From: a virus
Virus record (IMG/VR): IMGVR_UViG_3300004282_000002
Coordinates: 1-63,794 of that record
Reading direction: 5' to 3' (one strand)
DNA length: 63,794 bases
The notes beneath the pieces are model-generated. The model saw only the letters and a list, made by a program, of their open reading frames with translations. It searched no databases and had not been told where the DNA came from. Numbering within the stretch: position 1 is the first letter of the stretch; each line of letters opens with the position of its first letter. Below are positions 1 to 63,794 of this stretch, piece by piece. The translations under genes were made by a program, and so were the position numbers.

Positions 1-1578
1 GATACGGATGATATTCAATTTCAGTTAAATGTCGGAATATGGATAACATGGACTCAGTGGCGAGCATTAGGGTTTGATGCACATTCACAGGTTATTGATC
101 CTAATTTTATAGATACAATTAACTTTGCTCCTACTGCACGACTCGACTATGGAACAAGTCTTGGTTCATCATATAATGAAGGATTGGCTGTTGATGCTGT
201 ATGGGGTTCAGGAGATCCGGCTACGGCAACGCAAAATGGAGACTGGCAGGTAGGTGCAACTATTTATGAAACATCACCAACGGCATTCTATGTGGCTACT
301 GATGGAGATAATGATGGTGCAGGAACAATAAGTGATCCCTGGGCAACATTTGGTAAAGCATTCAGTACAGCAGTTGCAGGCGATACTGTTTACTTCAGAG
401 GTGGCACTTATCCAATAGAATCATCTAATGGATTGGGTTATCAATATGATTCAGATAATCATAATGGTACGGCAGGAAATTGGGTGTGTTATTTTAATTA
501 TCCCGGTGAAGTGCCTATATTAGATTGTAATGCGGTTGTAAATACTGGATTTAATGCTGCTATTGTTCTTAATGATGCTGAGTATATTCATTTTAAAGGT
601 ATTCATATTATTAACGTTAATGAAGTAAACGACCCTCCTAATGGTGGTATATGTTATGGTATATATACAGAAAGGAACTTCCATGTTAAGTTTGAAAACA
701 TGGTATTTCATGATATTGGTGGTAAGGCATTAAATCAAGGAACATCATATTATACCGAGGTAATAAATTGCGATGCTTATGATTGCAATGATAAGTACAG
801 TCATGCTCCTGGTGGATGGGCAACAGGATTTTCAAATGAAAATTCAGCATCAGATGATTGTTATACTTATTACTACGGATGCAGGGCATGGAACTGTTCA
901 GATCAGGGATTTAGTACTGGTGGAGATCGTGGCACAGTTATTTATGATCGTTGTTGGGCTTATGATAATGGACTTAATACTGATGGGGAAGGGTTTAATT
1001 TCAAACTCGGATATATGAATATTAACCCATCAGCAAACGATCCTCATGTGATAATGAAAAATTGCATAGGTGCTTATGGAAGATATGGAGGCATGACTAC
1101 AAACGATCAGGGATATTACGGACAGTTTCTCTATGTCTACAATAATTTCTTTTATCACAATGGAAACTATGGAGTATTTGTGCTGAATCCGGCAGATAAT
1201 GACCTAAGAAGAACATTCAGAAATAATATAAGTTATGATAGTCCTGCTGAGTATGTAATTAATCCTTATACGGCAAGCAATAATTCATGGGATTCTGAAG
1301 TAACTGTTACAGCAGATGATTTTGTCAGCTTGGATTATTCACAGATGAAAGCAAGCAGAAAAGCAGATAATTCATTGCCTGATATTACATTTGGAACGTT
1401 AGTAGAGGGTAGTGATCTTATTGATGCAGGATTAGACGTGGAATTAGATTTTAATGGTACTGCACCGGATTTAGGTTGGGATGAGTTTGGTGATGAACCT
1501 CCAGAACCAAGTGTCTTTAAGTTTAAGTTTCATAATAATCACTGGATGATAAGTAAAAGAGGAAAACTATTAAAATGA
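1..1578 (+). CDS. Tail spike/fibre with right-handed beta-helix, 5' end outside window
   Basis: The reading frame is open from the first base, so the N-terminus is missing and the TTG at 184 is not the real start; 525 residues are visible. After a linker comes the typical beta-helix opening (GDNDGAGTISDPW, then GDTVYFRGGTYPI), a long region of short Asn/Gly-rich coils, and a short Lys-rich end. This fits the pectate-lyase-like folds used by phage receptor-binding or depolymerising spikes. Residues 12-85 (TQWRALGF to DWQVGATIY) closely match the second helix end in the 5201-8095 gene, so the two are paralogues. No catalytic residues can be assigned by eye. Virion location and receptor role are inferred from the fold and the fibre neighbours. 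Confidence 0.75.
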   Translation, partial: DTDDIQFQLNVGIWITWTQWRALGFDAHSQVIDPNFIDTINFAPTARLDYGTSLGSSYNEGLAVDAVWGSGDPATATQNGDWQVGATIYETSPTAFYVATDGDNDGAGTISDPWATFGKAFSTAVAGDTVYFRGGTYPIESSNGLGYQYDSDNHNGTAGNWVCYFNYPGEVPILDCNAVVNTGFNAAIVLNDAEYIHFKGIHIINVNEVNDPPNGGICYGIYTERNFHVKFENMVFHDIGGKALNQGTSYYTEVINCDAYDCNDKYSHAPGGWATGFSNENSASDDCYTYYYGCRAWNCSDQGFSTGGDRGTVIYDRCWAYDNGLNTDGEGFNFKLGYMNINPSANDPHVIMKNCIGAYGRYGGMTTNDQGYYGQFLYVYNNFFYHNGNYGVFVLNPADNDLRRTFRNNISYDSPAEYVINPYTASNNSWDSEVTVTADDFVSLDYSQMKASRKADNSLPDITFGTLVEGSDLIDAGLDVELDFNGTAPDLGWDEFGDEPPEPSVFKFKFHNNHWMISKRGKLLK

Positions 1579-1602
1579 TTAATTATATAATAATATATAT
1601 TT

Positions 1603-2091
1603 ATGGCAATTAACGAAGTAGAGTTATTAACTCAAATATTTGACGAAAGAATAAAAGGTCTTTATATAAAAATGGACTCTGAATTTACTGTCTTAAACCA
1701 TGAGTTGAGACAGATAAAAGAACAAGTGTTAAAGACAAATAATAGAGTTAATCATCTTGAAGATGACCTATGGGCTCTAGAAAAAAAGGCTGATGAGGCT
1801 ATTGCCGATGGTAAACACATAATAGATACAAGGGCTACAGAGTGTCCTAATGTTGTAAAGTTTGAAAAGCTAGATAATAGAATAGATGATACCATTATTC
1901 TATTTACAGAAAAACATAAAGAAATAGATAATGATATGAAGTCATTAAAGGATGAGCTCAGAGATGGTTTATTTTTTATGAGACATCCTAAGTTATTGGT
2001 AGCATCACTTGTAATATTAATAACATTTGTTGTGATAACATTAGTAAAAGATGTCTCACCAACATTATTTGGAATATTAAATAGTAATTAA
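1603..2091 (+). CDS. Coiled-coil protein with C-terminal membrane anchor
   Basis: 162 residues. Residues 1-125 are highly charged with heptad-like spacing, predicting a long coiled coil. Residues about 132-150 (LLVASLVILITFVVITLV) form a single transmembrane helix, followed by a short tail. It lies between two fibre genes, behind an AT-rich leader without Shine-Dalgarno sequence. I do not recognise the family. Similar coiled-coil plus membrane proteins near tail genes sometimes act in lysis or as membrane-attached accessories, but nothing here proves that. Confidence 0.6.
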   Translation: MAINEVELLTQIFDERIKGLYIKMDSEFTVLNHELRQIKEQVLKTNNRVNHLEDDLWALEKKADEAIADGKHIIDTRATECPNVVKFEKLDNRIDDTIILFTEKHKEIDNDMKSLKDELRDGLFFMRHPKLLVASLVILITFVVITLVKDVSPTLFGILNSN

Positions 2092-2103
2092 AAATATAAA
2101 AAA

Positions 2104-2616
2104 ATGGCATTTTCTCTCGCATTTACGACTACAGATTATGATCAAGGCAAATCTATATTAATAGAAGATGCCTCAACTGGTACTCCTTGGCCTACATTAA
2201 CAGCAGCTACATTCACAATAACTTCTCTATATACAGGTACGGTACTTCCTGTCAGTCCTGTTGTCAAAACTTATACTCAAACAATAGCGGCTGGGTTTTC
2301 TTTAGAGTTGAAAAATACAGATCTTGGATTTGCCATTGATGATACGATACCTGATAGTGTATACAACATAGTGATGACAGTCACTGGTTCTGCCGATACA
2401 TATACTAGCGAGGAAGTTGTATATTATAATGCTATGTATACTAGGGATAATTTTATATCCACTAAGGCTGCATATATAGATGACGTATATAATAAAGATC
2501 AAGATTATGCAAACTGGCTAGACTTTCTTATTACTGCTATAGAATCAAATGCAGTTAGTGGCAATAGTTCAGCAATTTATTACATTTTTGATATTTTTGG
2601 TCGCCTAAATGAATAA
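2104..2616 (+). CDS. Putative structural protein of the fibre locus, beta-rich
   Basis: 170 residues, Thr/Ser/Val-rich N-terminal two-thirds that look like a beta-sandwich (residues 1-110), then a helical C-terminus containing the DDVYNKDQDYANW segment. The stop codon TAA at 2614-2616 shares one base with the ATG of the following lectin-like gene, which indicates translational coupling. No catalytic motif or signal peptide. The family is not recognised; a small baseplate or fibre-adaptor role is inferred only from position. Confidence 0.55.
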   Translation: MAFSLAFTTTDYDQGKSILIEDASTGTPWPTLTAATFTITSLYTGTVLPVSPVVKTYTQTIAAGFSLELKNTDLGFAIDDTIPDSVYNIVMTVTGSADTYTSEEVVYYNAMYTRDNFISTKAAYIDDVYNKDQDYANWLDFLITAIESNAVSGNSSAIYYIFDIFGRLNE

Positions 2617-4067
2617 TGGCATTAACTACAGAGGAGATATTAAATTGCGTTGAGTTATTTAATGAATATTCTAACTCAAATGTTCCATTAGTTTATGATA
2701 CTAACACTAAATGGTTGGTAAATGAAGCATATGCTAAGTTCACATATGATAGAGTAAAGAACTTTAGATTAGGTGCTGATGATAATTATACAATAAGACA
2801 AATGTGTTTTATTAAAAATCTCTGGAAATTATTAATGCGATGGCTACTTGATTGGTTAACACCAACGCCAGTAGTTTCCCCATTGTTAGATATTGATGGT
2901 AATGAATATACTACGGTTACTATTGGAACACAGGAATGGATAGTTCAGAACCTAAGAACAACACATTATGCCGATGGTTCTGATATACCTAATATTACAT
3001 CTAATGGATCAGCTACAGATTATGATGATTGGTTTCTTCCTAGTAAGGATGAATTAAAAGAAATGCATGATGAACTTCATGCTTATTCCGTTGGTGATTT
3101 TGGGAATAGTGCTTATTGGAGTTCTTCGGAAAATGATGCAACAACGGTTTGGTGTCATCATTTTGGAACTAATATGCAATTTAATGATTATACAAAACCA
3201 GATCCATTATCAGTTCGTGCTTGTCGTTTTTTTACATCTATATCTCCTTCTTATTCATTAAGAGATGTAGGACCAGCAGGAGGATTAATATTTTATAAAA
3301 ATGGTAATGATTATTTAGAAACAGCGCCCACTGATACAGGCATTAATCAGGCATGGAGTAATGTAGATGATGTTGCTGTAACAGGAACAGGAACAACAAT
3401 AGGGACAGGACAAGATAATACTACTGCGATAATTGGGCAAGTTGGTCATACTGCAAGTGCAGCAAAGTCATGTAATGATTACACAATTATTGTTGGAGAT
3501 GGATGGGCTGGTGATACCATTGGTGCATATTGTTGGTACAATAATGATGAAGTAGGTTACGGATCAGTACATGGTGCTCTTTATAATTGGTATGCAATAG
3601 ATAATGCAAAGGATCTTGTTTATTTTGAAAGAGATAATATAGAAGAGTTAGGATGGAGGGTGCCTAGCGAAGTAGACTTTAATTTATTGGTATCATTTAT
3701 TAATGGTGGTTCATTAACTGGTGGTATATTAAAAGAAACTGGAATAACACATTGGGCAAATCCCAATACTGGTGCATTGGATTCTTATGGATTTAAAGCT
3801 CTTGGGTCTGGATATAGAGATGCTAGTGGGAACTTTTTATCAATAAACCAAACACTTATTCTTGGGAGTTCATATTTATTCTCACCTGGATTTAATTATG
3901 ATATAATATTACATTATGATTCTAGTTCATTAGGAAGTGGATATGAAAATACTTCTTATGGATTATCTGTACGTTGCGTTAGAGATATAGCAATCTCTTC
4001 TCAAGTAACAGTTGATGATACATCAGTATTAAGTGATAGTACAATAATAACAGTAGATAATGGCTAA
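2616..4067 (+). CDS. Tail fibre with rearranged C-type-lectin-like (FISUMP/DUF1566) domains
   Basis: 483 residues. Residues 10-71 are a helical segment related to the 8106-8363 protein. Residues 92-134 match the start of a FISUMP (Fibrobacter paralogous) domain (DGNEYTTVTIGTQEW). Residues 135-206 match the end of a DUF1566-type domain (WFLPSKDEL, YWSSSE, SVRACRF). Residues 211-296 match the start of a DUF1566-type domain (GPAGGLIFY, TGTTIGTGQDNTT, AAKSCNDY). Residues 297-457 match the end of FISUMP (GAYCWYNND, GALYNWYAI, GWRVPSE, SVRCVRD). Both families have C-type-lectin-like folds often used for receptor binding. The half-domain order looks like two reciprocal chimeras joined together. It overlaps the next gene by 8 bases. 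Confidence 0.7.
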   Translation: MALTTEEILNCVELFNEYSNSNVPLVYDTNTKWLVNEAYAKFTYDRVKNFRLGADDNYTIRQMCFIKNLWKLLMRWLLDWLTPTPVVSPLLDIDGNEYTTVTIGTQEWIVQNLRTTHYADGSDIPNITSNGSATDYDDWFLPSKDELKEMHDELHAYSVGDFGNSAYWSSSENDATTVWCHHFGTNMQFNDYTKPDPLSVRACRFFTSISPSYSLRDVGPAGGLIFYKNGNDYLETAPTDTGINQAWSNVDDVAVTGTGTTIGTGQDNTTAIIGQVGHTASAAKSCNDYTIIVGDGWAGDTIGAYCWYNNDEVGYGSVHGALYNWYAIDNAKDLVYFERDNIEELGWRVPSEVDFNLLVSFINGGSLTGGILKETGITHWANPNTGALDSYGFKALGSGYRDASGNFLSINQTLILGSSYLFSPGFNYDIILHYDSSSLGSGYENTSYGLSVRCVRDIAISSQVTVDDTSVLSDSTIITVDNG

Positions 4068-5199
4068 GCAAATAATTAATATAGGTACAGCTCCTAATGC
4101 TGGTAATGGTGATCCATTACGTTCAGCAATGGATATTGCCAATGATAACTTTACAGAACTCTATGATGCTGAAGCATTAAATACTGCTAAAGTAACAAAT
4201 GCTACACATAGTGGCGATGCAACTGGTAGCACATCATTAACACTTGCTACTGTAAATGCCAATGTTGGTAGTTTTACAAATGCGAATATAACAGTTAATG
4301 CCAAAGGATTAGTTACGTCTGCTTCTAGTGGTGTAGGTGGCGGTGGTGATATGGTATATCCTGGAGCTGGCATAGCGTTATCAAGTGGTTCGGCATGGGG
4401 TACTTCTATAACAAATAACTCCACAAACTGGGATACTGCATATAGTTGGGGCAATCATGCTAGTTCAGGATATTTAGTTAGTGCTACACACCTAGCTGCA
4501 TATAATCATGGGAATATTGCTAATGGACAAACGGCTTATGGTTGGGGTAATCACGCAAGCGCTGGATATCTTACATCCCAGACATCACATGCGGATGTTG
4601 TTGTTGATGGAGATTTCACTAGTAATGGTATTCTTAAAAGAACGTCTTCTGGTGTATATGGTATAGTTACTGATAATTCAACAAATTGGAACACAGCTTA
4701 TGGATGGGGTAATCATGCAGGGTTATATCTTGGATTAACAGCTACTGCCGCAAGTGCAACTATATTAGCTACAACTAGAACTATTAATGGTGTTTCTTTT
4801 AATGGTAGTGCTAATATAACTGTACCTAGTGATATAGCCCCAGGGGCGGCTGGAAATATATTAACATCAACAGGTTCTGTATGGGTAAGTGCTATAAATG
4901 GTGGTACTGTTACATTAACAGGAACTCAAACATTAACTAATAAAACATTAACATTACCAAAAATAAATGAAGATATTGTAGTATCAACCACTTCTACTGA
5001 ATTAAATGTATTGCATAATCTAGATCCTAATTTAATATATATAGGTGACGCTATTGCTGAAATACCAGTATATAATGCTACTACAACAGAGATAACCAAT
5101 ACTGCTACTCCCGTTGAGGGATTGATGAGATTTGATACAACATTACATGTGATGAAATTCTGGGATGGATCGGTTTGGAAAACAATAACAACTAACTAA
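4060..5199 (+). CDS. Modular tail fibre with WGNH repeats
   Basis: 379 residues. The N-terminus (INIGTAPNAGNGDPLRSAM, then DNFTELYD) is a common phage fibre attachment motif. The centre has three repeats of the form TAYxWGNHxxxGYL near residues 126-220, a low-complexity Ser/Thr/Ala region, and the TLTGTQTLTNKTLTLP element found in many fibres. The C-terminus (MRFDTTLHVMKFWDGSVWK) resembles a terminal fibre tip module. Such proteins trimerise along the fibre axis. Start chosen because the ATG overlaps the end of the previous gene in an otherwise tightly packed run. Confidence 0.8.
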   Translation: MAKQIINIGTAPNAGNGDPLRSAMDIANDNFTELYDAEALNTAKVTNATHSGDATGSTSLTLATVNANVGSFTNANITVNAKGLVTSASSGVGGGGDMVYPGAGIALSSGSAWGTSITNNSTNWDTAYSWGNHASSGYLVSATHLAAYNHGNIANGQTAYGWGNHASAGYLTSQTSHADVVVDGDFTSNGILKRTSSGVYGIVTDNSTNWNTAYGWGNHAGLYLGLTATAASATILATTRTINGVSFNGSANITVPSDIAPGAAGNILTSTGSVWVSAINGGTVTLTGTQTLTNKTLTLPKINEDIVVSTTSTELNVLHNLDPNLIYIGDAIAEIPVYNATTTEITNTATPVEGLMRFDTTLHVMKFWDGSVWKTITTN

Positions 5200-5200
5200 T

Positions 5201-8095
5201 ATGGCAACTAAATATGTATCACTTACTGGTAGTGACTCTAATCCTGGAACAATAACACAACCTTGGAAGACATGGCATTATGCTATGCAACCAGGTAGAG
5301 GTGATTCTCTAGCTCCAGGTGATACTTTGTTTGTTAGAGGTGGAACCTATGGATCAGATTATCTATATGGACATTCTGGAAGTAGTTATTATGGTGTTCG
5401 CGTTAGTGGTTTAAATGGAACTTCAAGTCAGCATATCATTATCTCCGCTTATCCTGGTGAAACACCAATACTTGATGGACAGAGTTTTCAAACTACCGAT
5501 CATCAACATGTTGGAATAGGATATTATTCTTGTAGTTATATAGATTTTATTGGATTACATTGTACTAATTTCATACAGTGGTCTGATAACGCATATCAGT
5601 CTCTTGGATGGTATGGTAGTGCGTGTAACCAAATAACTCATACATTATGCACTAACTATCGTAATGGTGATGGATTTGCACTTAAAGATGGATCAAATAA
5701 TATATGGTATACAAACTGTGATTCATGGGGTAATGGTGATAGGTATAATGGTGGTGGCGATACTCCAGGTGGATTGGCTAATGGATTTTATGCTGCACCA
5801 GTAGAGGGAGGACATATTTATTATAGAGGATGCAGGTCATATTGGAACTCTGATGATGGATGGGATCATTTTGGAGGTGCTGGATATATTGAGTATGATA
5901 ACTGTTGGGCATTTGGAAATGGTGTATGTCCTGCGGGAGATTTGCTACCAGAGATAACTGGTGATGGTGCTGGGTTTAAACTTGGTCCACAAGGACCCGA
6001 TTCTCCTATAGAAGATGATTACCAAAGGATATTAAAAAATTGTTTAGCGTTTGAAAATACAGAATGTGGTTTTGATATAAATACTGATGATACGAATACT
6101 AGGGTGCGCATAACTTTACTTAATTGCACATCTGCTAGCAATGGAGTTGAGGGATATCAATTCTACTGGGATGATTCATTGGGATTAGTCAAGAACTGTA
6201 TAAGTTATGATGAGCCATCTAGTATTGGCGACCTTACACATGGAGGTACTGTTCAGTCGCGCAATAGCTGGAATACTCCTCCTAATGCTACAGTCACATC
6301 TGCCGACTTCAAGAGTGTTGATTCGACTCAGGCTCTTAGAACTAGAAACTCAGGAGATGGTAGTTTGCCATTAATGGATTATCTTCATTTATCAGCAACT
6401 GCGACTGATTTGATCCATGTTGGTCTACAGGTTACTGCGTTTGATAACGTAACTGCATTAACTGAAGATGGAGATGGTGTTGCATATGCTAATCCACCGT
6501 CTATTGGAGCTTTTGAATACGTTGTTAGTGGTACATCATTACCATCTGTTACAACGACAGCAGTTACTAGTATTACTAATACCACTGCCTCTACTGGTGG
6601 TAATGTTACAAGTGATGGTGGTGCTACTGTTACTGCTCGTGGTGTATGTTATGCTACATCATATAATCCAACACTTTCTAATTCATACACAACTAATGGC
6701 ACTGGTATAGGATCATTTACATCATCCTTATCTGGATTAACACTTGGTACTACATATCATGTTAGAGCCTATGCTACAAATAGTATTGGTACTTCATATG
6801 GATCTGATGTACAGTTTACTACTACCGGTGGATCTGGTACTGTTCTAAATGTAACAGGTCAAACATATCTAAGTACTGATCCTGACGAGTCATCGTTATA
6901 TACAGCCGCTCACTCAGTTGCAACAACATTTAGTTTTACAAATAACTCTTTAACGTCAAATAATATAGCTGGATATCTGTTAGAGGCTGGCGATGAAGAT
7001 ATTGCTTCTACTAATAACTATCTAGATGGAGCCTTAATATCTGGGAATAAGTTTACTTGGACTGGCATACAAGATGGTAATATAATAACTCATGGTTTAT
7101 TTATTGGATATATGAAGAACGATATTATCCAATATAACTATATGAATAATTTACCATTTGCAATTGTTACTAAATCAGGAACTGCTGCTGGAGTTAATAT
7201 GATTAATACTACTGGTGTTATAGCATATAATGTTATAAAGAACTCACTAGTAGGTATAAGGATAAAAGGAATAAATGGGACATTGATTTATAATAATACC
7301 TTTTATGATAATCTTAGTAATAATGATAATTTTATTTATATATCACCTAATACAGATAAAGCTGTTCCAGCTAATTCAACTGGTACTGTTATAAAGAATA
7401 ATATCTTTTATACAACCAATGGTAATGGCATATTATATTTTGAGGAAGCTGGCGATTTATCTGGGTTGGTATGTGATTATAATATATATTATTCCGAGAC
7501 AGGTAATGTTTATTTTTGGAATGGGAGTAGTTGGTTGAATTTTACCCAATGGCAAGCGCTAGGATACGACTCTCATTCATATGTACAGAATCCAAATTTT
7601 ATTAATAATACTAGTTTAGTTCCTGCTGCTAGAATAGATAGAGGTACTAATCTTGGTACGTCTTATAATAGTGGCTTAGCTACGAATAATACCTGGACTG
7701 TAGCTGTATCTCCAATCACTGCGTTACAGAATGGTACATGGCAAGTAGGAGCTTATGTCTATGGAGCATCTGGTACTGTAGTAGTTCCTACGATAACAAC
7801 ATCATCTGTTACAAATCTTACTTCTACATCTGCAACTTGTGGTGGGACAATAACATCGGATGGAGGTGGAGCAATAACTAGTAAGGGAATATGTTATAGT
7901 ACTTCTCCCAATCCAACTATATTGGATACTACTATAGATGGAGGAACTGGATCTGGTACATTTTCCGTATCACTAACTGGTCTTACAAAGAATAACACAT
8001 ATTATGCTAGAGCATATGCAGTAAACTCTGCTGGTATTAGTTATGGCTCTGATGTATCATTTACTACTAGAGCATATAAGATTGTTGTATTTTAA
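5201..8095 (+). CDS. Large tail spike: two beta-helices separated by FN3-like domains
   Basis: 964 residues. Residues 1-430 form a first beta-helix (GSDSNPGTITQPW, GDTLFVRGGTYG, many NNIWYTN-type turns). Residues 447-546 are an FN3/Ig-like domain (VTTTAVTSITNTTASTGG to GSDVQFTT). Residues 550-845 form a second beta-helix with NNxF/NNIFY turns. Residues 858-960 are a second FN3-like domain nearly repeating the first (TTSSVTNLTSTSATCGG to GSDVSFTT). No signal peptide. The end of helix two (FTQWQALGYDSHS) is paralogous to the start of the spike at 1-1578. Likely role is host polysaccharide binding or degradation; the enzymatic activity is not demonstrable from the sequence alone. Confidence 0.75.
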   Translation: MATKYVSLTGSDSNPGTITQPWKTWHYAMQPGRGDSLAPGDTLFVRGGTYGSDYLYGHSGSSYYGVRVSGLNGTSSQHIIISAYPGETPILDGQSFQTTDHQHVGIGYYSCSYIDFIGLHCTNFIQWSDNAYQSLGWYGSACNQITHTLCTNYRNGDGFALKDGSNNIWYTNCDSWGNGDRYNGGGDTPGGLANGFYAAPVEGGHIYYRGCRSYWNSDDGWDHFGGAGYIEYDNCWAFGNGVCPAGDLLPEITGDGAGFKLGPQGPDSPIEDDYQRILKNCLAFENTECGFDINTDDTNTRVRITLLNCTSASNGVEGYQFYWDDSLGLVKNCISYDEPSSIGDLTHGGTVQSRNSWNTPPNATVTSADFKSVDSTQALRTRNSGDGSLPLMDYLHLSATATDLIHVGLQVTAFDNVTALTEDGDGVAYANPPSIGAFEYVVSGTSLPSVTTTAVTSITNTTASTGGNVTSDGGATVTARGVCYATSYNPTLSNSYTTNGTGIGSFTSSLSGLTLGTTYHVRAYATNSIGTSYGSDVQFTTTGGSGTVLNVTGQTYLSTDPDESSLYTAAHSVATTFSFTNNSLTSNNIAGYLLEAGDEDIASTNNYLDGALISGNKFTWTGIQDGNIITHGLFIGYMKNDIIQYNYMNNLPFAIVTKSGTAAGVNMINTTGVIAYNVIKNSLVGIRIKGINGTLIYNNTFYDNLSNNDNFIYISPNTDKAVPANSTGTVIKNNIFYTTNGNGILYFEEAGDLSGLVCDYNIYYSETGNVYFWNGSSWLNFTQWQALGYDSHSYVQNPNFINNTSLVPAARIDRGTNLGTSYNSGLATNNTWTVAVSPITALQNGTWQVGAYVYGASGTVVVPTITTSSVTNLTSTSATCGGTITSDGGGAITSKGICYSTSPNPTILDTTIDGGTGSGTFSVSLTGLTKNNTYYARAYAVNSAGISYGSDVSFTTRAYKIVVF

Positions 8096-8105
8096 TCAAA
8101 GACAC

Positions 8106-8363
8106 ATGACATACACTACTTTAAAGTCAATAATAAACGAAGCATATTCTGAGTTCTCTAGTGACTATATTACTAATGAGATACTTGGTGCTAATAATAA
8201 CTATAGCACTAGGAGGATATGTTTTGTAAAAGCTATATGGAAAACACTTCTTAACCAAAGTGGAGATGAGTCACTTGATTTATTAACTAAGGTTAATATA
8301 CAAGAGTGTATTCGTCTATTCAATAAGTTCTCTAATTCTAAAATACAAATTGAATACGTATAA
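8106..8363 (+). CDS. Small helical fibre-locus protein, permuted paralogue of a fibre N-terminus
   Basis: 85 residues. I choose the ATG at 8106 because an upstream start would overlap the previous gene by more than 50 bases. Residues 11-46 (NEAYSEF to CFVKAIWK) match residues 36-71 of the 2616-4067 protein, and residues 67-78 (ECIRLFNKFSNS) match its residues 10-21, so the two blocks appear in swapped order. The stop codon overlaps the start of the next fibre gene by one base. It is probably a structural adaptor or chaperone-like piece of the fibre; the function is unknown. Confidence 0.65.
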   Translation: MTYTTLKSIINEAYSEFSSDYITNEILGANNNYSTRRICFVKAIWKTLLNQSGDESLDLLTKVNIQECIRLFNKFSNSKIQIEYV

Positions 8364-9142
8364 TGAATTTATCAGGAAATAGAAGCGATTCAACAAGGGC
8401 ATTAGTTTCTCCTACAACTATTAGTACGTCATCAATGTCATTGTCTGGCACTAATGAATTGCCAATAGCATATGCATCAGAAACTGATCCAATATTCTCT
8501 GCTTGGAATAGGTCTACTGGTATTATTATAACTGAGGCGCAGATACAACCAGGAATAGCATTTCCGGTTACGTTAACAGGAATACAGACTCTTACTAATA
8601 AAACAATAACTAGTCCATTGGGATTAGTGAAAGCCGATGTTGGACTTTCTTTAGTTGATAACACTGCAGATCTTAGTAAACCGCTTAGTATAGCAATGTC
8701 TGTTGCGTTAGCATTAAAAGAAGACTTATCTAATAAGAGTTTGAATATAGTTACTGATGCTTTATCAGATACCAAATATCCATCAGTAAAGGCTACAAAA
8801 ACATACGTAGATAGTAAGATTGTTGGAATATTCGCTCACAATGATACTACTGCTAAACAGGGTGGTAGTGCTGGAGAATATTTCCACTTAACAACTGCAC
8901 AACATACTATTGCAACACAAACAGCTACTGCCGCTAGAGCTGGATATCTTAGCGCTGCAGATTTTATAGCATTTTCCGCCGCTGGAACTGGGGTTGCAAC
9001 ATCATTAGTTACAACTAATTTCAGTATAGTGGAATCAGGTGGTAAGTTACTAATTAAATATGGAGGCACAACTATAGCTTCATTTTCTAGTGCAGGTTAT
9101 TTTAAGGCTAAGGATGAAATAAGTGCTTTCACTACACCGTAA
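8363..9142 (+). CDS. Tail fibre protein
   Basis: 259 residues made of fibre modules: TLTGIQTLTNKTITSP, then VDNTADLSKPLSIA followed by ALALKEDL (the classic VDNTxDxxKP repeat of phage fibres), KATKTYVDSKI, and GEYFHLTTAQHTIAT. The last 35 residues (GGKLLIKYGGTTIASFSSAG to AFTTP) closely match the last 35 residues of the next protein. That suggests a shared terminal tip or docking module. Starts at the stop codon of the previous gene. Confidence 0.75.
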   Translation: MNLSGNRSDSTRALVSPTTISTSSMSLSGTNELPIAYASETDPIFSAWNRSTGIIITEAQIQPGIAFPVTLTGIQTLTNKTITSPLGLVKADVGLSLVDNTADLSKPLSIAMSVALALKEDLSNKSLNIVTDALSDTKYPSVKATKTYVDSKIVGIFAHNDTTAKQGGSAGEYFHLTTAQHTIATQTATAARAGYLSAADFIAFSAAGTGVATSLVTTNFSIVESGGKLLIKYGGTTIASFSSAGYFKAKDEISAFTTP

Positions 9143-9145
9143 AAA

Positions 9146-9769
9146 ATGAATTCTTTAGATAGACAGAGGGAATTACAAAGTACTAAGGAAGCCAATAATA
9201 AGGCTAGGATTGAATCTGATGCTAAATTTATTAAGGTTCCTACTAGATCATCGCAAGTTTTATCTAAGGAGGTTATAATTGGGAATAGTGAGGTATTGGC
9301 TAATGCGATGACAATGGCTTATCCAGCTGCTGGTATCTCTATATCCACTGGAACTAGTTGGGGGACATCTATTACTGATAATTCTACTAACTGGAATACC
9401 GCATATTCTTGGGGAAATCATTCAATGATTGGATATTGGAGTGGCACTAGCCATCCAACTACAGTGTTAGGATATGGAATAACAGATGGGATATCATTAG
9501 TCGGTACTCCTTCTAATAATCAAATAGCTGTATGGACAGGCGCAAATACCATTGAAGGAACTTCGGGCTTAACTTATGATGGTAGTATTTTGTCCGTAAG
9601 TGGTACGGTTACCTCCGATGCCTTTAAAACAAGTAGTGCAACTGCTTTTACTATAGAACAGAGTGGAACAAAATTAATTATTAAATACGGAAATACAACG
9701 GTACTTAGTATTTCTTCAGCAGGATTACTTACAGCTTTAGATGAAGTTACTGCATTTGGAACACCTTAA
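9146..9769 (+). CDS. Tail fibre protein with WGNH motif and shared C-terminal module
   Basis: 207 residues. A charged helical N-terminus (residues 1-45) leads into a fibre body with one WNTAYSWGNHSMIGYW motif, related to the repeats of the 4060-5199 fibre. The next block (VGTPSNNQIAVWTGANTI) is a frequent fibre element. Residues 173-207 (TKLIIKYGNTTVLSISSAG to AFGTP) repeat the C-terminus of the upstream fibre. Spacing to its neighbours is 3 and 11 bases, consistent with one transcript. Confidence 0.7.
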   Translation: MNSLDRQRELQSTKEANNKARIESDAKFIKVPTRSSQVLSKEVIIGNSEVLANAMTMAYPAAGISISTGTSWGTSITDNSTNWNTAYSWGNHSMIGYWSGTSHPTTVLGYGITDGISLVGTPSNNQIAVWTGANTIEGTSGLTYDGSILSVSGTVTSDAFKTSSATAFTIEQSGTKLIIKYGNTTVLSISSAGLLTALDEVTAFGTP

Positions 9770-9780
9770 GAAATATAAAT

Positions 9781-11223
9781 ATGGCATTAGGAAGTATTGA
9801 TATTACCACTGGTTTAGTTAGAACTACATTAAGCGAAGCTAATAATAATGTATTTGATTTAGATACATCTACCGCTATTAATAAGTGGAGTAGATATAAA
9901 CCAGTGTCTGGAACATGGCCAGCTGGCTCTAGTGGTAAGTATGGATTGAATCTTCCTACCGATTGGGATCATCTTGATATAACATCAAATGCTAGGCTTG
10001 GAGACTTTAGGGGTTATGAACATACTAAAGGATTAAATAATACAGGCGCTGGCCCTATTGTATATTGTGAATATATGGATCAGGTTGATGGTACATCATT
10101 TCAACCGACTACATCTACGTATAATGTTATACCTAGAACATATACATTTAGATTCGAGAAAAGCACTGTTAGTAATTCTATAAGAATACTGACTACTGAT
10201 GTTGGTCTTGATTCATACTATTGGGGTATAAGATTAGACTCTCCATCAACAGCTTATTATAAAACATTAAGTACCCTTAACACTAATACTAATTTAACAT
10301 TAGATTTATTATTCACTGATCCAGGGAGTCTATCTTTTACAAATGGTTTTGGATGGCCAGCAGATGCCGAAGTTGGTATATGGAATTGGTATTTATTATT
10401 ATGTTCTACAGAAAAAACAACATGGACTACTACTGCTGGAGACTTGGGAACGATCTTGTACTTACCGACAGAACCTGATTTAACAGTGTATTCTAGTGGA
10501 CATCTTCATCTTATTCCTTATATTATCTGTGGATATACATCAGGTACTTATACTCCAATAGAGACATTGCCAAAAACTGGTGGACAGTTTTCTGCCACTG
10601 GTGGTAGTCTTGGTGGAACAGAGGAAACACATTGGGATTATACTGATGTATACACTAATAGTGGCGTAGCATATACGTGTACTAGATATGAATCTGATAA
10701 GTCTACTCCTGCTGCGTGGTATAATTTTATACACTCTAATGCAGCTCATGATACTGGAGTGTGTGGATCGAATACAAATTGTAGTAATGCTATTAGTGGT
10801 TACTCTACACGATTCTATTGTGATGATAATACAGGAGAAGATAGATTTGGTTCTACAAGATTTGTTTCTGGTGGCGCTGAATATTGGGTTGATGTGTATC
10901 AGTATGGGGCTAATCCTACTTATGATGTACAATATGAAGGATGTACTGAAGTTCCTGGATATATAAGTGTAACTGGATTTGTATATGGAACTATAGATAT
11001 TACTGTAACTTTTAGAGTTAATGGTATGCCAAGTAGTCCACATGATGTTTGGGTAAGGTTATGGAATGCTACGCAGGGGTATTTTTATGATTTAGAATTA
11101 AGTGGTGGTAATCAAGTTACTGATAATGTATCTAAGACTTGTCATCTAATAACAGAGAATACTGATATATTAAGGGGTAGGGCATATACGATATATATTA
11201 CAACTACAGATCCTGATATTTAA
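9781..11223 (+). CDS. Large beta-rich structural protein, probable fibre tip or receptor binder
   Basis: 480 residues, rich in Thr, Ser, Tyr and Trp, with no signal peptide or transmembrane helix. The N-terminus (residues 1-60) contains TGLVRTTLSEANNNVFDLD, then KWSRYKPV, a pattern I associate with phage baseplate or fibre proteins in Bacteroidota phages. The C-terminal third has several cysteines (GVCGSNTNCSNAISG and others) and beta-sandwich-like strands. It is the last gene of the fibre block, followed directly by a promoter. The family is not recognised with confidence. Confidence 0.55.
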   Translation: MALGSIDITTGLVRTTLSEANNNVFDLDTSTAINKWSRYKPVSGTWPAGSSGKYGLNLPTDWDHLDITSNARLGDFRGYEHTKGLNNTGAGPIVYCEYMDQVDGTSFQPTTSTYNVIPRTYTFRFEKSTVSNSIRILTTDVGLDSYYWGIRLDSPSTAYYKTLSTLNTNTNLTLDLLFTDPGSLSFTNGFGWPADAEVGIWNWYLLLCSTEKTTWTTTAGDLGTILYLPTEPDLTVYSSGHLHLIPYIICGYTSGTYTPIETLPKTGGQFSATGGSLGGTEETHWDYTDVYTNSGVAYTCTRYESDKSTPAAWYNFIHSNAAHDTGVCGSNTNCSNAISGYSTRFYCDDNTGEDRFGSTRFVSGGAEYWVDVYQYGANPTYDVQYEGCTEVPGYISVTGFVYGTIDITVTFRVNGMPSSPHDVWVRLWNATQGYFYDLELSGGNQVTDNVSKTCHLITENTDILRGRAYTIYITTTDPDI

Positions 11224-11230
11224 AAATAAA

Positions 11231-11262
11231 TTTGGAAAATTGAAATATTTTACGTATCTTTG
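11231..11262 (+). promoter_or_regulatory. Bacteroidota-type promoter, lysis cassette
   Basis: TTTG at 11231-11234, a 20-base spacer, then TATCTTTG at 11255-11262. This matches the Bacteroides primary sigma consensus (TTTG at -33, TAnnTTTG at -7). It lies in the 66-base gap after the fibre block. The upstream box AAATAAATTTGGAAA is shared with the minus-strand promoter at 52505-52536. Confidence 0.8.
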
Positions 11263-11289
11263 TATATTATTAATTAATAACGGATATCA

Positions 11290-11451
11290 ATGGAAGAAAA
11301 AATTAAAGTTGAATTAACAGCAAATGAATTAGAAATTGTATACCGTGGACTCTTGGAGTTACCAAGTAAGTTCTCACTTGCTGTTATTCAGAATTTGGAA
11401 AAACAACTTCGTAAAGAAGAGGATAAAAAAGATGAAACTCCTGTTGAGTAG
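11290..11451 (+). CDS. Small charged protein leading the lysis cassette
   Basis: 53 residues, ATG at 11290, TAG at 11449-11451. It starts 28 bases after the -7 box of a clear promoter. The composition is strongly acidic/basic with an N-terminal ELTANELEIVYRGL pattern, then a helical end with KKDETPVE. It overlaps the following gene by 20 bases in another frame. No family recognised. The ideal promoter distance and coupling make it likely to be real. Confidence 0.6.
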   Translation: MEEKIKVELTANELEIVYRGLLELPSKFSLAVIQNLEKQLRKEEDKKDETPVE

Positions 11452-11842
11452 ATCTTATGGTGACAAACAAACTACTGGGCTCTGTCAGATACTTGATGGA
11501 GCTCGGAAAGTGTTTGAGTTTTATTCCTTAGAACTTCCATTCTTGGGAAATGAACGTAATGTTTCATGTATACCCGAAGGTAAGTATAATGTTACAAAAA
11601 TATTTTCTACATCTAAGGGTAAGTGTTTTCAGGTTCATGACGTTCCAGAACGTAGTTATATATTAATACATAAAGGTAATTATGCTACAGGATCAAAAGT
11701 AGACACACAGGGATGTATATTAGTTGGTAGTAGGTTTGAAGATATAAATAAAGATGGTAATCTAGATGTAATAGAAAGTACTGATACTATGACTAAGTTG
11801 ATAGGTATATTACCAAATAGTTTTACATTAGTAATAATATGA
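11432..11842 (+). CDS. DUF5675-like phage protein, possible lysis enzyme
   Basis: 136 residues from the ATG at 11432; an upstream in-frame ATG at 11336 would bury it deeper in the preceding gene and add an unrelated stretch. The sequence LELPFLGNERNVSCIPEGKY, then HDVPERSYILIHKGN and DTQGCILVG, is typical of the DUF5675 family found in phages next to lysis genes. His and Cys in HKGN and TQGCI resemble an L,D-transpeptidase-like active site, but activity is not established. It is followed with an ATGA overlap by the caspase-like gene. Confidence 0.7.
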   Translation: MKLLLSRSYGDKQTTGLCQILDGARKVFEFYSLELPFLGNERNVSCIPEGKYNVTKIFSTSKGKCFQVHDVPERSYILIHKGNYATGSKVDTQGCILVGSRFEDINKDGNLDVIESTDTMTKLIGILPNSFTLVII

Positions 11843-12750
11843 ATTTGCCTCCAATAAAAATAAATATAATTTCTGTATGGAAAGCATGGAGGGCTATCCG
11901 TAAGTTTCTTCATGATCAAAAAGTTAATTCGGTAAAAACAAAAGATATGTGTATAAAAAAGATAATAGAATGGTTTAAACCTGATCCCATTCCAGTTCCA
12001 GTGACAACAAAGAAAGCATTATTCTTTGCTATAAATGATTATGCTGGAATGAATAATGATCTTAATGGTTGTATAAATGATCAGAAAGATTTTATTGAAA
12101 GACTTAATAAGGATTTTCCGGGGTTTATAATAAAGAATTTTATTGACTCTCAGGTTACAAGAAATATATTTATAACAGAAGTAAAAGATGCCATCAAATC
12201 ATTAACATCAGAATCAATGTTGTTGATCCATTATTCAGGACATGGGACACAGACGTATGATAAACATGGCGATGAAGAGGATGGTTATGATGAAGCGGTA
12301 TATCTTTATGATGGTAGTGTTATAGATGATGATATAGCTGATGCATTACTTAACATACCACAAGGGGCTACTGTTGTTCTTATGTTTGACAGTTGTTTCT
12401 CTGGTAGTGTTACAAGGAGTAGACGTGGAAATACACATCCTCCTAAGAATAGATATTATCAAAACCCTAATCTTAAACCACGCAAGAAAAAAAGAATTAG
12501 GATAGCTAAAGAAGATATGAAATGGATTGTATTCTCTGGATGTGGCGAACAACAGACATCTGCAGATGCATATATTAATGGGAAGTACAATGGAGCATTT
12601 ACGTATTATGCCTTAAAGACATTAATTCCTGGCATTACGTACAATGAATGGATAACAAAGATCAATCAATTCTTACCCAATTCTAAGTTTGATCAGATTC
12701 CTACACTAGAAGGGGACGAAACTTTATTTAATAAAATAGTATTAATTTAA
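11839..12750 (+). CDS. Caspase-fold (metacaspase-like, C14) protease
   Basis: 303 residues. The catalytic p20-like core begins near residue 58 (KKALFFAINDYAG). It contains LLIHYSGHGTQ with the predicted catalytic His135 and LMFDSCFSGS with Cys186, followed by a Lys/Arg-rich linker (residues 192-224) and a p10-like part (WIVFSGCGEQQTSADA, GAFTYYALK). Both members of the His/Cys dyad are present, so an active Arg/Lys-type cysteine protease is plausible. Residues 1-45 are a basic, amphipathic extension. It overlaps the DUF5675-like gene (ATGA) and precedes the holin-like gene, so it is expressed with lysis genes. Its target is unknown. Confidence 0.85.
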   Translation: MNLPPIKINIISVWKAWRAIRKFLHDQKVNSVKTKDMCIKKIIEWFKPDPIPVPVTTKKALFFAINDYAGMNNDLNGCINDQKDFIERLNKDFPGFIIKNFIDSQVTRNIFITEVKDAIKSLTSESMLLIHYSGHGTQTYDKHGDEEDGYDEAVYLYDGSVIDDDIADALLNIPQGATVVLMFDSCFSGSVTRSRRGNTHPPKNRYYQNPNLKPRKKKRIRIAKEDMKWIVFSGCGEQQTSADAYINGKYNGAFTYYALKTLIPGITYNEWITKINQFLPNSKFDQIPTLEGDETLFNKIVLI

Positions 12751-12762
12751 AAAACAAAAAGA

Positions 12763-12984
12763 ATGATTAAAGCAATTTATGACAAGAATGCACCAACTCG
12801 AAATTTGGTGACAACAATTAGTGGTATAGTGACGTTGGTCATTACATTACTATCAGGATTTAATGTTATTACAGCAGAACAATCTACTGTATTAACGGAA
12901 CAGACTAGTTTACTAGTTACGCTTATACCTCAGGTAGTAGCTGCTGTAGCTGCATGTATTTTAGTATTTAAAGCTAAAGACTAA
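12763..12984 (+). CDS. Holin-like membrane protein
   Basis: 73 residues with two transmembrane helices: about residues 15-34 (TTISGIVTLVITLLSGFNVI) and 48-69 (LVTLIPQVVAAVAACILVFK), a short charged N-terminus and a KAKD end. Size and topology fit a class II holin that permeabilises the inner membrane at the end of infection. Its position after the DUF5675-like and caspase genes supports the assignment; sequence similarity to a named holin family was not checked. Confidence 0.65.
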   Translation: MIKAIYDKNAPTRNLVTTISGIVTLVITLLSGFNVITAEQSTVLTEQTSLLVTLIPQVVAAVAACILVFKAKD

Positions 12985-12986
12985 TT

Positions 12987-13454
12987 ATGAAGAAGTTTCT
13001 TATTATATTAGTTTTTGCGTTAGCAAGTCTTGGATTGTCAGGACAGGGGTTATTTACTAAGATCGACCAGAATGCCTTTAAGATCAAATCTAAGACACTC
13101 GGGGTTGATTCTATAGTATTGCCCTCAGTGAATAAACTCAGGCTCGTATATGGCGTTACAGGTACGTCCTTTAATCTCAAGACTGGTGAGATAGGATTTC
13201 TTAGTTCTACAGGTGTTGGATTATCATATATTAATTTTAAACTTAATGATGAGTCTAAGCCGTATGCAACATGGGGAGTCACTGGTATGGTATTATTAGC
13301 CAATAAGGAAAATGATCCATTATACCAGGAAGGTGGAGAGGTTGCGATGGGAGCGTTGATAGCAGGTAGTCTTGGTCCTCTTTCTGTAGGGCCAGCATAT
13401 TATCCTTCTATTAAAAAGCTACTTCTTAATTTTGGAGTACAGTTTACATTTTAA
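12987..13454 (+). CDS. Secreted protein, possible outer-membrane beta-barrel or lysis accessory
   Basis: 155 residues. An N-terminal signal peptide is clear (MKKFLIILVFALASLGLSGQ, cleavage likely after LSG). The mature part has alternating Gly/aromatic beta-strand patterns and ends in VQFTF, the terminal aromatic residue typical of outer-membrane barrels. It starts 2 bases after the holin-like gene. A spanin-like role in outer-membrane disruption or a superinfection-blocking role are both possible; neither is shown by the sequence. Confidence 0.6.
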   Translation: MKKFLIILVFALASLGLSGQGLFTKIDQNAFKIKSKTLGVDSIVLPSVNKLRLVYGVTGTSFNLKTGEIGFLSSTGVGLSYINFKLNDESKPYATWGVTGMVLLANKENDPLYQEGGEVAMGALIAGSLGPLSVGPAYYPSIKKLLLNFGVQFTF

Positions 13455-13464
13455 ATTTTAGGTT

Positions 13465-14118
13465 ATGCTTTTAGATGACATTATTAGTTTATTAAGAGAA
13501 ACATCTCGTAATGCCCATGTTGTAGATAATGAGCGTATCGACGACAGAATTTGGCAAGACTATATTATGCTCAAGAGAAATGTTTGGGTTAAGAACTATA
13601 TTAATGAAAAGGGTAGTTTGGAACAGAACAATCTCCAGTTTGAATTACTAGACTTGGAGATCTATGATCCTGCTCTTTCATTAGGTGGTGTCTCTATAGG
13701 CAAATACATTCTACGGTCAGAGAAGTGCCCCATGCTTATTGAGGGGCGCTCTGGCGTAGCTGTATATGAATTAACTAATCCTGACATGGAGAGTAGGACT
13801 ATTGCGCATGTACCAATGGATAGATTACGTTGGTGTGGTAATGGGATAACAAATAAAGATACTGTCTTTGCTGCTTTTTATGATGGTAGGTTTTATGTTA
13901 AATCTAATTCGGAACAACAGAAGGCGTTGACTAGATTGCGTGTTGTTGGTATATTTGCTGATCCAACAGAGGTATCTACATACGTAAGAACAACTGATGA
14001 TTATCCATTAAATAATTATCAGGTTGAATATATGAAGAATGCTGTGTTACAACAAGATTTTAATATTTTACAACAGTCTAAATCTGATTCCAAGAATGAT
14101 GCTAGTGGGGAGATATAG
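13465..14118 (+). CDS. Probable virion tail/ring protein of crAss-like phages
   Basis: 217 residues, no signal peptide. The N-terminus (LLDDIISLLRETSRNAHVVD, then DDRIWQDYIMLKRNVWVKNY) and the central SGVAVYELTNPDMESRT, VPMDRLRWCGNG segments resemble conserved structural proteins in the crAss-like tail module upstream of the muzzle gene. A ring or tail-adaptor role is inferred from this order. It ends in TAG with the next ATG 9 bases later, which is evidence that TAG is a normal stop here. Confidence 0.6.
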   Translation: MLLDDIISLLRETSRNAHVVDNERIDDRIWQDYIMLKRNVWVKNYINEKGSLEQNNLQFELLDLEIYDPALSLGGVSIGKYILRSEKCPMLIEGRSGVAVYELTNPDMESRTIAHVPMDRLRWCGNGITNKDTVFAAFYDGRFYVKSNSEQQKALTRLRVVGIFADPTEVSTYVRTTDDYPLNNYQVEYMKNAVLQQDFNILQQSKSDSKNDASGEI

Positions 14119-14126
14119 TATGATAT

Positions 14127-14726
14127 ATGGATAGAAAAAAAGGAACTCATAAGATAAATATTACAAGTGGTTTGTGGGATGCGTACAAATGTTTTAGAGA
14201 GAAGTATAAACTAGTGTATCCTGATATAACAAGAAAGAAATATGTTGACTTATGCCATATGATAAATAAGGCAATATCTGAAAAGATTATAAAAGAGTCA
14301 TTTGAATTTAGAATGCCATATAGACTTGGCACATTATCAATACGTAAGTCTAAGCTCAAGATAAGTATTAAGGATGGTAAGCTTGAGAAGAATAAGATGG
14401 TTGTAGATTGGAAGAGGACGTGGGAATATTGGCTTGAACAATATCCTGATAAGACGAAGTCTGAGATAAAAGAGTTGAAAGGCAAGATAGCAATCTATAA
14501 CATGAATGAACATACTGATGGATATATAATGGGTTGGTATTGGGATAAGAACACATGTGTGATAAAGAATCAAACAGTATATTACTTTAAACCAACTAAG
14601 GGAAATAGATTAAACTTAGCCAAATGGATTAAGTCAGACGAGAAAGAGAATGATTATTATTTGAGCACGAAATATGAAAGTAGGAGTAAAAAGTCCATCA
14701 AGAAATTCCTTAAAGAAAAAATATAA
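14127..14726 (+). CDS. Conserved crAss-like tail-module protein
   Basis: 199 residues, basic (many Lys). It contains SFEFRMPYRLGTLSIRKSK, then VDWKRTWEYW and NRLNLAKWI, a pattern I associate with a conserved gene next to the ring proteins in crAss-like phages. Strong charge and absence of membrane segments suggest a nucleic-acid-contacting or assembly role, but I cannot name one. It is packed between two structural genes in the same direction. Confidence 0.55.
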   Translation: MDRKKGTHKINITSGLWDAYKCFREKYKLVYPDITRKKYVDLCHMINKAISEKIIKESFEFRMPYRLGTLSIRKSKLKISIKDGKLEKNKMVVDWKRTWEYWLEQYPDKTKSEIKELKGKIAIYNMNEHTDGYIMGWYWDKNTCVIKNQTVYYFKPTKGNRLNLAKWIKSDEKENDYYLSTKYESRSKKSIKKFLKEKI

Positions 14727-14737
14727 AAATAAAGATA

Positions 14738-15661
14738 ATGACTAGTAAATTTATAAGCTTATCATCTATTATAGAACGAGTATATAGGACTGCAGATTAT
14801 GAGAGTATTCCTTGGAGTGATGCTGCAGAAGATGTCTTAGATGTTCTCAGGTTAGTAGGAGTTCCTAACTCATATTTTGATAAGACAACTAATGGTCAGG
14901 GAGAGAATCCTGTTCCTATTATAGTAGATAACTTTAGAGGGGAATTACCTTATGATATGGCTATTCCTGGTCCATGTAGACTAATACAGTTAGATAGTAA
15001 TTATGAAATTACCTCATTTAGAATGATGACTGAATCACAAGATTTGTTCTATGCATCACCAACTGTTAGGGAAGAATATAATACAAGTACTACTGAATCA
15101 TCTAGCACTCTAGTCGCTACCTCTATGGAACTACAGATGGATCTCGCACAAGCGGAAATAGATGCAGGTAATTTAACAGATGCTGAGGCTATGTTAGAAG
15201 ATACTATATCTGATGTTAGACAATCACAATCAAGGATAGTTACATCATCTACTACTAATCAAGATTTCTTTCCTAGATATAAGCTGAACAATGATTATAT
15301 GTTTACTAACTTTAAGAATGGTTTTGTAGAGATGTCGTATAAGGCTTACCCTGTTGATGAAATGGGAATGCCTATGGTTCCAGATAATATAAAATTTATT
15401 AAGGCTGTTGAATGGTATCTTATATCTAGAATAGATTATAAGAGATGGAGGACTACACGTAATCCTAATGATGAGAAGATGTGGCTCAATTCAGATAAAG
15501 AATATTTATGGTATATACAATCAGCTAGATCAGCAGCTAGAGTACCAAGTCTAAGTATGATGGAATCTATTAAACGCATGATACTCAGATCAATACCTAA
15601 GATCAATGAATTTAATTCCTCCTTTAAAAATAGCTCAACTCAAGAGCAGAGAAAGTTCTAG
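14738..15661 (+). CDS. Probable ring/tail hub structural protein
   Basis: 307 residues. The N-terminus (SLSSIIERVYRTADYESIPW) and the central RGELPYDMAIPGPCRLIQ, YKLNNDYMFTNFKNGFVEMSY, MVPDNIKFIKAVEWYLISR segments follow the layout of connector or adaptor proteins in podovirus-like tails. A helical insert lies at residues 125-160. It sits 3 bases before the muzzle-like gene, the position of ring proteins in crAss-like phages. Specific assignment to one ring protein is not possible by eye. Confidence 0.6.
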   Translation: MTSKFISLSSIIERVYRTADYESIPWSDAAEDVLDVLRLVGVPNSYFDKTTNGQGENPVPIIVDNFRGELPYDMAIPGPCRLIQLDSNYEITSFRMMTESQDLFYASPTVREEYNTSTTESSSTLVATSMELQMDLAQAEIDAGNLTDAEAMLEDTISDVRQSQSRIVTSSTTNQDFFPRYKLNNDYMFTNFKNGFVEMSYKAYPVDEMGMPMVPDNIKFIKAVEWYLISRIDYKRWRTTRNPNDEKMWLNSDKEYLWYIQSARSAARVPSLSMMESIKRMILRSIPKINEFNSSFKNSSTQEQRKF

Positions 15662-15664
15662 GCT

Positions 15665-18600
15665 ATGATAAAAACGAATAAACATATCTCTACATTCTCA
15701 TCTGGAATAGACCAGGACACAAGCGTAAATAAAGTATCTAACACTCATTATTATGATGCTGAGAATATGCGTATTATGTCAGAAGATTCTTCTTCTATGG
15801 CCGCTATTAATAATGTTAAGGGGAATCAACTAAGATTAACATTTGATGCGGGTGATGTAATTATAGGCCATTGTAAGATACGTAGTAACTATACAGAGCC
15901 TACCAAGGATGCAATTGTTTTCTTCGCTTACAATGCATCTGGGACATCATCTAAGATATATTTATTCGAGGGTGATATATATAAGGTTCAGGAAAATGTT
16001 GTAATGGGTATTCCATTTCAAAGTCTTACTTATGGTACTTATGCTTATAAGGCTGGATATATATATGCTAATAGCGATCTTAATTTTAGCTCTAGTTATC
16101 CTATAAAAGCAGAGGGTAGGTATGAATCGGCTAATTTAAGAAAGATATATTGGGTGGATGGTTATAATAATATCAGATACATGATATTAGATTTAGTTGA
16201 TCCAGCAGATAATGTAAAAATATTTGAGATAAATCCTAGTTCAACATTATTACAACCAACTGTTAGTGTAATAACTGGTGGTAAGTATTTATCTGGGACG
16301 GTACAATATAGTTATCAGTTATATATAAAGAATGGAGCTGCTACAACATATGCTCCAGTATCTGATCTTGTATACTTAACGGCTAATAATAAAGGTTCTA
16401 ATTCTAGAACCTATAGTGGTAGTGAGCTTGGTCAAGATACAGGTAAAGCTGTTAGCGTAACAATAAATAATCTAGATGCTGCTTATAATAGAATACGTGT
16501 AGTAGCTATTCATTATCAGGAATATTTTGTTAATCCTACTGTTAATATAATAGGTGAGTTTGACTATAATGGCTCTCTTCTAACTATAGTTGACAATGGA
16601 TATACTACATATGGCACTATTGATCTTGCTGAGTTTAGATTATTTGGACAATTAAATTATAAGGCTAATTACTTAGCTTCAAAGAATAACTATTTATTTT
16701 TTGCAGATATAACTGAAGATAAATGGAATCCAACATGGCTTGATCCTACTAATGGTTCATTTTGGGATTCTAGAGCCATAAGGTTTAAGTCAACGGGAAC
16801 TGAGTCTAGGGTTCAGGATAGTGATCTTGGCGAAGTGGTTATTGATCAACCATTGTTTCCAACTCAATTGATATCATGGAATAATGCTGGGTGGACTAAT
16901 TATGTTGCGACACATAATGGTATTAATCAATTTAACGATACCGATAATGATGGTGATTCAACAAAGGAATATAAGCTAAAGGCTGATTGTGCTACGGTTG
17001 GCGCTGAGGGGCCTAATGTTATTATAGATATTGATCACGAACACCTTACAATAGATACGGAGAGTGTTGGTGCGGGTTATACAGAAGCTTCATATGCTAG
17101 TGTTGGAATAACCGATTATCCAACTTCCCCAGTTGAATCTCCACATAGAGAATCACAAAGGACTGAAGTGTATAGAATGTTCATAGTATTTATTAATACT
17201 AAGATGCAATATTCTGTACCACAATGGATATGTGATTTTAGGATGCCTAACAATAGTGAATATGCGCTCGTAACTTATAATGTAACTACAGGCGCTAGAG
17301 AGGCTCAGTATATATATCCAAAGGTTACATTAAGAAATATGCCAACAGATGCAGATCTTTATGGGTGGCAGGTATTTAGATGCGAGAGGGGTAGTACCGA
17401 TAGGAGTGTTTTATCTAGTGGAGTAATGTCTCCATGTTGGGATGAGACTGGCTATCTGGTGTCTAGCCAATATTCAGCCGATACATATCCATATTGTTTT
17501 GCAGAAACGGGATCTGTTATTCCTGGAACAATAGACAATTCAATAGTAGAGTTATTATCTCCAGAGATATCATTCAATAAAAACCTAAGATATTCTAGTG
17601 GTGATACTATTAGGGTTGATGGTAGGTATATGATATATGGGTCTAGGAGAACTATATGGGGACCAGACTCTGATAGGTTGGTAACATTATCTCTTGGCGC
17701 TACGTTGCCTACATATGGTGGCGATACTACTATTTATACCATAACCGATGGTGTATATCAATCTTTTGATGTAATGAGGGGAGATCCATTAGTATTTCCA
17801 GGTAGTCAGTTAATAGGAGGAAAGATGTACAGACACGCTTTATACTTTACTGATCTCACTACATATTGGCATGGCAATAGGGGATCGTCATTTATTGCTA
17901 CGCTAGGTGCTGATTTATCTTTAACGGCTACAGTAGATAGTGTTCCAATGTATTCATATGTTAGAAATGTTTTTAATACACAATATAATGGGAATACATA
18001 TGAAGCGCGTTCTTATAATGCCGTGATTCCTTATTCTAACGTTGTTCCTAAAGCTACACTAGAGTCTACATGTTATAATGGAGATACATTTATTAGCATG
18101 TTTGCATATCTAAGAGCTAGTAAACCTGATATATCTTATGGAACAGATACTATATTCCAACAGGAGATGGTTTATATCCCTTCAGAATCATCTATTAACT
18201 GTCATTATAGATTAGATGAAGTACAGAAGTATTATAGTCCAACTGAAATGGATTATATCCTACAGGAGACATTAGAGCAAGGGTTGGTATTACAACCATT
18301 AGATTACCCAATAGAGCTTGGTGATCTATATAGATACAACTCTGTGTATTCTAAAAGTGGTAATGCTAATTTGTTACAAAATACAGTCTTTGATTCTAGT
18401 GCAATAGAACATAGTGACGTAAAGATAATATCTACTGGTAAGAAAATAAATAATGAATATTTTGATAATTGGACTAATCTTTATACAAATAATTATATAG
18501 AGGTAGATCCTAGGTTTGGATCAATAAGAAATATCTTTAATTACAATAATAAGTTAATAGCAGGACAGGATAAAGCTATCTCTGTTCTTGCAGTACAGGA

Positions 18601-19471
18601 CAGATCAATAATACAAGACTCTAGTAAGCTAGGGTTAACACTTGGTACAGGAGAGGTTCTATCTAGATATGACTATATAACAACTACATCTGGATTTCAG
18701 GATTATTTTGATATGTGTCTTAGTGATAGGTCGTTCTATTATCTTGATAGGAGGAACAAAGTTATACATTCGTTTAGTGATGAAGGGGATAATTTGATAT
18801 CTGAGGTTAATGGATATAGAAGTTTCTTAAAGAGTCATGGTAATATATCAACTGTAAAGACTGGGTATGATCCACTCTATAAGGAAGTATTCTTTTACAT
18901 ATATGACGGTAGTATAAACAAGAATTCTCTATATAACGAATATACTACGTCATTTAATGGTAGGCATACATTTAGTCCGTCGTTATATGGAACATCTATG
19001 TTTAATCTAAATGATCAGTTCTATTCTTTGTATGGAAATACATTATGGATTCATAACTATGGAAACTATGGTGAGTTCTATGGGACTGTTTATGATTCTA
19101 CTATTACAACGATTATTAATCCTAATAGCAATATAGTTGATAGATTTGACGTATTAGACTTACGTGTTGATGTTATAAGTAGCATTGACGGTTCGTATAT
19201 AGAAGATGAGCAATTTGATTCCTTATACGCTAACAATAACTATCAGACATTATCTAAGACATTAACATTCTCGGGAGATGATCTTACTGAAGACACTAGT
19301 AGGGTGTTAGCTAGACAATGGCGTATTCAGTTGATACCCGATAACGATTCAAGTGAGGTGTATAGGATGACTGATACTTATCTTAAGGTTAAACTTACTA
19401 AGACAAATACTGATAATAATAGGTTAGTATTGCATGACATAATAACATACTATAGGCCAATTCGTGGGTAA
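15665..19471 (+). CDS. Muzzle/stabilization-type tail protein of crAss-like phages
   Basis: 1268 residues, about the size expected for the large protein closing the short tail. The N-terminus (ISTFSSGIDQDTSVNKVSN, YYDAENMRI) is the signature I associate with the crAss-like stabilization/muzzle protein. Long beta-rich regions with many YNRIRVVAIHYQEY-type strands follow, and a C-terminal segment (LKVKLTKTNTDNNRLVLHDI). No enzymatic motif. It follows the ring-like genes directly, as expected, but the next genes are a fibre cassette with its own promoter rather than cargo genes. Confidence 0.75.
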   Translation: MIKTNKHISTFSSGIDQDTSVNKVSNTHYYDAENMRIMSEDSSSMAAINNVKGNQLRLTFDAGDVIIGHCKIRSNYTEPTKDAIVFFAYNASGTSSKIYLFEGDIYKVQENVVMGIPFQSLTYGTYAYKAGYIYANSDLNFSSSYPIKAEGRYESANLRKIYWVDGYNNIRYMILDLVDPADNVKIFEINPSSTLLQPTVSVITGGKYLSGTVQYSYQLYIKNGAATTYAPVSDLVYLTANNKGSNSRTYSGSELGQDTGKAVSVTINNLDAAYNRIRVVAIHYQEYFVNPTVNIIGEFDYNGSLLTIVDNGYTTYGTIDLAEFRLFGQLNYKANYLASKNNYLFFADITEDKWNPTWLDPTNGSFWDSRAIRFKSTGTESRVQDSDLGEVVIDQPLFPTQLISWNNAGWTNYVATHNGINQFNDTDNDGDSTKEYKLKADCATVGAEGPNVIIDIDHEHLTIDTESVGAGYTEASYASVGITDYPTSPVESPHRESQRTEVYRMFIVFINTKMQYSVPQWICDFRMPNNSEYALVTYNVTTGAREAQYIYPKVTLRNMPTDADLYGWQVFRCERGSTDRSVLSSGVMSPCWDETGYLVSSQYSADTYPYCFAETGSVIPGTIDNSIVELLSPEISFNKNLRYSSGDTIRVDGRYMIYGSRRTIWGPDSDRLVTLSLGATLPTYGGDTTIYTITDGVYQSFDVMRGDPLVFPGSQLIGGKMYRHALYFTDLTTYWHGNRGSSFIATLGADLSLTATVDSVPMYSYVRNVFNTQYNGNTYEARSYNAVIPYSNVVPKATLESTCYNGDTFISMFAYLRASKPDISYGTDTIFQQEMVYIPSESSINCHYRLDEVQKYYSPTEMDYILQETLEQGLVLQPLDYPIELGDLYRYNSVYSKSGNANLLQNTVFDSSAIEHSDVKIISTGKKINNEYFDNWTNLYTNNYIEVDPRFGSIRNIFNYNNKLIAGQDKAISVLAVQDRSIIQDSSKLGLTLGTGEVLSRYDYITTTSGFQDYFDMCLSDRSFYYLDRRNKVIHSFSDEGDNLISEVNGYRSFLKSHGNISTVKTGYDPLYKEVFFYIYDGSINKNSLYNEYTTSFNGRHTFSPSLYGTSMFNLNDQFYSLYGNTLWIHNYGNYGEFYGTVYDSTITTIINPNSNIVDRFDVLDLRVDVISSIDGSYIEDEQFDSLYANNNYQTLSKTLTFSGDDLTEDTSRVLARQWRIQLIPDNDSSEVYRMTDTYLKVKLTKTNTDNNRLVLHDIITYYRPIRG

Positions 19472-19538
19472 GGTATTTTTATTTATTAGAGGGATATACA
19501 CTTAAGATTATAGTGGATCAAAAATAATCGCATAATAT

Positions 19539-19570
19539 TTTGGATATTACAAATATATTTATTATCTTTG
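19539..19570 (+). promoter_or_regulatory. Bacteroidota-type promoter, second fibre cassette
   Basis: TTTG at 19539-19542, a 20-base spacer, TATCTTTG at 19563-19570, identical in spacing and -7 box to the promoter at 11231. It lies in the 117-base gap behind the muzzle gene. The first ATG (19589) is about 12 bases after the expected start of transcription. Confidence 0.75.
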
Positions 19571-19588
19571 CATTAAAATTATAATGAT

Positions 19589-20005
19589 ATGAAATCTAGT
19601 CAGATTAAAACGCTCAATACAAATATTGGTGCTAATAATACTAAGTACGTAGAGACTAAGAGATATAATGAATTACAAGCAGACCTAGAAGCTGCCATCA
19701 TTAGTCCATTCGTAGTACAGGGATTCGCTAATCCGTTAACATTCGACGCTAGAGAGAAAAAGGATTTTAGGTGTATAACTGTATCTGGTGATACTACTAT
19801 TAATCTTATTAATACTCTTGATGGAGATGCTGGATTAATAGAGTTGCTAATTACTGGTGCTGGTGGTTATGCATTAAGTCTTGGTACTATGTTTACTAAG
19901 GATGTTAGTGGTACAGCGTTAGATGCTACAGCCGCTGCTGATAATTTTATTGGATGGCGTAAGGTAGGAACAGATATAGTATATTCTATTAATCAAGTAC
20001 AATAA
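19589..20005 (+). CDS. Small fibre-associated structural protein
   Basis: 138 residues. A helical, charged N-terminus (residues 1-35) is followed by a beta-rich module (FANPLTFDAREKKDFRCITV, TTINLINTLDGDAGLIEL, GWRKVGTDIVYSIN) common as a tip domain in phage fibres. It is the first gene behind the 19539 promoter. Its stop codon shares one base with the start of the LamG-like gene. Confidence 0.6.
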   Translation: MKSSQIKTLNTNIGANNTKYVETKRYNELQADLEAAIISPFVVQGFANPLTFDAREKKDFRCITVSGDTTINLINTLDGDAGLIELLITGAGGYALSLGTMFTKDVSGTALDATAAADNFIGWRKVGTDIVYSINQVQ

Positions 20006-21183
20006 TGATACGTGGTAATCAATATTTCGGTTTAGGCACAGCGGGGAGTGGATGGTCGCCAAAACTAATTGAGTCTAAGTTACTTTACTGGGGCAAGGTA
20101 TCTGAGATTACTGGTGGACAAATGCCAAACAAAGTTACCGGAGCAACGGATCATATTGACATTGGCGGTTCTGCTGGAACATATACTTTTAGAGTACCTA
20201 ATACTGCTGCTTATATTTCTGCTGATACTGATTATATCTGGTTCAAAACAGATACTTCACAGAGAATAACAACCGAAGCTGAATTAGTTGGTTATGACCT
20301 TCCAAGAACTTCGGTAAAGTATGATAATACAACTCCTTATCTTTTAAGAGAGATTCTTATTTTAAAGGCAGGTGAAACATTAACGACTGCCGAAGAAAAT
20401 GCGATGAGGGATTATATGCAACTGTCTATATGGTGGAGTAACGTTTCTTCTACTCACGGAATGACTAAAGGAAATAGAACAGCACAACAAAATATATGGA
20501 CACCGGAAGCCGTGGGAATTGGATATTTGAGTAAGCCACTTGGAACCGAGTATGCTTACGTAGCGGATAACGGCGGTTTAGATGTTGGTGCAGGCCCATT
20601 TACATTTGCTGTATGGGTTAAGGGACTTTCAACAATAGGAGATGCTGATATATTTTATATCGCAGGAAAAGCTATTGCATTTTCAGTAAATGGCAGATAT
20701 AACTTTGTAACTAATACGGGAACGGGACAAATATCAGCAGCAAATCAGGGATACGGTGGTTATAAAAACATAGATTCAACCGTTTCATTAAAAGATGAAG
20801 TTTGGCATTTTTTACTTATGGAGGTTGCTGGTACGGGATATTTAAGACTTTGGATTGATGATACGGAGATAGGAACACAACAGGCAAGCGACTTTAATGC
20901 TACTCTTGATAATGCTTTTAAATTCTATATCGGTGCAGGTAATAATGCTGATGGATCTGCTGTTGCGTATATTTCTAAAGTATCATTTGCAAGAGCAATA
21001 GTTTATAAAAGTGCTTTATCAGCAGGAGAAAAGACAGCATTAATGAACGGAACTATAAAGGCGGGTTATACAGCCTATTGGAAATTGGATGCTTATCCGT
21101 TGGTTGATGAAACTGGTAATTTTAATCTTACAGGGGTTAATTTATCTGCTGCAAATATTCTAACAACACCAAGTTTACCTTAA
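20005..21183 (+). CDS. LamG/concanavalin-like carbohydrate-binding fibre protein
   Basis: 392 residues. Residues 1-155 are a beta-rich stalk. Residues 190-350 form a LamG-like sandwich: GPFTFAVWVKGLSTIGDADI, EVWHFLLMEVAGTGYLRLWI, DDTEIGTQQASDF, KFYIGAGNNADGSAVAYIS, KVSFARAIVYKSALSAGEK and ALMNGTIKAGYTAYWKLD. These strands are diagnostic of the concanavalin-like lectin fold. Function is likely glycan binding at the cell surface. Codon choice (more GCA, GGA, GGC) looks different from the muzzle gene before it, suggesting exchange between phages. Confidence 0.75.
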   Translation: MIRGNQYFGLGTAGSGWSPKLIESKLLYWGKVSEITGGQMPNKVTGATDHIDIGGSAGTYTFRVPNTAAYISADTDYIWFKTDTSQRITTEAELVGYDLPRTSVKYDNTTPYLLREILILKAGETLTTAEENAMRDYMQLSIWWSNVSSTHGMTKGNRTAQQNIWTPEAVGIGYLSKPLGTEYAYVADNGGLDVGAGPFTFAVWVKGLSTIGDADIFYIAGKAIAFSVNGRYNFVTNTGTGQISAANQGYGGYKNIDSTVSLKDEVWHFLLMEVAGTGYLRLWIDDTEIGTQQASDFNATLDNAFKFYIGAGNNADGSAVAYISKVSFARAIVYKSALSAGEKTALMNGTIKAGYTAYWKLDAYPLVDETGNFNLTGVNLSAANILTTPSLP

Positions 21184-21193
21184 AAATATAAAT

Positions 21194-22441
21194 ATGGCAA
21201 CATTCGGAGGCGGGATGACACCTGCAAACTTTTATACAGGACTAAATAAGCTACCTTATTTTAACATATTAGCCTATGGTGCTACAACTGCATCAGATGA
21301 TAATGTTACTGAAATACAAGCTACAATAAATGCTGCTGCTGTTAGTGGCGGAATTGTTTATATTCCGGCAGGAACATACAAAACAGGCAAGCTAACAACT
21401 TATTATAACGTAACAATAGAAGGTGATGGAATTGGTAGCGTATTACAGTCTATTGCCGCAGAGGCATTAATAGAATCTATTTATACCGCATATTATTTCC
21501 CAAATGGGGGTATTAAGAATTTAGTTTTAGATGGAGACAGTATAGGGACTATTGGATTTAATACACAAATGGTTTGTTGCTTTACAATAGATGGAGTATA
21601 TTTTCATCATTTTGTTACTTATGGAATAAACTTTCAAGGTTCACTTGTAGGCCTGATTAATAACTGCTATTTCTATTATAATGCTATTGCAGTCAACGGT
21701 AAAGGTATCACTGTACCAGCAACATCAATGGCTAATCTTGTTACATTTAAGGAGTGCCAATTTGCACATAATACTACATGGGGAGTAAAATGGGAAGATG
21801 GCAGTTTATTAAGATTTGAGAATTGTGATCTTGAATTAAATGGCACTTCAGCAAATTATGCCACGGGTTCTGTTTATGTAAAAAACGGGGATGGAACCAC
21901 AACAGGTAATACTCCTTCATTATATATGCAAGGCTGCTGGTTTGAGAGAAATAACGGCTGGATGGTATTTATAGATGAGTCTGCTGTTAATACTATGTCA
22001 AGTATATGCGATAGTGTATTTTGGTATAATTCAGCAGATGACGGACATAATATTAAGATAGTCGGAGCAGCTAAAGAAAATAGGTTACTATTAAGAGCCT
22101 GTGACTTTGCAGATGTTTTTAATCTGACTATTGATGGAGCCAAAGCGTTAGTTGTTAATGATAACTGTTATTTAGAGGGGACTGTTACATTAGCAAATAG
22201 TGGTAGGTATATAAGACAAAGAGATTGGAACGGTAGAGTTATTGCTCCGCAATTTATAGCAGCGTTAACGGATGACACACCTTCAGATAGTGAAATTGAT
22301 GCAGCAACAGGTCTGACTCCGGCAACCGCAGGAGCAGGATGGCAATGTACGATTAAAGATAGTTCAGGATCAGGATTGCTTTATAAGATAGAATCAGACG
22401 GCACTTCTTGGTATTATACAAAATTAACAGCAGCAATTTGA
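21194..22441 (+). CDS. Pectate-lyase-3-like tail spike, possible depolymerase
   Basis: 415 residues. The opening FNILAYGATTASDDNVTEIQ, AAAVSGGIVYIPAGTYKTG is the hallmark of the Pectate_lyase_3 family used by phage spikes that bind or cut polysaccharide. Beta-helix coils follow (NCYFYYNAIAVNGKG, FENCDLELNGTSANYATGS). The last 60 residues (TDDTPSDSEIDAATGLTPAT, AGAGWQCTIKDSSGSGLLYK) form a tip domain. Catalytic residues cannot be assigned without a structure. Overlaps the next gene by one base (TGATG). Confidence 0.8.
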   Translation: MATFGGGMTPANFYTGLNKLPYFNILAYGATTASDDNVTEIQATINAAAVSGGIVYIPAGTYKTGKLTTYYNVTIEGDGIGSVLQSIAAEALIESIYTAYYFPNGGIKNLVLDGDSIGTIGFNTQMVCCFTIDGVYFHHFVTYGINFQGSLVGLINNCYFYYNAIAVNGKGITVPATSMANLVTFKECQFAHNTTWGVKWEDGSLLRFENCDLELNGTSANYATGSVYVKNGDGTTTGNTPSLYMQGCWFERNNGWMVFIDESAVNTMSSICDSVFWYNSADDGHNIKIVGAAKENRLLLRACDFADVFNLTIDGAKALVVNDNCYLEGTVTLANSGRYIRQRDWNGRVIAPQFIAALTDDTPSDSEIDAATGLTPATAGAGWQCTIKDSSGSGLLYKIESDGTSWYYTKLTAAI

Positions 22442-22791
22442 TGAAACTAATCCTTATATATATCGTAATTATCATTTTAAAGGCCATTGCTGACGGTCTG
22501 AATGATAAGGGTAGTAAACCACTTGGACATACTACCGATGCGCTGTGGCTTGGTATAATGCTTGTTTATCCGGTTGAATTAGTCTGGTATGTTAAATTGA
22601 TTTCTTTTACTTTGCTTATGATAGCACTTTTTGACTTTACATACAACATTACACGAGGATTGCCGCATCGGTTTGTCGGCACAACTTCCTGGTGGGATCA
22701 GGCAATTTCAACGGTGCCATTTGGATTCATGTTATTTGTAAGAGTGATTTGTTTGATAGTAGGAATATTTTTAATCTTAAACAATGACTAA
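22441..22791 (+). CDS. Polytopic membrane protein of the spike cassette
   Basis: 116 residues from the ATG at 22441, which overlaps the spike stop codon; an upstream in-frame GTG would lie inside that gene. Hydrophobic segments at about residues 2-16, 34-50, 51-68 and 90-113 suggest three or four membrane helices. GLNDKGSKPLGHTTDALWLG lies between the first two. No family is recognised. A holin-like or superinfection-exclusion function is possible because it travels with a receptor-targeting spike. Confidence 0.65.
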   Translation: MKLILIYIVIIILKAIADGLNDKGSKPLGHTTDALWLGIMLVYPVELVWYVKLISFTLLMIALFDFTYNITRGLPHRFVGTTSWWDQAISTVPFGFMLFVRVICLIVGIFLILNND

Positions 22792-24944
22792 TGTCTAAAA
22801 GTAATATAGATATTAAAGAAAGTAAAAAAGGTAGTCTTCATAAACATCTTGGTGTATCGAAAGATAAGAAGATACCAGCATCCAAACTTGCTATTAAAAA
22901 AACAGATAGTCCTGCTATCCGTAAAAAGAAGCAATTTGCTATAAATGCTCGTAAGTGGAAGCATGAAGATGGTGGTTATCTTGATAGTATGGGAATGGGT
23001 AGTTGGCTTGTAGGTGCTGGTGAGGGTGCTTTAGGTGGCGCTGCCTTTGGTCCAATAGGTATAGCTGCTGGTGCTACATTAGGATTAGCTAAAGGTATAA
23101 TGGGTGATATAGGTCAGAATAAACAAAAGAAAGCACAGGAAGACGCTCAACGTCAACAGATGGAACAGGCTATAGGACAACAGAGATTAGAGGGTAGTAG
23201 GCAAGTGTCTAATATACCAACATTTCCATTAGGAGGTGATGTTAATCTTATAGGACAGAACCTAGGATTAGGATATAAGCTATATCCGTGGGGCGGTACA
23301 CCTAGTTGGGACCCCAATGAAAGGCCTATGCATAATATGTATGAACTTGGTGGTAATATAAATGAAGTATCAGATTTAAAAGGATATAGTTATAACCTTA
23401 TGGCTAATGGTGGCTCATTAGCCGAACTACCATCATGGTATCGCTCTAATGCGTTATCTATGGCTAAAGGTGGTCATATGCCTGAAGGTAATGCTACATT
23501 AAAAGAAGCTAAGGAATTTGAGAAGATGTATCCTAAAGAAATGGCCTTTGGTATGCAGACAGAATATGAACATACAGGGAATAAAAAATTAGCTATGCGT
23601 ATAGCTGCTGATCATATTAAAGATAGTATAAAGATTAATCAAGGTGGTGAACCTGATTATTATCAGAAGCTACAACAGGCTGGTATATCTGATGAGTTGA
23701 ATAAGATGCCACAGATGAAGGGTGGAGGGTTTCTTAAACCAGCCAAGGCTGCCGAGATGCTTAAGGATGGTAAGATACATGGTAAGCCAATAACAGAAAG
23801 ACAACGTAAGTATTTTCAAGCCATAGCCCATGGATGGAAACCTGATAAGAAGATGGGTGGTGGACCAATGGATATGCAACAAGGTGGTGATATTAATAAA
23901 CTTATATATAATAAAGAAAATATATTAAAGGCAGATCCCATCATTTCTGGAATGGAAAAGACGAGAAGTAATCAATGGGATGAATTTGATAGTTTAGTAA
24001 ATGATAAATATGAATCATTAGTTGGTAGGATTCCATATGATATTAAAGATAAATCTACATTTAAGATAATAGATATAGAGGAAGGAAAACCGGGAATAAG
24101 ACATGGTGCAAAGATTAACAAACAGATATTAGCCGATTTGTCTAAAGCTGCCGCAAAAGAGAAAGTTCCTCTTATGGATGCGCTAGAGACTTCAATGAGA
24201 GAGAGTGGAATTGGATCTTATTCTGGATATTCTAAATCACGCCAAGCTGAGGGATTAAATCCTGAAGTTGTTATGGCGGGATGGTCTTCTCGTTATATAA
24301 AAGGTATGCCAGATTCTTACGATCAATATTTACTGAAAAGAAATTTAGTCCCTAAGGATCTAATATATAAGGATTTCAATGGATATGGTGTCAATAGTGC
24401 ATTAGATGAGCAATGGTATTTAAGCAATCTTGATAAATATAAATCCTATTTAAATGATTTTAAACAAGATTCTACATTAAACGAACCATTCAGGAAAGAA
24501 ATGAGATACTTAAAAGATAATACTGGACAGAAATACAATCCTGGTGAAGGAGATAGAGAACAGAAACTTGCTAGGGAAAGAAAAGTTATTATGGCTAATC
24601 CACAATTATATAATTATGCTGATTCAGTATATAATGCTAATAAGGTATATGGTGGTTCAGTATTAATGGATTCATATGCGCTAGGAGGTGGATTACATAA
24701 GCTTCCAGAAACTGGTCGTATACTTGATAGAACAACTACTAGTGGTAATATGGATAATGGCACTTCTAATAATGATAATGTAGTTACTGAGTATAAAGGA
24801 GGAGGAACTCATGCGGAGAATAGTAATGGAGGAATACAGATTGGACAAAAAGCTCGTGTTGAAGAAGGTGAGGTTAGGTTTGATGATCCTGATGGTGATT
24901 CTTCTTACATCTTCTCAAATAGAATACCCTATAATAGAAAATAA
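22791..24944 (+). CDS. Virion cargo-type protein with DUF5661-like and lysozyme-like regions
   Basis: 717 residues. A basic N-terminus (RKKKQFAINARKWKHEDGGY) is typical of crAss-like cargo proteins. Residues 66-105 are a Gly/Ala-rich hydrophobic stretch (VGAGEGALGGAAFGPIG) that could insert in membranes. Residues near 240-290 (EFEKMYPKEMAFGMQTEYEH, AADHIKDSI) match a DUF5661-like module. Residues near 445-520 (PLMDALETSMRESGIGSY) resemble a lytic transglycosylase core with a possible catalytic Glu. Likely ejected with DNA to open a path through the envelope; this is inference. The end contains EEGEVRFDDPDGDSSYIFS. Confidence 0.65.
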   Translation: MSKSNIDIKESKKGSLHKHLGVSKDKKIPASKLAIKKTDSPAIRKKKQFAINARKWKHEDGGYLDSMGMGSWLVGAGEGALGGAAFGPIGIAAGATLGLAKGIMGDIGQNKQKKAQEDAQRQQMEQAIGQQRLEGSRQVSNIPTFPLGGDVNLIGQNLGLGYKLYPWGGTPSWDPNERPMHNMYELGGNINEVSDLKGYSYNLMANGGSLAELPSWYRSNALSMAKGGHMPEGNATLKEAKEFEKMYPKEMAFGMQTEYEHTGNKKLAMRIAADHIKDSIKINQGGEPDYYQKLQQAGISDELNKMPQMKGGGFLKPAKAAEMLKDGKIHGKPITERQRKYFQAIAHGWKPDKKMGGGPMDMQQGGDINKLIYNKENILKADPIISGMEKTRSNQWDEFDSLVNDKYESLVGRIPYDIKDKSTFKIIDIEEGKPGIRHGAKINKQILADLSKAAAKEKVPLMDALETSMRESGIGSYSGYSKSRQAEGLNPEVVMAGWSSRYIKGMPDSYDQYLLKRNLVPKDLIYKDFNGYGVNSALDEQWYLSNLDKYKSYLNDFKQDSTLNEPFRKEMRYLKDNTGQKYNPGEGDREQKLARERKVIMANPQLYNYADSVYNANKVYGGSVLMDSYALGGGLHKLPETGRILDRTTTSGNMDNGTSNNDNVVTEYKGGGTHAENSNGGIQIGQKARVEEGEVRFDDPDGDSSYIFSNRIPYNRK

Positions 24945-24945
24945 T

Positions 24946-26055
24946 ATGGCAAAGAAACAGATGACTTATGCCGATATGGCAAAGAAGATAAAGGCTAAAT
25001 ATAGTAGAGCTGATTATGATAAGATGGAGCATGATGAGATGATTGCTGAGTTACGTAAGTTACGTGATGAGCAAGAGGAAGATCGTGCTGTTATGGGTAT
25101 TGCTGAACACGCAGATAATATGGATAAGGAAGATCAATTTGATGGATTAAATAATAGTCAATATTTACCTAATACGTTTAAAACAAAGCCGTTGGCTTAT
25201 GATATTCAAAAAGATAATGTTTATGGTGACGGTATCGGGTTGAATAATAATATAAATGCTACATCAAATAATTCTATGCCAGTAGATAACCCATATAGTG
25301 GGGTTAACGCTCCTGTTAATGTTAATAATAGTGCTTGGCAACCAATGGATAATCCTTCATTGTATGCTAATGCCAATAGATCTTTATCGTCTACTACAAC
25401 TAATAAATGGCAATTACCCAAGACTAGTATATTGCCAATGGCTATATCAGCTGGATCATCTATCATAGGTGATATATTACAGATGCGGAATATCAATAAG
25501 AATATGCCTAAGTCTGTAACGCTACCAAGGATGAATGCTGAAAGGATCTCACTAGAGCCACAGAGACAGGGTTTACAGCGATCATATAATACAGTTGGTA
25601 ATGTTATGATGCGTAACGCAAGAGATGTCTCAAGTCCTGGTAGTGCCTATGCTAATCAGATAGCTGGATTAACTGGATTGACAGATTCGTTAGGAACACA
25701 GATGGGAACATCATATATGAATGAGGCTAATACTAATGCTCAGATGAGGCAAGATGCTAGCATGAGAAATCAACAGGTAGGTGTGCAAGAAGCGTTGCAG
25801 AATGTACAGTTACAACAGCAGAATGCTGGGATGAAAGGTGATATTATAAATAGCCTATCACAAACAATACCAATGGCTTTAAGAGACTACGGACAACAGG
25901 CTAGTCAGACAAATATGTTAAGTACCATGGGGAAAGACTATGGATTATATAATAGAATAAATCCTAATGAGACATTCAGGCAGAGACTTGAGAGACTCAT
26001 GAATATGGCTCCATCAGAAGTAGTTAATAGAAACAATCCTTATATTAGACAGTAA
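24946..26055 (+). CDS. Virion cargo-type protein, Asn/Gln-rich
   Basis: 369 residues from the ATG at 24946, one base after the previous stop; an upstream in-frame ATG at 24811 would lie inside the previous gene. The N-terminal 60 residues are a charged helix (MTYADMAKKIKAKYSRADYD). The central part is Asn/Ser-rich and the C-terminal part is Gln-rich (VQEALQNVQLQQQNAGMKGD) and helical. Such composition is common in internal virion proteins. The function is inferred from position in the cargo block only. Confidence 0.6.
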   Translation: MAKKQMTYADMAKKIKAKYSRADYDKMEHDEMIAELRKLRDEQEEDRAVMGIAEHADNMDKEDQFDGLNNSQYLPNTFKTKPLAYDIQKDNVYGDGIGLNNNINATSNNSMPVDNPYSGVNAPVNVNNSAWQPMDNPSLYANANRSLSSTTTNKWQLPKTSILPMAISAGSSIIGDILQMRNINKNMPKSVTLPRMNAERISLEPQRQGLQRSYNTVGNVMMRNARDVSSPGSAYANQIAGLTGLTDSLGTQMGTSYMNEANTNAQMRQDASMRNQQVGVQEALQNVQLQQQNAGMKGDIINSLSQTIPMALRDYGQQASQTNMLSTMGKDYGLYNRINPNETFRQRLERLMNMAPSEVVNRNNPYIRQ

Positions 26056-26056
26056 T

Positions 26057-28276
26057 ATGGCTTACGTACCACAGTTTATTCAAACAGATCCTTCAGTATT
26101 ACAGGGTACTCTTAATCAGTATCAACAGGCTTCTGACACAGAAACAGCAAGGCAGAATCAGGTTAGTGATACTTATAGTGCTATACCTACTGCTCAAATT
26201 GACGCAGCTGATAAGGCTCAGGTAATGGGTCAGTTTGGTAAGATCCGTGAGGAGTTAGATAAGAAATATAATTATGATAGGGCTAATAGTCAGTATGCAC
26301 AAGATCTTGCTAGAGAGATAACTAACCTACGTAGTAATCCTTTATGGGGACATCTACAACAGAAGGATGAATTGAATAAGATGAGGCAACAGTTAATAGC
26401 TACTAAAGGTGCTGATTACTATGAGAACTTTAATCCTAATGCTATTACTGTAAAAGATGCTAATAAGTTGCAAGATTGGAAGCCAGTAGACCTTAAGGAT
26501 GTTAGAGAGGCTGCCGCTTTAGCTGCCAAAGAACATGCTAAGAGTATTTATGCCACTACATATGACAAGACAACTGATCCTAATTATATTTTCAGAACAG
26601 AACATGTAGGATATAAAGACACTAATCAAGCTAGTCAGTTCCTTAATACTCCAGAGGGAGATGCTTGGTTGAAACAGTCTATAGCATCTAGAGGATTTGA
26701 TCCTAATGACCATATAATGTATAAAGAAGCATATACCGCAGCTTTAAGTAATCTTGTTGGTACTGAGAAGACTGATAACCTTATTAACTATGGTTATCGT
26801 GATGCTCAAGAAGAGGCTGCTAGAAAAAGGGTTACTACTAGTACAGACCAATTACCACTTGTTAATACTGGTAACTTTGGCGAACAGAAAGCATACGGTG
26901 TCACTGATCTTGCTGATGCTTACAAGAAACAACAGGAATTAGATGCGTTAGATAAGATACCAGAAGAGAATAAAACGACTGAACAAAGCGCACAGGCTGA
27001 TGCCTTACGTTACGATATAGAGAAATATCAATCATTGATGGCTGAGAAAATGAACTCTCCAATTGGTAAGCGTGTGCAAGAAAGAGGTCTTAGTCTTATG
27101 AATGAAAAATATGGACTTACTGGTGATGAGGCTCAGAAAAAATATAATGAATTAATAAACTATTTTGCTCAGACTAATGCCTATGAAAGATCATTTGAGG
27201 GTGGTGCTTTTGGTGGTGTAGGTAGTAAGATAAGTGCTGGATTATCTGTCATAGCTAATACAGAGAGAATAGCTAAGCAAGCTATGAAGTCAGCATTGCC
27301 ATGGAAGGATAAGGAGAAGGCAATGAATAATATATCATCATCTATAAATAATATAGCTAAGGCTATTGATGGTGACGATAAAGATGGTGAGAATGAATCT
27401 GATCAAAGCATGGTTCATTATGCCACCAACGAGGCTACTGATAAGCTAGCCGCTAAATATTCTGATCCTAAGGAATATAAAAAGATGTTATTATTAAGTG
27501 ATGCAAAGAAACAAGAATTATTTTATTCTGAGTTTTATAAATCCTATAGAAATATTAAAGAATTTAAAAAGTTCTATAAGGCTAAAGGAGATTACTTTGC
27601 AGATGGATTTGCTAATATAGAAAGACCCTTAAATGAAGATCTAGGGAAAGGAGAGACTGTTGTCTATCAAAAATATGCATTTGCTCCAGGAACAAAAGAC
27701 GCTACTACAAAGCCGTATTTTGATTTTGCAGTAGATCATCTAGAAGACTTCGACGTATATGAAGTTAGTACAGATAAAAGTAAAAGAGATACAAAGAAGA
27801 CATTTGAAGAAGCTTCTAAGGTGCGTGATGCCCTTAAGGCTGATCAAGTTAGTGGCGCATTCGCTTTCGAGAGAGAATCAGAACCACAAATTATACTTAC
27901 TGGAAAAGACGGAAAACAATATAAATTAAAGATGGATCTTAATAAGATGTCTACTGATGTGGCAATGAAATATGCTGAAGACACTGGTAGAATAGAGTTC
28001 TTAGATGGTAGATTTAAGGACATAAGATTCTCTGAAAGACCATACAGTGTTGCTGATAAAGATAATTACCTTAAGAATGTTCTTAAGAGAACATTTGGTG
28101 AGGATGTTAATCTAGATGCGTTTAAGGGTGTTCAGGTTTCTCAAAAGAAGATTGGGAAAGAGATACTTTATACGCTATATCATCCATCATTAGGGGCTAA
28201 TGAACCTATTGAATATGGAAGTAAAGCACAACTTATGTATGCATTAAACACAATTTATAAGACAAGAGTACAGTAA
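26057..28276 (+). CDS. Large internal virion (cargo) protein
   Basis: 739 residues, highly charged and helical (QQASDTETARQNQVSDTYSA, REELDKKYNYDRANSQYAQD). There is no signal peptide; a short Gly/Ala segment lies near residues 385-405 (GGAFGGVGSKISAGLSVIAN). The C-terminal region has beta-rich Lys/Asp repeats. It lies between cargo genes, one base after its neighbour, in the same order as internal proteins precede the virion RNA polymerase in crAss-like phages. No catalytic motif was seen. Confidence 0.6.
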   Translation: MAYVPQFIQTDPSVLQGTLNQYQQASDTETARQNQVSDTYSAIPTAQIDAADKAQVMGQFGKIREELDKKYNYDRANSQYAQDLAREITNLRSNPLWGHLQQKDELNKMRQQLIATKGADYYENFNPNAITVKDANKLQDWKPVDLKDVREAAALAAKEHAKSIYATTYDKTTDPNYIFRTEHVGYKDTNQASQFLNTPEGDAWLKQSIASRGFDPNDHIMYKEAYTAALSNLVGTEKTDNLINYGYRDAQEEAARKRVTTSTDQLPLVNTGNFGEQKAYGVTDLADAYKKQQELDALDKIPEENKTTEQSAQADALRYDIEKYQSLMAEKMNSPIGKRVQERGLSLMNEKYGLTGDEAQKKYNELINYFAQTNAYERSFEGGAFGGVGSKISAGLSVIANTERIAKQAMKSALPWKDKEKAMNNISSSINNIAKAIDGDDKDGENESDQSMVHYATNEATDKLAAKYSDPKEYKKMLLLSDAKKQELFYSEFYKSYRNIKEFKKFYKAKGDYFADGFANIERPLNEDLGKGETVVYQKYAFAPGTKDATTKPYFDFAVDHLEDFDVYEVSTDKSKRDTKKTFEEASKVRDALKADQVSGAFAFERESEPQIILTGKDGKQYKLKMDLNKMSTDVAMKYAEDTGRIEFLDGRFKDIRFSERPYSVADKDNYLKNVLKRTFGEDVNLDAFKGVQVSQKKIGKEILYTLYHPSLGANEPIEYGSKAQLMYALNTIYKTRVQ

Positions 28277-28293
28277 ATATAATTTAAATCTTT

Positions 28294-31200
28294 ATGGCTA
28301 CACCTTCAGTGTTGGGACAAGAACCTATTGTTCCAGAAAATTTATCTAAACCAACGTTAGATAAACCCGGTATTACTGAACCTGATCTTGCAACTAATTT
28401 GCGAGCTATCAGTGCTATGGACTTTGGTAGGCCTGCGCAAGCTACCACTCTTCCTGTTTCTGAACGTCAGTTTGCTAAAAGGCTTAGTCCTATGGCTCCT
28501 GTTGTTGGAACTAATATTATGGAAGACCTAGCTCAAGATCAATCAGGTTGGGAGCAAATGGCCTATCTAGTGCCAAGAGCATTAAGTAAAGCAGCAATAG
28601 AAGCCGCTAAACTTCCTGGTATGATAGAGGGATTTGGTGAGTGGGCTACTACTGGATTCTCTTCGGAAGACTATGGTAATGCTTTTAATAATGGATGGGT
28701 ACTTGCATTAGATAGGTTCAATGAACAGATACAGAAAGAAGGCTTGCCAGTATATGTCCCACAGTCAGTACAAGATGGAAATATATTTAAGAAGTTAGCA
28801 TCTACATCATTCTGGGCTACAGAGGGAGCTGATGGTGTTGGATTCTTATTGGGTATGATGGCTCCAGGCGTTGCTCTTAGGGCATTAAAGCTTGGTGCTA
28901 ATACTACAAAGTTATTTAGTGGAGTCAATAAACTAGTCAAGCCAGGATCAGAATTAGAGACTATGGCTGCTAGTATGAAAACAGCTAGTCGTATAGATGA
29001 TTGGTCAGCAGCTGCTGTTAACACAGTATATGAGGCTGGTATAGAGGGACAACAGGCATTCAATGACTATCTTAATCAATATCCTGGTGATGTAGAAGGT
29101 GCTGGTAGGGCTGCTAAGCAGACATTCGTAGCTAATAATGCTATACTGTTAGGGCCAAACCTACTTAATCAGAAATGGTTATTCAATGGATTCAAGAGAA
29201 CAGAGCAAGTAGCTAAGTCAGTTGGTAAGCCAGCCGTAACTAAAGCTATAGCTTCTACTATAACCCCTACTGGTGAACTTGGTAAATTAGCTACAAAAAC
29301 TACTTTTGATAAGGTATTTGATGTCACCAAGATTATAGGCAAGGGTGTTTTATCTGAAGGATTCTTTGAAGAAGGATTACAGTATGCCACATCTGAGAGA
29401 GCAAAGAAGACCAAGGGTAATCTAGATTTCGCTGGAATAGTTGATGAATATATAAAAGATATTACTGCCGATACGCAAGGTAATACTGAGATGTGGTCAG
29501 GTATAATACTTGGTGGTATCATGGGAGGTGGGATGTCTTCTTATGGGGCTATAAAACAAGCCAAGACCGAGGAGAAGTATGGTAAAGAGTTATATGGGTT
29601 ATTGAATAATAACTACATTAACTATAACAAAACATATAAGGATTTTGCTAAGACAGAAAATGGTCAGCCAATATATGATAAGAGTGGACAGATAGAGATA
29701 GACATACCTAAACTTATTGCTGGTGGCGCATTTGCTATTAAAAATGCAGCCTTGCGTGAGTCGGCATTAGCAGCTTATGAAGATGGTGATCAGGAGACAT
29801 ATGATCAAGTAATGAATCTCATTCACTTTGACTATATGTTACCATGGTTACAGATGGAAGGTGGTATAGATCTATTAAAAGAACATATCAAGGCTATAGC
29901 TGTTAAAGAAAAGGCTAGTGATGAAGCAAATGGTATAACTGATTCTAAGAGTGTTGCTGAGATAGAACAGTCATTAGTAGATAAGGCTACTAAGTTTCAG
30001 GAGATATACAATAAGATAAACGATACTCATGATCTATCGTTTGATATTAGTAAGAAGAAGACAGCTACTAAGGATGATATAAAATCATTTAGTGATCTTG
30101 TTAAGGCTAATAAGATGTCTGCTAAGGTGCAAATGGATCATTTTACTGATAGGGTTAATAAATTAAAGAATACATTATCTACTAATGGCGTAACATCCTC
30201 TTTTAGTAAGATGGATGATGCTATGGTTTCTGAGTTGGAAGATAGTTATAAGAAACTTGCCTCTACGAAGTCATTAGATAGCGTACAGCAAGCTGAAATA
30301 GAACAGACGATAGCAACTGTCAAGCAAGGAGTAAAGGTCTACAATGAGGCTAGAAAGGCCCTTAACGAGGCTTTTGATAAGAAGAGTTTAAATAAGGCTT
30401 TTGATCAATGGTTAACAGCTAAAGTAAAAGGAGAACAGAATAAGACTAATCTAGGTAAGCTTAAAGATCCTGGGTTGGCAAGTATATGGAATAATGCTAA
30501 CAAGAAAGGTAATCTTGGTATTAAATATACTGATGCGTCTGGTAAGGAACATGCTGTTATTGCTAAGATAAACAAGGTTAATGAAGATGGTACATTAGAT
30601 GTATCTGTATTAAACAAGAAAGAAGATGGTACGTGGGAGCCTAAAGAGAACATTACTATCAATAATTCTAAAGAAATAAAACTAAGTGATGGTACTGTTG
30701 TTATTGCTGATATATCTAGTTATGCTACTCCTGAAGAAGCTGAGAAAGGCAATCTTATAAATGGTAGTAGTGGTACTAATATAGAAAATGAGCTATCACA
30801 TTCATTTGAGATAGCAAGTGTTAGTTATGAGAAAGACCCAAAGACTCCATATTCTGGGTTTGATTCATTTCTAAAGATAACATCTAATCAGGATCAGGCT
30901 GGTACTAATTCTAATGTTGCTAGATTCTATGTCTTTGTAAATAACTATTGGAATAAAGGACAGACTTATCAGGGTAAGGTTGTAATGAAATATTCTTTCA
31001 AGACGTTTCATTATAATCAGATGGCTAATCAGAGCGACCTTCTAAAAGATAAATTACTATTCTATGTTGGTGATGGTAAGTTCATGTCCTATAATGAGAT
31101 ACAGAAAGCTGATAATAACGCTAGCATAATAGATAAAGCTAGGCAGGATATAAAGGTAGTTGTTGTTGATGCTATTACTAAGGATATAAGTAAGTTTGAT

Positions 31201-34200
31201 GATAATGGTGAACCTGATGAAGCTAATAATAATATAATATTCTCATCATTAGGTAGTGGTAGTGTAAAGACATCGGGTGATTTTGATAGGTTTAGTGGTA
31301 AGAAATTTGAGCAGATAGTTAAAGATCAGAAGATCAAAGAAGGGATGTCTAACAAAGATGCTGAGGAATTCGCTGCTAAAGCTTATAAAGACGACTTTGT
31401 TAAACAACTAGAAGCTTATCGTACTTTTAGAGGGACATTAGCTACTGAACAGGTTGTAATAGATATAACTGGCATTAATCCAGGTATTAGACAATCAGAT
31501 AATGTTGTTGAGATTCCATTGTTAAAAGCTACATTTACTCCATTAAATAAATTACATTTTACAGTATCTGCACCTATCCTTAATGAAGGTGGTGCTCTAG
31601 CTAAGCATATATATAGTCCGTATGGTATTGATCATAGTCTAATCAGTGGTCTTACATATGTGTGGATTCAAGGCAATCCAGTTGTTGTTAAGCAATTAAC
31701 TCTTGCTGATACTAACAGCGTACAGGATATACTTAATGCTTTAAGATATGTTGCTAGTGGTAAAGAGAAAGCTAATGATGTACTTACTTATCTGAAGAGT
31801 GTTATTCATATGAATACAGATAATGAAAAGTATAAGTTATTTTTTATTAATTCTGTTGATAATCATGGTGAGCGTGTTAGTGGGGCCTTTGAAGCACTAG
31901 TATTCGGTGGTAAGTCTATTACAGCAGATAACCTTGCTAAAGGAGAAGGTGTTGAAGAATTAGTTACCTTCCTTAATGATAAGAGATGGAACTTCTCTAA
32001 GAAGTTATTAGATCCCGCTAATAAAGCTGTACCATTTACTGAGTATAAGGTTAATAATAAGTTAGAGGTTAGTGATAGTCAGTGGAAGGCGGAGGATGAT
32101 GGATATAGAGGATTCTTGTTTAGTGATAAGAATAAGAACGTTCCTAAGGGTATTGTCCGTATTAACTATATGCCACAAAGTAAGGTAGCTTTAGCTATTA
32201 AGCCTCAGTTTAAGAATCAATCCTTACGTACAAGGGTAAGGCCTGGGCAGATAAAAGAGAAGGAAGAGCCAAAGGGTGAACCATCTATCTTAGATATGCT
32301 TGGAGGACCAAAACAAGAAGCGCCTTCTGATATAGATGTAGCATGGAATAAAGTTAAGAATGGTCGTACTGGCGATAAATATAGGGAGTTAGCAAGAGAA
32401 TCTATCGCTGATGATAAGATAGATGAGAAAGCATTAGAAGCCGTAGCTAAAGAAAACTACTATAAGGCATACGTACGTAATAATCAAAGGAACTCATCAC
32501 AGAGTTTTACAAGAAAAGTAAATGATGCCAAAGCTAAATATACCCTTGAGAGGGGAACTGCTATAACATGGTTTATAGATAAGTTTCCTGATATACCTAT
32601 AGATATAGTCAATGGTATAATAAATAGTAAGGACGGTGCTAGATTGTGGGGTCAGTTACTTGAAGGATCTAGGGTATTAATATCTAATCTTGCAGAAGAA
32701 GGTACTGCTTATCATGAGGCATTCCACGTATGGAACATCCTATTCAACGATGAGCAGAATAGAAAAATCCTATATAATGAGACAAGGAAGAGAATAGGTA
32801 ATGATAAGCTTACTGATCGTGAAGCTGAAGAAGTATTAGCAGAAGAGTTTCGTGACTTTATGTTATTAGGCGATTCCTATAAGTTTAATAAAGGTGAGAC
32901 AGTTAAGCAAACATTATTCCAGAGGATACTACAAGCTATAAGGAATATAATTAGAAGTATTAGTGGTAAGGATGCAAAAGAATTAAGCAGTAAAGAGATT
33001 GAGAATGCCTTTAAGAAGATAAATGATGGGACGTTCTATGGCAAGATAAACCAGACAACAGAATCATTTAACAGTATCGAAGGCGTAGCTCCTATGGAGA
33101 GACTTGCATTACTTAAAGATATAAACTATAACTTCTTCGATAAGCTTATAAAAGACCTTGGTAATGACGGTGATCTTCTCTTTACATTTGAGAAGTCTCC
33201 AGAGAAGATATATGATGAGTTATACGAACACTATGAGTCTATAAACAATGAAGATGAAGCTAGCGGTGTTAGTCAGATATATAAAGATGTTGTAGAGAAG
33301 TGGGATGACTTTATATATGACCATAAGTTATTCCTTACACAATATAAGATAGATATTAGAACAAGTAAAGAGAAACAGAAGGTATATGAATCACAAGAGA
33401 TTGATGAGGATGAATTAGATGGTAAGACACTAGAACATGTAGAGAGTTTTACTAGGCCTATATCTGACAATATACAGTCGCCTATACGCTTACTTGTTGG
33501 GTCATTGAAATACGTTGATAGTAACGATATAGATGGTAAGACTACCTTTATACCTATCACTGATGCTGAGTTTATGACTAACTCCAATGTGGAGTACAAT
33601 AAGACTATGAACCTTATTATAAATGAATTGACTCAGATAACATCTCCTAAGAAGATGATGGAGAAACTATTCTATCTTACTACTAAAAGAGACAAGAATG
33701 GTAGACTTATCTATCCTGAACTAACACAGCTATATAGACATCTTGGTGGAGATCAGTCTCATGATGTGATGAGTGAGACGAAGAAGAAATTACATATGCA
33801 GTTCTACTCTAGCTTTGCTACTAATAAGAATAGAGTTACTCTTGTCACCTTTAAGAACGATGGTAAGATGACCTATGCTGATATGGTTGACGACTCTGTA
33901 AAAGAAGTAACAAAGAAGACATGGATAGAGAATGCATTAAAGCTTGTTGAGGATAATAAAAGCAAATATATAAAATATGTCGATGGTGATTATAAGATAA
34001 ATATATCGTCATTACTTAATGATCTACGTGTTGCTAGTAATAAGGGGACACTTAGTTCTATATTAGCTAATCTAGGTATTATATTTGCATATCCTGAAGC
34101 TTCTATTAATGGTAATGAGTTTACCAAAGCATATGCATCTAGGTTGATAGAGGAGCTTAATAGGTATAATCATAAGAAGATAGACATGTCACTTAATGAT

Positions 34201-37200
34201 CTCTACGATCCTAATAGGGTACAGAATCAGGGTGAGTTAAATGCTATGGCTATATGGGGCTCAGAAGACCTTACTAACGATACTGATCTTATGTACTTCA
34301 ATCAGGATGGTAATATGGAGTGGTCTATAACAAGGAACTCCCATTTATCTGAGATGAAGAATAGGTTTAATGAGTTTGCTAGTGATAGAAGGATGGATGA
34401 GAATATTCCTGTCCCAATAGAATTACAGAAGCATATGCCTTATAATAGTACTAATGGTAACTTATTTGCTCTACATAGCAAGTATTGGGGTTATACATCG
34501 TCAGGTGTTAAGATTAAATTTGGCCCGATAAAAGCTATTGCTACACAAGATGGTGACGCTGTAGAGATGGATCATGCTAACTTTTCAGACTATAAGAGAG
34601 CGACTTTTGATCTTATACTACGCAATATAATACCATTAGTAAGAGCTGCTGATAGGGGTCCAGAATATGCATTTGAGGCAACAAAGACAGACTATAATAT
34701 AGGAGAGAATACTATAATAGATGACCTAAGAGATAGTTATCTATATGATGAGTTAATAACATCATTTGCATTGTTATCAGAGATAAACTACAATAAAGGT
34801 AATGAAGATAATCCATCTCATAAGTTTGGATCTAATCTACATAACTATAGTAATAATGCAAAGACATTACGTGTATTTAGCTTTCTTTTTGACAAAGATT
34901 TCAATAAAGGTAATAAATTACAGTCATTAGAATCATATGTAGGTGATAACTCAGATATTTCATTCGAGAAACTTAAAAGTCTTACATCTGAATATCTAAT
35001 AGCAAATAGAGAGATTATTGATAGTCTTATCAAAAGTTTCATGACTGAGAGTATGGCTTCTAATAAGGAGTCATTACTTGAAAGTATGATAATAAAAGAT
35101 AAAGGTGATGGTACATTCATGTATCCAGGTCTCAATGAAGAGACTCTTGGTAAGCTAGGTATTATACCATCGGCACGAGGTACTATATCCTCTAGCGATG
35201 TCAATAAGATGTTACGTGTGCATTTCTATAATTACTTTGTAGGTGTACAAGAACAGTTAAAGATGTTTCTTGGCGATATGGCTAGTTATGCTAGTGTATC
35301 AGATTTCCTTAAAAGAACAACATCTTCTGCTTCTACGAAACTACAGACAGCTAATGATGAGAAGACATTACAGTTGATGAATAGGCTTAGGCAAAAAGTT
35401 AATGGTCATGAGCATTCGTCTACTGTAAGAGAGTTAATAATATCTAATATAAAAGGAGATGCTTCTCCTGAGCTTATAGCATTTGACAAGGCTTATTCAA
35501 ACATGGATATAGCTGATGGTCAGATGTGGGGATCATTAGACTTTGTACGTGGTATGTTAGATCGTAATGGTACTTGGTCTGATGAACAAGAGAGGTCATT
35601 CCAGTATGAGATGCAGAAGCTCACATTAGAGGTATTGAGAGACCCAGAATTACGTGATATCTGGCCATTAGCAAACGAGTCTATGTTCACTGATGAGAAT
35701 GGAGTATTTTATAATCATACTAATGGACGCATACCAGGAGCTCCTATGTTTAATGGCGAGACAATTGATCCATATGATAAGGATGCAATGGGCCAGATAC
35801 CAGCATTGAAACCATTAGGTGCTGGATATATTGAACAGGAAGATCTTAATGTTGGTGTTATGGATATTAGTAAGATGTCTGTAGCTCCCATATTCCCATC
35901 ACAATTAACTAGAGAGAGGAAGAAGTTCCTTCTCTCTATGATGCAACATGATATAGACTCATTTGGTGATCCTAAATCTAAAAAAGGAGACTATTATCTT
36001 AACACTTTAAATCCCGATAATGGTGATCTAGTATCATTAGACTCTCAGGTAACACAGTTATTGTATAATGACTATGGTATACAGAATGAAGTAAACACTG
36101 ATGAAAAACGTAGGATAACAGATTCCACACAGAAGATATCTTGTATCTTTGTAGATATGTTTAGTGAAGGTAAGTTATTACCTCAGTTTGCTGATATGGA
36201 TGAAGATATAAAAGAACGTGATGCTATAATTAATGAGGTCAATGTTAGAAATCTTCATTGGGTAATAAAAGAACTTGGTCTTGTTAAGTATGATGATAAC
36301 AGTTATGGACTTCCTAAAGAGAATATTGAGAAGTTTAGAAAGATACTTATTGAGATGTTTGTACAACGTCTTATGCCTGATAATATAATAGAAGGATTAG
36401 GATATGTACTAGACAGTAAAGAAAAGGTATTAGATCTATTCACAGATAGTAATAAGGTAGAGAATGTCCTTAATGCTTTTATAAAGAATAATGTCATCAA
36501 ACGTAAGGTTAAGGGTGAGATGTTTGTTCAGGAATCATCATGGCTATATAGTAGAGACCTTAAGTTTTACGAAAAAGGAGACAAGGAGACATCTAGGGCA
36601 GAGGTTATGATACCTATTCCTGAAGAGTGGAATGCTTGGGTTAAGGAAATTGGTGGGATAGACGTGTTAAACTCTATGCTAGAGAATGGGAAGTTAGATC
36701 CTAGGATAACATCATTCATAGCCAATAGGGTTCCTACGGCTAGCTTGAATACCATAGAGGCTTTCACTATAAAGAAATTCCTTCCCACATATGTTGGTTC
36801 TAGGATAATATTACCAGCTGCTATTGTTGCAAAGACATCTTCTGACTTTGACATAGATAAATTATTTTCTTATCTTAGCAATGTTAAGATTACTAAAGAT
36901 GGTCCTCAGTATATAGAGATGTCTACTGAGAACACAGAGAAGGCTAAACTTGATAGATGGGCTCAGTATGTTTACTATAATTCTTCTAAAGATGAAGTAG
37001 TAGAAGAGCCTAAGACAATCAAAGATATAGCATTATTACTATTAAAACAGACAAAGAAAGAATTAGACTTACTTAAAGATGCTGAAGAGTTTAAATATGG
37101 CTTAAGTAAGATAGCTAGTGATAATGGACTAATGTCATTTGATGAGTTTACTAGTCAGTCTATGATATCTCAGCAGAGCCTACAAGCTCTTGAGAATAGG

Positions 37201-40200
37201 ATGAATGAGATACATGCTAAGGCTATCCTTCATAAAGATAGGTTTGAGACACTTATGACACCTCACTCGTCTGATAGGATAATAACACTAGCAAAGAATC
37301 ATCAACGATTAATAACTGATCTAGATAAACTAGAAGATAGAGATGGTAAGAAGTCGCACGTAGTATCTCAGTGGTGGCATAATAATAGAAAAGCTAAGTC
37401 TTTCTGGGGTGGTAAGCAAGGACTAGCTATTATTGCAGCTAATAACCCAGTTAATATATTAATGCAGAGATTTCCTATACATATAGATGATCCTGTAATT
37501 AATCTAGGCCTATTGTTCTTTAGAGGGCAAGAGATGACTTCAGGTGGTAGATATGGCACTGGACATATAAAAGATGCTAATAAGAATAACATAGCTGATA
37601 ACTATGGACAGATGATGGTAGCTGCTGTTGACGTGGCTAAGAATGATGCTGCTAGTAGGGTTAATATGAATCCTGATACGCTAAGTATGTGGACATTCCT
37701 TAACTCTAATGGATTGAATACAGGTGTTGGTTTGGATCAGATAGCTGCCATGATGAGTCATCCTATCATTATGGATTTTCTTAATAGGATAGATATAAGC
37801 CAGTCTAAGTTTGCAAGGAATAATAGATATACTGCTGAACGTGGTTTGCCATGGGAGAAAAACACATGGTTCCAGGATGAGATAGGTTATAAGTCAAATG
37901 TTATAACATCACTTATAAAGAAATACAGTCCTACTATTGAGGCTGATGTTAAATTCCATGGAGTGATAACAAGACAAGTTGTTCCTGCACGTATAGACGG
38001 TATACCATTTAACTACGAAGAGACATTAGCATCTGCTTTCTCTAATTATATATATGCAGCTGGTGATAAAGCTAAAAAGGTTGCTATGAAAAAGCTTATG
38101 GATAAGATGCGTACAACAACATCTAAGTTTAAATATCTCAGTACTCGTGATATAACAGAGAGTAAAGATGGCGCTGTCGCAATACAGATACTTGATAACT
38201 TTGTTATGTATTCATTAATGTCGCAGAAAGCTATATCATTGAGTAGTTCACTTAGACCATATGCTAGTCATGGATTCAGCAAGACCCAGAGTGGACTTGA
38301 GACAAAGGTAGAGAAGTTCTATAGAAACAGAGATGATAGTATCTTTGATTCTGGGGATGTGGATAACTTCATGGAGAATAGTTTTATTGGTAGTAGCTTT
38401 GATACATACGAGACAACACTTAGTATGTATAAATGGACACTATTAACACGTAAGTATCCTGAGTTAGCTAAGTTATTCAATGATCAGTTCTTATCTAGAT
38501 ATACTAACCTTAAAGATCAGACTAGGGAAGAGATATTAAGATCGGCACGTAATCAGTTTATGTCCTTTGTGGCATCTTACTACTCTGATGATGAGACAGT
38601 AATGAGAAATAGATACACGGAATTATTTACTGGAGCTAATTCACTACCTATCAGACTTAGACGGATTAAAGGTAAGATATCTAATAATGCATTAGAATAT
38701 TTACGTCCTGTTATCTCTGAGTTTTCGTTAGAAACAAACACTGTTAGAGAGAATCATTATATAACATCATTTAATAAGAAACAAGGTGTTATAGAACAGA
38801 ACATTAACGTAGCTATCGTAGAAGAGATGTTGGAATCAAAAGATCCTGAGGTAAGGAAATTTACCGAGGATTTTATTGAGTTCTCTATGTATCAGAATGG
38901 TATTGGCAATTCACATATTAGTTATATGAGTATTATTCCTAATATAAAATTCATACCTAAGATGGATGCTGATATGCAGACATTCCTAGATAAGTTTTTT
39001 AAAGGAAATGACGATAATCAAAGCATGATAATATCATCTTTCGTTGATCAGTTCATGAGAAATAACTATGCTAATAAAGATATAGTACATAGATATGGGA
39101 CTACCTTTTCAGAGAGTGATATTAATGAGGGCGAAACATTTACTAAGAAAGTTAGGAGGATAGAGGTTGATAAGAAGAGTCCTGCCGCTAGATATGATTA
39201 TATAACAGCAAGATACTATACATCCTCAGCGCAAGAGAGAAAGGATAATTACGCTAAGGGATTAAGAAATCCTTTTGAGATGATACTATATAAGTTCGAT
39301 AGTGTAGATGAAACTACTGGTAAGTATATATTTACATTAGTAGAGAAGCTTGGTGACGGTCCTAGATTTAAGGAATACTATCCAACACTAAGTGGTGCTA
39401 TAGTGCCTAGTATATTAAAAACTAATCAATATGCTAACATTAAGCCTAAGGTTGTTGAAAAGAAGGTTGTTACTCCTAATAGAGATATTAGTACAATGAA
39501 TAATGACGAACTCTATGCTTCATTAATGCAATTAGAAACTGATTATAATGCTAAGCCGATAGAGGAATTAGATAACTTAATGATGGATTTCTTTAACGCT
39601 GCAAAAATCTCTAAGAAACCTGTTGATGTTATTAAGTCTAGGCTAGGAAAGAAGATACCAGCTGTGGCTGTCTCTAGATTAGCTGAGATGACAGTAGAGG
39701 TTATTGATGGTAAGAGAAACATGAAGACATTACCAGAGGAAGCTTCGCACTTCTATATAGCTATGCTAGATGAGAATAGTGGACTATATAAATCTATGTT
39801 TAATGGTATTGTCAACTATCCTATATATCAGCAAGTAAGAGATAACTATGGTGAGATATATGAATGGAATGAGGTCATGCTTCGTGAAGAAGCAATTGGT
39901 AAGCTTATAACTGATAGGATGGTAACTGGGTTTGTTGATAAGACATTAACCACTAGGTTACAGGAGCAATCTAATAACTGGTTTATTAAACTATGGAATA
40001 CTATAAAAGAGATCTTTAAGAAGACTAATGGTGATCCATATACTAAGGTTGCTTACGATATATTAAATACTAAAGTAAGACATCTTACAGAGATTAAACC
40101 TACTAAAGCTGATGATAGATACCAATCAGTCTCTAAGTTAGAGCAATGGAATGAGATACCTGCTACATCGAAAGGTATGTACAAATATCTATATTATAGG

Positions 40201-40542
40201 AATATCAACGAAGCTAAGTCTTCCTACAATTCTTATGTTGATACATTTGGATTAAGTAGTGTTAGATTAATGGAGACACCTTATGATAAGTTTAAAGCTA
40301 AGGTAGCAATCACTAGGCCTATAGACAAGGGTGATATGACAAGTGTAATAATAGCCAAGGAAGATGTTGCTATAGATAATATGAAAGAGTTAGTTAAGGC
40401 TCCTGTACAGATAAATGCTGAACAAATGGTTATTAACTTTGATACATATTTCCCTGGAGAGGAATATCTTGATGATAGCGAGAAGAGAGCTAGAATGACG
40501 TTAGTTGAGAATGGAGAATTAAAAATATCATGTAAGTTTTAA
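28294..40542 (+). CDS. Giant virion protein: zincin protease plus crAss-like virion RNA polymerase
   Basis: 4082 residues. The N-terminal 450 residues have hydrophobic Gly/Ala segments (GVGFLLGMMAPGVALRALKL; SGIILGGIMGGGM) like an ejected protein. Residues 1470-1520 hold a zincin motif: AYHEAFHVW (H1474, E1475, H1478) followed by EEVLAEEF (possible third ligand E1513 or E1517). Residues 2849-2856 read SSDFDIDK: D2851, D2853 and D2855 form the DxDxD triad that binds Mg in the double-psi beta-barrel of crAss-like virion RNA polymerases. Residues 3813-3822 (LPEEASHFYI) with REEAIG at 3864-3869 look like a second zincin whose first His is Glu. It would be ejected to transcribe early genes; this comes from family knowledge. 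Confidence 0.85.
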   Translation: MATPSVLGQEPIVPENLSKPTLDKPGITEPDLATNLRAISAMDFGRPAQATTLPVSERQFAKRLSPMAPVVGTNIMEDLAQDQSGWEQMAYLVPRALSKAAIEAAKLPGMIEGFGEWATTGFSSEDYGNAFNNGWVLALDRFNEQIQKEGLPVYVPQSVQDGNIFKKLASTSFWATEGADGVGFLLGMMAPGVALRALKLGANTTKLFSGVNKLVKPGSELETMAASMKTASRIDDWSAAAVNTVYEAGIEGQQAFNDYLNQYPGDVEGAGRAAKQTFVANNAILLGPNLLNQKWLFNGFKRTEQVAKSVGKPAVTKAIASTITPTGELGKLATKTTFDKVFDVTKIIGKGVLSEGFFEEGLQYATSERAKKTKGNLDFAGIVDEYIKDITADTQGNTEMWSGIILGGIMGGGMSSYGAIKQAKTEEKYGKELYGLLNNNYINYNKTYKDFAKTENGQPIYDKSGQIEIDIPKLIAGGAFAIKNAALRESALAAYEDGDQETYDQVMNLIHFDYMLPWLQMEGGIDLLKEHIKAIAVKEKASDEANGITDSKSVAEIEQSLVDKATKFQEIYNKINDTHDLSFDISKKKTATKDDIKSFSDLVKANKMSAKVQMDHFTDRVNKLKNTLSTNGVTSSFSKMDDAMVSELEDSYKKLASTKSLDSVQQAEIEQTIATVKQGVKVYNEARKALNEAFDKKSLNKAFDQWLTAKVKGEQNKTNLGKLKDPGLASIWNNANKKGNLGIKYTDASGKEHAVIAKINKVNEDGTLDVSVLNKKEDGTWEPKENITINNSKEIKLSDGTVVIADISSYATPEEAEKGNLINGSSGTNIENELSHSFEIASVSYEKDPKTPYSGFDSFLKITSNQDQAGTNSNVARFYVFVNNYWNKGQTYQGKVVMKYSFKTFHYNQMANQSDLLKDKLLFYVGDGKFMSYNEIQKADNNASIIDKARQDIKVVVVDAITKDISKFDDNGEPDEANNNIIFSSLGSGSVKTSGDFDRFSGKKFEQIVKDQKIKEGMSNKDAEEFAAKAYKDDFVKQLEAYRTFRGTLATEQVVIDITGINPGIRQSDNVVEIPLLKATFTPLNKLHFTVSAPILNEGGALAKHIYSPYGIDHSLISGLTYVWIQGNPVVVKQLTLADTNSVQDILNALRYVASGKEKANDVLTYLKSVIHMNTDNEKYKLFFINSVDNHGERVSGAFEALVFGGKSITADNLAKGEGVEELVTFLNDKRWNFSKKLLDPANKAVPFTEYKVNNKLEVSDSQWKAEDDGYRGFLFSDKNKNVPKGIVRINYMPQSKVALAIKPQFKNQSLRTRVRPGQIKEKEEPKGEPSILDMLGGPKQEAPSDIDVAWNKVKNGRTGDKYRELARESIADDKIDEKALEAVAKENYYKAYVRNNQRNSSQSFTRKVNDAKAKYTLERGTAITWFIDKFPDIPIDIVNGIINSKDGARLWGQLLEGSRVLISNLAEEGTAYHEAFHVWNILFNDEQNRKILYNETRKRIGNDKLTDREAEEVLAEEFRDFMLLGDSYKFNKGETVKQTLFQRILQAIRNIIRSISGKDAKELSSKEIENAFKKINDGTFYGKINQTTESFNSIEGVAPMERLALLKDINYNFFDKLIKDLGNDGDLLFTFEKSPEKIYDELYEHYESINNEDEASGVSQIYKDVVEKWDDFIYDHKLFLTQYKIDIRTSKEKQKVYESQEIDEDELDGKTLEHVESFTRPISDNIQSPIRLLVGSLKYVDSNDIDGKTTFIPITDAEFMTNSNVEYNKTMNLIINELTQITSPKKMMEKLFYLTTKRDKNGRLIYPELTQLYRHLGGDQSHDVMSETKKKLHMQFYSSFATNKNRVTLVTFKNDGKMTYADMVDDSVKEVTKKTWIENALKLVEDNKSKYIKYVDGDYKINISSLLNDLRVASNKGTLSSILANLGIIFAYPEASINGNEFTKAYASRLIEELNRYNHKKIDMSLNDLYDPNRVQNQGELNAMAIWGSEDLTNDTDLMYFNQDGNMEWSITRNSHLSEMKNRFNEFASDRRMDENIPVPIELQKHMPYNSTNGNLFALHSKYWGYTSSGVKIKFGPIKAIATQDGDAVEMDHANFSDYKRATFDLILRNIIPLVRAADRGPEYAFEATKTDYNIGENTIIDDLRDSYLYDELITSFALLSEINYNKGNEDNPSHKFGSNLHNYSNNAKTLRVFSFLFDKDFNKGNKLQSLESYVGDNSDISFEKLKSLTSEYLIANREIIDSLIKSFMTESMASNKESLLESMIIKDKGDGTFMYPGLNEETLGKLGIIPSARGTISSSDVNKMLRVHFYNYFVGVQEQLKMFLGDMASYASVSDFLKRTTSSASTKLQTANDEKTLQLMNRLRQKVNGHEHSSTVRELIISNIKGDASPELIAFDKAYSNMDIADGQMWGSLDFVRGMLDRNGTWSDEQERSFQYEMQKLTLEVLRDPELRDIWPLANESMFTDENGVFYNHTNGRIPGAPMFNGETIDPYDKDAMGQIPALKPLGAGYIEQEDLNVGVMDISKMSVAPIFPSQLTRERKKFLLSMMQHDIDSFGDPKSKKGDYYLNTLNPDNGDLVSLDSQVTQLLYNDYGIQNEVNTDEKRRITDSTQKISCIFVDMFSEGKLLPQFADMDEDIKERDAIINEVNVRNLHWVIKELGLVKYDDNSYGLPKENIEKFRKILIEMFVQRLMPDNIIEGLGYVLDSKEKVLDLFTDSNKVENVLNAFIKNNVIKRKVKGEMFVQESSWLYSRDLKFYEKGDKETSRAEVMIPIPEEWNAWVKEIGGIDVLNSMLENGKLDPRITSFIANRVPTASLNTIEAFTIKKFLPTYVGSRIILPAAIVAKTSSDFDIDKLFSYLSNVKITKDGPQYIEMSTENTEKAKLDRWAQYVYYNSSKDEVVEEPKTIKDIALLLLKQTKKELDLLKDAEEFKYGLSKIASDNGLMSFDEFTSQSMISQQSLQALENRMNEIHAKAILHKDRFETLMTPHSSDRIITLAKNHQRLITDLDKLEDRDGKKSHVVSQWWHNNRKAKSFWGGKQGLAIIAANNPVNILMQRFPIHIDDPVINLGLLFFRGQEMTSGGRYGTGHIKDANKNNIADNYGQMMVAAVDVAKNDAASRVNMNPDTLSMWTFLNSNGLNTGVGLDQIAAMMSHPIIMDFLNRIDISQSKFARNNRYTAERGLPWEKNTWFQDEIGYKSNVITSLIKKYSPTIEADVKFHGVITRQVVPARIDGIPFNYEETLASAFSNYIYAAGDKAKKVAMKKLMDKMRTTTSKFKYLSTRDITESKDGAVAIQILDNFVMYSLMSQKAISLSSSLRPYASHGFSKTQSGLETKVEKFYRNRDDSIFDSGDVDNFMENSFIGSSFDTYETTLSMYKWTLLTRKYPELAKLFNDQFLSRYTNLKDQTREEILRSARNQFMSFVASYYSDDETVMRNRYTELFTGANSLPIRLRRIKGKISNNALEYLRPVISEFSLETNTVRENHYITSFNKKQGVIEQNINVAIVEEMLESKDPEVRKFTEDFIEFSMYQNGIGNSHISYMSIIPNIKFIPKMDADMQTFLDKFFKGNDDNQSMIISSFVDQFMRNNYANKDIVHRYGTTFSESDINEGETFTKKVRRIEVDKKSPAARYDYITARYYTSSAQERKDNYAKGLRNPFEMILYKFDSVDETTGKYIFTLVEKLGDGPRFKEYYPTLSGAIVPSILKTNQYANIKPKVVEKKVVTPNRDISTMNNDELYASLMQLETDYNAKPIEELDNLMMDFFNAAKISKKPVDVIKSRLGKKIPAVAVSRLAEMTVEVIDGKRNMKTLPEEASHFYIAMLDENSGLYKSMFNGIVNYPIYQQVRDNYGEIYEWNEVMLREEAIGKLITDRMVTGFVDKTLTTRLQEQSNNWFIKLWNTIKEIFKKTNGDPYTKVAYDILNTKVRHLTEIKPTKADDRYQSVSKLEQWNEIPATSKGMYKYLYYRNINEAKSSYNSYVDTFGLSSVRLMETPYDKFKAKVAITRPIDKGDMTSVIIAKEDVAIDNMKELVKAPVQINAEQMVINFDTYFPGEEYLDDSEKRARMTLVENGELKISCKF

Positions 40543-40553
40543 AAAGTATCATT

Positions 40554-43500
40554 ATGGGATGTAAGGAATTAAATTTTACAAAAGAGGAGTTAGTAAATGC
40601 TCAGAAGAATGAGTCTCTGATAACACAGCCATCACCTAATCAGACACAGGAAGAGACATCTGCAAAGATAGACTCTGTAGCTGCCAAGGTGGTAAAGAAA
40701 GATGAGAGATATTGGTTCTGGGATTGGGTAATGGGAACTCGTGTGTCAGAAAAAGCTAAGAGAAGTAAGGGTATGCAAGCATCTAGTGTTAATCCTGATA
40801 ATGATATTAAGAGAGAGGCTGGTACATTCGTACATGAGATAATGAATGATCTTCTTAATCTCAGAGCTAATAAGAAAGGTGATTTCTTTGTCATAAAAGA
40901 AAAAGCATTACATGGCCCGGTTAAACTTACTAGTGATCATTTCAGCCAATTAAACAAACTAGCTGAACGCGTTGCTCGTGATATAAGGAGACAACAAGAT
41001 CTTATTGATAAAGACAAGGATGTAATAGTAAAGACAGAGATATTCGTTGGTGATTTCCTTAAGGATATAGGTGGCACAATAGACGTGCTTGCTATCTTTA
41101 GTGATAACACAGGCCTTATCTATGACTATAAAACTTCAGGGAAGAATGATCCTATTGAGATTATTGATGGCAATGCAAGAGTTGTGCGTAGGCCATTAGC
41201 ATATCAGGACATAGATGCTTATCATATAGCTATGAAGGAATACAAGAGAATCCTTGTAGAGAGATATGGTTTAAAGCATATACGTCAGAATAGATTACTT
41301 CCTATAGCAATGAGTTTTGTTAAGAAAGAAGGTAAGCTAGAAAAGGGCAATATATTAAAAAAGGAAATAGATAATCTTGTTGCTATTGATGAGGCTTCTG
41401 AGAATCTTAAACCTATTCCTGTTGGTGGAGAACAGACATCATGGAAGGGACTTAATAAGCTTATAGAGAAACAATATACTCAGATTGAGGAGCTCAGACG
41501 TAAGCTAAAGAATAAGAAGATTAGTCAAGATGAGAAAGAAGAGATTAAACGTAGGATAGAAGCTATAGATAAGAGTATCACAAGGACACTTGTAGATAGT
41601 GATATAAATGATATAATACAAACAGCTACTAATCTTGCCTTTGAGGTTAACAATAGACTTAAGGAATTACCGTTATTAGTTAATAATGACCCCAATCCTA
41701 ACTATATGACGTTAGAAGACATATCTAATTATATAGCTGAGATGAGTGTTTATAAGGATATGGCTAAGGAGACACATACATATTTCTTAGATATAAAAGA
41801 GTCTGATCCTAATAAATTTGAAAGACTAAAGAAATCTCTTAGGAAGATACTTCCTGATTTTGAAGAGAGGTTATATGAACTAGAATATGAATATAACAAT
41901 AGAGGAGAATCTATTGTTTCTGATGATTTTAAGGGCGAAGATGGACATCTGTTACCATTGCAGGAACTTAATTTTGGACAATTAAAATTCTTAAAGATAT
42001 CTGAGATTGATCATCCTATATACCAGACTGTATGGAAAGTCGTAGAGGAAGCTCAGTTTAAGATTAAAAAGAAATTTAATGACATGGATAAGAATGTCTA
42101 TGGTAAGACAGAAGCGTTGTTCAAATGGGCTAAAGATAACTTCGGTGGTATTAACTATAGGAAAGAAGCCTTCAAGATGCTAATTGATAACGAGACTGGG
42201 AATATGTATTCTATGTTAAAGAAGGGCTTTGTTAGTGAGTTAAATGCTACTATTGAGAAGGGTGGTTCAGATGCTATAGAGATAGTAAAAGATCACTATG
42301 AGTTTAAGAATCAAGCACAATGGAAGAAAGATTATGAGGTAAGGCTAGAAAGTTTTAGGGCCCTTACAAGGGCAAGATATAATATTAATTATGCTACAGG
42401 AACTTTTGAGGATGTTGTTGGCGTAGGAGATAAGATTATACAGACCGCCATACAGCAAGAAGAAGCCTATGAGAATGAGATATCTAACTTCAAGAAGAAT
42501 AATGATCTTGAGAATAGTGGTATAGCATGGCTTAACGTTATTAATAGAAGAAGCTTTCTTAAACTTAAGAAATCAACTATAGAAGATAACTATTCTGAAG
42601 AATATAAAAGAATAAAAAATATCAAACCGCTTAATGACTTTTATGTCATGTGGAATGAATATATGGAAGAATTTTCTCAGATATTTGGGGTTATGAACTA
42701 TAAGGAACTGCCACCTAATTTTATTCCTAATATCAGAAAAGAGATGTTAGAGCATATCAGTTCCGATGGTTTTCATCTTATGTCTGCTGTCAATGAGTTC
42801 TTTGAGTCGTTTAGTGTAAGAGAAGAAGATGTATATCTTAGCTCATATAGTCCAGATGGTGTAGAGCGTAGAGTTCCTATTCTATTTATGAATAAGTTTA
42901 AAGATAAAGATGGTAATGTTGATAATACACGCAAGTCTTATGATCTAAGTACATCCCTGATGATCTTTGGTAAGATGGCTTATAACTATCAACATATGCA
43001 TGAGATAGAACCTAAGATAAATGCTCTTAAACATGTATTAGGAAGACCATCACCAGAACAGGGAGGAACAGAAGCTACTGATAGGCTTGGTAGACGCATA
43101 GCTGGTAGAGTGTCCCCATATATTACAAGGGAAGGTAGTGGTACGGATACATATAAGCTATTAGAAGATATAACAGATTTTTATCTATATGGTGTTAAGT
43201 TTAAACAAACATCGTTAATACCAGGTGTTGATGTAGCACATTTTCTAACAAAGATGAAAAACTATAACTCTGGGATACGATTAGGGTTTGCATTTATTCC
43301 AGCTGCTGGAGCATTAATGGCTGGTAAAGTAGGTACAGTATTAGGTGCTGGAAAGGGGATTCATTATACTAGTGAGCAATTATTAGAGGCACATAAGTTA
43401 ATGGTTTCTAATCCTAAGAAATATAAGGCTATAACAGCATTTTTTGACGCTCAGAATGATGACTATACACAAAGAGAATTAGAGAAGCATCACTCAGATA

Positions 43501-44651
43501 TTAAAGGACGTTGGCTTAATAGTAGAACACTGTACGCACCATTGCGTGGAGCAGACACCATGATAACTAATCCTATAGTAGTGGCTATGTCACAGAACTG
43601 GGGCGTTAAGGACGATGGTACGATAGTAAGATTTACAAAGAAAGGTAAGGAAAAAGGAATATATAAAAATGTAAAGTCTATCTTTGAAGCTATCAAGCTA
43701 GACGATAAGGGAATGTCTATAGAAGGATTATCTGATGAGGGGTTTATGCAATTTAGAGCAGCTGTTAAAGCTGTTATATCTGAGACTATAGGTAATATGA
43801 ATCCTGATGATATAGGTGCTGTTGACACTAACCTTATCATGAATCAGATGATGGCTTTTAAGTCATGGATGCCAGCGTTAGTACAAGAATATGTAGGAGG
43901 ATTACGATGGGATCAGACAACGCAAGCTATGAGATGGGGTAGATTTAAAGCTTACTTTAATGATTATAGAAGAGATCTTAACTTCACGCCACACGAAATA
44001 GAGCAAGGTAGACTATTTTATTCATATATGAGTAAGGTTGTATTGCCTAATGTAAGTAAGCTTATATTGGACTTAACAACATTCGGACTAGCACCAAGAA
44101 TGGGATTACAGAGAGTGAATGAGGATCGTGCAAGGAAGATGTTTGTAAGATGGCAAAGAGAGCATCCCGGGTTGGTTAATAAAGTAACCTTTGATGATTT
44201 TCTTGAGATAAAAGAAGCTCAGATAAAGGCTATGCTGATGCAATTACGATTTATCTTTGGCTTCATGGCACTAGCAATGTTCTTAGGCGCTAAAGGAGAT
44301 GATGGAGAACCTAGATATTATGAGAATAGGGTTACAAGAGCTTTCTATAAAATATTCTCCAAGGCTGGCTCAGAACTAACGTTCATGTGGAATCCTACAG
44401 AGTTCTTAAGACTTGTAAGAAACCCATGGCCATTGACAAGTTTGCTATTACAAGTAAAGAATGTGGCTGTGAATGGCTTTGATGAGACTAGGGATATTAT
44501 GTTTGGTGAAGACTCTAATCAAGATAAAGCTCCTATTGGATATTATATGTTTCAATTTATGTATGGTATGCCACAGTTGATGAGGTTAACAGAAATGTAT
44601 GAGACTATGAAGAAAAGCCCATATCAAGTGTTTAATATTCAGAGTCAATAA
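40554..44651 (+). CDS. Giant virion cargo protein with N-terminal PD-(D/E)XK nuclease
   Basis: 1365 residues. Residues 90-195 contain the nuclease core: GTFVHEIMNDLL (H94, E95), GGTIDVLAIF (D177) and GLIYDYKTSG (D191, K193), the Cas4/RecB-like D...DxK arrangement. The remainder is helical and charged with a hydrophobic stretch near residues 905-925 (GFAFIPAAGALMAGKVGTVL) and another near 1230-1245 (FIFGFMALAMFLGA). Some crAss-like phages carry a comparable large protein behind the RNA polymerase. Possible roles are host DNA breakdown or genome processing on entry. Last gene of the plus-strand block. Confidence 0.75.
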   Translation: MGCKELNFTKEELVNAQKNESLITQPSPNQTQEETSAKIDSVAAKVVKKDERYWFWDWVMGTRVSEKAKRSKGMQASSVNPDNDIKREAGTFVHEIMNDLLNLRANKKGDFFVIKEKALHGPVKLTSDHFSQLNKLAERVARDIRRQQDLIDKDKDVIVKTEIFVGDFLKDIGGTIDVLAIFSDNTGLIYDYKTSGKNDPIEIIDGNARVVRRPLAYQDIDAYHIAMKEYKRILVERYGLKHIRQNRLLPIAMSFVKKEGKLEKGNILKKEIDNLVAIDEASENLKPIPVGGEQTSWKGLNKLIEKQYTQIEELRRKLKNKKISQDEKEEIKRRIEAIDKSITRTLVDSDINDIIQTATNLAFEVNNRLKELPLLVNNDPNPNYMTLEDISNYIAEMSVYKDMAKETHTYFLDIKESDPNKFERLKKSLRKILPDFEERLYELEYEYNNRGESIVSDDFKGEDGHLLPLQELNFGQLKFLKISEIDHPIYQTVWKVVEEAQFKIKKKFNDMDKNVYGKTEALFKWAKDNFGGINYRKEAFKMLIDNETGNMYSMLKKGFVSELNATIEKGGSDAIEIVKDHYEFKNQAQWKKDYEVRLESFRALTRARYNINYATGTFEDVVGVGDKIIQTAIQQEEAYENEISNFKKNNDLENSGIAWLNVINRRSFLKLKKSTIEDNYSEEYKRIKNIKPLNDFYVMWNEYMEEFSQIFGVMNYKELPPNFIPNIRKEMLEHISSDGFHLMSAVNEFFESFSVREEDVYLSSYSPDGVERRVPILFMNKFKDKDGNVDNTRKSYDLSTSLMIFGKMAYNYQHMHEIEPKINALKHVLGRPSPEQGGTEATDRLGRRIAGRVSPYITREGSGTDTYKLLEDITDFYLYGVKFKQTSLIPGVDVAHFLTKMKNYNSGIRLGFAFIPAAGALMAGKVGTVLGAGKGIHYTSEQLLEAHKLMVSNPKKYKAITAFFDAQNDDYTQRELEKHHSDIKGRWLNSRTLYAPLRGADTMITNPIVVAMSQNWGVKDDGTIVRFTKKGKEKGIYKNVKSIFEAIKLDDKGMSIEGLSDEGFMQFRAAVKAVISETIGNMNPDDIGAVDTNLIMNQMMAFKSWMPALVQEYVGGLRWDQTTQAMRWGRFKAYFNDYRRDLNFTPHEIEQGRLFYSYMSKVVLPNVSKLILDLTTFGLAPRMGLQRVNEDRARKMFVRWQREHPGLVNKVTFDDFLEIKEAQIKAMLMQLRFIFGFMALAMFLGAKGDDGEPRYYENRVTRAFYKIFSKAGSELTFMWNPTEFLRLVRNPWPLTSLLLQVKNVAVNGFDETRDIMFGEDSNQDKAPIGYYMFQFMYGMPQLMRLTEMYETMKKSPYQVFNIQSQ

Positions 44652-44672
44652 TCTATTCCTTGATAAAAAAAA

Positions 44673-44709
44673 GCAAGGGGGTTTGTGTTGCGATGCACTT
44701 GCCCCCTTT
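44673..44709. terminator. Bidirectional terminator between converging gene blocks
   Basis: A hairpin pairs 44675-44681 (AAGGGGG) with 44702-44708 (CCCCCTT), with an inner GTGT/GCAC stem. Eight A residues at 44665-44672 give a U-tract for the minus strand; TTTACTTT follows on the plus strand. It sits between the ends of the two converging transcription units. Confidence 0.8.
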
Positions 44710-44735
44710 ACTTTCTCACCTTAACTACTTACAAT

Positions 44736-44966
44736 CTATATCGTTCTAATATTTTTATTCAAAGCTCTTTTTATTCTATATCCCACATCATAAAAGGCAC
44801 TATAGTCGTGCCATTCTTTTTTAAAAGTCCATTCTTGATAATCTATCCATGATCCTCTTTGTGTATCATAATGTATCACATATGGTTCTCCTGTTGAATT
44901 TGATGTAGTTATATAGCCAGTAGTACTACTATTAGGTTCTATCCATTCATATATTCCACTACTCAT
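44736..44966 (-). CDS. Small protein with KTI-type C-terminal tail, last minus-strand gene
   Basis: 76 residues. The Tyr/Trp-rich body (GIYEWIEPNSSTTGYITTSN, YQEWTFKKEWHDYSAFYDVG) has no recognised family. It ends ALNKNIRTI, the tail shared with seven other small proteins encoded at 59.7-62.4 kb, although this gene is about 15 kb from them. It overlaps the upstream gene by 4 bases (ATGA) and ends in TAG before the shared terminator. Confidence 0.6.
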   Translation of the reverse strand: MSSGIYEWIEPNSSTTGYITTSNSTGEPYVIHYDTQRGSWIDYQEWTFKKEWHDYSAFYDVGYRIKRALNKNIRTI

Positions 44967-45430
44967 ATTATTCTAAACATAAAGTTAGGATCGTTCTTTA
45001 ATATGTTGCCAATAGGCACTCCTATCATCTTCTTGCCAATATTAACAATAGCTATCTTGTCAAGTCTTCTTGGATCATCTAATCGTCTAGGATTAGTAGA
45101 ATAATGAGTGATGTCAGCTGGTGTATGAAAAGATCGTACTATAAATCTTCTTGTTGCAATTCTCTGTCTCTCTTGTTCTTCAAGTTCTTCCTTAGTAGAT
45201 AGTTTATATTTCCTATTAAGCTTCTTAAAGAAATGTCCAACATATATACCTTCTAATAGATCATGTTCTTTTATCAACTTAGTCTTATATGTAACAGTAG
45301 TTTCTGTCCTTGCAATGCCATGAACAGCATTCCTTATAGGAGCTCCTGTTAATGTCTTTCTCATATATTTATTGTTGATAATATTCATTGGGATATATGT
45401 GTCGAACTTCACCTTATCACCTATTTTCAT
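44963..45430 (-). CDS. Phage protein with SH3-like N-terminus, unknown function
   Basis: 155 residues. The opening MKIGDKVKFDTYIPMNI and a later DLLEGIYVGHFFKKLNRKY are typical of small beta-barrel phage proteins that bind nucleic acid or protein partners. Residues 84-120 are Arg-rich (EEQERQRIATRRFIVRSFH). Start and stop overlap neighbouring genes, so it belongs to the same transcript. No catalytic motif. Confidence 0.5.
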   Translation of the reverse strand: MKIGDKVKFDTYIPMNIINNKYMRKTLTGAPIRNAVHGIARTETTVTYKTKLIKEHDLLEGIYVGHFFKKLNRKYKLSTKEELEEQERQRIATRRFIVRSFHTPADITHYSTNPRRLDDPRRLDKIAIVNIGKKMIGVPIGNILKNDPNFMFRII

Positions 45431-46068
45431 TATTCCTCCATTTCTTTATATATCTCTTCATTTCTATTTAGTTGTAGCATCTGTGTTATATATGTCTTAT
45501 AGATACTTTCTGCTGTTGTAAGATGATTATTTGATTTCTTAAATCCATAATTCAATCTCTCCTTAATATCTAACAGTAGATCATTACTATTGTCTACATT
45601 ATCTATTGTACAAGATTTAATTATATCAATATCTTCCTCTTGTATATGTTGATTATATTCCATAGGAAGAGCTACCTTATCAGGTGTCTTTAAATTGACA
45701 ATAGAGGCTATTTTAATGAGGTCTAAAGAACTTATATATTTGTCAACATAAAATCCTATATCTGTATGACTCCATAGTGGAATCGCAAGCTTATTGCATT
45801 CCTTGATGGTCATGGATAATGTATATAATTCTTTAGTGTTTATCTTAGCTTGATGGAAGATGTAGTTTAGAATAATATCATTATGCTTAGAATTCCCTAC
45901 TCCAATGAATAGGGAATTACTTATAAGCATTTCTATTATGTCAGTCCTTACGTCTTTATCATCTATCTTATAACAAGTGAATTTCTTATTTGTCTTAACA
46001 TTAAGAAACGTTGCTATAAAGAAGTTACCTCCTACTACCTCTAAATCATAAACTATCAAGTTTCTCAT
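45430..46068 (-). CDS. Exonuclease-like (RNase H fold) domain protein, possibly from a DNA polymerase
   Basis: 212 residues. The start NLIVYDLEVVGGNFFIATF carries a DxE pair typical of DEDD 3'-5' exonucleases, followed by FIGVGNSKHNDIILNYIF, which resembles the second exonuclease motif (N..hHxD). LPMEYNQH and the following helical end lack the usual YxxxD or HxxxD motif in clear form. It matches the N-terminal part of phage family B polymerase exonuclease regions, but the polymerase body is not encoded here. It could be a stand-alone or degenerate exonuclease. Confidence 0.5.
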   Translation of the reverse strand: MRNLIVYDLEVVGGNFFIATFLNVKTNKKFTCYKIDDKDVRTDIIEMLISNSLFIGVGNSKHNDIILNYIFHQAKINTKELYTLSMTIKECNKLAIPLWSHTDIGFYVDKYISSLDLIKIASIVNLKTPDKVALPMEYNQHIQEEDIDIIKSCTIDNVDNSNDLLLDIKERLNYGFKKSNNHLTTAESIYKTYITQMLQLNRNEEIYKEMEE

Positions 46069-46516
46069 TTCTAAGTGTTAACTCATCATTAAATGCTTTT
46101 TTATATTTTTCAGGTAGTCTCTCTTTCATAAATGCTATTACAGCATGGATATGATCTGTTTTCATGTCCTTTATTTTTATCCAGTTAGTCTCAGGCAATC
46201 TATTCATATCCTTATCATAGTTTTGGCCCCATAATAATATATCTCTAGATGGATATCCCAATGATAACAGTATATCGTCATCTTCAGTATAATACCACAC
46301 ACCAGGTATATTATCTAAAAATCCCATATTCACTAACACTTGTGAGAATCTTTCATCATGATTAGCGTTCCAATATTTTTTTATGGCACGCTTCTCTTTC
46401 ACGACTTTCTTCTCTACTTCTTCAAAATTGGTTTTAAACCAATGTATGAATAGTTTATGCATAAATTCCTCATTCACGTAATTCATGAATAATGGAATCC
46501 TTTCTCTATTTCTCAT
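46046..46516 (-). CDS. Unknown early protein
   Basis: 156 residues, charged, no membrane segment. The middle contains NHDERFSQVLVNMGFLDNIP, VWYYTEDDDILLSLGY and ILWGQNYDKDMNRLP, a pattern I do not recognise as an enzyme. It overlaps the next gene by 23 bases in another frame and starts within an ATGA overlap of the 50-residue gene upstream. Confidence 0.5.
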   Translation of the reverse strand: MRNRERIPLFMNYVNEEFMHKLFIHWFKTNFEEVEKKVVKEKRAIKKYWNANHDERFSQVLVNMGFLDNIPGVWYYTEDDDILLSLGYPSRDILLWGQNYDKDMNRLPETNWIKIKDMKTDHIHAVIAFMKERLPEKYKKAFNDELTLRNEKLDSL

Positions 46517-46665
46517 TTTTTTAATTCATCTAAAAACCTATTATATATTTTCTCAGAACTTATCTTCCCAGTAATATATTGCTCAAGCATTTCATCATCA
46601 TACTTAAGCCAATCGAGTAATACTATTACTGTCTCTTTAATTTGTTTTTCTACTTTCTGTTCCAT
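46513..46665 (-). CDS. Helical miniprotein, 50 residues
   Basis: ATG at 46665, TGA at 46513-46515. The stop overlaps the next ATG as ATGA, the junction used throughout this block. The sequence is a single acidic helix-rich stretch (KETVIVLLDWLKYDDEMLEQ), with no recognised family. Its start lies inside the preceding 32-residue frame, so one of the two could be a non-coding leader. Confidence 0.5.
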   Translation of the reverse strand: MEQKVEKQIKETVIVLLDWLKYDDEMLEQYITGKISSEKIYNRFLDELKK

Positions 46666-46748
46666 ATGTAATCCATTACCCAATATTTACCATTGTATGT
46701 AAATGTAACTCCAAAAAACTTCTTCTTGTCACCCTTCTTCGCTTTCAT
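46650..46748 (-). CDS. Basic miniprotein, 32 residues
   Basis: ATG at 46748, TAG at 46650-46652. The sequence has a Lys-rich start (MKAKKGDKKKFFG) and an aromatic end (NGKYWVMDYIWNRK). It starts inside an ATGA overlap with the upstream membrane miniprotein and overlaps the 50-residue gene by 16 bases. Coding status rests on this coupling only. Confidence 0.4.
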   Translation of the reverse strand: MKAKKGDKKKFFGVTFTYNGKYWVMDYIWNRK

Positions 46749-46846
46749 TTTGTAACAGATTTAATTATTACACTTAATATAATTAGTGTTACATATAATG
46801 CTATGTAGCATTCTATTATAAAATCATATATCTTTTTTGCTTTCAT
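46745..46846 (-). CDS. Single-helix membrane miniprotein, 33 residues
   Basis: ATG at 46846, TGA at 46745-46747. After a basic start (MKAKK) comes one hydrophobic helix (ALYVTLIILSVII). It follows the ribonucleotide reductase gene by 15 bases and is coupled to the next miniprotein by ATGA. No family recognised. Confidence 0.45.
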   Translation of the reverse strand: MKAKKIYDFIIECYIALYVTLIILSVIIKSVTK

Positions 46847-46861
46847 ATTTTAATTAGATTA

Positions 46862-49252
46862 TTAACCACACTTTGAATAGCCACATGTCTTACATATTAG
46901 ACAACCACCTTCATAAGACATTATAGCCTTACATTCAGGACATAATATACTTGGTTTAGCTGTATCAGGTACATATTTATTCAATATCCTACCTATAGCT
47001 CTACCAAATGATGTTATATCTCCTGTAGATTTATTTAATTGTTCAACAATAAATCTAATGTTAGCACCATGTCTTAATGATGTAGATATCATTCTTGTTA
47101 AGAGATTCTCTTCATCAGAACATCCATTAGTTATATTTTGGAATGTTCTAGTTTCACTAGGGATATATAGATCATATCTTCCCTTAGCAAGTTTTATCAT
47201 CTCTCCTATAAACTTAGAACCAGATATTTCAACATTATTAAAAGCAAAGACCTCATATGGTTTATCTTCTAGCATACCAATAGATACCATCCAGTGATGT
47301 CCTTTAGACATAATAGAATATACCTCATGAGGTAATACCTTAGGTCTCTTAGGCGCATCATGTTGAATAAAATGTTCATCTGTATGTGTAGTTAATATAC
47401 CTTCCCTGCTACCATCTCTATAGATGGTCATACCTTTTAATCCTTTTTCCCAAGCTTCTAAATATAACTTAGAAACTTCAGTTTCAGATATGTTCTTAGG
47501 TAAGTTATATGTTACACTTATAGAATGATCAATCCATTGCTGTATGCCTGATTGTAGATCTATCTTGCTATGCACATCTATCTCATGAGCTGTAGCCTTA
47601 TAATATGGAGATATTTCTGCTAATGGTTTAATATTATCATCTAGCTTAAGGTCTAATTCATCTATTACTCTATAATCTAATAGACAATAAGTTTTAAATT
47701 TAGGATGTAATATATTATATTCCTCCCACCAATCTCCTTGTTTATCTCTAAAAGTTTTCCATGGATTATTGTCTGGAACTTTTCTTTTTCTTTTATAAGA
47801 TAATGCAAAGACAGGTTCTATACCTGACGTTACTCCTGCAAGCATAGATATGCTACCTGTAGGGGCTATAGTAAGATTGGCTATATTACGTCTACCATAT
47901 TTGAAATATTTATCTACATATTCAGGTGGTAGATTAGTAAGTATCCTTTGTATGAATGGATTATCTAACTCTAATGATCTATCATACGCTGTGAAATGTC
48001 CTCTTTCTTCAGCCATTATAATAGAAGATATATATGAATTAAGAGATATTGTTTTACTTACCTCTTCAGCCCATTCATTAAACTCCTTACTTCCATACTT
48101 ATATCCCATAGCCGCACCAGCATCAGCTATCCCCATCTGTCCTAGTCCTGTACGCCTACCAGTGACAAGCTTCTGATATATTTTATCCCATAGATCTAAC
48201 TCTATAGCTTTCACTTCCGTTGGCTCTGGATCACTGAATATCTTATGTATGATGGCTATTATCTTCTCAGCTTCTAGGTCTACGACGTTATCCATTATCC
48301 TTTGTGCTAACTGAGAATCTCTTGCAAGACTATCCCAGTCAAATGTAGCATTAGATGTAAATGGATTTATAACATATTCATAGGCGTTTATTGCTGAAAG
48401 CCTACAACTATCATAAGCACAGAGGGGTAACTCTCCACATGGATTTGTAGAGATAGTTTTAAAATCAGGATAACAATCAGCAGGACTCTCTTTTATTATC
48501 TTATCCCAGAATAATACTCCTGGTTCAGCATTCTTCCACGCTTGATGTATAATCTTACTCCATAACTTAACCTCATATTCGCTACTTATGGTTAATTGAT
48601 GCATAAAAGCATCACTCACCTTAACGGATATATTAGCTCCTGTTATCTTACCTGTATCATCTTTACTTTCCACGAAAGCCATTGCTTCGTCATGATAGGC
48701 ATCTATAGTAAGCATGAGAGCACCTCTACGCCCTTCTTGCGCCACTTCTCTTGTAGTATTAGAATATCTCTCCATGAAAGGTATTATACCTGTAGAGGTA
48801 TTAGCTGCATTATTAACGATAGTATCCTTAGCTCTTATAGTAGATAAGTCTACACCTACGCCTCCACGTCTCTTCATGAGCTGTGCAAGCTCTTGATCTG
48901 TCTTTAATATACCACCATAGCTATCATAAGGACTATCAACAACGAAACAATTCCCAAGAGTTGATAAGGTAGTATTATTACCTATACCAAATAATGGAGA
49001 ACCACCGAGAACAAATCGTTTATATACACTCATTAGACGATAAATATCTTTATAGTCTACTGGATTTGGATATACCTTTTCTATTCTATGTATCTCACAT
49101 GCTAACCGTATTATAGTGTGATCTGGTGTCACATCTATAATCTTGTTATTCTTTATATCTTTTAAGCAATATTTATCAAACCACACATTAGCTGTCAATT
49201 CATCTCCGAAATACTCAACAGCGTTCAACTTCACTTCTTCGCTTCTGTTCAT
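46862..49252 (-). CDS. nrdJ: Class II (adenosylcobalamin-dependent) ribonucleotide reductase
   Basis: 796 residues. It reduces ribonucleotides to deoxyribonucleotides for phage DNA synthesis. Visible motifs: GNCFV with Cys102, TNPCGELPL with N270, C272 and E274 (the radical-bearing Cys and partners), and IAPTGSIS near residues 462-469 in the phosphate-binding loop. The C-terminus has a zinc-ribbon-like CPECKA ... CKTCGYSKCG that would hold the thiols for re-reduction. Length, a single-gene layout and no neighbouring small (NrdB) or activase (NrdG) gene favour class II. It therefore needs B12 from the host or its surroundings. Overlaps the upstream zinc protein by 4 bases. Confidence 0.9.
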   Translation of the reverse strand: MNRSEEVKLNAVEYFGDELTANVWFDKYCLKDIKNNKIIDVTPDHTIIRLACEIHRIEKVYPNPVDYKDIYRLMSVYKRFVLGGSPLFGIGNNTTLSTLGNCFVVDSPYDSYGGILKTDQELAQLMKRRGGVGVDLSTIRAKDTIVNNAANTSTGIIPFMERYSNTTREVAQEGRRGALMLTIDAYHDEAMAFVESKDDTGKITGANISVKVSDAFMHQLTISSEYEVKLWSKIIHQAWKNAEPGVLFWDKIIKESPADCYPDFKTISTNPCGELPLCAYDSCRLSAINAYEYVINPFTSNATFDWDSLARDSQLAQRIMDNVVDLEAEKIIAIIHKIFSDPEPTEVKAIELDLWDKIYQKLVTGRRTGLGQMGIADAGAAMGYKYGSKEFNEWAEEVSKTISLNSYISSIIMAEERGHFTAYDRSLELDNPFIQRILTNLPPEYVDKYFKYGRRNIANLTIAPTGSISMLAGVTSGIEPVFALSYKRKRKVPDNNPWKTFRDKQGDWWEEYNILHPKFKTYCLLDYRVIDELDLKLDDNIKPLAEISPYYKATAHEIDVHSKIDLQSGIQQWIDHSISVTYNLPKNISETEVSKLYLEAWEKGLKGMTIYRDGSREGILTTHTDEHFIQHDAPKRPKVLPHEVYSIMSKGHHWMVSIGMLEDKPYEVFAFNNVEISGSKFIGEMIKLAKGRYDLYIPSETRTFQNITNGCSDEENLLTRMISTSLRHGANIRFIVEQLNKSTGDITSFGRAIGRILNKYVPDTAKPSILCPECKAIMSYEGGCLICKTCGYSKCG

Positions 49253-49485
49253 TTTTTCTTTTCTACCTCCTTTTTGGGCGTATATATTGAATCATTTATC
49301 TTACATGAAAACTCATAACTCACTTGGCCATTTTCTATGTAGTGCATAGTATCACAATCATCACACATTAATACTGTCCTTATTATCTCTTCATCAGTGA
49401 TGACATCAGGAACAGGAATATTTGTCAATGGTGTTAGATTGCCACTATTGCATACATGACAGAACTTTATATTTTCTAATCTCAT
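49249..49485 (-). CDS. Small zinc-ribbon protein
   Basis: 78 residues. Two CxxC pairs (FCHVCNSGN, MCDDCDTMHY) can bind one zinc ion. The middle (PLTNIPVPDVITDEEIIRTV) and the Lys-rich end are not diagnostic. It is coupled to the reductase by ATGA and follows another, broken, zinc-ribbon gene. A thiol-delivery or regulatory role near the reductase is possible but speculative. Confidence 0.65.
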   Translation of the reverse strand: MRLENIKFCHVCNSGNLTPLTNIPVPDVITDEEIIRTVLMCDDCDTMHYIENGQVSYEFSCKINDSIYTPKKEVEKKK

Positions 49486-49682
49486 ATTATTCTTGTATTA
49501 GCGTTTACATTCATTATTCTAATCTCTGATTCTCTTACCTCATTTCCACATTTATAGCAATATATGTAATCTAGTAATTCATTTATTTCATATTGTTGTT
49601 TTCGCCAATTCTAGATTACATTAGCCTCATAAGTAAGATCCTCATTACCACATTCGTCACACACATATTTGTACTTAGCCAT
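49482..49682 (-). pseudogene. Zinc-ribbon gene interrupted by an in-frame TAG
   Basis: A 67-codon frame from ATG 49682 to TGA 49482-49484 encodes two CxxC pairs, VCDECGN and YCYKCGN, like the next gene. Codon 24, at 49611-49613, is TAG. The frame continues with coding-like sequence (NWRKQQYEINELLDYIYCYK) and its TGA overlaps the next ATG as ATGA. This shows the downstream part once belonged to a whole gene. Readthrough or a sequencing error are alternatives to true loss. Confidence 0.7.
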
Positions 49683-50227
49683 TACTCGATAAATTTAAAT
49701 GTTTCATCTTCATAGACTATTTTACTTGTCAATTCACTATTCTCAGGCAATGTGATACCTAATTCTGTTTCCATTTTTTGTCTCCTACTCTTATGTCTCC
49801 ATAATACTCCTGTTATATCCTGTATCAATGGTGGATATTTGTATGTCTCAGCACTATATGATACTATTATTGCTTTAGCTTCATTGCTGAACTTAGAATA
49901 TTTACCATCTTTGAATAGTTTATATTCAGGAATAAATTCATCAGGAAATCTAAATATGTATAACTTCTTGTCTTCATTTATAATATAGCTACGATGGAAG
50001 TTAGGATGATTTATTAAGTATTCATTATACATAGAAAACTCTTCTGATTCTTCTAGTTCGTATAATATACCAAATGGATAATCTATATTTCCTATATCTA
50101 TATTAAACTTTATAAAACAATTAAGTAATAAATACGAAAACTGTATGTCTATCTCTTTTGTTAGGAGAGGTAAAAGATATGTCTTCGATTTATTATATAT
50201 TGTCTTTCTTTCTAGTTCAACTGTCAT
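49682..50227 (-). CDS. Unknown early protein
   Basis: 181 residues with no recognised family. Visible segments include YLLPLLTKEIDIQFSYLLL and LWRHKSRRQKMETELGITLP. No signal peptide, membrane helix or metal-binding cluster was seen. It shares one base with the interrupted zinc-ribbon gene and is coupled to the upstream 37-residue gene. Confidence 0.5.
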   Translation of the reverse strand: MTVELERKTIYNKSKTYLLPLLTKEIDIQFSYLLLNCFIKFNIDIGNIDYPFGILYELEESEEFSMYNEYLINHPNFHRSYIINEDKKLYIFRFPDEFIPEYKLFKDGKYSKFSNEAKAIIVSYSAETYKYPPLIQDITGVLWRHKSRRQKMETELGITLPENSELTSKIVYEDETFKFIE

Positions 50228-50337
50228 TTCTCTTTCTTTTTATGTTTCCGTTTATTTGATTGTTTTCCAACTTCATATCCAAAATAGAAAGTAAGAATAA
50301 TTATTAAAATTAATAAGAAAATATCTATTTCTGTCAT
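50224..50337 (-). CDS. Single-pass membrane miniprotein, 37 residues
   Basis: ATG at 50337, TGA at 50224-50226. Residues 5-20 are a hydrophobic helix (DIFLLILIIILTFYFGY), followed by a very basic tail (KQSNKRKHKKKEK). ATGA overlaps on both sides (with the nuclease gene and with the next gene) support translation. Possible membrane-active or anti-host peptide; no family recognised. Confidence 0.6.
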   Translation of the reverse strand: MTEIDIFLLILIIILTFYFGYEVGKQSNKRKHKKKEK

Positions 50338-51362
50338 AATAACTCTATTTTCATGTTACCATTATTTTGTACTATTAGTCTTTCTGTAGAATAATACTGT
50401 GATTCCTTGTGGAACTTGTAATCTTCGACTAATTCCATGAAACCTCTTACTCTATCTCCACTAGAAGATACCCATCCATCAGCAAACTTATTAAGTAATA
50501 TTGTTGGCACTGTCCATATACTAGGAACTTCAGGTAATTTCTTACTTAGATAGATAAACTTGAAATCATTAATAGTGTAATCACCAAAGTCAGGATCATT
50601 ATTTATAATATACTGAATAGCTAATAGATATGATACCACTTGTAAATAATATTTATACTTATAAAATGGTGCCATAAACTTAGTTGGTAACTCAGCTCCT
50701 GTCTTTATATCTATTACCGTTATTTCTTTCTTCTTATGATCTATATTTAATAAATCTATCCTAGCTTTACCAGTAACACCCTTAAAATTATATCTCACAG
50801 AGGCTTGTTTTAGAACTTCAAATGTATCTGTTTCTATGAAATACTTATTAGTATATTCATGATTAAGTAATACCTTTGCACAATTCTCTGCCGATTCTAA
50901 CACTTCAGGAGAAACTATTATCTTACCTTTAGCTTCATAGCTTTCTTTTATGTAATCCCAGAATAATTGTACGTCATATTTAGCTTTTAATTTCTCTATA
51001 TCCTTTACATTATCCCATAATTTTAATTCTTTTATCTTATCTTGGATGTTTTCATGTGTCACGCGTTGTAATGTATCCTCATAGACTAGAATATCTAACA
51101 GGATGGCATCAGCGAGCTCTAGGAGCGACGCAGTAGGTTTCACTAGTGTCTTGGTCCAAAAGACATCATCCTTCCTCTCAGGGCTTGTAATGAGTATATC
51201 CACTAATGATCCAAATTCAAGTGCATCTCCACTTTTAGTGCTTTCTGTAATAAGAGATAACGGACCAGAATCATCTAATGCTTTTAATAATGAATAGCTA
51301 AAATCATCTAGATTTCTATATTCATCATCAGGTATAGTTAATATTTTTTCTTTAAATTTCAT
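50334..51362 (-). CDS. PD-(D/E)XK exonuclease (RecB/Cas4-like, DUF3799-type)
   Basis: 342 residues. LEFGSLVDIL at residues 48-57 resembles the first helix motif. The catalytic core is KARIDLLNID with D203, VIDIKTG with D218 and K220, and a downstream Q241xxSY motif (YLQVVSYLLA). This is the layout of single-strand-processing nucleases in phage recombination modules. It lies two genes from the RusA resolvase, so a replication or recombination role is likely. Overlaps its neighbours on both sides. Confidence 0.8.
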   Translation of the reverse strand: MKFKEKILTIPDDEYRNLDDFSYSLLKALDDSGPLSLITESTKSGDALEFGSLVDILITSPERKDDVFWTKTLVKPTASLLELADAILLDILVYEDTLQRVTHENIQDKIKELKLWDNVKDIEKLKAKYDVQLFWDYIKESYEAKGKIIVSPEVLESAENCAKVLLNHEYTNKYFIETDTFEVLKQASVRYNFKGVTGKARIDLLNIDHKKKEITVIDIKTGAELPTKFMAPFYKYKYYLQVVSYLLAIQYIINNDPDFGDYTINDFKFIYLSKKLPEVPSIWTVPTILLNKFADGWVSSSGDRVRGFMELVEDYKFHKESQYYSTERLIVQNNGNMKIELL

Positions 51363-51897
51363 TTACTGTTACTTTTTTAATTGTTGCTTCTCCTACAACT
51401 ATACACATATCTGAATGTGGCGTATTAGACATCCTTGCAACTAATATATCATTAATAAAAAACTTAATTCTTTCATTATCCCAATCAATAGTGTATTTAT
51501 TAAATGAATTCCTTAATTGCTCTATTAGTCTTTTGTTAGTTAACTTTACTCTTTGTATTTTACACCCAAATCTTTCATCAGGAACATTTATTAATGGATT
51601 CCAATAAGATGTAAAGTGAAGTGATATCTTATTATCCTTTTTCATTAGTTCAATATCAACTTCTGCATAGAATTTCTCAGAGTTAACAAGCCATAATGCA
51701 GGTCTAGATACATCAGTGAAGTTACCATCTAGCTTAGCTATATATGTAAATACTCCAAACTTTTTTTTAAAGGTGGTGAAATACCAAACATCGCTATTCC
51801 ATTGTCCATCGTTAAATGATGTGCTATAAAACACTTCCTTATAACTCTGTTTTCTTTTAATTAGAAATCTTAAATAAAATAGTAATTTTCTTATCAT
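51352..51897 (-). CDS. GH16-like (laminarinase/concanavalin fold) protein
   Basis: 181 residues. Residues 66-71 (PALWLV) lead to AEVDIEL with E79, D81 and E83, the ExDxE catalytic signature of glycoside hydrolase family 16. FNKYTIDWDNERIKFFIND at residues 132-150 matches the family's penultimate strands. No signal peptide; residues 4-20 are mildly hydrophobic and basic. Short for the family, which usually exceeds 230 residues. Position among replication genes is unusual. It may act on a cell-surface or intracellular glycan, or be a binding protein. Confidence 0.7.
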   Translation of the reverse strand: MIRKLLFYLRFLIKRKQSYKEVFYSTSFNDGQWNSDVWYFTTFKKKFGVFTYIAKLDGNFTDVSRPALWLVNSEKFYAEVDIELMKKDNKISLHFTSYWNPLINVPDERFGCKIQRVKLTNKRLIEQLRNSFNKYTIDWDNERIKFFINDILVARMSNTPHSDMCIVVGEATIKKVTVNEI

Positions 51898-51925
51898 AAT
51901 ATTTTTATATATACATTAGGTTTTT
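51895..51925. repeat. Copy of the RusA 3' end, used as leader of the GH16-like gene
   Basis: 28 of 31 bases match 52136-52166 (first 20 identical, three changes, eight identical). Read on the minus strand it would encode KPNVYIKIL and a stop, nearly the RusA end KPGVYIKIL. Here it lies between genes and leads into the GH16-like start codon. Confidence 0.8.
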
Positions 51926-51934
51926 ATCTAAATT

Positions 51935-52138
51935 TCATACAACTTTTACATTACTATTAATTTTACATTTTTCTTTTTTAAAATAACTCCATATAAGATC
52001 ACTATTAATATAGGCAGTGTCACCCCCATCCATATTAAATTCATGCTGTTTTTCTTTACGTGGAATAAGTGTATACTCCTTATTTTTTGTAATTATTCCT
52101 GAAAAATCATTTAGTCCTAGAACTTTCAATATTTTCAT
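51935..52138 (-). CDS. Small protein inserted between RusA and the GH16-like gene
   Basis: 67 residues. The body (MKILKVLGLNDFSGIITKNK, EYTLIPRK) resembles small SH3-like phage proteins. It ends INSNVKVV, a weaker version of the LNKNVKTI tail. It is coupled to the RusA gene by ATGA. The 37-base gap behind it contains a copy of the RusA 3' end, which suggests this gene was inserted there. Confidence 0.6.
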   Translation of the reverse strand: MKILKVLGLNDFSGIITKNKEYTLIPRKEKQHEFNMDGGDTAYINSDLIWSYFKKEKCKINSNVKVV

Positions 52139-52491
52139 AATATTTTTATATATACTCCAGGTTTTTCTTTATCATATTCATATTGTTCAAATATTGGGAC
52201 TATCACGTCTGCGTTATCATCCTCAATCCAACCGTATTTTACCATAAGATCAAGCAAGGTCTGGGCTGGGTTTACATAGTCAAACTTATGTTTTGATCCA
52301 CGTATAAATTTAAAAGAGCATCGAATGGGATACTCATGTATAGCACTCTTAAAGACCTTCGCATTAATAGCCCATTCTAGCTCTGTCTCCTTAACATATC
52401 TCTGACATGTCTTTGACCATACCATAAACTTACCAGTCCAAACCTTACTATTCTTTGAGCTCGGAACATTCCCCTTAATAAATATCTCCAT
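52135..52491 (-). CDS. rusA: RusA-like Holliday junction resolvase
   Basis: 118 residues, the usual length. The core FDYVNPAQTLLDLMVKYGWI, followed by EDDNAD, supplies D71, N74, D81, D91 and D92, matching the acidic residues of RusA. The usual Lys after Asn is Gln77 here. The enzyme cuts branched DNA during recombination and before packaging. It is the first gene after the promoter at 52505-52536, with its ATG at 52491 about 14 bases past the -7 box. Confidence 0.85.
   Translation of the reverse strand: MEIFIKGNVPSSKNSKVWTGKFMVWSKTCQRYVKETELEWAINAKVFKSAIHEYPIRCSFKFIRGSKHKFDYVNPAQTLLDLMVKYGWIEDDNADVIVPIFEQYEYDKEKPGVYIKIL
52136..52166. repeat. RusA 3' end, source copy of the leader repeat
   Basis: Encodes the last RusA residues and contains the start region of the following gene. 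Duplicated at 51895-51925 with 28 of 31 bases identical. The two copies flank the 67-residue gene at 51935-52138. Confidence 0.8.
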
Positions 52492-52504
52492 ATCCTTTTA
52501 GATA

Positions 52505-52536
52505 CAAAGATAAATCAAATAATTGAGATTTCCAAA
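52505..52536 (-). promoter_or_regulatory. Bacteroidota-type promoter before RusA
   Basis: On the minus strand TTTG (52536-52533), a 20-base spacer, then TATCTTTG (52512-52505). The same box AAATAAATTTGGAAA found in the 11231 promoter precedes it. It lies in the 50-base gap between the resolvase and the gene upstream. Confidence 0.85.
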
Positions 52537-52541
52537 TTTAT

Positions 52542-52736
52542 TTAACTAAAACTATAAACTATATTAGGTAAATCCCAATCAGTGGCTCCTGAAACTTTTT
52601 TATAATATTTAACAAATGCTTTTTTATCATTAATTGCTAATGACTTAAGTTTCTTTAATTGTTTTTTAGATATAAATTCTTCAGTATCCTCTAAAAGAGT
52701 TTGAGTTACTCTATAAAACTCATCTATATCTTTCAT
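52542..52736 (-). CDS. Small helical unknown protein
   Basis: 64 residues, Lys/Glu-rich and helical (EFYRVTQTLLEDTEEFISKK, QLKKLKSLAINDKKAFVKYY), with a conserved-looking SGATDWDLPN near the end. It is coupled to the upstream Cys-rich gene by ATGA. No recognised family. Confidence 0.5.
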   Translation of the reverse strand: MKDIDEFYRVTQTLLEDTEEFISKKQLKKLKSLAINDKKAFVKYYKKVSGATDWDLPNIVYSFS

Positions 52737-52936
52737 TGTTGTTTTTCTTTATACATACCACATGATACTCCACAACAATATGTTCCTAAAACATGATCGT
52801 CTCCATATTCACTAGCACAATAAGTACCAACTTTTTTACATGTTCCACTCATAATAAATCCTGTTCTCCAAAACTTATCAGAACCAAGTTTGTAATACAA
52901 ACACTTAGTTCTATTTCTTCTTTTCTTTACTATCAT
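52733..52936 (-). CDS. Cys-rich miniprotein
   Basis: 67 residues with six cysteines, several in the second half (GTCKKVGTYCASEYGDDH, YCCGVSCGMYKEK). They could form a zinc site or a disulfide core. The N-terminus is basic (MIVKKRRNRTK). Coupled by ATGA to the zinc-ribbon coiled-coil gene upstream. No recognised family. Confidence 0.5.
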   Translation of the reverse strand: MIVKKRRNRTKCLYYKLGSDKFWRTGFIMSGTCKKVGTYCASEYGDDHVLGTYCCGVSCGMYKEKQQ

Positions 52937-53181
52937 AATTGTTTTTTTAGCTTTTTAATTAATTTTTCAAGCATTGCAATTTCCTTTAACAATCTTTCTC
53001 TTTTTGATGGAACTATTATTGGATCTCCTTTATCATCCCTAATTTTAGCAGGACATCTATCTGTATAGCACTTATAACATCCATCTTTTTTGATTTTAGT
53101 CCAATAACCACAATTATAACAAACATCCTTAAGATTGTATATTGGTTCAGGATTTTCCATTTCTGATAAATAATGTCCCAT
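52933..53181 (-). CDS. Zinc-binding protein with C-terminal coiled coil
   Basis: 82 residues. CYNCGYW and CYKCYTDRC provide four or five cysteines for one zinc ion. The tail (RERLLKEIAMLEKLIKKLKK) is a heptad-like coiled coil that would form dimers. This suggests a small DNA- or protein-binding regulator. It starts two bases after the membrane protein gene stops. Confidence 0.6.
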   Translation of the reverse strand: MGHYLSEMENPEPIYNLKDVCYNCGYWTKIKKDGCYKCYTDRCPAKIRDDKGDPIIVPSKRERLLKEIAMLEKLIKKLKKQL

Positions 53182-53183
53182 AG

Positions 53184-53378
53184 CTATATATCATAAGTTC
53201 TAATTGCTAAAATAAGGGATACGATTGGTATATACAACAACAACCATCCCCACTGGTTGTTATGCCATGATAATATAAGTGGACCAAAAATAATCGCCAC
53301 CAATATAGGTAATAAGATTATCCATCCACCAAAATGTATTAGAAACTTCTTTAAGTCTCTTTTATTATATTTATCCAT
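53184..53378 (-). CDS. Two-helix membrane protein
   Basis: 64 residues. After a basic start (MDKYNKRDLKKF) come two hydrophobic helices, about residues 15-34 (GWIILLPILVAIIFGPLILS) and 42-58 (WLLLYIPIVSLILAI). It is the first gene after the terminator at 53392-53413. Holin-like topology is possible, but it is encoded in the early block, so a different membrane role is equally likely. Confidence 0.6.
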   Translation of the reverse strand: MDKYNKRDLKKFLIHFGGWIILLPILVAIIFGPLILSWHNNQWGWLLLYIPIVSLILAIRTYDI

Positions 53379-53391
53379 AATAATAAAATTA

Positions 53392-53413
53392 AGGGGGAAT
53401 ATTTCATCCCCCT
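53392..53413 (-). terminator. Terminator after the amidoligase gene
   Basis: A 7-bp stem pairs 53392-53398 (AGGGGGA) with 53407-53413 (TCCCCCT) around an 8-base loop. On the minus strand it is followed by a T-rich run (TTAATTTTATTATT). It lies 6 bases beyond the stop of the amidoligase gene, marking the end of that cassette. Confidence 0.75.
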
Positions 53414-53419
53414 AGTTTT

Positions 53420-54871
53420 CTAATTAATATCCTTATACATAACAACACCAGAAAGTTCATTCCTGATCTCATTAAGTCCTATACAGTCACCACTACTCTC
53501 ATCTAATCTTCTATTAAGCTTCCTGTCACTGATATAATTAGTGAGATAAGAAGCTAATTTGATATTAGAGAAAGCTGAGTCGATAACTTGCCTAAGTGTT
53601 AATCCTTTCATCTGAACAACATCAATATTGTCTTTATAAGTAATCTCTGCATATTTGATTATTGCAGAACATATGTAAAGCCAATTAATGATCTTGATAG
53701 GATCTTGTGTTGGAACATGACACCTGAATTCTATTGTCTTGTTATCTCCAAACAACAGAGGAATAAAATTGACCCAGTGATAACGCTCTACGATACCCCA
53801 TTTGTGATCATCATTAGGATCAGAAGGATGTGTGCTACCAAGTCCCTGATATTTTTTACCAGCACCAAGATAAAAAGCTATGTTATTGAATGTGTCATCA
53901 AGATTAAGCTCTACGAGCTCTTTCCTTAATGGCATATTATAATCCTTACCTCTTGGCTTAAACTTACTTGTCTTGGAATAATACGCTGGGAACATGGAAT
54001 ATATCTCATTCTCAAGGACTGAGCATAATGTATACAGATAAGCAATAAACTTTGTGTTAGTTGGTATATTACCTATGTGTAAATGCAAACTCTCATTTGT
54101 TGTGAAGTTAGTGTACTTTCTTAATGTATCACACATATCACTTACAGTATTCACACCATTCTGTCCCGATAATGGTAATGTGGCAAACTCTATGCCTTCT
54201 ATACTACCATCTCTCAATGGTAATAACCCAGAATCCAAGATCTTATAATTAGGTATCTTACCCCTATTGGTCTCAAATTCAATCCCAAAGGAATACTTAC
54301 CTATGACACCACCGTAATTAGCTATCTTAGGAGCTTTATTACCAAGGAATGTCTTATTTCTCAATCCCTCCTCAAACCTTTTCTTTATCCCGACATCATA
54401 ATGCTTACAACAATATGGCAACTGAAATGGATAACTGTTATTGTTAAATGTATAGGTAAAGACTTTAGAGCTCCTTTTCTTTAGACCAACATGATTAAAC
54501 ATCCCAGTAACAGCATCCTCATTGAATATAGCATCTGGTAATATCTTATAATCAATACAACTATACTGACTTCCATTAGGAAGATTAACCAATACATTTT
54601 TGTAAGGATCAGAAGAATAACTACCAAGTATAACCTCACTAGTGAGTGAGTCATAGCCTATAATCCCTTTTATGAGATTGGTGTTATCTTTAGCTACCAC
54701 CCATGTTCTCTTCTCATTATCGAAGATGATAAGGCCACTATTAACGCGATACCATGTATCGTTGATTAAGAAACATTGTTTGTTTTTAATATAATATTTA
54801 CCTTTTATGAACCTACAATCTTTCCTGAATGCTACTGATCCATCAAAAGTTTCTACTGTATTATGTATCAT
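53420..54871 (-). CDS. Amidoligase_2-type ATP-dependent COOH-NH2 ligase
   Basis: 483 residues. The glutamine-synthetase-like core begins near residue 190: FGIEFET (195-201), DGS (221-223), EFAT (228-231), LHLHIG (262-267) and TIEFRCH (near 390), the metal and ATP-binding pattern of the amidoligase family. An N-terminal region of about 185 residues of unknown function precedes it. Family members join a carboxyl and an amine in peptides or modified proteins. It overlaps the glutamine amidotransferase gene by 4 bases, so the two are co-translated. Terminator follows. Confidence 0.85.
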   Translation of the reverse strand: MIHNTVETFDGSVAFRKDCRFIKGKYYIKNKQCFLINDTWYRVNSGLIIFDNEKRTWVVAKDNTNLIKGIIGYDSLTSEVILGSYSSDPYKNVLVNLPNGSQYSCIDYKILPDAIFNEDAVTGMFNHVGLKKRSSKVFTYTFNNNSYPFQLPYCCKHYDVGIKKRFEEGLRNKTFLGNKAPKIANYGGVIGKYSFGIEFETNRGKIPNYKILDSGLLPLRDGSIEGIEFATLPLSGQNGVNTVSDMCDTLRKYTNFTTNESLHLHIGNIPTNTKFIAYLYTLCSVLENEIYSMFPAYYSKTSKFKPRGKDYNMPLRKELVELNLDDTFNNIAFYLGAGKKYQGLGSTHPSDPNDDHKWGIVERYHWVNFIPLLFGDNKTIEFRCHVPTQDPIKIINWLYICSAIIKYAEITYKDNIDVVQMKGLTLRQVIDSAFSNIKLASYLTNYISDRKLNRRLDESSGDCIGLNEIRNELSGVVMYKDIN

Positions 54872-56724
54872 ACGTTTAATTCTTTAAGTTTGTTATTTGC
54901 TTCAATTAAAATTTCATGTTTGTCTTTTACTAGATGAGCATATCCTGATATTTCTACTTCGTTGATAAGGCTTTCTAGATCATCCAATATAGGAGCTACT
55001 TCAGATCCTATTGTATGATATAAGCTTACGAGTATATCAGAATTGTCTTCTATGTTACTTTCTTTTTCGGTAGGAGTTTCTGCTGGTAAAGTACATTCTC
55101 TACATTTACTACCGTCTTTATAGAGATTTTTGTCAACACATTCCATACAGGATTTTATCTCTATGATATCATCCTTAGACTCTGGTTCTTTTTGTTTAGC
55201 AACTTTTCGTTGTTTACCAAAATCCATTGCGCTTAGATATTCAAATTCCTCAAGTAGATCGGCAAGGGTATATGTTGACCCAAGTCTTTCATAACCAATA
55301 CAGTCTCCCTCTTTAAAGTGAAGCTCTAAGTCTCCAAACGGTGGACTGAATGACCCACAGAAGAATGTCTCATTAGCAAAAGCTTTGTCGTTAGTGAAAA
55401 TAGCTGTCTGTTCCATGTAACCAGATGATGACTTATCAATCCTTCTAGTGTATGGCAACAATGCATTAGAATACAATATATCTGACATCCTTGAGAATAA
55501 AGCTCTGTCATAGAACTCTTCAGCATTTTTTATATGATATAGCTTAGCTTGTATATCTACTTGATCATAAGCATCGCTACTATACAATAATATCCCATAG
55601 TAGAAATACAGAAAATGTACCCCTATATGCTTTTCATATTTGTCCCTTATGTATCCCCATGTGTCTACAGTAACCTCACCATGAACAGGCACGTCATTTA
55701 ATAAAAACCATCCTTTGTCGTATCTGATACGATCTTTAGTGTTTACATTTATTAATGGTTTTATATCACAACAACATATATTATTCGTTAATCCTAGTGT
55801 TAATAATCTGTTTTTTGTATTGAGATTAACTGGTTTACTGTTGAATGGTATTTCATTTTCGGCAGAGCTATTCCAATAAGTATTTCTATTAACTTCAGTA
55901 TATTTTCTTAACACTGACTTCTCCCTGTCTATCTTCATAAATTCCTCTACACTATCACCCTGTAGCTTATACACTACATTATATTTAAAAGATGTGGCTT
56001 TATCTCCATTAGCTATCCACTCAAGAGGAGATGCTTCTGATGATATATACGTGCCAGATCCTTTTATTTGAACGTAATGTAACGGTCTCTCTTCAGTTAA
56101 TGTAGAATAGTTTTTTGACTCACCATGAAAAGCATACAACACATTAGGCTCTTTAATGAAATGTATCACCAATGCTGCACTACCCTCATATTCATTGAGT
56201 ATCTTAAATCCTTCTTTTTGTATTAGTTTTGACATTGTCACACTATCACTCTCATCGGTACTAACGGTGATGTTGTACTTAGTTGCCAACTCCTTATGGT
56301 TAGTTATTGTACCATTATGAGCTTGAACATATACCAACTTATCATCCTTTATAGTCCTTAGTAGTACTGGCTGTATGTTAATACTTGTCACGGCACCTAC
56401 CGATGCTTTCCTACAATGACCAATCACTATAGGCCATTTCCCAGGTTTTACTGTAGTGTGTAGCCTATGAGATTTTATTAGTGACTCATATTTAGCATCT
56501 GTACCTATTCCTGTTATCACTCCCCTATTGAAATACACACCACACGAATCGCCTCCACGACTATCATTCTGAGTACCTAGGAAGTTGAAGAGTAATGGTG
56601 AAAACTCACTAGAGGCATTACCTGTCCATGCAAATATGCCACAATTAAAACAAGATAATTTTTTCTTAAATAGAAAGTTATATATTAAACTTATTAGCAT
56701 TATTAATAGTAGCGCATTATACAT
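54868..56724 (-). CDS. Class II glutamine amidotransferase (Ntn hydrolase) with extra domains
   Basis: 618 residues. The GAT-II core shows Cys28 in CGIFAW, DSRGGDSCGV (54-63), GHCRKAS (102-108), AHNGTITNH (135-143) and TDESDS (156-161), so it can free ammonia from glutamine. Cys28 must become N-terminal for activity; a 27-residue hydrophobic extension (residues 2-18) precedes it and may be a cleaved propeptide or a membrane anchor. Residues 200-500 are of unknown fold. CMECVDK (C526, C529) and KCRECT (C541, C544) form a zinc site. It is flanked by the two amidoligase-type genes, suggesting ammonia or amide transfer in the same pathway. Confidence 0.85.
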   Translation of the reverse strand: MYNALLLIMLISLIYNFLFKKKLSCFNCGIFAWTGNASSEFSPLLFNFLGTQNDSRGGDSCGVYFNRGVITGIGTDAKYESLIKSHRLHTTVKPGKWPIVIGHCRKASVGAVTSINIQPVLLRTIKDDKLVYVQAHNGTITNHKELATKYNITVSTDESDSVTMSKLIQKEGFKILNEYEGSAALVIHFIKEPNVLYAFHGESKNYSTLTEERPLHYVQIKGSGTYISSEASPLEWIANGDKATSFKYNVVYKLQGDSVEEFMKIDREKSVLRKYTEVNRNTYWNSSAENEIPFNSKPVNLNTKNRLLTLGLTNNICCCDIKPLINVNTKDRIRYDKGWFLLNDVPVHGEVTVDTWGYIRDKYEKHIGVHFLYFYYGILLYSSDAYDQVDIQAKLYHIKNAEEFYDRALFSRMSDILYSNALLPYTRRIDKSSSGYMEQTAIFTNDKAFANETFFCGSFSPPFGDLELHFKEGDCIGYERLGSTYTLADLLEEFEYLSAMDFGKQRKVAKQKEPESKDDIIEIKSCMECVDKNLYKDGSKCRECTLPAETPTEKESNIEDNSDILVSLYHTIGSEVAPILDDLESLINEVEISGYAHLVKDKHEILIEANNKLKELNV

Positions 56725-57562
56725 GAATTGTTTTATTAGATGTAATTAATTGCTTATCCCATGTTATACCTAGTTGCTTATAGAAATGTGAATTGAAGGT
56801 AAACAAACCACCTTTGAACACAATCTCTGGCTTAGCAAGATATAGCAAGTTAAATAGATTCTCTTCGTCCTGTATGAATTCTATGGATTTCAATGTTTGA
56901 TCAAACACCCATGATAGATATTTCTCATCAACAAAGAAACCACCAAGACTTCTACACTCTAGACCATATGATGTATCTCTGTATTGCCCTAGGCCACCAT
57001 AGTTCTCAAACCTACGTTTATCAACATGTATAAGACATGATGGTATGACTACAAACACATCGAATGCTCTTGCAAGGATAGTGTTGATAGTCTCTCTTGA
57101 CCATATAACATCCTTCTCTATATCATAGCCAACGTGAATATGAAAGCCAGCAGTCCTAAAGTCTTCTGTAGATAGGTCATTAGCCCTATGAGATAGATCA
57201 TCCCACGCATTGAGATAGGGGCTACAGCCAAACAGCATAGCCTCAGGATGAGACAAGAATGCTGTGTTTATGTTAAGACAATCGGAATGATGAAGACCTA
57301 ACACAGGATATTTATCTTTTATATATTTTGTTATTCGGGATTTCAACTCTACCATCTTCGAGATAAAGTCTTCTTTTGTTGTCACTGGTGGCATGTTACC
57401 TTCAGCAAGGATATTATCCTTCTGTATGAAATAACCATCACCTAGAGCTTCAGGGCTCTCTTTTGTTCCATTTATAATTGGTATGGATGACACAATCATT
57501 CCTGTTGATTCATTCTTGATGAAATATTCAGGATCGCTTCCAAATGTTAAGTTGTTTATCAT
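56717..57562 (-). CDS. phiEco32-like COOH-NH2 ligase type 2
   Basis: 281 residues. Motifs: GSDPEYF (8-14), AEGN (53-56), GFHIHVG (139-145), YGGLGQYR (188-195) and GLECRSLGG (200-208). These match the phage COOH-NH2 ligase family related to glutamine synthetase and gamma-glutamylcysteine ligase. It would form an amide bond with ATP. It overlaps the amidotransferase by 8 bases and the unknown gene upstream by 4 bases, so it belongs to one co-translated cassette. Confidence 0.88.
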   Translation of the reverse strand: MINNLTFGSDPEYFIKNESTGMIVSSIPIINGTKESPEALGDGYFIQKDNILAEGNMPPVTTKEDFISKMVELKSRITKYIKDKYPVLGLHHSDCLNINTAFLSHPEAMLFGCSPYLNAWDDLSHRANDLSTEDFRTAGFHIHVGYDIEKDVIWSRETINTILARAFDVFVVIPSCLIHVDKRRFENYGGLGQYRDTSYGLECRSLGGFFVDEKYLSWVFDQTLKSIEFIQDEENLFNLLYLAKPEIVFKGGLFTFNSHFYKQLGITWDKQLITSNKTIHV

Positions 57563-58497
57563 ATATCGAATGTCGTTCTTTTGTTTACTCCAGTTGGTAA
57601 TATAAGATCTATCTTTACTTGTTTTAGATCTGTTGATAGTAACAGAGGAACATTTTTGTCCATAGCTGCACTAAGATAAGATATCTCTTTTATTAGTTTA
57701 AGGTATACACTTTTCATCTCAAGATAATCTTTGCATATGAGTCTCAGGTTATTTCTCATTGAGCCAGGAATCTCATCCACTCTTAACACACCTATTAACC
57801 TTGCTATTATCTCTTTAGCCTCCAATATTACCTCAACATCACTAAAGAATGATCCTGTTATCTTAACCTTAGGATTAAAATATATTGGATACTTATAAAA
57901 TACCGTGTTGAATAATGTATTAGATTCTAACTCTTTTAGTATAACACTAAATGGCCTGAAGAATAGTAATCCCTCTATCTCGCTTGTTCGCATTGGCAAT
58001 ACAGCCCTACTCTCAGTCTCTTGGAATGAAAATGCTATAGCAAGAATATCCATAGGATCATCAAGTAACTCTAACCTATAGAGATTAGTGGCTATGATAG
58101 CCATGTTGGTATAATGCTGATACCATAGATATCTCATGGTATTATAAGCTACATTGAAATATTTATTAGATGTCAGTTTATCCGATGATATTCTTATTAC
58201 TATAAGATCTTCAGGTGTATATTTACAGCTAGTGTAATTGATATCTTTTCGTTCTTCTTCTGTAGCTACTGAGTAGTTTATGTTATAAGCTTTTGTTATA
58301 AGCTCCATATAACTATCGAGATTATTTTCAATAAAGAAGAATTCGTTCATCTCAACAGTAGGTATGCCTACATACATCACATGGCTATAGCTAAACCTAT
58401 CCCTAAACAGATTGCCAAGACTCTCACAGCAATCGTATGAGATAAAGCCATGTTTTGCTGATTTACTTGGTTTTGAAAATATTATACTATTTTGCAT
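57559..58497 (-). CDS. Unknown protein of the amidoligase cassette
   Basis: 312 residues lying between the ligase and the ATP-grasp genes, overlapping both. Visible segments: SAKHGFISYDCCESLGNLFR, LPMRTSEIEGLLFFRPFSV and VKITGSFFSDVEVILEAKE. Helix-rich C-terminus. No known family recognised. The fixed position suggests it is a partner, scaffold or substrate-handling part of the pathway rather than an unrelated gene. Confidence 0.6.
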   Translation of the reverse strand: MQNSIIFSKPSKSAKHGFISYDCCESLGNLFRDRFSYSHVMYVGIPTVEMNEFFFIENNLDSYMELITKAYNINYSVATEEERKDINYTSCKYTPEDLIVIRISSDKLTSNKYFNVAYNTMRYLWYQHYTNMAIIATNLYRLELLDDPMDILAIAFSFQETESRAVLPMRTSEIEGLLFFRPFSVILKELESNTLFNTVFYKYPIYFNPKVKITGSFFSDVEVILEAKEIIARLIGVLRVDEIPGSMRNNLRLICKDYLEMKSVYLKLIKEISYLSAAMDKNVPLLLSTDLKQVKIDLILPTGVNKRTTFDI

Positions 58498-59290
58498 TAC
58501 TATATTTGTTTATTAATACTTTTCTTATCTCTTCTCTATACTTAGCTATTCCTTCTTCAGCTAATGCTGGAGCTGAATTAACTTCGCATACTATAAACTG
58601 TGATGGGTCTTTAGAAGACACTCTTATATCTACACAACCAATATCGAGCCCAACACTGCGTATGGAGGCACTCGCTGCATTACACAGATCTTTCCAATTT
58701 GTGGGTTTGTCGAATAATTCATGGTTTTCTCCCACCCAATTACAGTTATGGGAGTTGAAAAACCATCTATCTTCAGCGTCACTCTTCCTGAGCTTTCTCC
58801 AGGACAAAAATACTTGTGTCTGCGTAGCATGTAGTCTGTACTCTCTCCCATAATTATAAAATAACTCTATAAAGAAATACTGTGGCGTATGTGTCCTACA
58901 AAAATCCATAAGTTGTGTATCATTCTCAATGAGTACCATTCCCTTTCCTTGAAAGCCACAAATAGCTTTCCCAACTAACTGATATTCCTCACTCTTGTTG
59001 ATACCAAAATGTCTTTTTATAGCTTCTACGTTGAATACTCCATGATAATACCTTGCTTGTGGTATACGTGCTTCTTCAAAACACCTTTTCATCCTAAGCT
59101 TATCTCTAGAGTTTTCTATTGATGTTATCGTGTTACACTCTAGGACGCGTCCTCCACGAGGAAATACTACTGAGGTAGGTGTTCTACTACCTAGACGACA
59201 TACTGCCAGAAATGGCACGAGAATAGCCTTACGTAAAGGATTTGATGATGGATTCTTAGTCCTTATGCGAACAGTTCTTTGTTTATACAT
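58487..59290 (-). CDS. ATP-grasp ligase (RimK-like, phage type)
   Basis: 267 residues. ATP-grasp features: GKGMVL (115-120) loop, E142 in FFIELF, REYRLH (149-154), WRKLRK (165-169) basic patch, D221 in CVDIRV and E236-V-N238 in CEVNSAP, which bind ATP and Mg. Family members add amino acids through an acyl-phosphate, as RimK does to the C-terminus of ribosomal protein S6. It shares one base with the cyclotransferase stop (59290) and overlaps the unknown gene by 11 bases. Confidence 0.85.
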   Translation of the reverse strand: MYKQRTVRIRTKNPSSNPLRKAILVPFLAVCRLGSRTPTSVVFPRGGRVLECNTITSIENSRDKLRMKRCFEEARIPQARYYHGVFNVEAIKRHFGINKSEEYQLVGKAICGFQGKGMVLIENDTQLMDFCRTHTPQYFFIELFYNYGREYRLHATQTQVFLSWRKLRKSDAEDRWFFNSHNCNWVGENHELFDKPTNWKDLCNAASASIRSVGLDIGCVDIRVSSKDPSQFIVCEVNSAPALAEEGIAKYREEIRKVLINKYSNAK

Positions 59291-59679
59291 TATTTTACTT
59301 TATATTTACGCCAACTTATTACTCCATTCTCATCTTGTGGTACAAGCCTATCATCAGAATATCTCCGTCCACTAGCTAACACATATATCTCAGAAGCGCC
59401 AAAAGGTGTCTCTATTACTCTCTTATCATAGAATGAAGGATAACCTTCTAATCTCTCTATTGAACGATATACCTTATCTGATACCTCATATGTCTCAACA
59501 AGAATCTTATTTGTTACACTCTCATCTTCTATGAGACCGGGGAATCCTCCTAGTGATACCATGACAAGATTATCCTCTAGAATATGTTCACCTAGCTTTT
59601 GTGATTCACTATTGTTAAGATGCCAATGCCAATTACCAAAACCTTCTAATAGACTTCCATAAACTGTTACTTTCTTCAT
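59290..59679 (-). CDS. Gamma-glutamylcyclotransferase-like (AIG2/GGCT) protein
   Basis: 129 residues. VYGSL (6-10) binds the substrate carboxylate, GGFPGL (44-49) and ERLEGYP with the predicted catalytic Glu78 follow. The family releases 5-oxoproline from gamma-glutamyl amines or peptides, so it may trim or recycle products of the neighbouring ligases. It starts in an ATGA overlap with the preceding small protein. Confidence 0.85.
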   Translation of the reverse strand: MKKVTVYGSLLEGFGNWHWHLNNSESQKLGEHILEDNLVMVSLGGFPGLIEDESVTNKILVETYEVSDKVYRSIERLEGYPSFYDKRVIETPFGASEIYVLASGRRYSDDRLVPQDENGVISWRKYKVK

Positions 59680-60032
59680 ATTGTTTTTACATTTTTATTT
59701 AAAGTGCAATTAAAAAACATCTTTTCTATTGATTTTTGAGATTCAATAGAATACATATTTATATCCCTACTTATCACAAAATCATTATTTGTTTCGTTAC
59801 CACCTATGAAACAAGTTATTCTACGTGGTAGTCCAGATAATCTTAACTCTGGAGTATTGAGAGAACGTATTTTTACCTCCATATCACCCCTTATCTCAAT
59901 TCCTATATCATCAGTATTAATTAAATCATCTGGAGCCTTATTGCTAGAGAATATTAATCTACTCTTATCGAGTGTAAGCCTTAAACCTAACTGAGGATAT
60001 TGTTTATGTAATAATTTTATTGATTTGCTCAT
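59676..60032 (-). CDS. Beta-rich small protein with LNKNVKTI tail
   Basis: 118 residues from the ATG at 60032; a further upstream ATG at 60062 would overlap the primase gene more. The body (LGLRLTLDKSRLIFSS, IGIEIRGDMEVKIRSLNTP, LRLSGLPRRITCFIGG) looks beta-rich and has no recognised family. It ends TLNKNVKTI and its TGA overlaps the cyclotransferase ATG. It directly links the tail family to the amidoligase cassette. Confidence 0.6.
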   Translation of the reverse strand: MSKSIKLLHKQYPQLGLRLTLDKSRLIFSSNKAPDDLINTDDIGIEIRGDMEVKIRSLNTPELRLSGLPRRITCFIGGNETNNDFVISRDINMYSIESQKSIEKMFFNCTLNKNVKTI

Positions 60033-60984
60033 GTAATATTTTCTTAGATTGTTTTTGTCCACAATGCCACACTAGATCAGAGATATCCTTTGCTTGTGTG
60101 ATGAATATATATGGTAATCCCCATCGCTCTGATAATTTATTATTAGCAATCATCCCAGTTTCATCGGAGTCCATAAATAAAATAATATTCCTCCATCTAC
60201 TCTGATGCTTAAGCATGTATTGTTCTGGTACAAAGGTAGTTTCAGATGTTGGAGCAATAGCTGTGTAGCCTAACTCATAGAGAGTCATGACATCTTTTAA
60301 TGATGATGTGATGATAAGAAGATCTCCTTCTTTAGGCAACATACCCTCTCCCTGTACTATGAGACCACCATTGCTATACCACTTATGTACAGACAATGGT
60401 TGATAGATTTTCCTTCTAAAGATATCTTTTTCCCAATAGTATTCATAGCTATAAGCTAATGGATCAGCAAAATATATGTGATCATTAATAGTAAAGTGAG
60501 ATATTGGAACAACACCAAACCTATCAATAGTGCTCTTTGTTATACAATACCTACCATACCAATAGAAATCATCATTGACTGTCCACTCTCTACGTCTTAT
60601 TTTTATTATAGATGTTGCCTTCTCAGATATAATAGGATCTTCTACTTGAAGACTAGGCTCTATTACCTTATATACATGATTGATATCACCTAATCCAAGA
60701 TCAAAATCATCATTTATCTTATGTAAAGCATCACTGAAAGATAGATGGAAGAGCTCCATCACAAAGCTTATAGCCCTATAGCTACCTCTACCAAAATCCT
60801 TAAAAAGAAGATCGCCATTATAATGTATAATAAAAGAGCTAGGGTGAATATCGTCATCACGTAGCGGAGATTTGAATGGTTTACCCACCTCTTTAAACCC
60901 ATCGCAGTATCTCCTAAATATCTTGTAGCTACTAACCCTTTCAAGGATAGCCTCTTTAGTAAGTTCTCTGTGTATTCCATACAT
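60004..60984 (-). CDS. DNA primase with CHC2-like N-terminus and Toprim domain
   Basis: 326 residues. Residues 26-70 (SPLRDDDIHPSSFIIH, LLFKDFGRG) resemble the primase N-terminal zinc region without its cysteines. The Toprim domain has LIITSSLKDVMTLYELG, where the usual Glu of the first motif is Ser, IILFMDSDETG with D272 and D274, and KDISDLV. This variant is common in Bacteroidota phage primases. It would prime replication. It starts directly behind the TAA of the upstream small gene. Confidence 0.8.
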   Translation of the reverse strand: MYGIHRELTKEAILERVSSYKIFRRYCDGFKEVGKPFKSPLRDDDIHPSSFIIHYNGDLLFKDFGRGSYRAISFVMELFHLSFSDALHKINDDFDLGLGDINHVYKVIEPSLQVEDPIISEKATSIIKIRRREWTVNDDFYWYGRYCITKSTIDRFGVVPISHFTINDHIYFADPLAYSYEYYWEKDIFRRKIYQPLSVHKWYSNGGLIVQGEGMLPKEGDLLIITSSLKDVMTLYELGYTAIAPTSETTFVPEQYMLKHQSRWRNIILFMDSDETGMIANNKLSERWGLPYIFITQAKDISDLVWHCGQKQSKKILHEQINKIIT

Positions 60985-61278
60985 TTATATTGTTTTTACA
61001 TGTTTTGGTAATTTTTCTATTCTATTTTTGTTATTACGATAATAATCAAACCAATCATAATGAAGAGTATTCCAACTTATCCCAGGGAAGTCAGCCCATC
61101 CAAAGGCTCTAGATATATATACATCTGTATGACGATCATTAAGATATTCATCTACAGAGATATTAATATCTCCACGATAACGATTGCCAGCAAGGGAATT
61201 AAAAGCATGATAATACGCATCATAGGCTCCATTTTGCTTTAAGAATTTATTAAAAAGCCTTATGTCTTTTGCTCTCAT
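60985..61278 (-). CDS. Small protein with LPKHVKTI tail, paralogue of the next gene upstream
   Basis: 97 residues. The segments IRLFNKFLKQNGAYDAYYHA, DVYISRAFGWADFP and HYDWFDYYRN match the layout of the 61275-61595 protein. No known family. It ends KLPKHVKTI, with TAA directly before the primase ATG. It overlaps the upstream gene by 4 bases. Confidence 0.6.
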   Translation of the reverse strand: MRAKDIRLFNKFLKQNGAYDAYYHAFNSLAGNRYRGDINISVDEYLNDRHTDVYISRAFGWADFPGISWNTLHYDWFDYYRNNKNRIEKLPKHVKTI

Positions 61279-61595
61279 ATTGTCTTCACATTTTTAGATA
61301 ACTCTAAAGTACAATTCCATTTGCTAGGATGATCCTTTGTATCTCTATATAATTTATTTGATAGATCGAACCAGTCTATATGTGGATTGCCTATATCATC
61401 CCAAACAAAGGCACATGATATCCAATCAACAATAGGTATCTCTCTGTAATAGTCATATAACTCCGTAGGCCATTCACTATTTTCTCTATATTCAATACCA
61501 TATCCTGAACCAAATCCAATATAGAATAACTCAAAAGATTTATGTTTAATAAGAAAATTCTCAAACATATTTATTTGCTTATATATCTTTCTCAT
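61275..61595 (-). CDS. Small protein with LSKNVKTI tail
   Basis: 106 residues. NMFENFLIKHKSFELFYIGF, VDWISCAFVWDDIG and HIDWFDLSNKLYRD parallel the 60985-61278 protein, so the two arose by duplication. It ends ELSKNVKTI. Overlaps ATGA with both neighbours. Confidence 0.6.
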   Translation of the reverse strand: MRKIYKQINMFENFLIKHKSFELFYIGFGSGYGIEYRENSEWPTELYDYYREIPIVDWISCAFVWDDIGNPHIDWFDLSNKLYRDTKDHPSKWNCTLELSKNVKTI

Positions 61596-61792
61596 ATAGT
61601 CTTTGTATTTTTATTCAACATACCAGGAGTTCTAATAAATCTTTTTGTGAATAAAGAAACCCTAAGGCTCTTATCATTTACTATTCTATATTTAGGATAA
61701 TGCTGTGATCCACATTTCTCTATTACTTCATATATCTTACCAACAGTGATGTGCATACTAGCACCCAGATTATCTATACATCTGACTCTCAT
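61592..61792 (-). CDS. SH3-like small phage protein with LNKNTKTI tail
   Basis: 66 residues. CIDNLGASMHITVGKIYEVI and YRIVNDKSLRVSLFTKRF match a common small phage beta-barrel family with unknown function. It ends MLNKNTKTI. Related to the 62004-62204 protein in the body and identical in the last eight residues. Confidence 0.65.
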   Translation of the reverse strand: MRVRCIDNLGASMHITVGKIYEVIEKCGSQHYPKYRIVNDKSLRVSLFTKRFIRTPGMLNKNTKTI

Positions 61793-62007
61793 ATTGTTTT
61801 AATATTTTTAGGCAATTCATTTATAGCTTTGTAGATATACAAATATTTATCTCTATCAGATTTATGTGTATCAGGATTATTCCATAGACATGATGGTGCA
61901 AGTGAAGCTCTTAGATTCATGCAATCAGCAAATGCAATATGTTTAGATTTATTAAAACAACAACCAACACATGTTTTATGTTTTTGCTTCACTAATTTGT
62001 ATTTCAT
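61789..62007 (-). CDS. Cys-rich small phage protein with LPKNIKTI tail
   Basis: 72 residues. The cysteine pattern KTCVGCCFN, ADCMNL and APSCLW suggests a zinc site and matches a frequent, uncharacterised small phage protein type. It ends ELPKNIKTI and overlaps ATGA with the SH3-like gene below it. The body is unrelated to the other tail-bearing proteins. Confidence 0.65.
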   Translation of the reverse strand: MKYKLVKQKHKTCVGCCFNKSKHIAFADCMNLRASLAPSCLWNNPDTHKSDRDKYLYIYKAINELPKNIKTI

Positions 62008-62204
62008 ATAGTCTTAGTATTTTTATTCAACGTATTAGGAGCTATCTTAAATCTAGATGACCAGAAAGACTCTATACAACCATTATCGCTCTTAACTCTA
62101 TATAAGCAACCGAATGGATCTTCTTCTATTTTTAGTAACTCATATTTCTTACCATTAGTAAGACTTCTGAGTTCATCATTAACACATATCACATATTTCT
62201 TCAT
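62004..62204 (-). CDS. SH3-like small phage protein with LNKNTKTI tail
   Basis: 66 residues. ICVNDELRSLTNGKKYELLK, YRVKSDNGCIESFWSSRF is the same small beta-barrel family as the 61592-61792 protein. It ends TLNKNTKTI. Coupled by ATGA on both sides. Confidence 0.65.
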   Translation of the reverse strand: MKKYVICVNDELRSLTNGKKYELLKIEEDPFGCLYRVKSDNGCIESFWSSRFKIAPNTLNKNTKTI

Positions 62205-62428
62205 ATAGTCCTTATTTTTTTGTTGAGGTTGAATTTTATATGAAAATAATTAGATATAGAATCAAGCTGAAAAGAAAACATAATGTTTTTTTCACACATA
62301 ACAGATATATAACTGTTTTTTGCTCTTAATATCTTATAGGTATTTCCTTTTATGAAATATTCTCTAAGAACAGGAATACTTTTAGAATCCTTTTTATAAA
62401 TTAATATCTGACCTTCTCTATATTTCAT
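62201..62428 (-). CDS. Small beta-rich protein with LNKKIRTI tail
   Basis: 75 residues. YREGQILIYKKDSKSIPV and FIKGNTYKILRAKNSYISVM resemble the SH3-like family, more distantly. It ends NLNKKIRTI. First gene after the tRNA-like element; no promoter is visible before it, so it is probably transcribed by readthrough. Confidence 0.6.
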   Translation of the reverse strand: MKYREGQILIYKKDSKSIPVLREYFIKGNTYKILRAKNSYISVMCEKNIMFSFQLDSISNYFHIKFNLNKKIRTI

Positions 62429-62444
62429 AATATATATTTATTTG

Positions 62445-62522
62445 TGGAGTAGAAGGGAGTCGAACCCCCTTACTTAGTCTTACATTATTTCAGTAAGCAT
62501 TCAATTTCCAACAATCTACCCC
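62445..62522 (-). tRNA. tRNA-like gene with abnormal anticodon arm
   Basis: 78 bases. The acceptor stem is complete (GGGGTAG with CTACTCC, then discriminator A). The T arm is GGGGG-TTCGACT-CCCTT with two G-U pairs. The anticodon stem CTTAC/GTAAG closes a 9-base loop TGAAATAAT instead of 7, so the anticodon cannot be assigned (GAA or AAT are candidates). The D arm is weak and the CCA end is not encoded. It could be a degenerate or unusual tRNA. Confidence 0.6.
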
Positions 62523-62523
62523 A

Positions 62524-62551
62524 TAAAAAAGCCCCTAGGGTAAGGGGCTTT
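62524..62551 (-). terminator. Terminator/processing hairpin after the SSB-like gene
   Basis: 8-bp stem, 62528-62535 (AAAGCCCC) with 62544-62551 (GGGGCTTT), 8-base loop, followed on the minus strand by a run of T. It sits between the SSB-like stop and the tRNA-like gene. Confidence 0.8.
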
Positions 62552-62571
62552 CACATTCAAAATCAATCACA

Positions 62572-63180
62572 TTAAAAAGGGAGATCGTCCTCCTTTTTCT
62601 TATTAGGAGTGATGGTTAAACCATCATCCTTCTTATCTTCATCCATGGCTATAGCCACAGGAGTAACCTTATCATACTCTGTTATCTTCATCTTAGTATT
62701 CTCGTCAGAGATAAGACTAGGATCTTCAAACATAGTAGGCCACGTAGGTAAAGTTGGTCTATTTTTCTTATCATAGACTAACTTAATACGCAACTCTTTC
62801 TTATGATAAGACTTGCCTATGTCAGCAATAATCCTATTACAGAACTCTCCAAATGACGCTACAGGCCCAGTTTCATAACTAGGTGACAATAACACATTAG
62901 TGAGATTCTTCATAGTCCTATTGAACTTATCAAGCTCCTTATCAAACGCAGCCTTGTCAGGCACATACATAGAACCAATTTTATTTGGGGGGAAATAAGA
63001 TTTTCTAGCCACACAATTGTTTTTGTCTACTATCTCAACGTTTAACCATTCTGCCTTATCGGTCTTACGATATTCAATCTTATTGATATACCGTCCTCTA
63101 CTAATAGCATTATCTTTAGTTACAACAATTGGAAGTAAACCTCCATCACCACTCTTAATTCCATATTCACTCATACGCAA
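62572..63180 (-). CDS. SSB-like single-strand DNA-binding protein
   Basis: 202 residues. Residues 30-150 are beta-rich (RGRYINKIEYRKTDKAEWLN, KKELRIKLVYDKKNRPTLP), consistent with an OB fold. The acidic C-terminus ends KKKEDDLPF, the DDLPF-type tip that SSB proteins use to recruit partners. Likely coats single strands during replication and lies directly before the replication genes. Fold assignment is by appearance. Confidence 0.65.
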   Translation of the reverse strand: MRMSEYGIKSGDGGLLPIVVTKDNAISRGRYINKIEYRKTDKAEWLNVEIVDKNNCVARKSYFPPNKIGSMYVPDKAAFDKELDKFNRTMKNLTNVLLSPSYETGPVASFGEFCNRIIADIGKSYHKKELRIKLVYDKKNRPTLPTWPTMFEDPSLISDENTKMKITEYDKVTPVAIAMDEDKKDDGLTITPNKKKEDDLPF

Positions 63181-63189
63181 ATTGTTTTT

Positions 63190-63711
63190 TTAATTAATAC
63201 TTATTCTTTCTTCTGTTTCGCTATTTACCTTCACATTCTTATCCTTACCTATCGCTATTCGCTTGTCGTTGACATATGCGAACTTATAATAGTTATGGGA
63301 TATATCAAACTGTTCTCTGAACTCTTTTCCATAGGCACTCTCAGTGTTACATACTAATAGCTTAAACTCTGTCTTTCCTTCACCAAATAGTTCCTGTATA
63401 ACAGCGATTGTAGAGTCATGGAGAGGTACACTACCAGATAATATATCGCCGTCTTTTTTCTCTAGAGAGATACTGCGAATATGATCAGGAGGAAATACAT
63501 CTTTGACGTTTTCTAAGTCATCACATAACGAACCGTTTGTCTTCATAATAAGAAGTTCTTTTGGGGAGTTCTTCTTCTCTTCGTTTGTTGTCTCTATGAT
63601 AATGATTTTAGCGTCATCATGATCTAGATCCATTGTCTCTAAGGCTTCTACATTAAATACTAGCCTCTTATCCTCAATTGTTACTTTTGGAAAAAATTCT
63701 TCTTTTTTCAT
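63190..63711 (-). CDS. Unknown early protein
   Basis: 173 residues. Beta-rich, charged, with FPKVTIEDKRLVFNVEALET, LLVCNTESAYGKEFREQFDI and YYKFAYVNDKRIAIGKDKNV. No family recognised. It precedes the SSB-like gene by 9 bases and may act with it in replication. Confidence 0.5.
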   Translation of the reverse strand: MKKEEFFPKVTIEDKRLVFNVEALETMDLDHDDAKIIIIETTNEEKKNSPKELLIMKTNGSLCDDLENVKDVFPPDHIRSISLEKKDGDILSGSVPLHDSTIAVIQELFGEGKTEFKLLVCNTESAYGKEFREQFDISHNYYKFAYVNDKRIAIGKDKNVKVNSETEERISIN

Positions 63712-63719
63712 AATTTAGT

Positions 63720-63794
63720 TTAAATAAATATTTGATCCCAATGATTAGTGAATACTCCTGTTTCTAAATCTTTCTCTATTAAAAGAAACGTCTT
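63720..63794 (-). CDS. C-terminal end of a gene continuing outside the window
   Basis: 24 codons and a TAA on the minus strand (LLIEKDLETGVFTNHWDQIF ending in I), open to the window edge. The next ATG follows 9 bases downstream. Too short to identify. Confidence 0.5.
   Translation of the reverse strand, partial: KTFLLIEKDLETGVFTNHWDQIFI

Follow-up and report, generated by a model that had tools for sequence, protein, structure and literature searches.

Short C-terminal tags common to unrelated proteins are already known from encapsulin cargo peptides, degrons and the tips of single-stranded DNA-binding proteins (SSB). More generally, a disordered, conserved C-terminal peptide carried by unrelated small domains is what a short linear motif with a single reader typically looks like. 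A peptide apparently of this kind is found at the end of small early genes in a crAss-like phage contig of 63,794 nucleotides, hereafter the window (the whole stretch of DNA that was analyzed).

The tail of these genes resembles the encapsulin cargo-loading peptides in being short, C-terminal and present on unrelated proteins, with one partner, here putative. However, its sequence is different, and it is found on genes of a replication operon with no encapsulin shell identified; the related contig G001, considered with an HK97-fold shell in mind, encodes a phage major head protein. Like ssrA-type and other C-terminal degrons, the tail presents a free hydrophobic C-terminus on diverse proteins, but it is gene-encoded and basic and ends neither in -LAA nor in -AA. 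The SSB C-terminal tip (DDLPF-type) is also a disordered docking peptide, and the SSB-like protein of this phage itself ends DDLPF, whereas the tail is basic and Lys-rich, lacks the acidic stretch followed by PF, and is carried by many non-SSB proteins. Similarly, the capsid-targeting sequence of T4 internal proteins is a short tag common to several small phage proteins, although in T4 it is N-terminal and cleaved. Finally, carboxylate-capable ligases adjoin the tail cluster, as in the RimK/COOH-NH2 ligase operons of phages (phiEco32 type, phi14:2), but these ligases are also present in tail-less relatives. Searches of open-access papers (subscription literature being outside the scope) turned up no account of such a tail, in agreement with the initial annotation, which had raised it as a possibly undescribed tag. 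This holds for the tail sequence, for its presence on numerous small early proteins of a phage and for its restriction to a clade.

The Tail in the Window

Nine small leftward genes end in the consensus [L/I]-x-x-[N/H/K]-[I/V/T]-[K/R]-[T/V]-[I/V]-stop (Table 1). The initial annotation had listed seven genes at 59676-62428 plus one at 44736-44966, and each of them does carry the tail right at its stop codon. A ninth gene, 51935-52138, had been added with the divergent ending INSNVKVV; it is a proper member, since tails of G001 such as LNSNIKVI, LSSNIKVV and LNKNTKVV bridge the two forms. For the gene at 59676-60062, the ATG at 60032 is the more likely start, in preference to a GTG that overlaps the primase.

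The DNA pattern AARMAYRYNARRACNATA has seven matches in the window against 0.03 expected from dinucleotide shuffles, all of them in frame and at gene ends, and the peptide pattern has no internal copy among the 20,379 residues of the window ORFs. Among the small ORFs, 30 pairs have similar last 8 residues (including at least one pair not made of tails) vs none at both control positions. Counting the window and three related contigs (G001/L009, L109, and L110), 25 tails are known; their last residue is always I, V, or L, and Glu often directly precedes them.

Table 1. Tails and neighboring genes of the window, in the order of the leftward operon.
Feature	Coordinates	Strand	Remarks
ssDNA-binding-like protein ending DDLPF	62572..63180	(-)	Upstream neighbor of the cluster, untailed
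Tail LNKKIRTI + stop	62201..62227	(-)	Gene 62201-62428, 75 aa
Tail LNKNTKTI + stop	62004..62030	(-)	Gene 62004-62204, 66 aa; SH3-like barrel whose predicted fold excludes the tail
Tail LPKNIKTI + stop	61789..61815	(-)	Gene 61789-62007, 72 aa, Cys-rich family
Tail LNKNTKTI + stop	61592..61618	(-)	Gene 61592-61792, 66 aa, SH3-like
Tail LSKNVKTI + stop	61275..61301	(-)	Gene 61275-61595, 106 aa
Tail LPKHVKTI + TAA	60985..61011	(-)	Gene 60985-61278, 97 aa; next ATG after the stop, no overlap
Crassvirales-type DNA primase	60004..60984	(-)	Untailed
Tail LNKNVKTI + stop	59676..59702	(-)	Gene between primase and cyclotransferase; probable start 60032
Gamma-glutamyl cyclotransferase (GGACT/AIG2-like)	59290..59679	(-)	Context gene, untailed
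RimK-like ATP-grasp ligase	58487..59290	(-)	ExN motif intact
COOH-NH2 ligase type 2 (PF14395)	56717..57562	(-)	
Class II glutamine amidotransferase	54868..56724	(-)	
Amidoligase_2-like	53420..54871	(-)	Just below the Pfam cut-off; positional counterpart in L112 above the cut-off
Tail INSNVKVV + stop	51935..51961	(-)	Gene 51935-52138; ATG of its ATGA opens a 4-codon frame only, no gene
Tail LNKNIRTI + TAG	44736..44762	(-)	Gene 44736-44966, last of the leftward operon; no gene starts behind

Relatives with and without the Tail

The initial annotation had proposed that the tail be sought in other phages, and it was found in three contigs. In IMG/VR, a scan with a degenerate DNA pattern gave one contig with multiple matches, a crAss-like contig of 35.6 kb (G001/L009). 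It has 14 tailed small genes, located upstream of the replicative helicase, with endings such as LNKNIKTI, LSKNIKVI, LNKNTKVV, and LSSNIKVV. Two short contigs carry one tail each, INKNIRVL in L109 and LNPKIKVI in L110, and their helicases are 78 and 80% identical, respectively, to that of G001. The group belongs to the Crassvirales: the primase is at about 36% to Suoliviridae, the helicase matches those of crAss phages, and G001 carries TerL, portal and head families.

Among 2,841 C-termini of other loci, a tail-profile score of 9 or more was reached in L109 and L110 only. Some 100 further crAss-like loci gave no above-chance match, and the tail is also missing from Cellulophaga phage phi14:2; a general feature of crassviruses was rejected on these grounds. 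Scans based on the primase and on the SSB yielded no additional close relatives. Because the tail is confined in these searches to the window, G001, L109, and L110, it is apparently restricted to a single narrow clade, within the collections searched. In a further contig (L028, primase identity 58%), two genes after the primase end TLHKNIILL and KLNNSIFIL, which are possibly worn versions of the tail; BLASTP shows no homology between the 59676 gene and its positional counterpart in L028.

Other candidates were discarded. The lone DNA-pattern matches in viral contigs L004-L008, L010-L013, and L176-L179 and in genomes L157-L175 were chance-like, with few at ORF ends and no recurrence within a contig. 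An apparent second shared tail, GREEKYNN in L116, turned out to belong to a tandem paralogue family: four overlapping paralogues of about 140-170 aa lie at L116:3745-5541, three of which end G[RK]EEKYN[NS].

Several other features of these contigs were recorded. Genes for tRNA are found at L109:5483-5556 (Met), L110:4984-5058 (Met), and L028:5413-5488 (Val), in each case after an SSB-like gene and immediately ahead of the small-gene or primase position. The tailed SH3-like gene L009:8039-8242 has a single in-frame stop mid-gene, due to decay or sequencing error. Upstream of the G001 helicase, L009:10400-11047 encodes a Peptidase C26/class I glutamine amidotransferase, with similar-looking proteins in L109-L112.

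Selection on the Peptide or on the DNA

The initial annotation had argued from synonymous variation that selection acts on the peptide. Such variation is indeed seen for Leu (CTC/TTG/TTA), Thr (ACA/ACT/ACG), Lys (AAA/AAG), and Arg (AGA/AGG). Compared with a column-shuffle null, the amino acids are much less diverse than expected in the true frame (entropy z = -14.0 for frame 0; the two shifted frames give -1.0 and -5.6), the value of -5.6 probably reflecting in part a common descent of the tails. The substitution ratio, for which a frame-shifted control had been suggested, agrees: pN/pS is 0.45 in frame (bootstrap 0.38-0.53) and 0.89 and 0.62 in the shifted frames. Base identity at codon positions 1, 2, and 3 is 0.62, 0.71, and 0.50, and third bases mostly follow the codon usage of each genome. 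It had also been foreseen that related phages might keep the DNA and lose the frame; the opposite is observed, as the relatives keep frame and peptide while the DNA varies. Together, these patterns point to selection on the peptide itself.

A nucleotide-level element, such as an initiation context, a coupling signal or an operator of the next gene that incidentally encodes the tail, is very unlikely as the main explanation. In its favor, 22 of the 25 tails (which are possibly kin by descent, their counts not being independent events) end in ATGA, the region is A-rich, and the codon of Lys3 is AAA in 19/19 copies. However, the tail is missing at 14 of the 31 ATGA junctions in the window and G001, and at four tails (44736, 51935, 60985, and L009:4546) no overlapping gene follows. 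Moreover, the free third positions depart from the start-context rule described in Flavobacterium johnsoniae, where A at -3, -6, -12, and -13 promotes initiation in Bacteroidetes (PMC6847099). Before the next start, the tails have A at -13 in 95% of cases, T at -12 in 73%, A at -3 in 50%, and A or G at -6 in 59 and 41%; at -12, ordinary starts have A in 59%. The codon signal is also far weaker out of frame. A start-context or coupling signal as the main cause was thus rejected on the free third positions, the tail-less junctions and the tails with no gene behind, and so was a DNA repeat or recombination junction, given copies in frame, synonymous variation and the much stronger true-frame signal. 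A secondary nucleotide-level constraint is nonetheless likely, because Lys3 is always AAA against the preference of these genomes, in which AAA and AAG are about equal overall and AAG is preferred 2:1 before Asn; Lys6 has no such bias.

Protein Bodies Carrying the Tail

Among the bodies, two families are alignable, one SH3-like (A7) and one Cys-rich (A8). Identity is 17% in the body vs 52% in the tail for the former, and 27% vs 57% for the latter. When the two profiles are compared with hhalign, the last 10 columns alone align (E = 2.7e-5), which upholds the earlier view that the bodies are unrelated. In an AlphaFold model of the SH3-like protein, the predicted fold stops before the tail: the barrel has a pLDDT of about 92, and the last residues have 54 and no secondary structure. 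The prediction for the Cys-rich family was of low confidence and was left out. No confident Pfam match was found for the bodies of 59676, 60985/61275, 44736, and L009:2140.

These patterns bear on ancient paralogy, under which all tailed proteins would be one old family with the tail as its slowest-evolving part. Consistent with this, tailed SH3-like members recur in all four contigs. However, the SH3-like and Cys-rich profiles have nothing in common beyond the tail, and small SH3-like proteins of other phages match the tailed bodies and are tail-less, a homologue from a Klebsiella phage having a different C-terminus. Common ancestry of all the bodies is therefore quite improbable.

Gene Context and the Ligase Operon

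The leftward operon runs from the SSB-like gene through the primase to the tailed gene at 44736. A set of ligase genes sits directly behind the tail cluster within this operon and comprises the cyclotransferase, the RimK-like ATP-grasp and COOH-NH2 ligases, the class II amidotransferase and the amidoligase. The stretch from 53420 to 59679 resembles the ligase operon of phi14:2, with an additional unassigned gene at 57559-58497. In phi14:2, the same set is found in nearly the same order and the tail is missing, so the ligase set does not need the tail; L112 and L151 have parts of the set and are likewise tail-less. The presence of ligases thus does not track that of the tail. Their co-occurrence is seen in the window alone because the G001, L109, and L110 contigs end before the ligase locus. 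Elsewhere in the early leftward operon, 51352-51897 encodes a Glycosyl hydrolase family 16 domain (E = 9e-10).

A Putative C-Terminal Recognition Tag

Selection on the tail peptide suggests that one common partner recognizes it. On sequence grounds, the reading that we favor, with a probability of about 0.68, is that the tail marks accessory proteins for recognition at their C-terminus by a putative common partner. The terminal 8-10 residues, [E]-L-x-K-N-[IVT]-K-[TV]-[IV]-COOH, would act as a short recognition peptide, an extended and unstructured end on small accessory proteins whose bodies are unrelated (among them SH3-like barrels and Cys-rich domains). One partner, from the phage or from the host, would read the free C-terminus and would probably bind it as an added beta-strand. 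All tailed proteins may in this way be given one fate or location, by docking, turnover, packaging or C-terminal ligation.

More specific forms of recognition, among them the degradation, packaging, protease or ligase tag raised in the initial annotation, are each less probable. The tail might be the acceptor for the phage's own C-terminal ligases, with the RimK-like ATP-grasp and COOH-NH2 ligases extending its carboxylate by amino acids or a peptide. The adjoining ligase set in the same operon, the most suggestive of the neighbors, and the intact ExN motif are consistent with this, and there is a precedent in RimK, which attaches Glu to ribosomal protein S6; for phage ATP-grasp ligases, protein modification has been proposed (PMC4431377). 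As the tail is missing from phi14:2, which has the whole set, and from L112 and L151, which have parts, this form is unlikely, and it remains speculative to regard the RimK-like ligase as a candidate reader or modifier. The broader idea of a protein-tagging system, in which a genomic tag on unrelated early effectors would be read and perhaps extended by these ligases, is a little more doubtful still. It is just as unlikely as a ligase acceptor that the tail is a degron, its hydrophobic free end being read by a host protease that clears early proteins after take-over: such a role would suit the disorder predicted for this C-terminus, its hydrophobic, beta-branched residues and the small early proteins that carry it, but the ends are unlike those of ssrA type (-LAA), and different bodies would all need an equally short life.

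The encapsulin and T4 signals, to which a packaging or ejection tag might be likened, have another sequence or another position than the tail. Tailed proteins that travel in the virion and are injected would have a parallel in crAss001, whose virion contains several MDa of cargo proteins (PMC10172136). However, the tailed genes sit among replication genes and away from virion genes, and together with the differing signals this makes packaging highly improbable.

Implications for Small Early Phage Proteins

Most of the small proteins that phages make early lack annotation, and they vary between phages. A recognition tag that marks one functional group of them would allow its members to be collected by sequence, and their partner to be caught with one synthetic peptide. 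Should a host protein turn out to read the tail, this would reveal a shared target or route of host take-over; should one of the neighboring ligases do so, the tail would suggest a substrate for that enzyme set.
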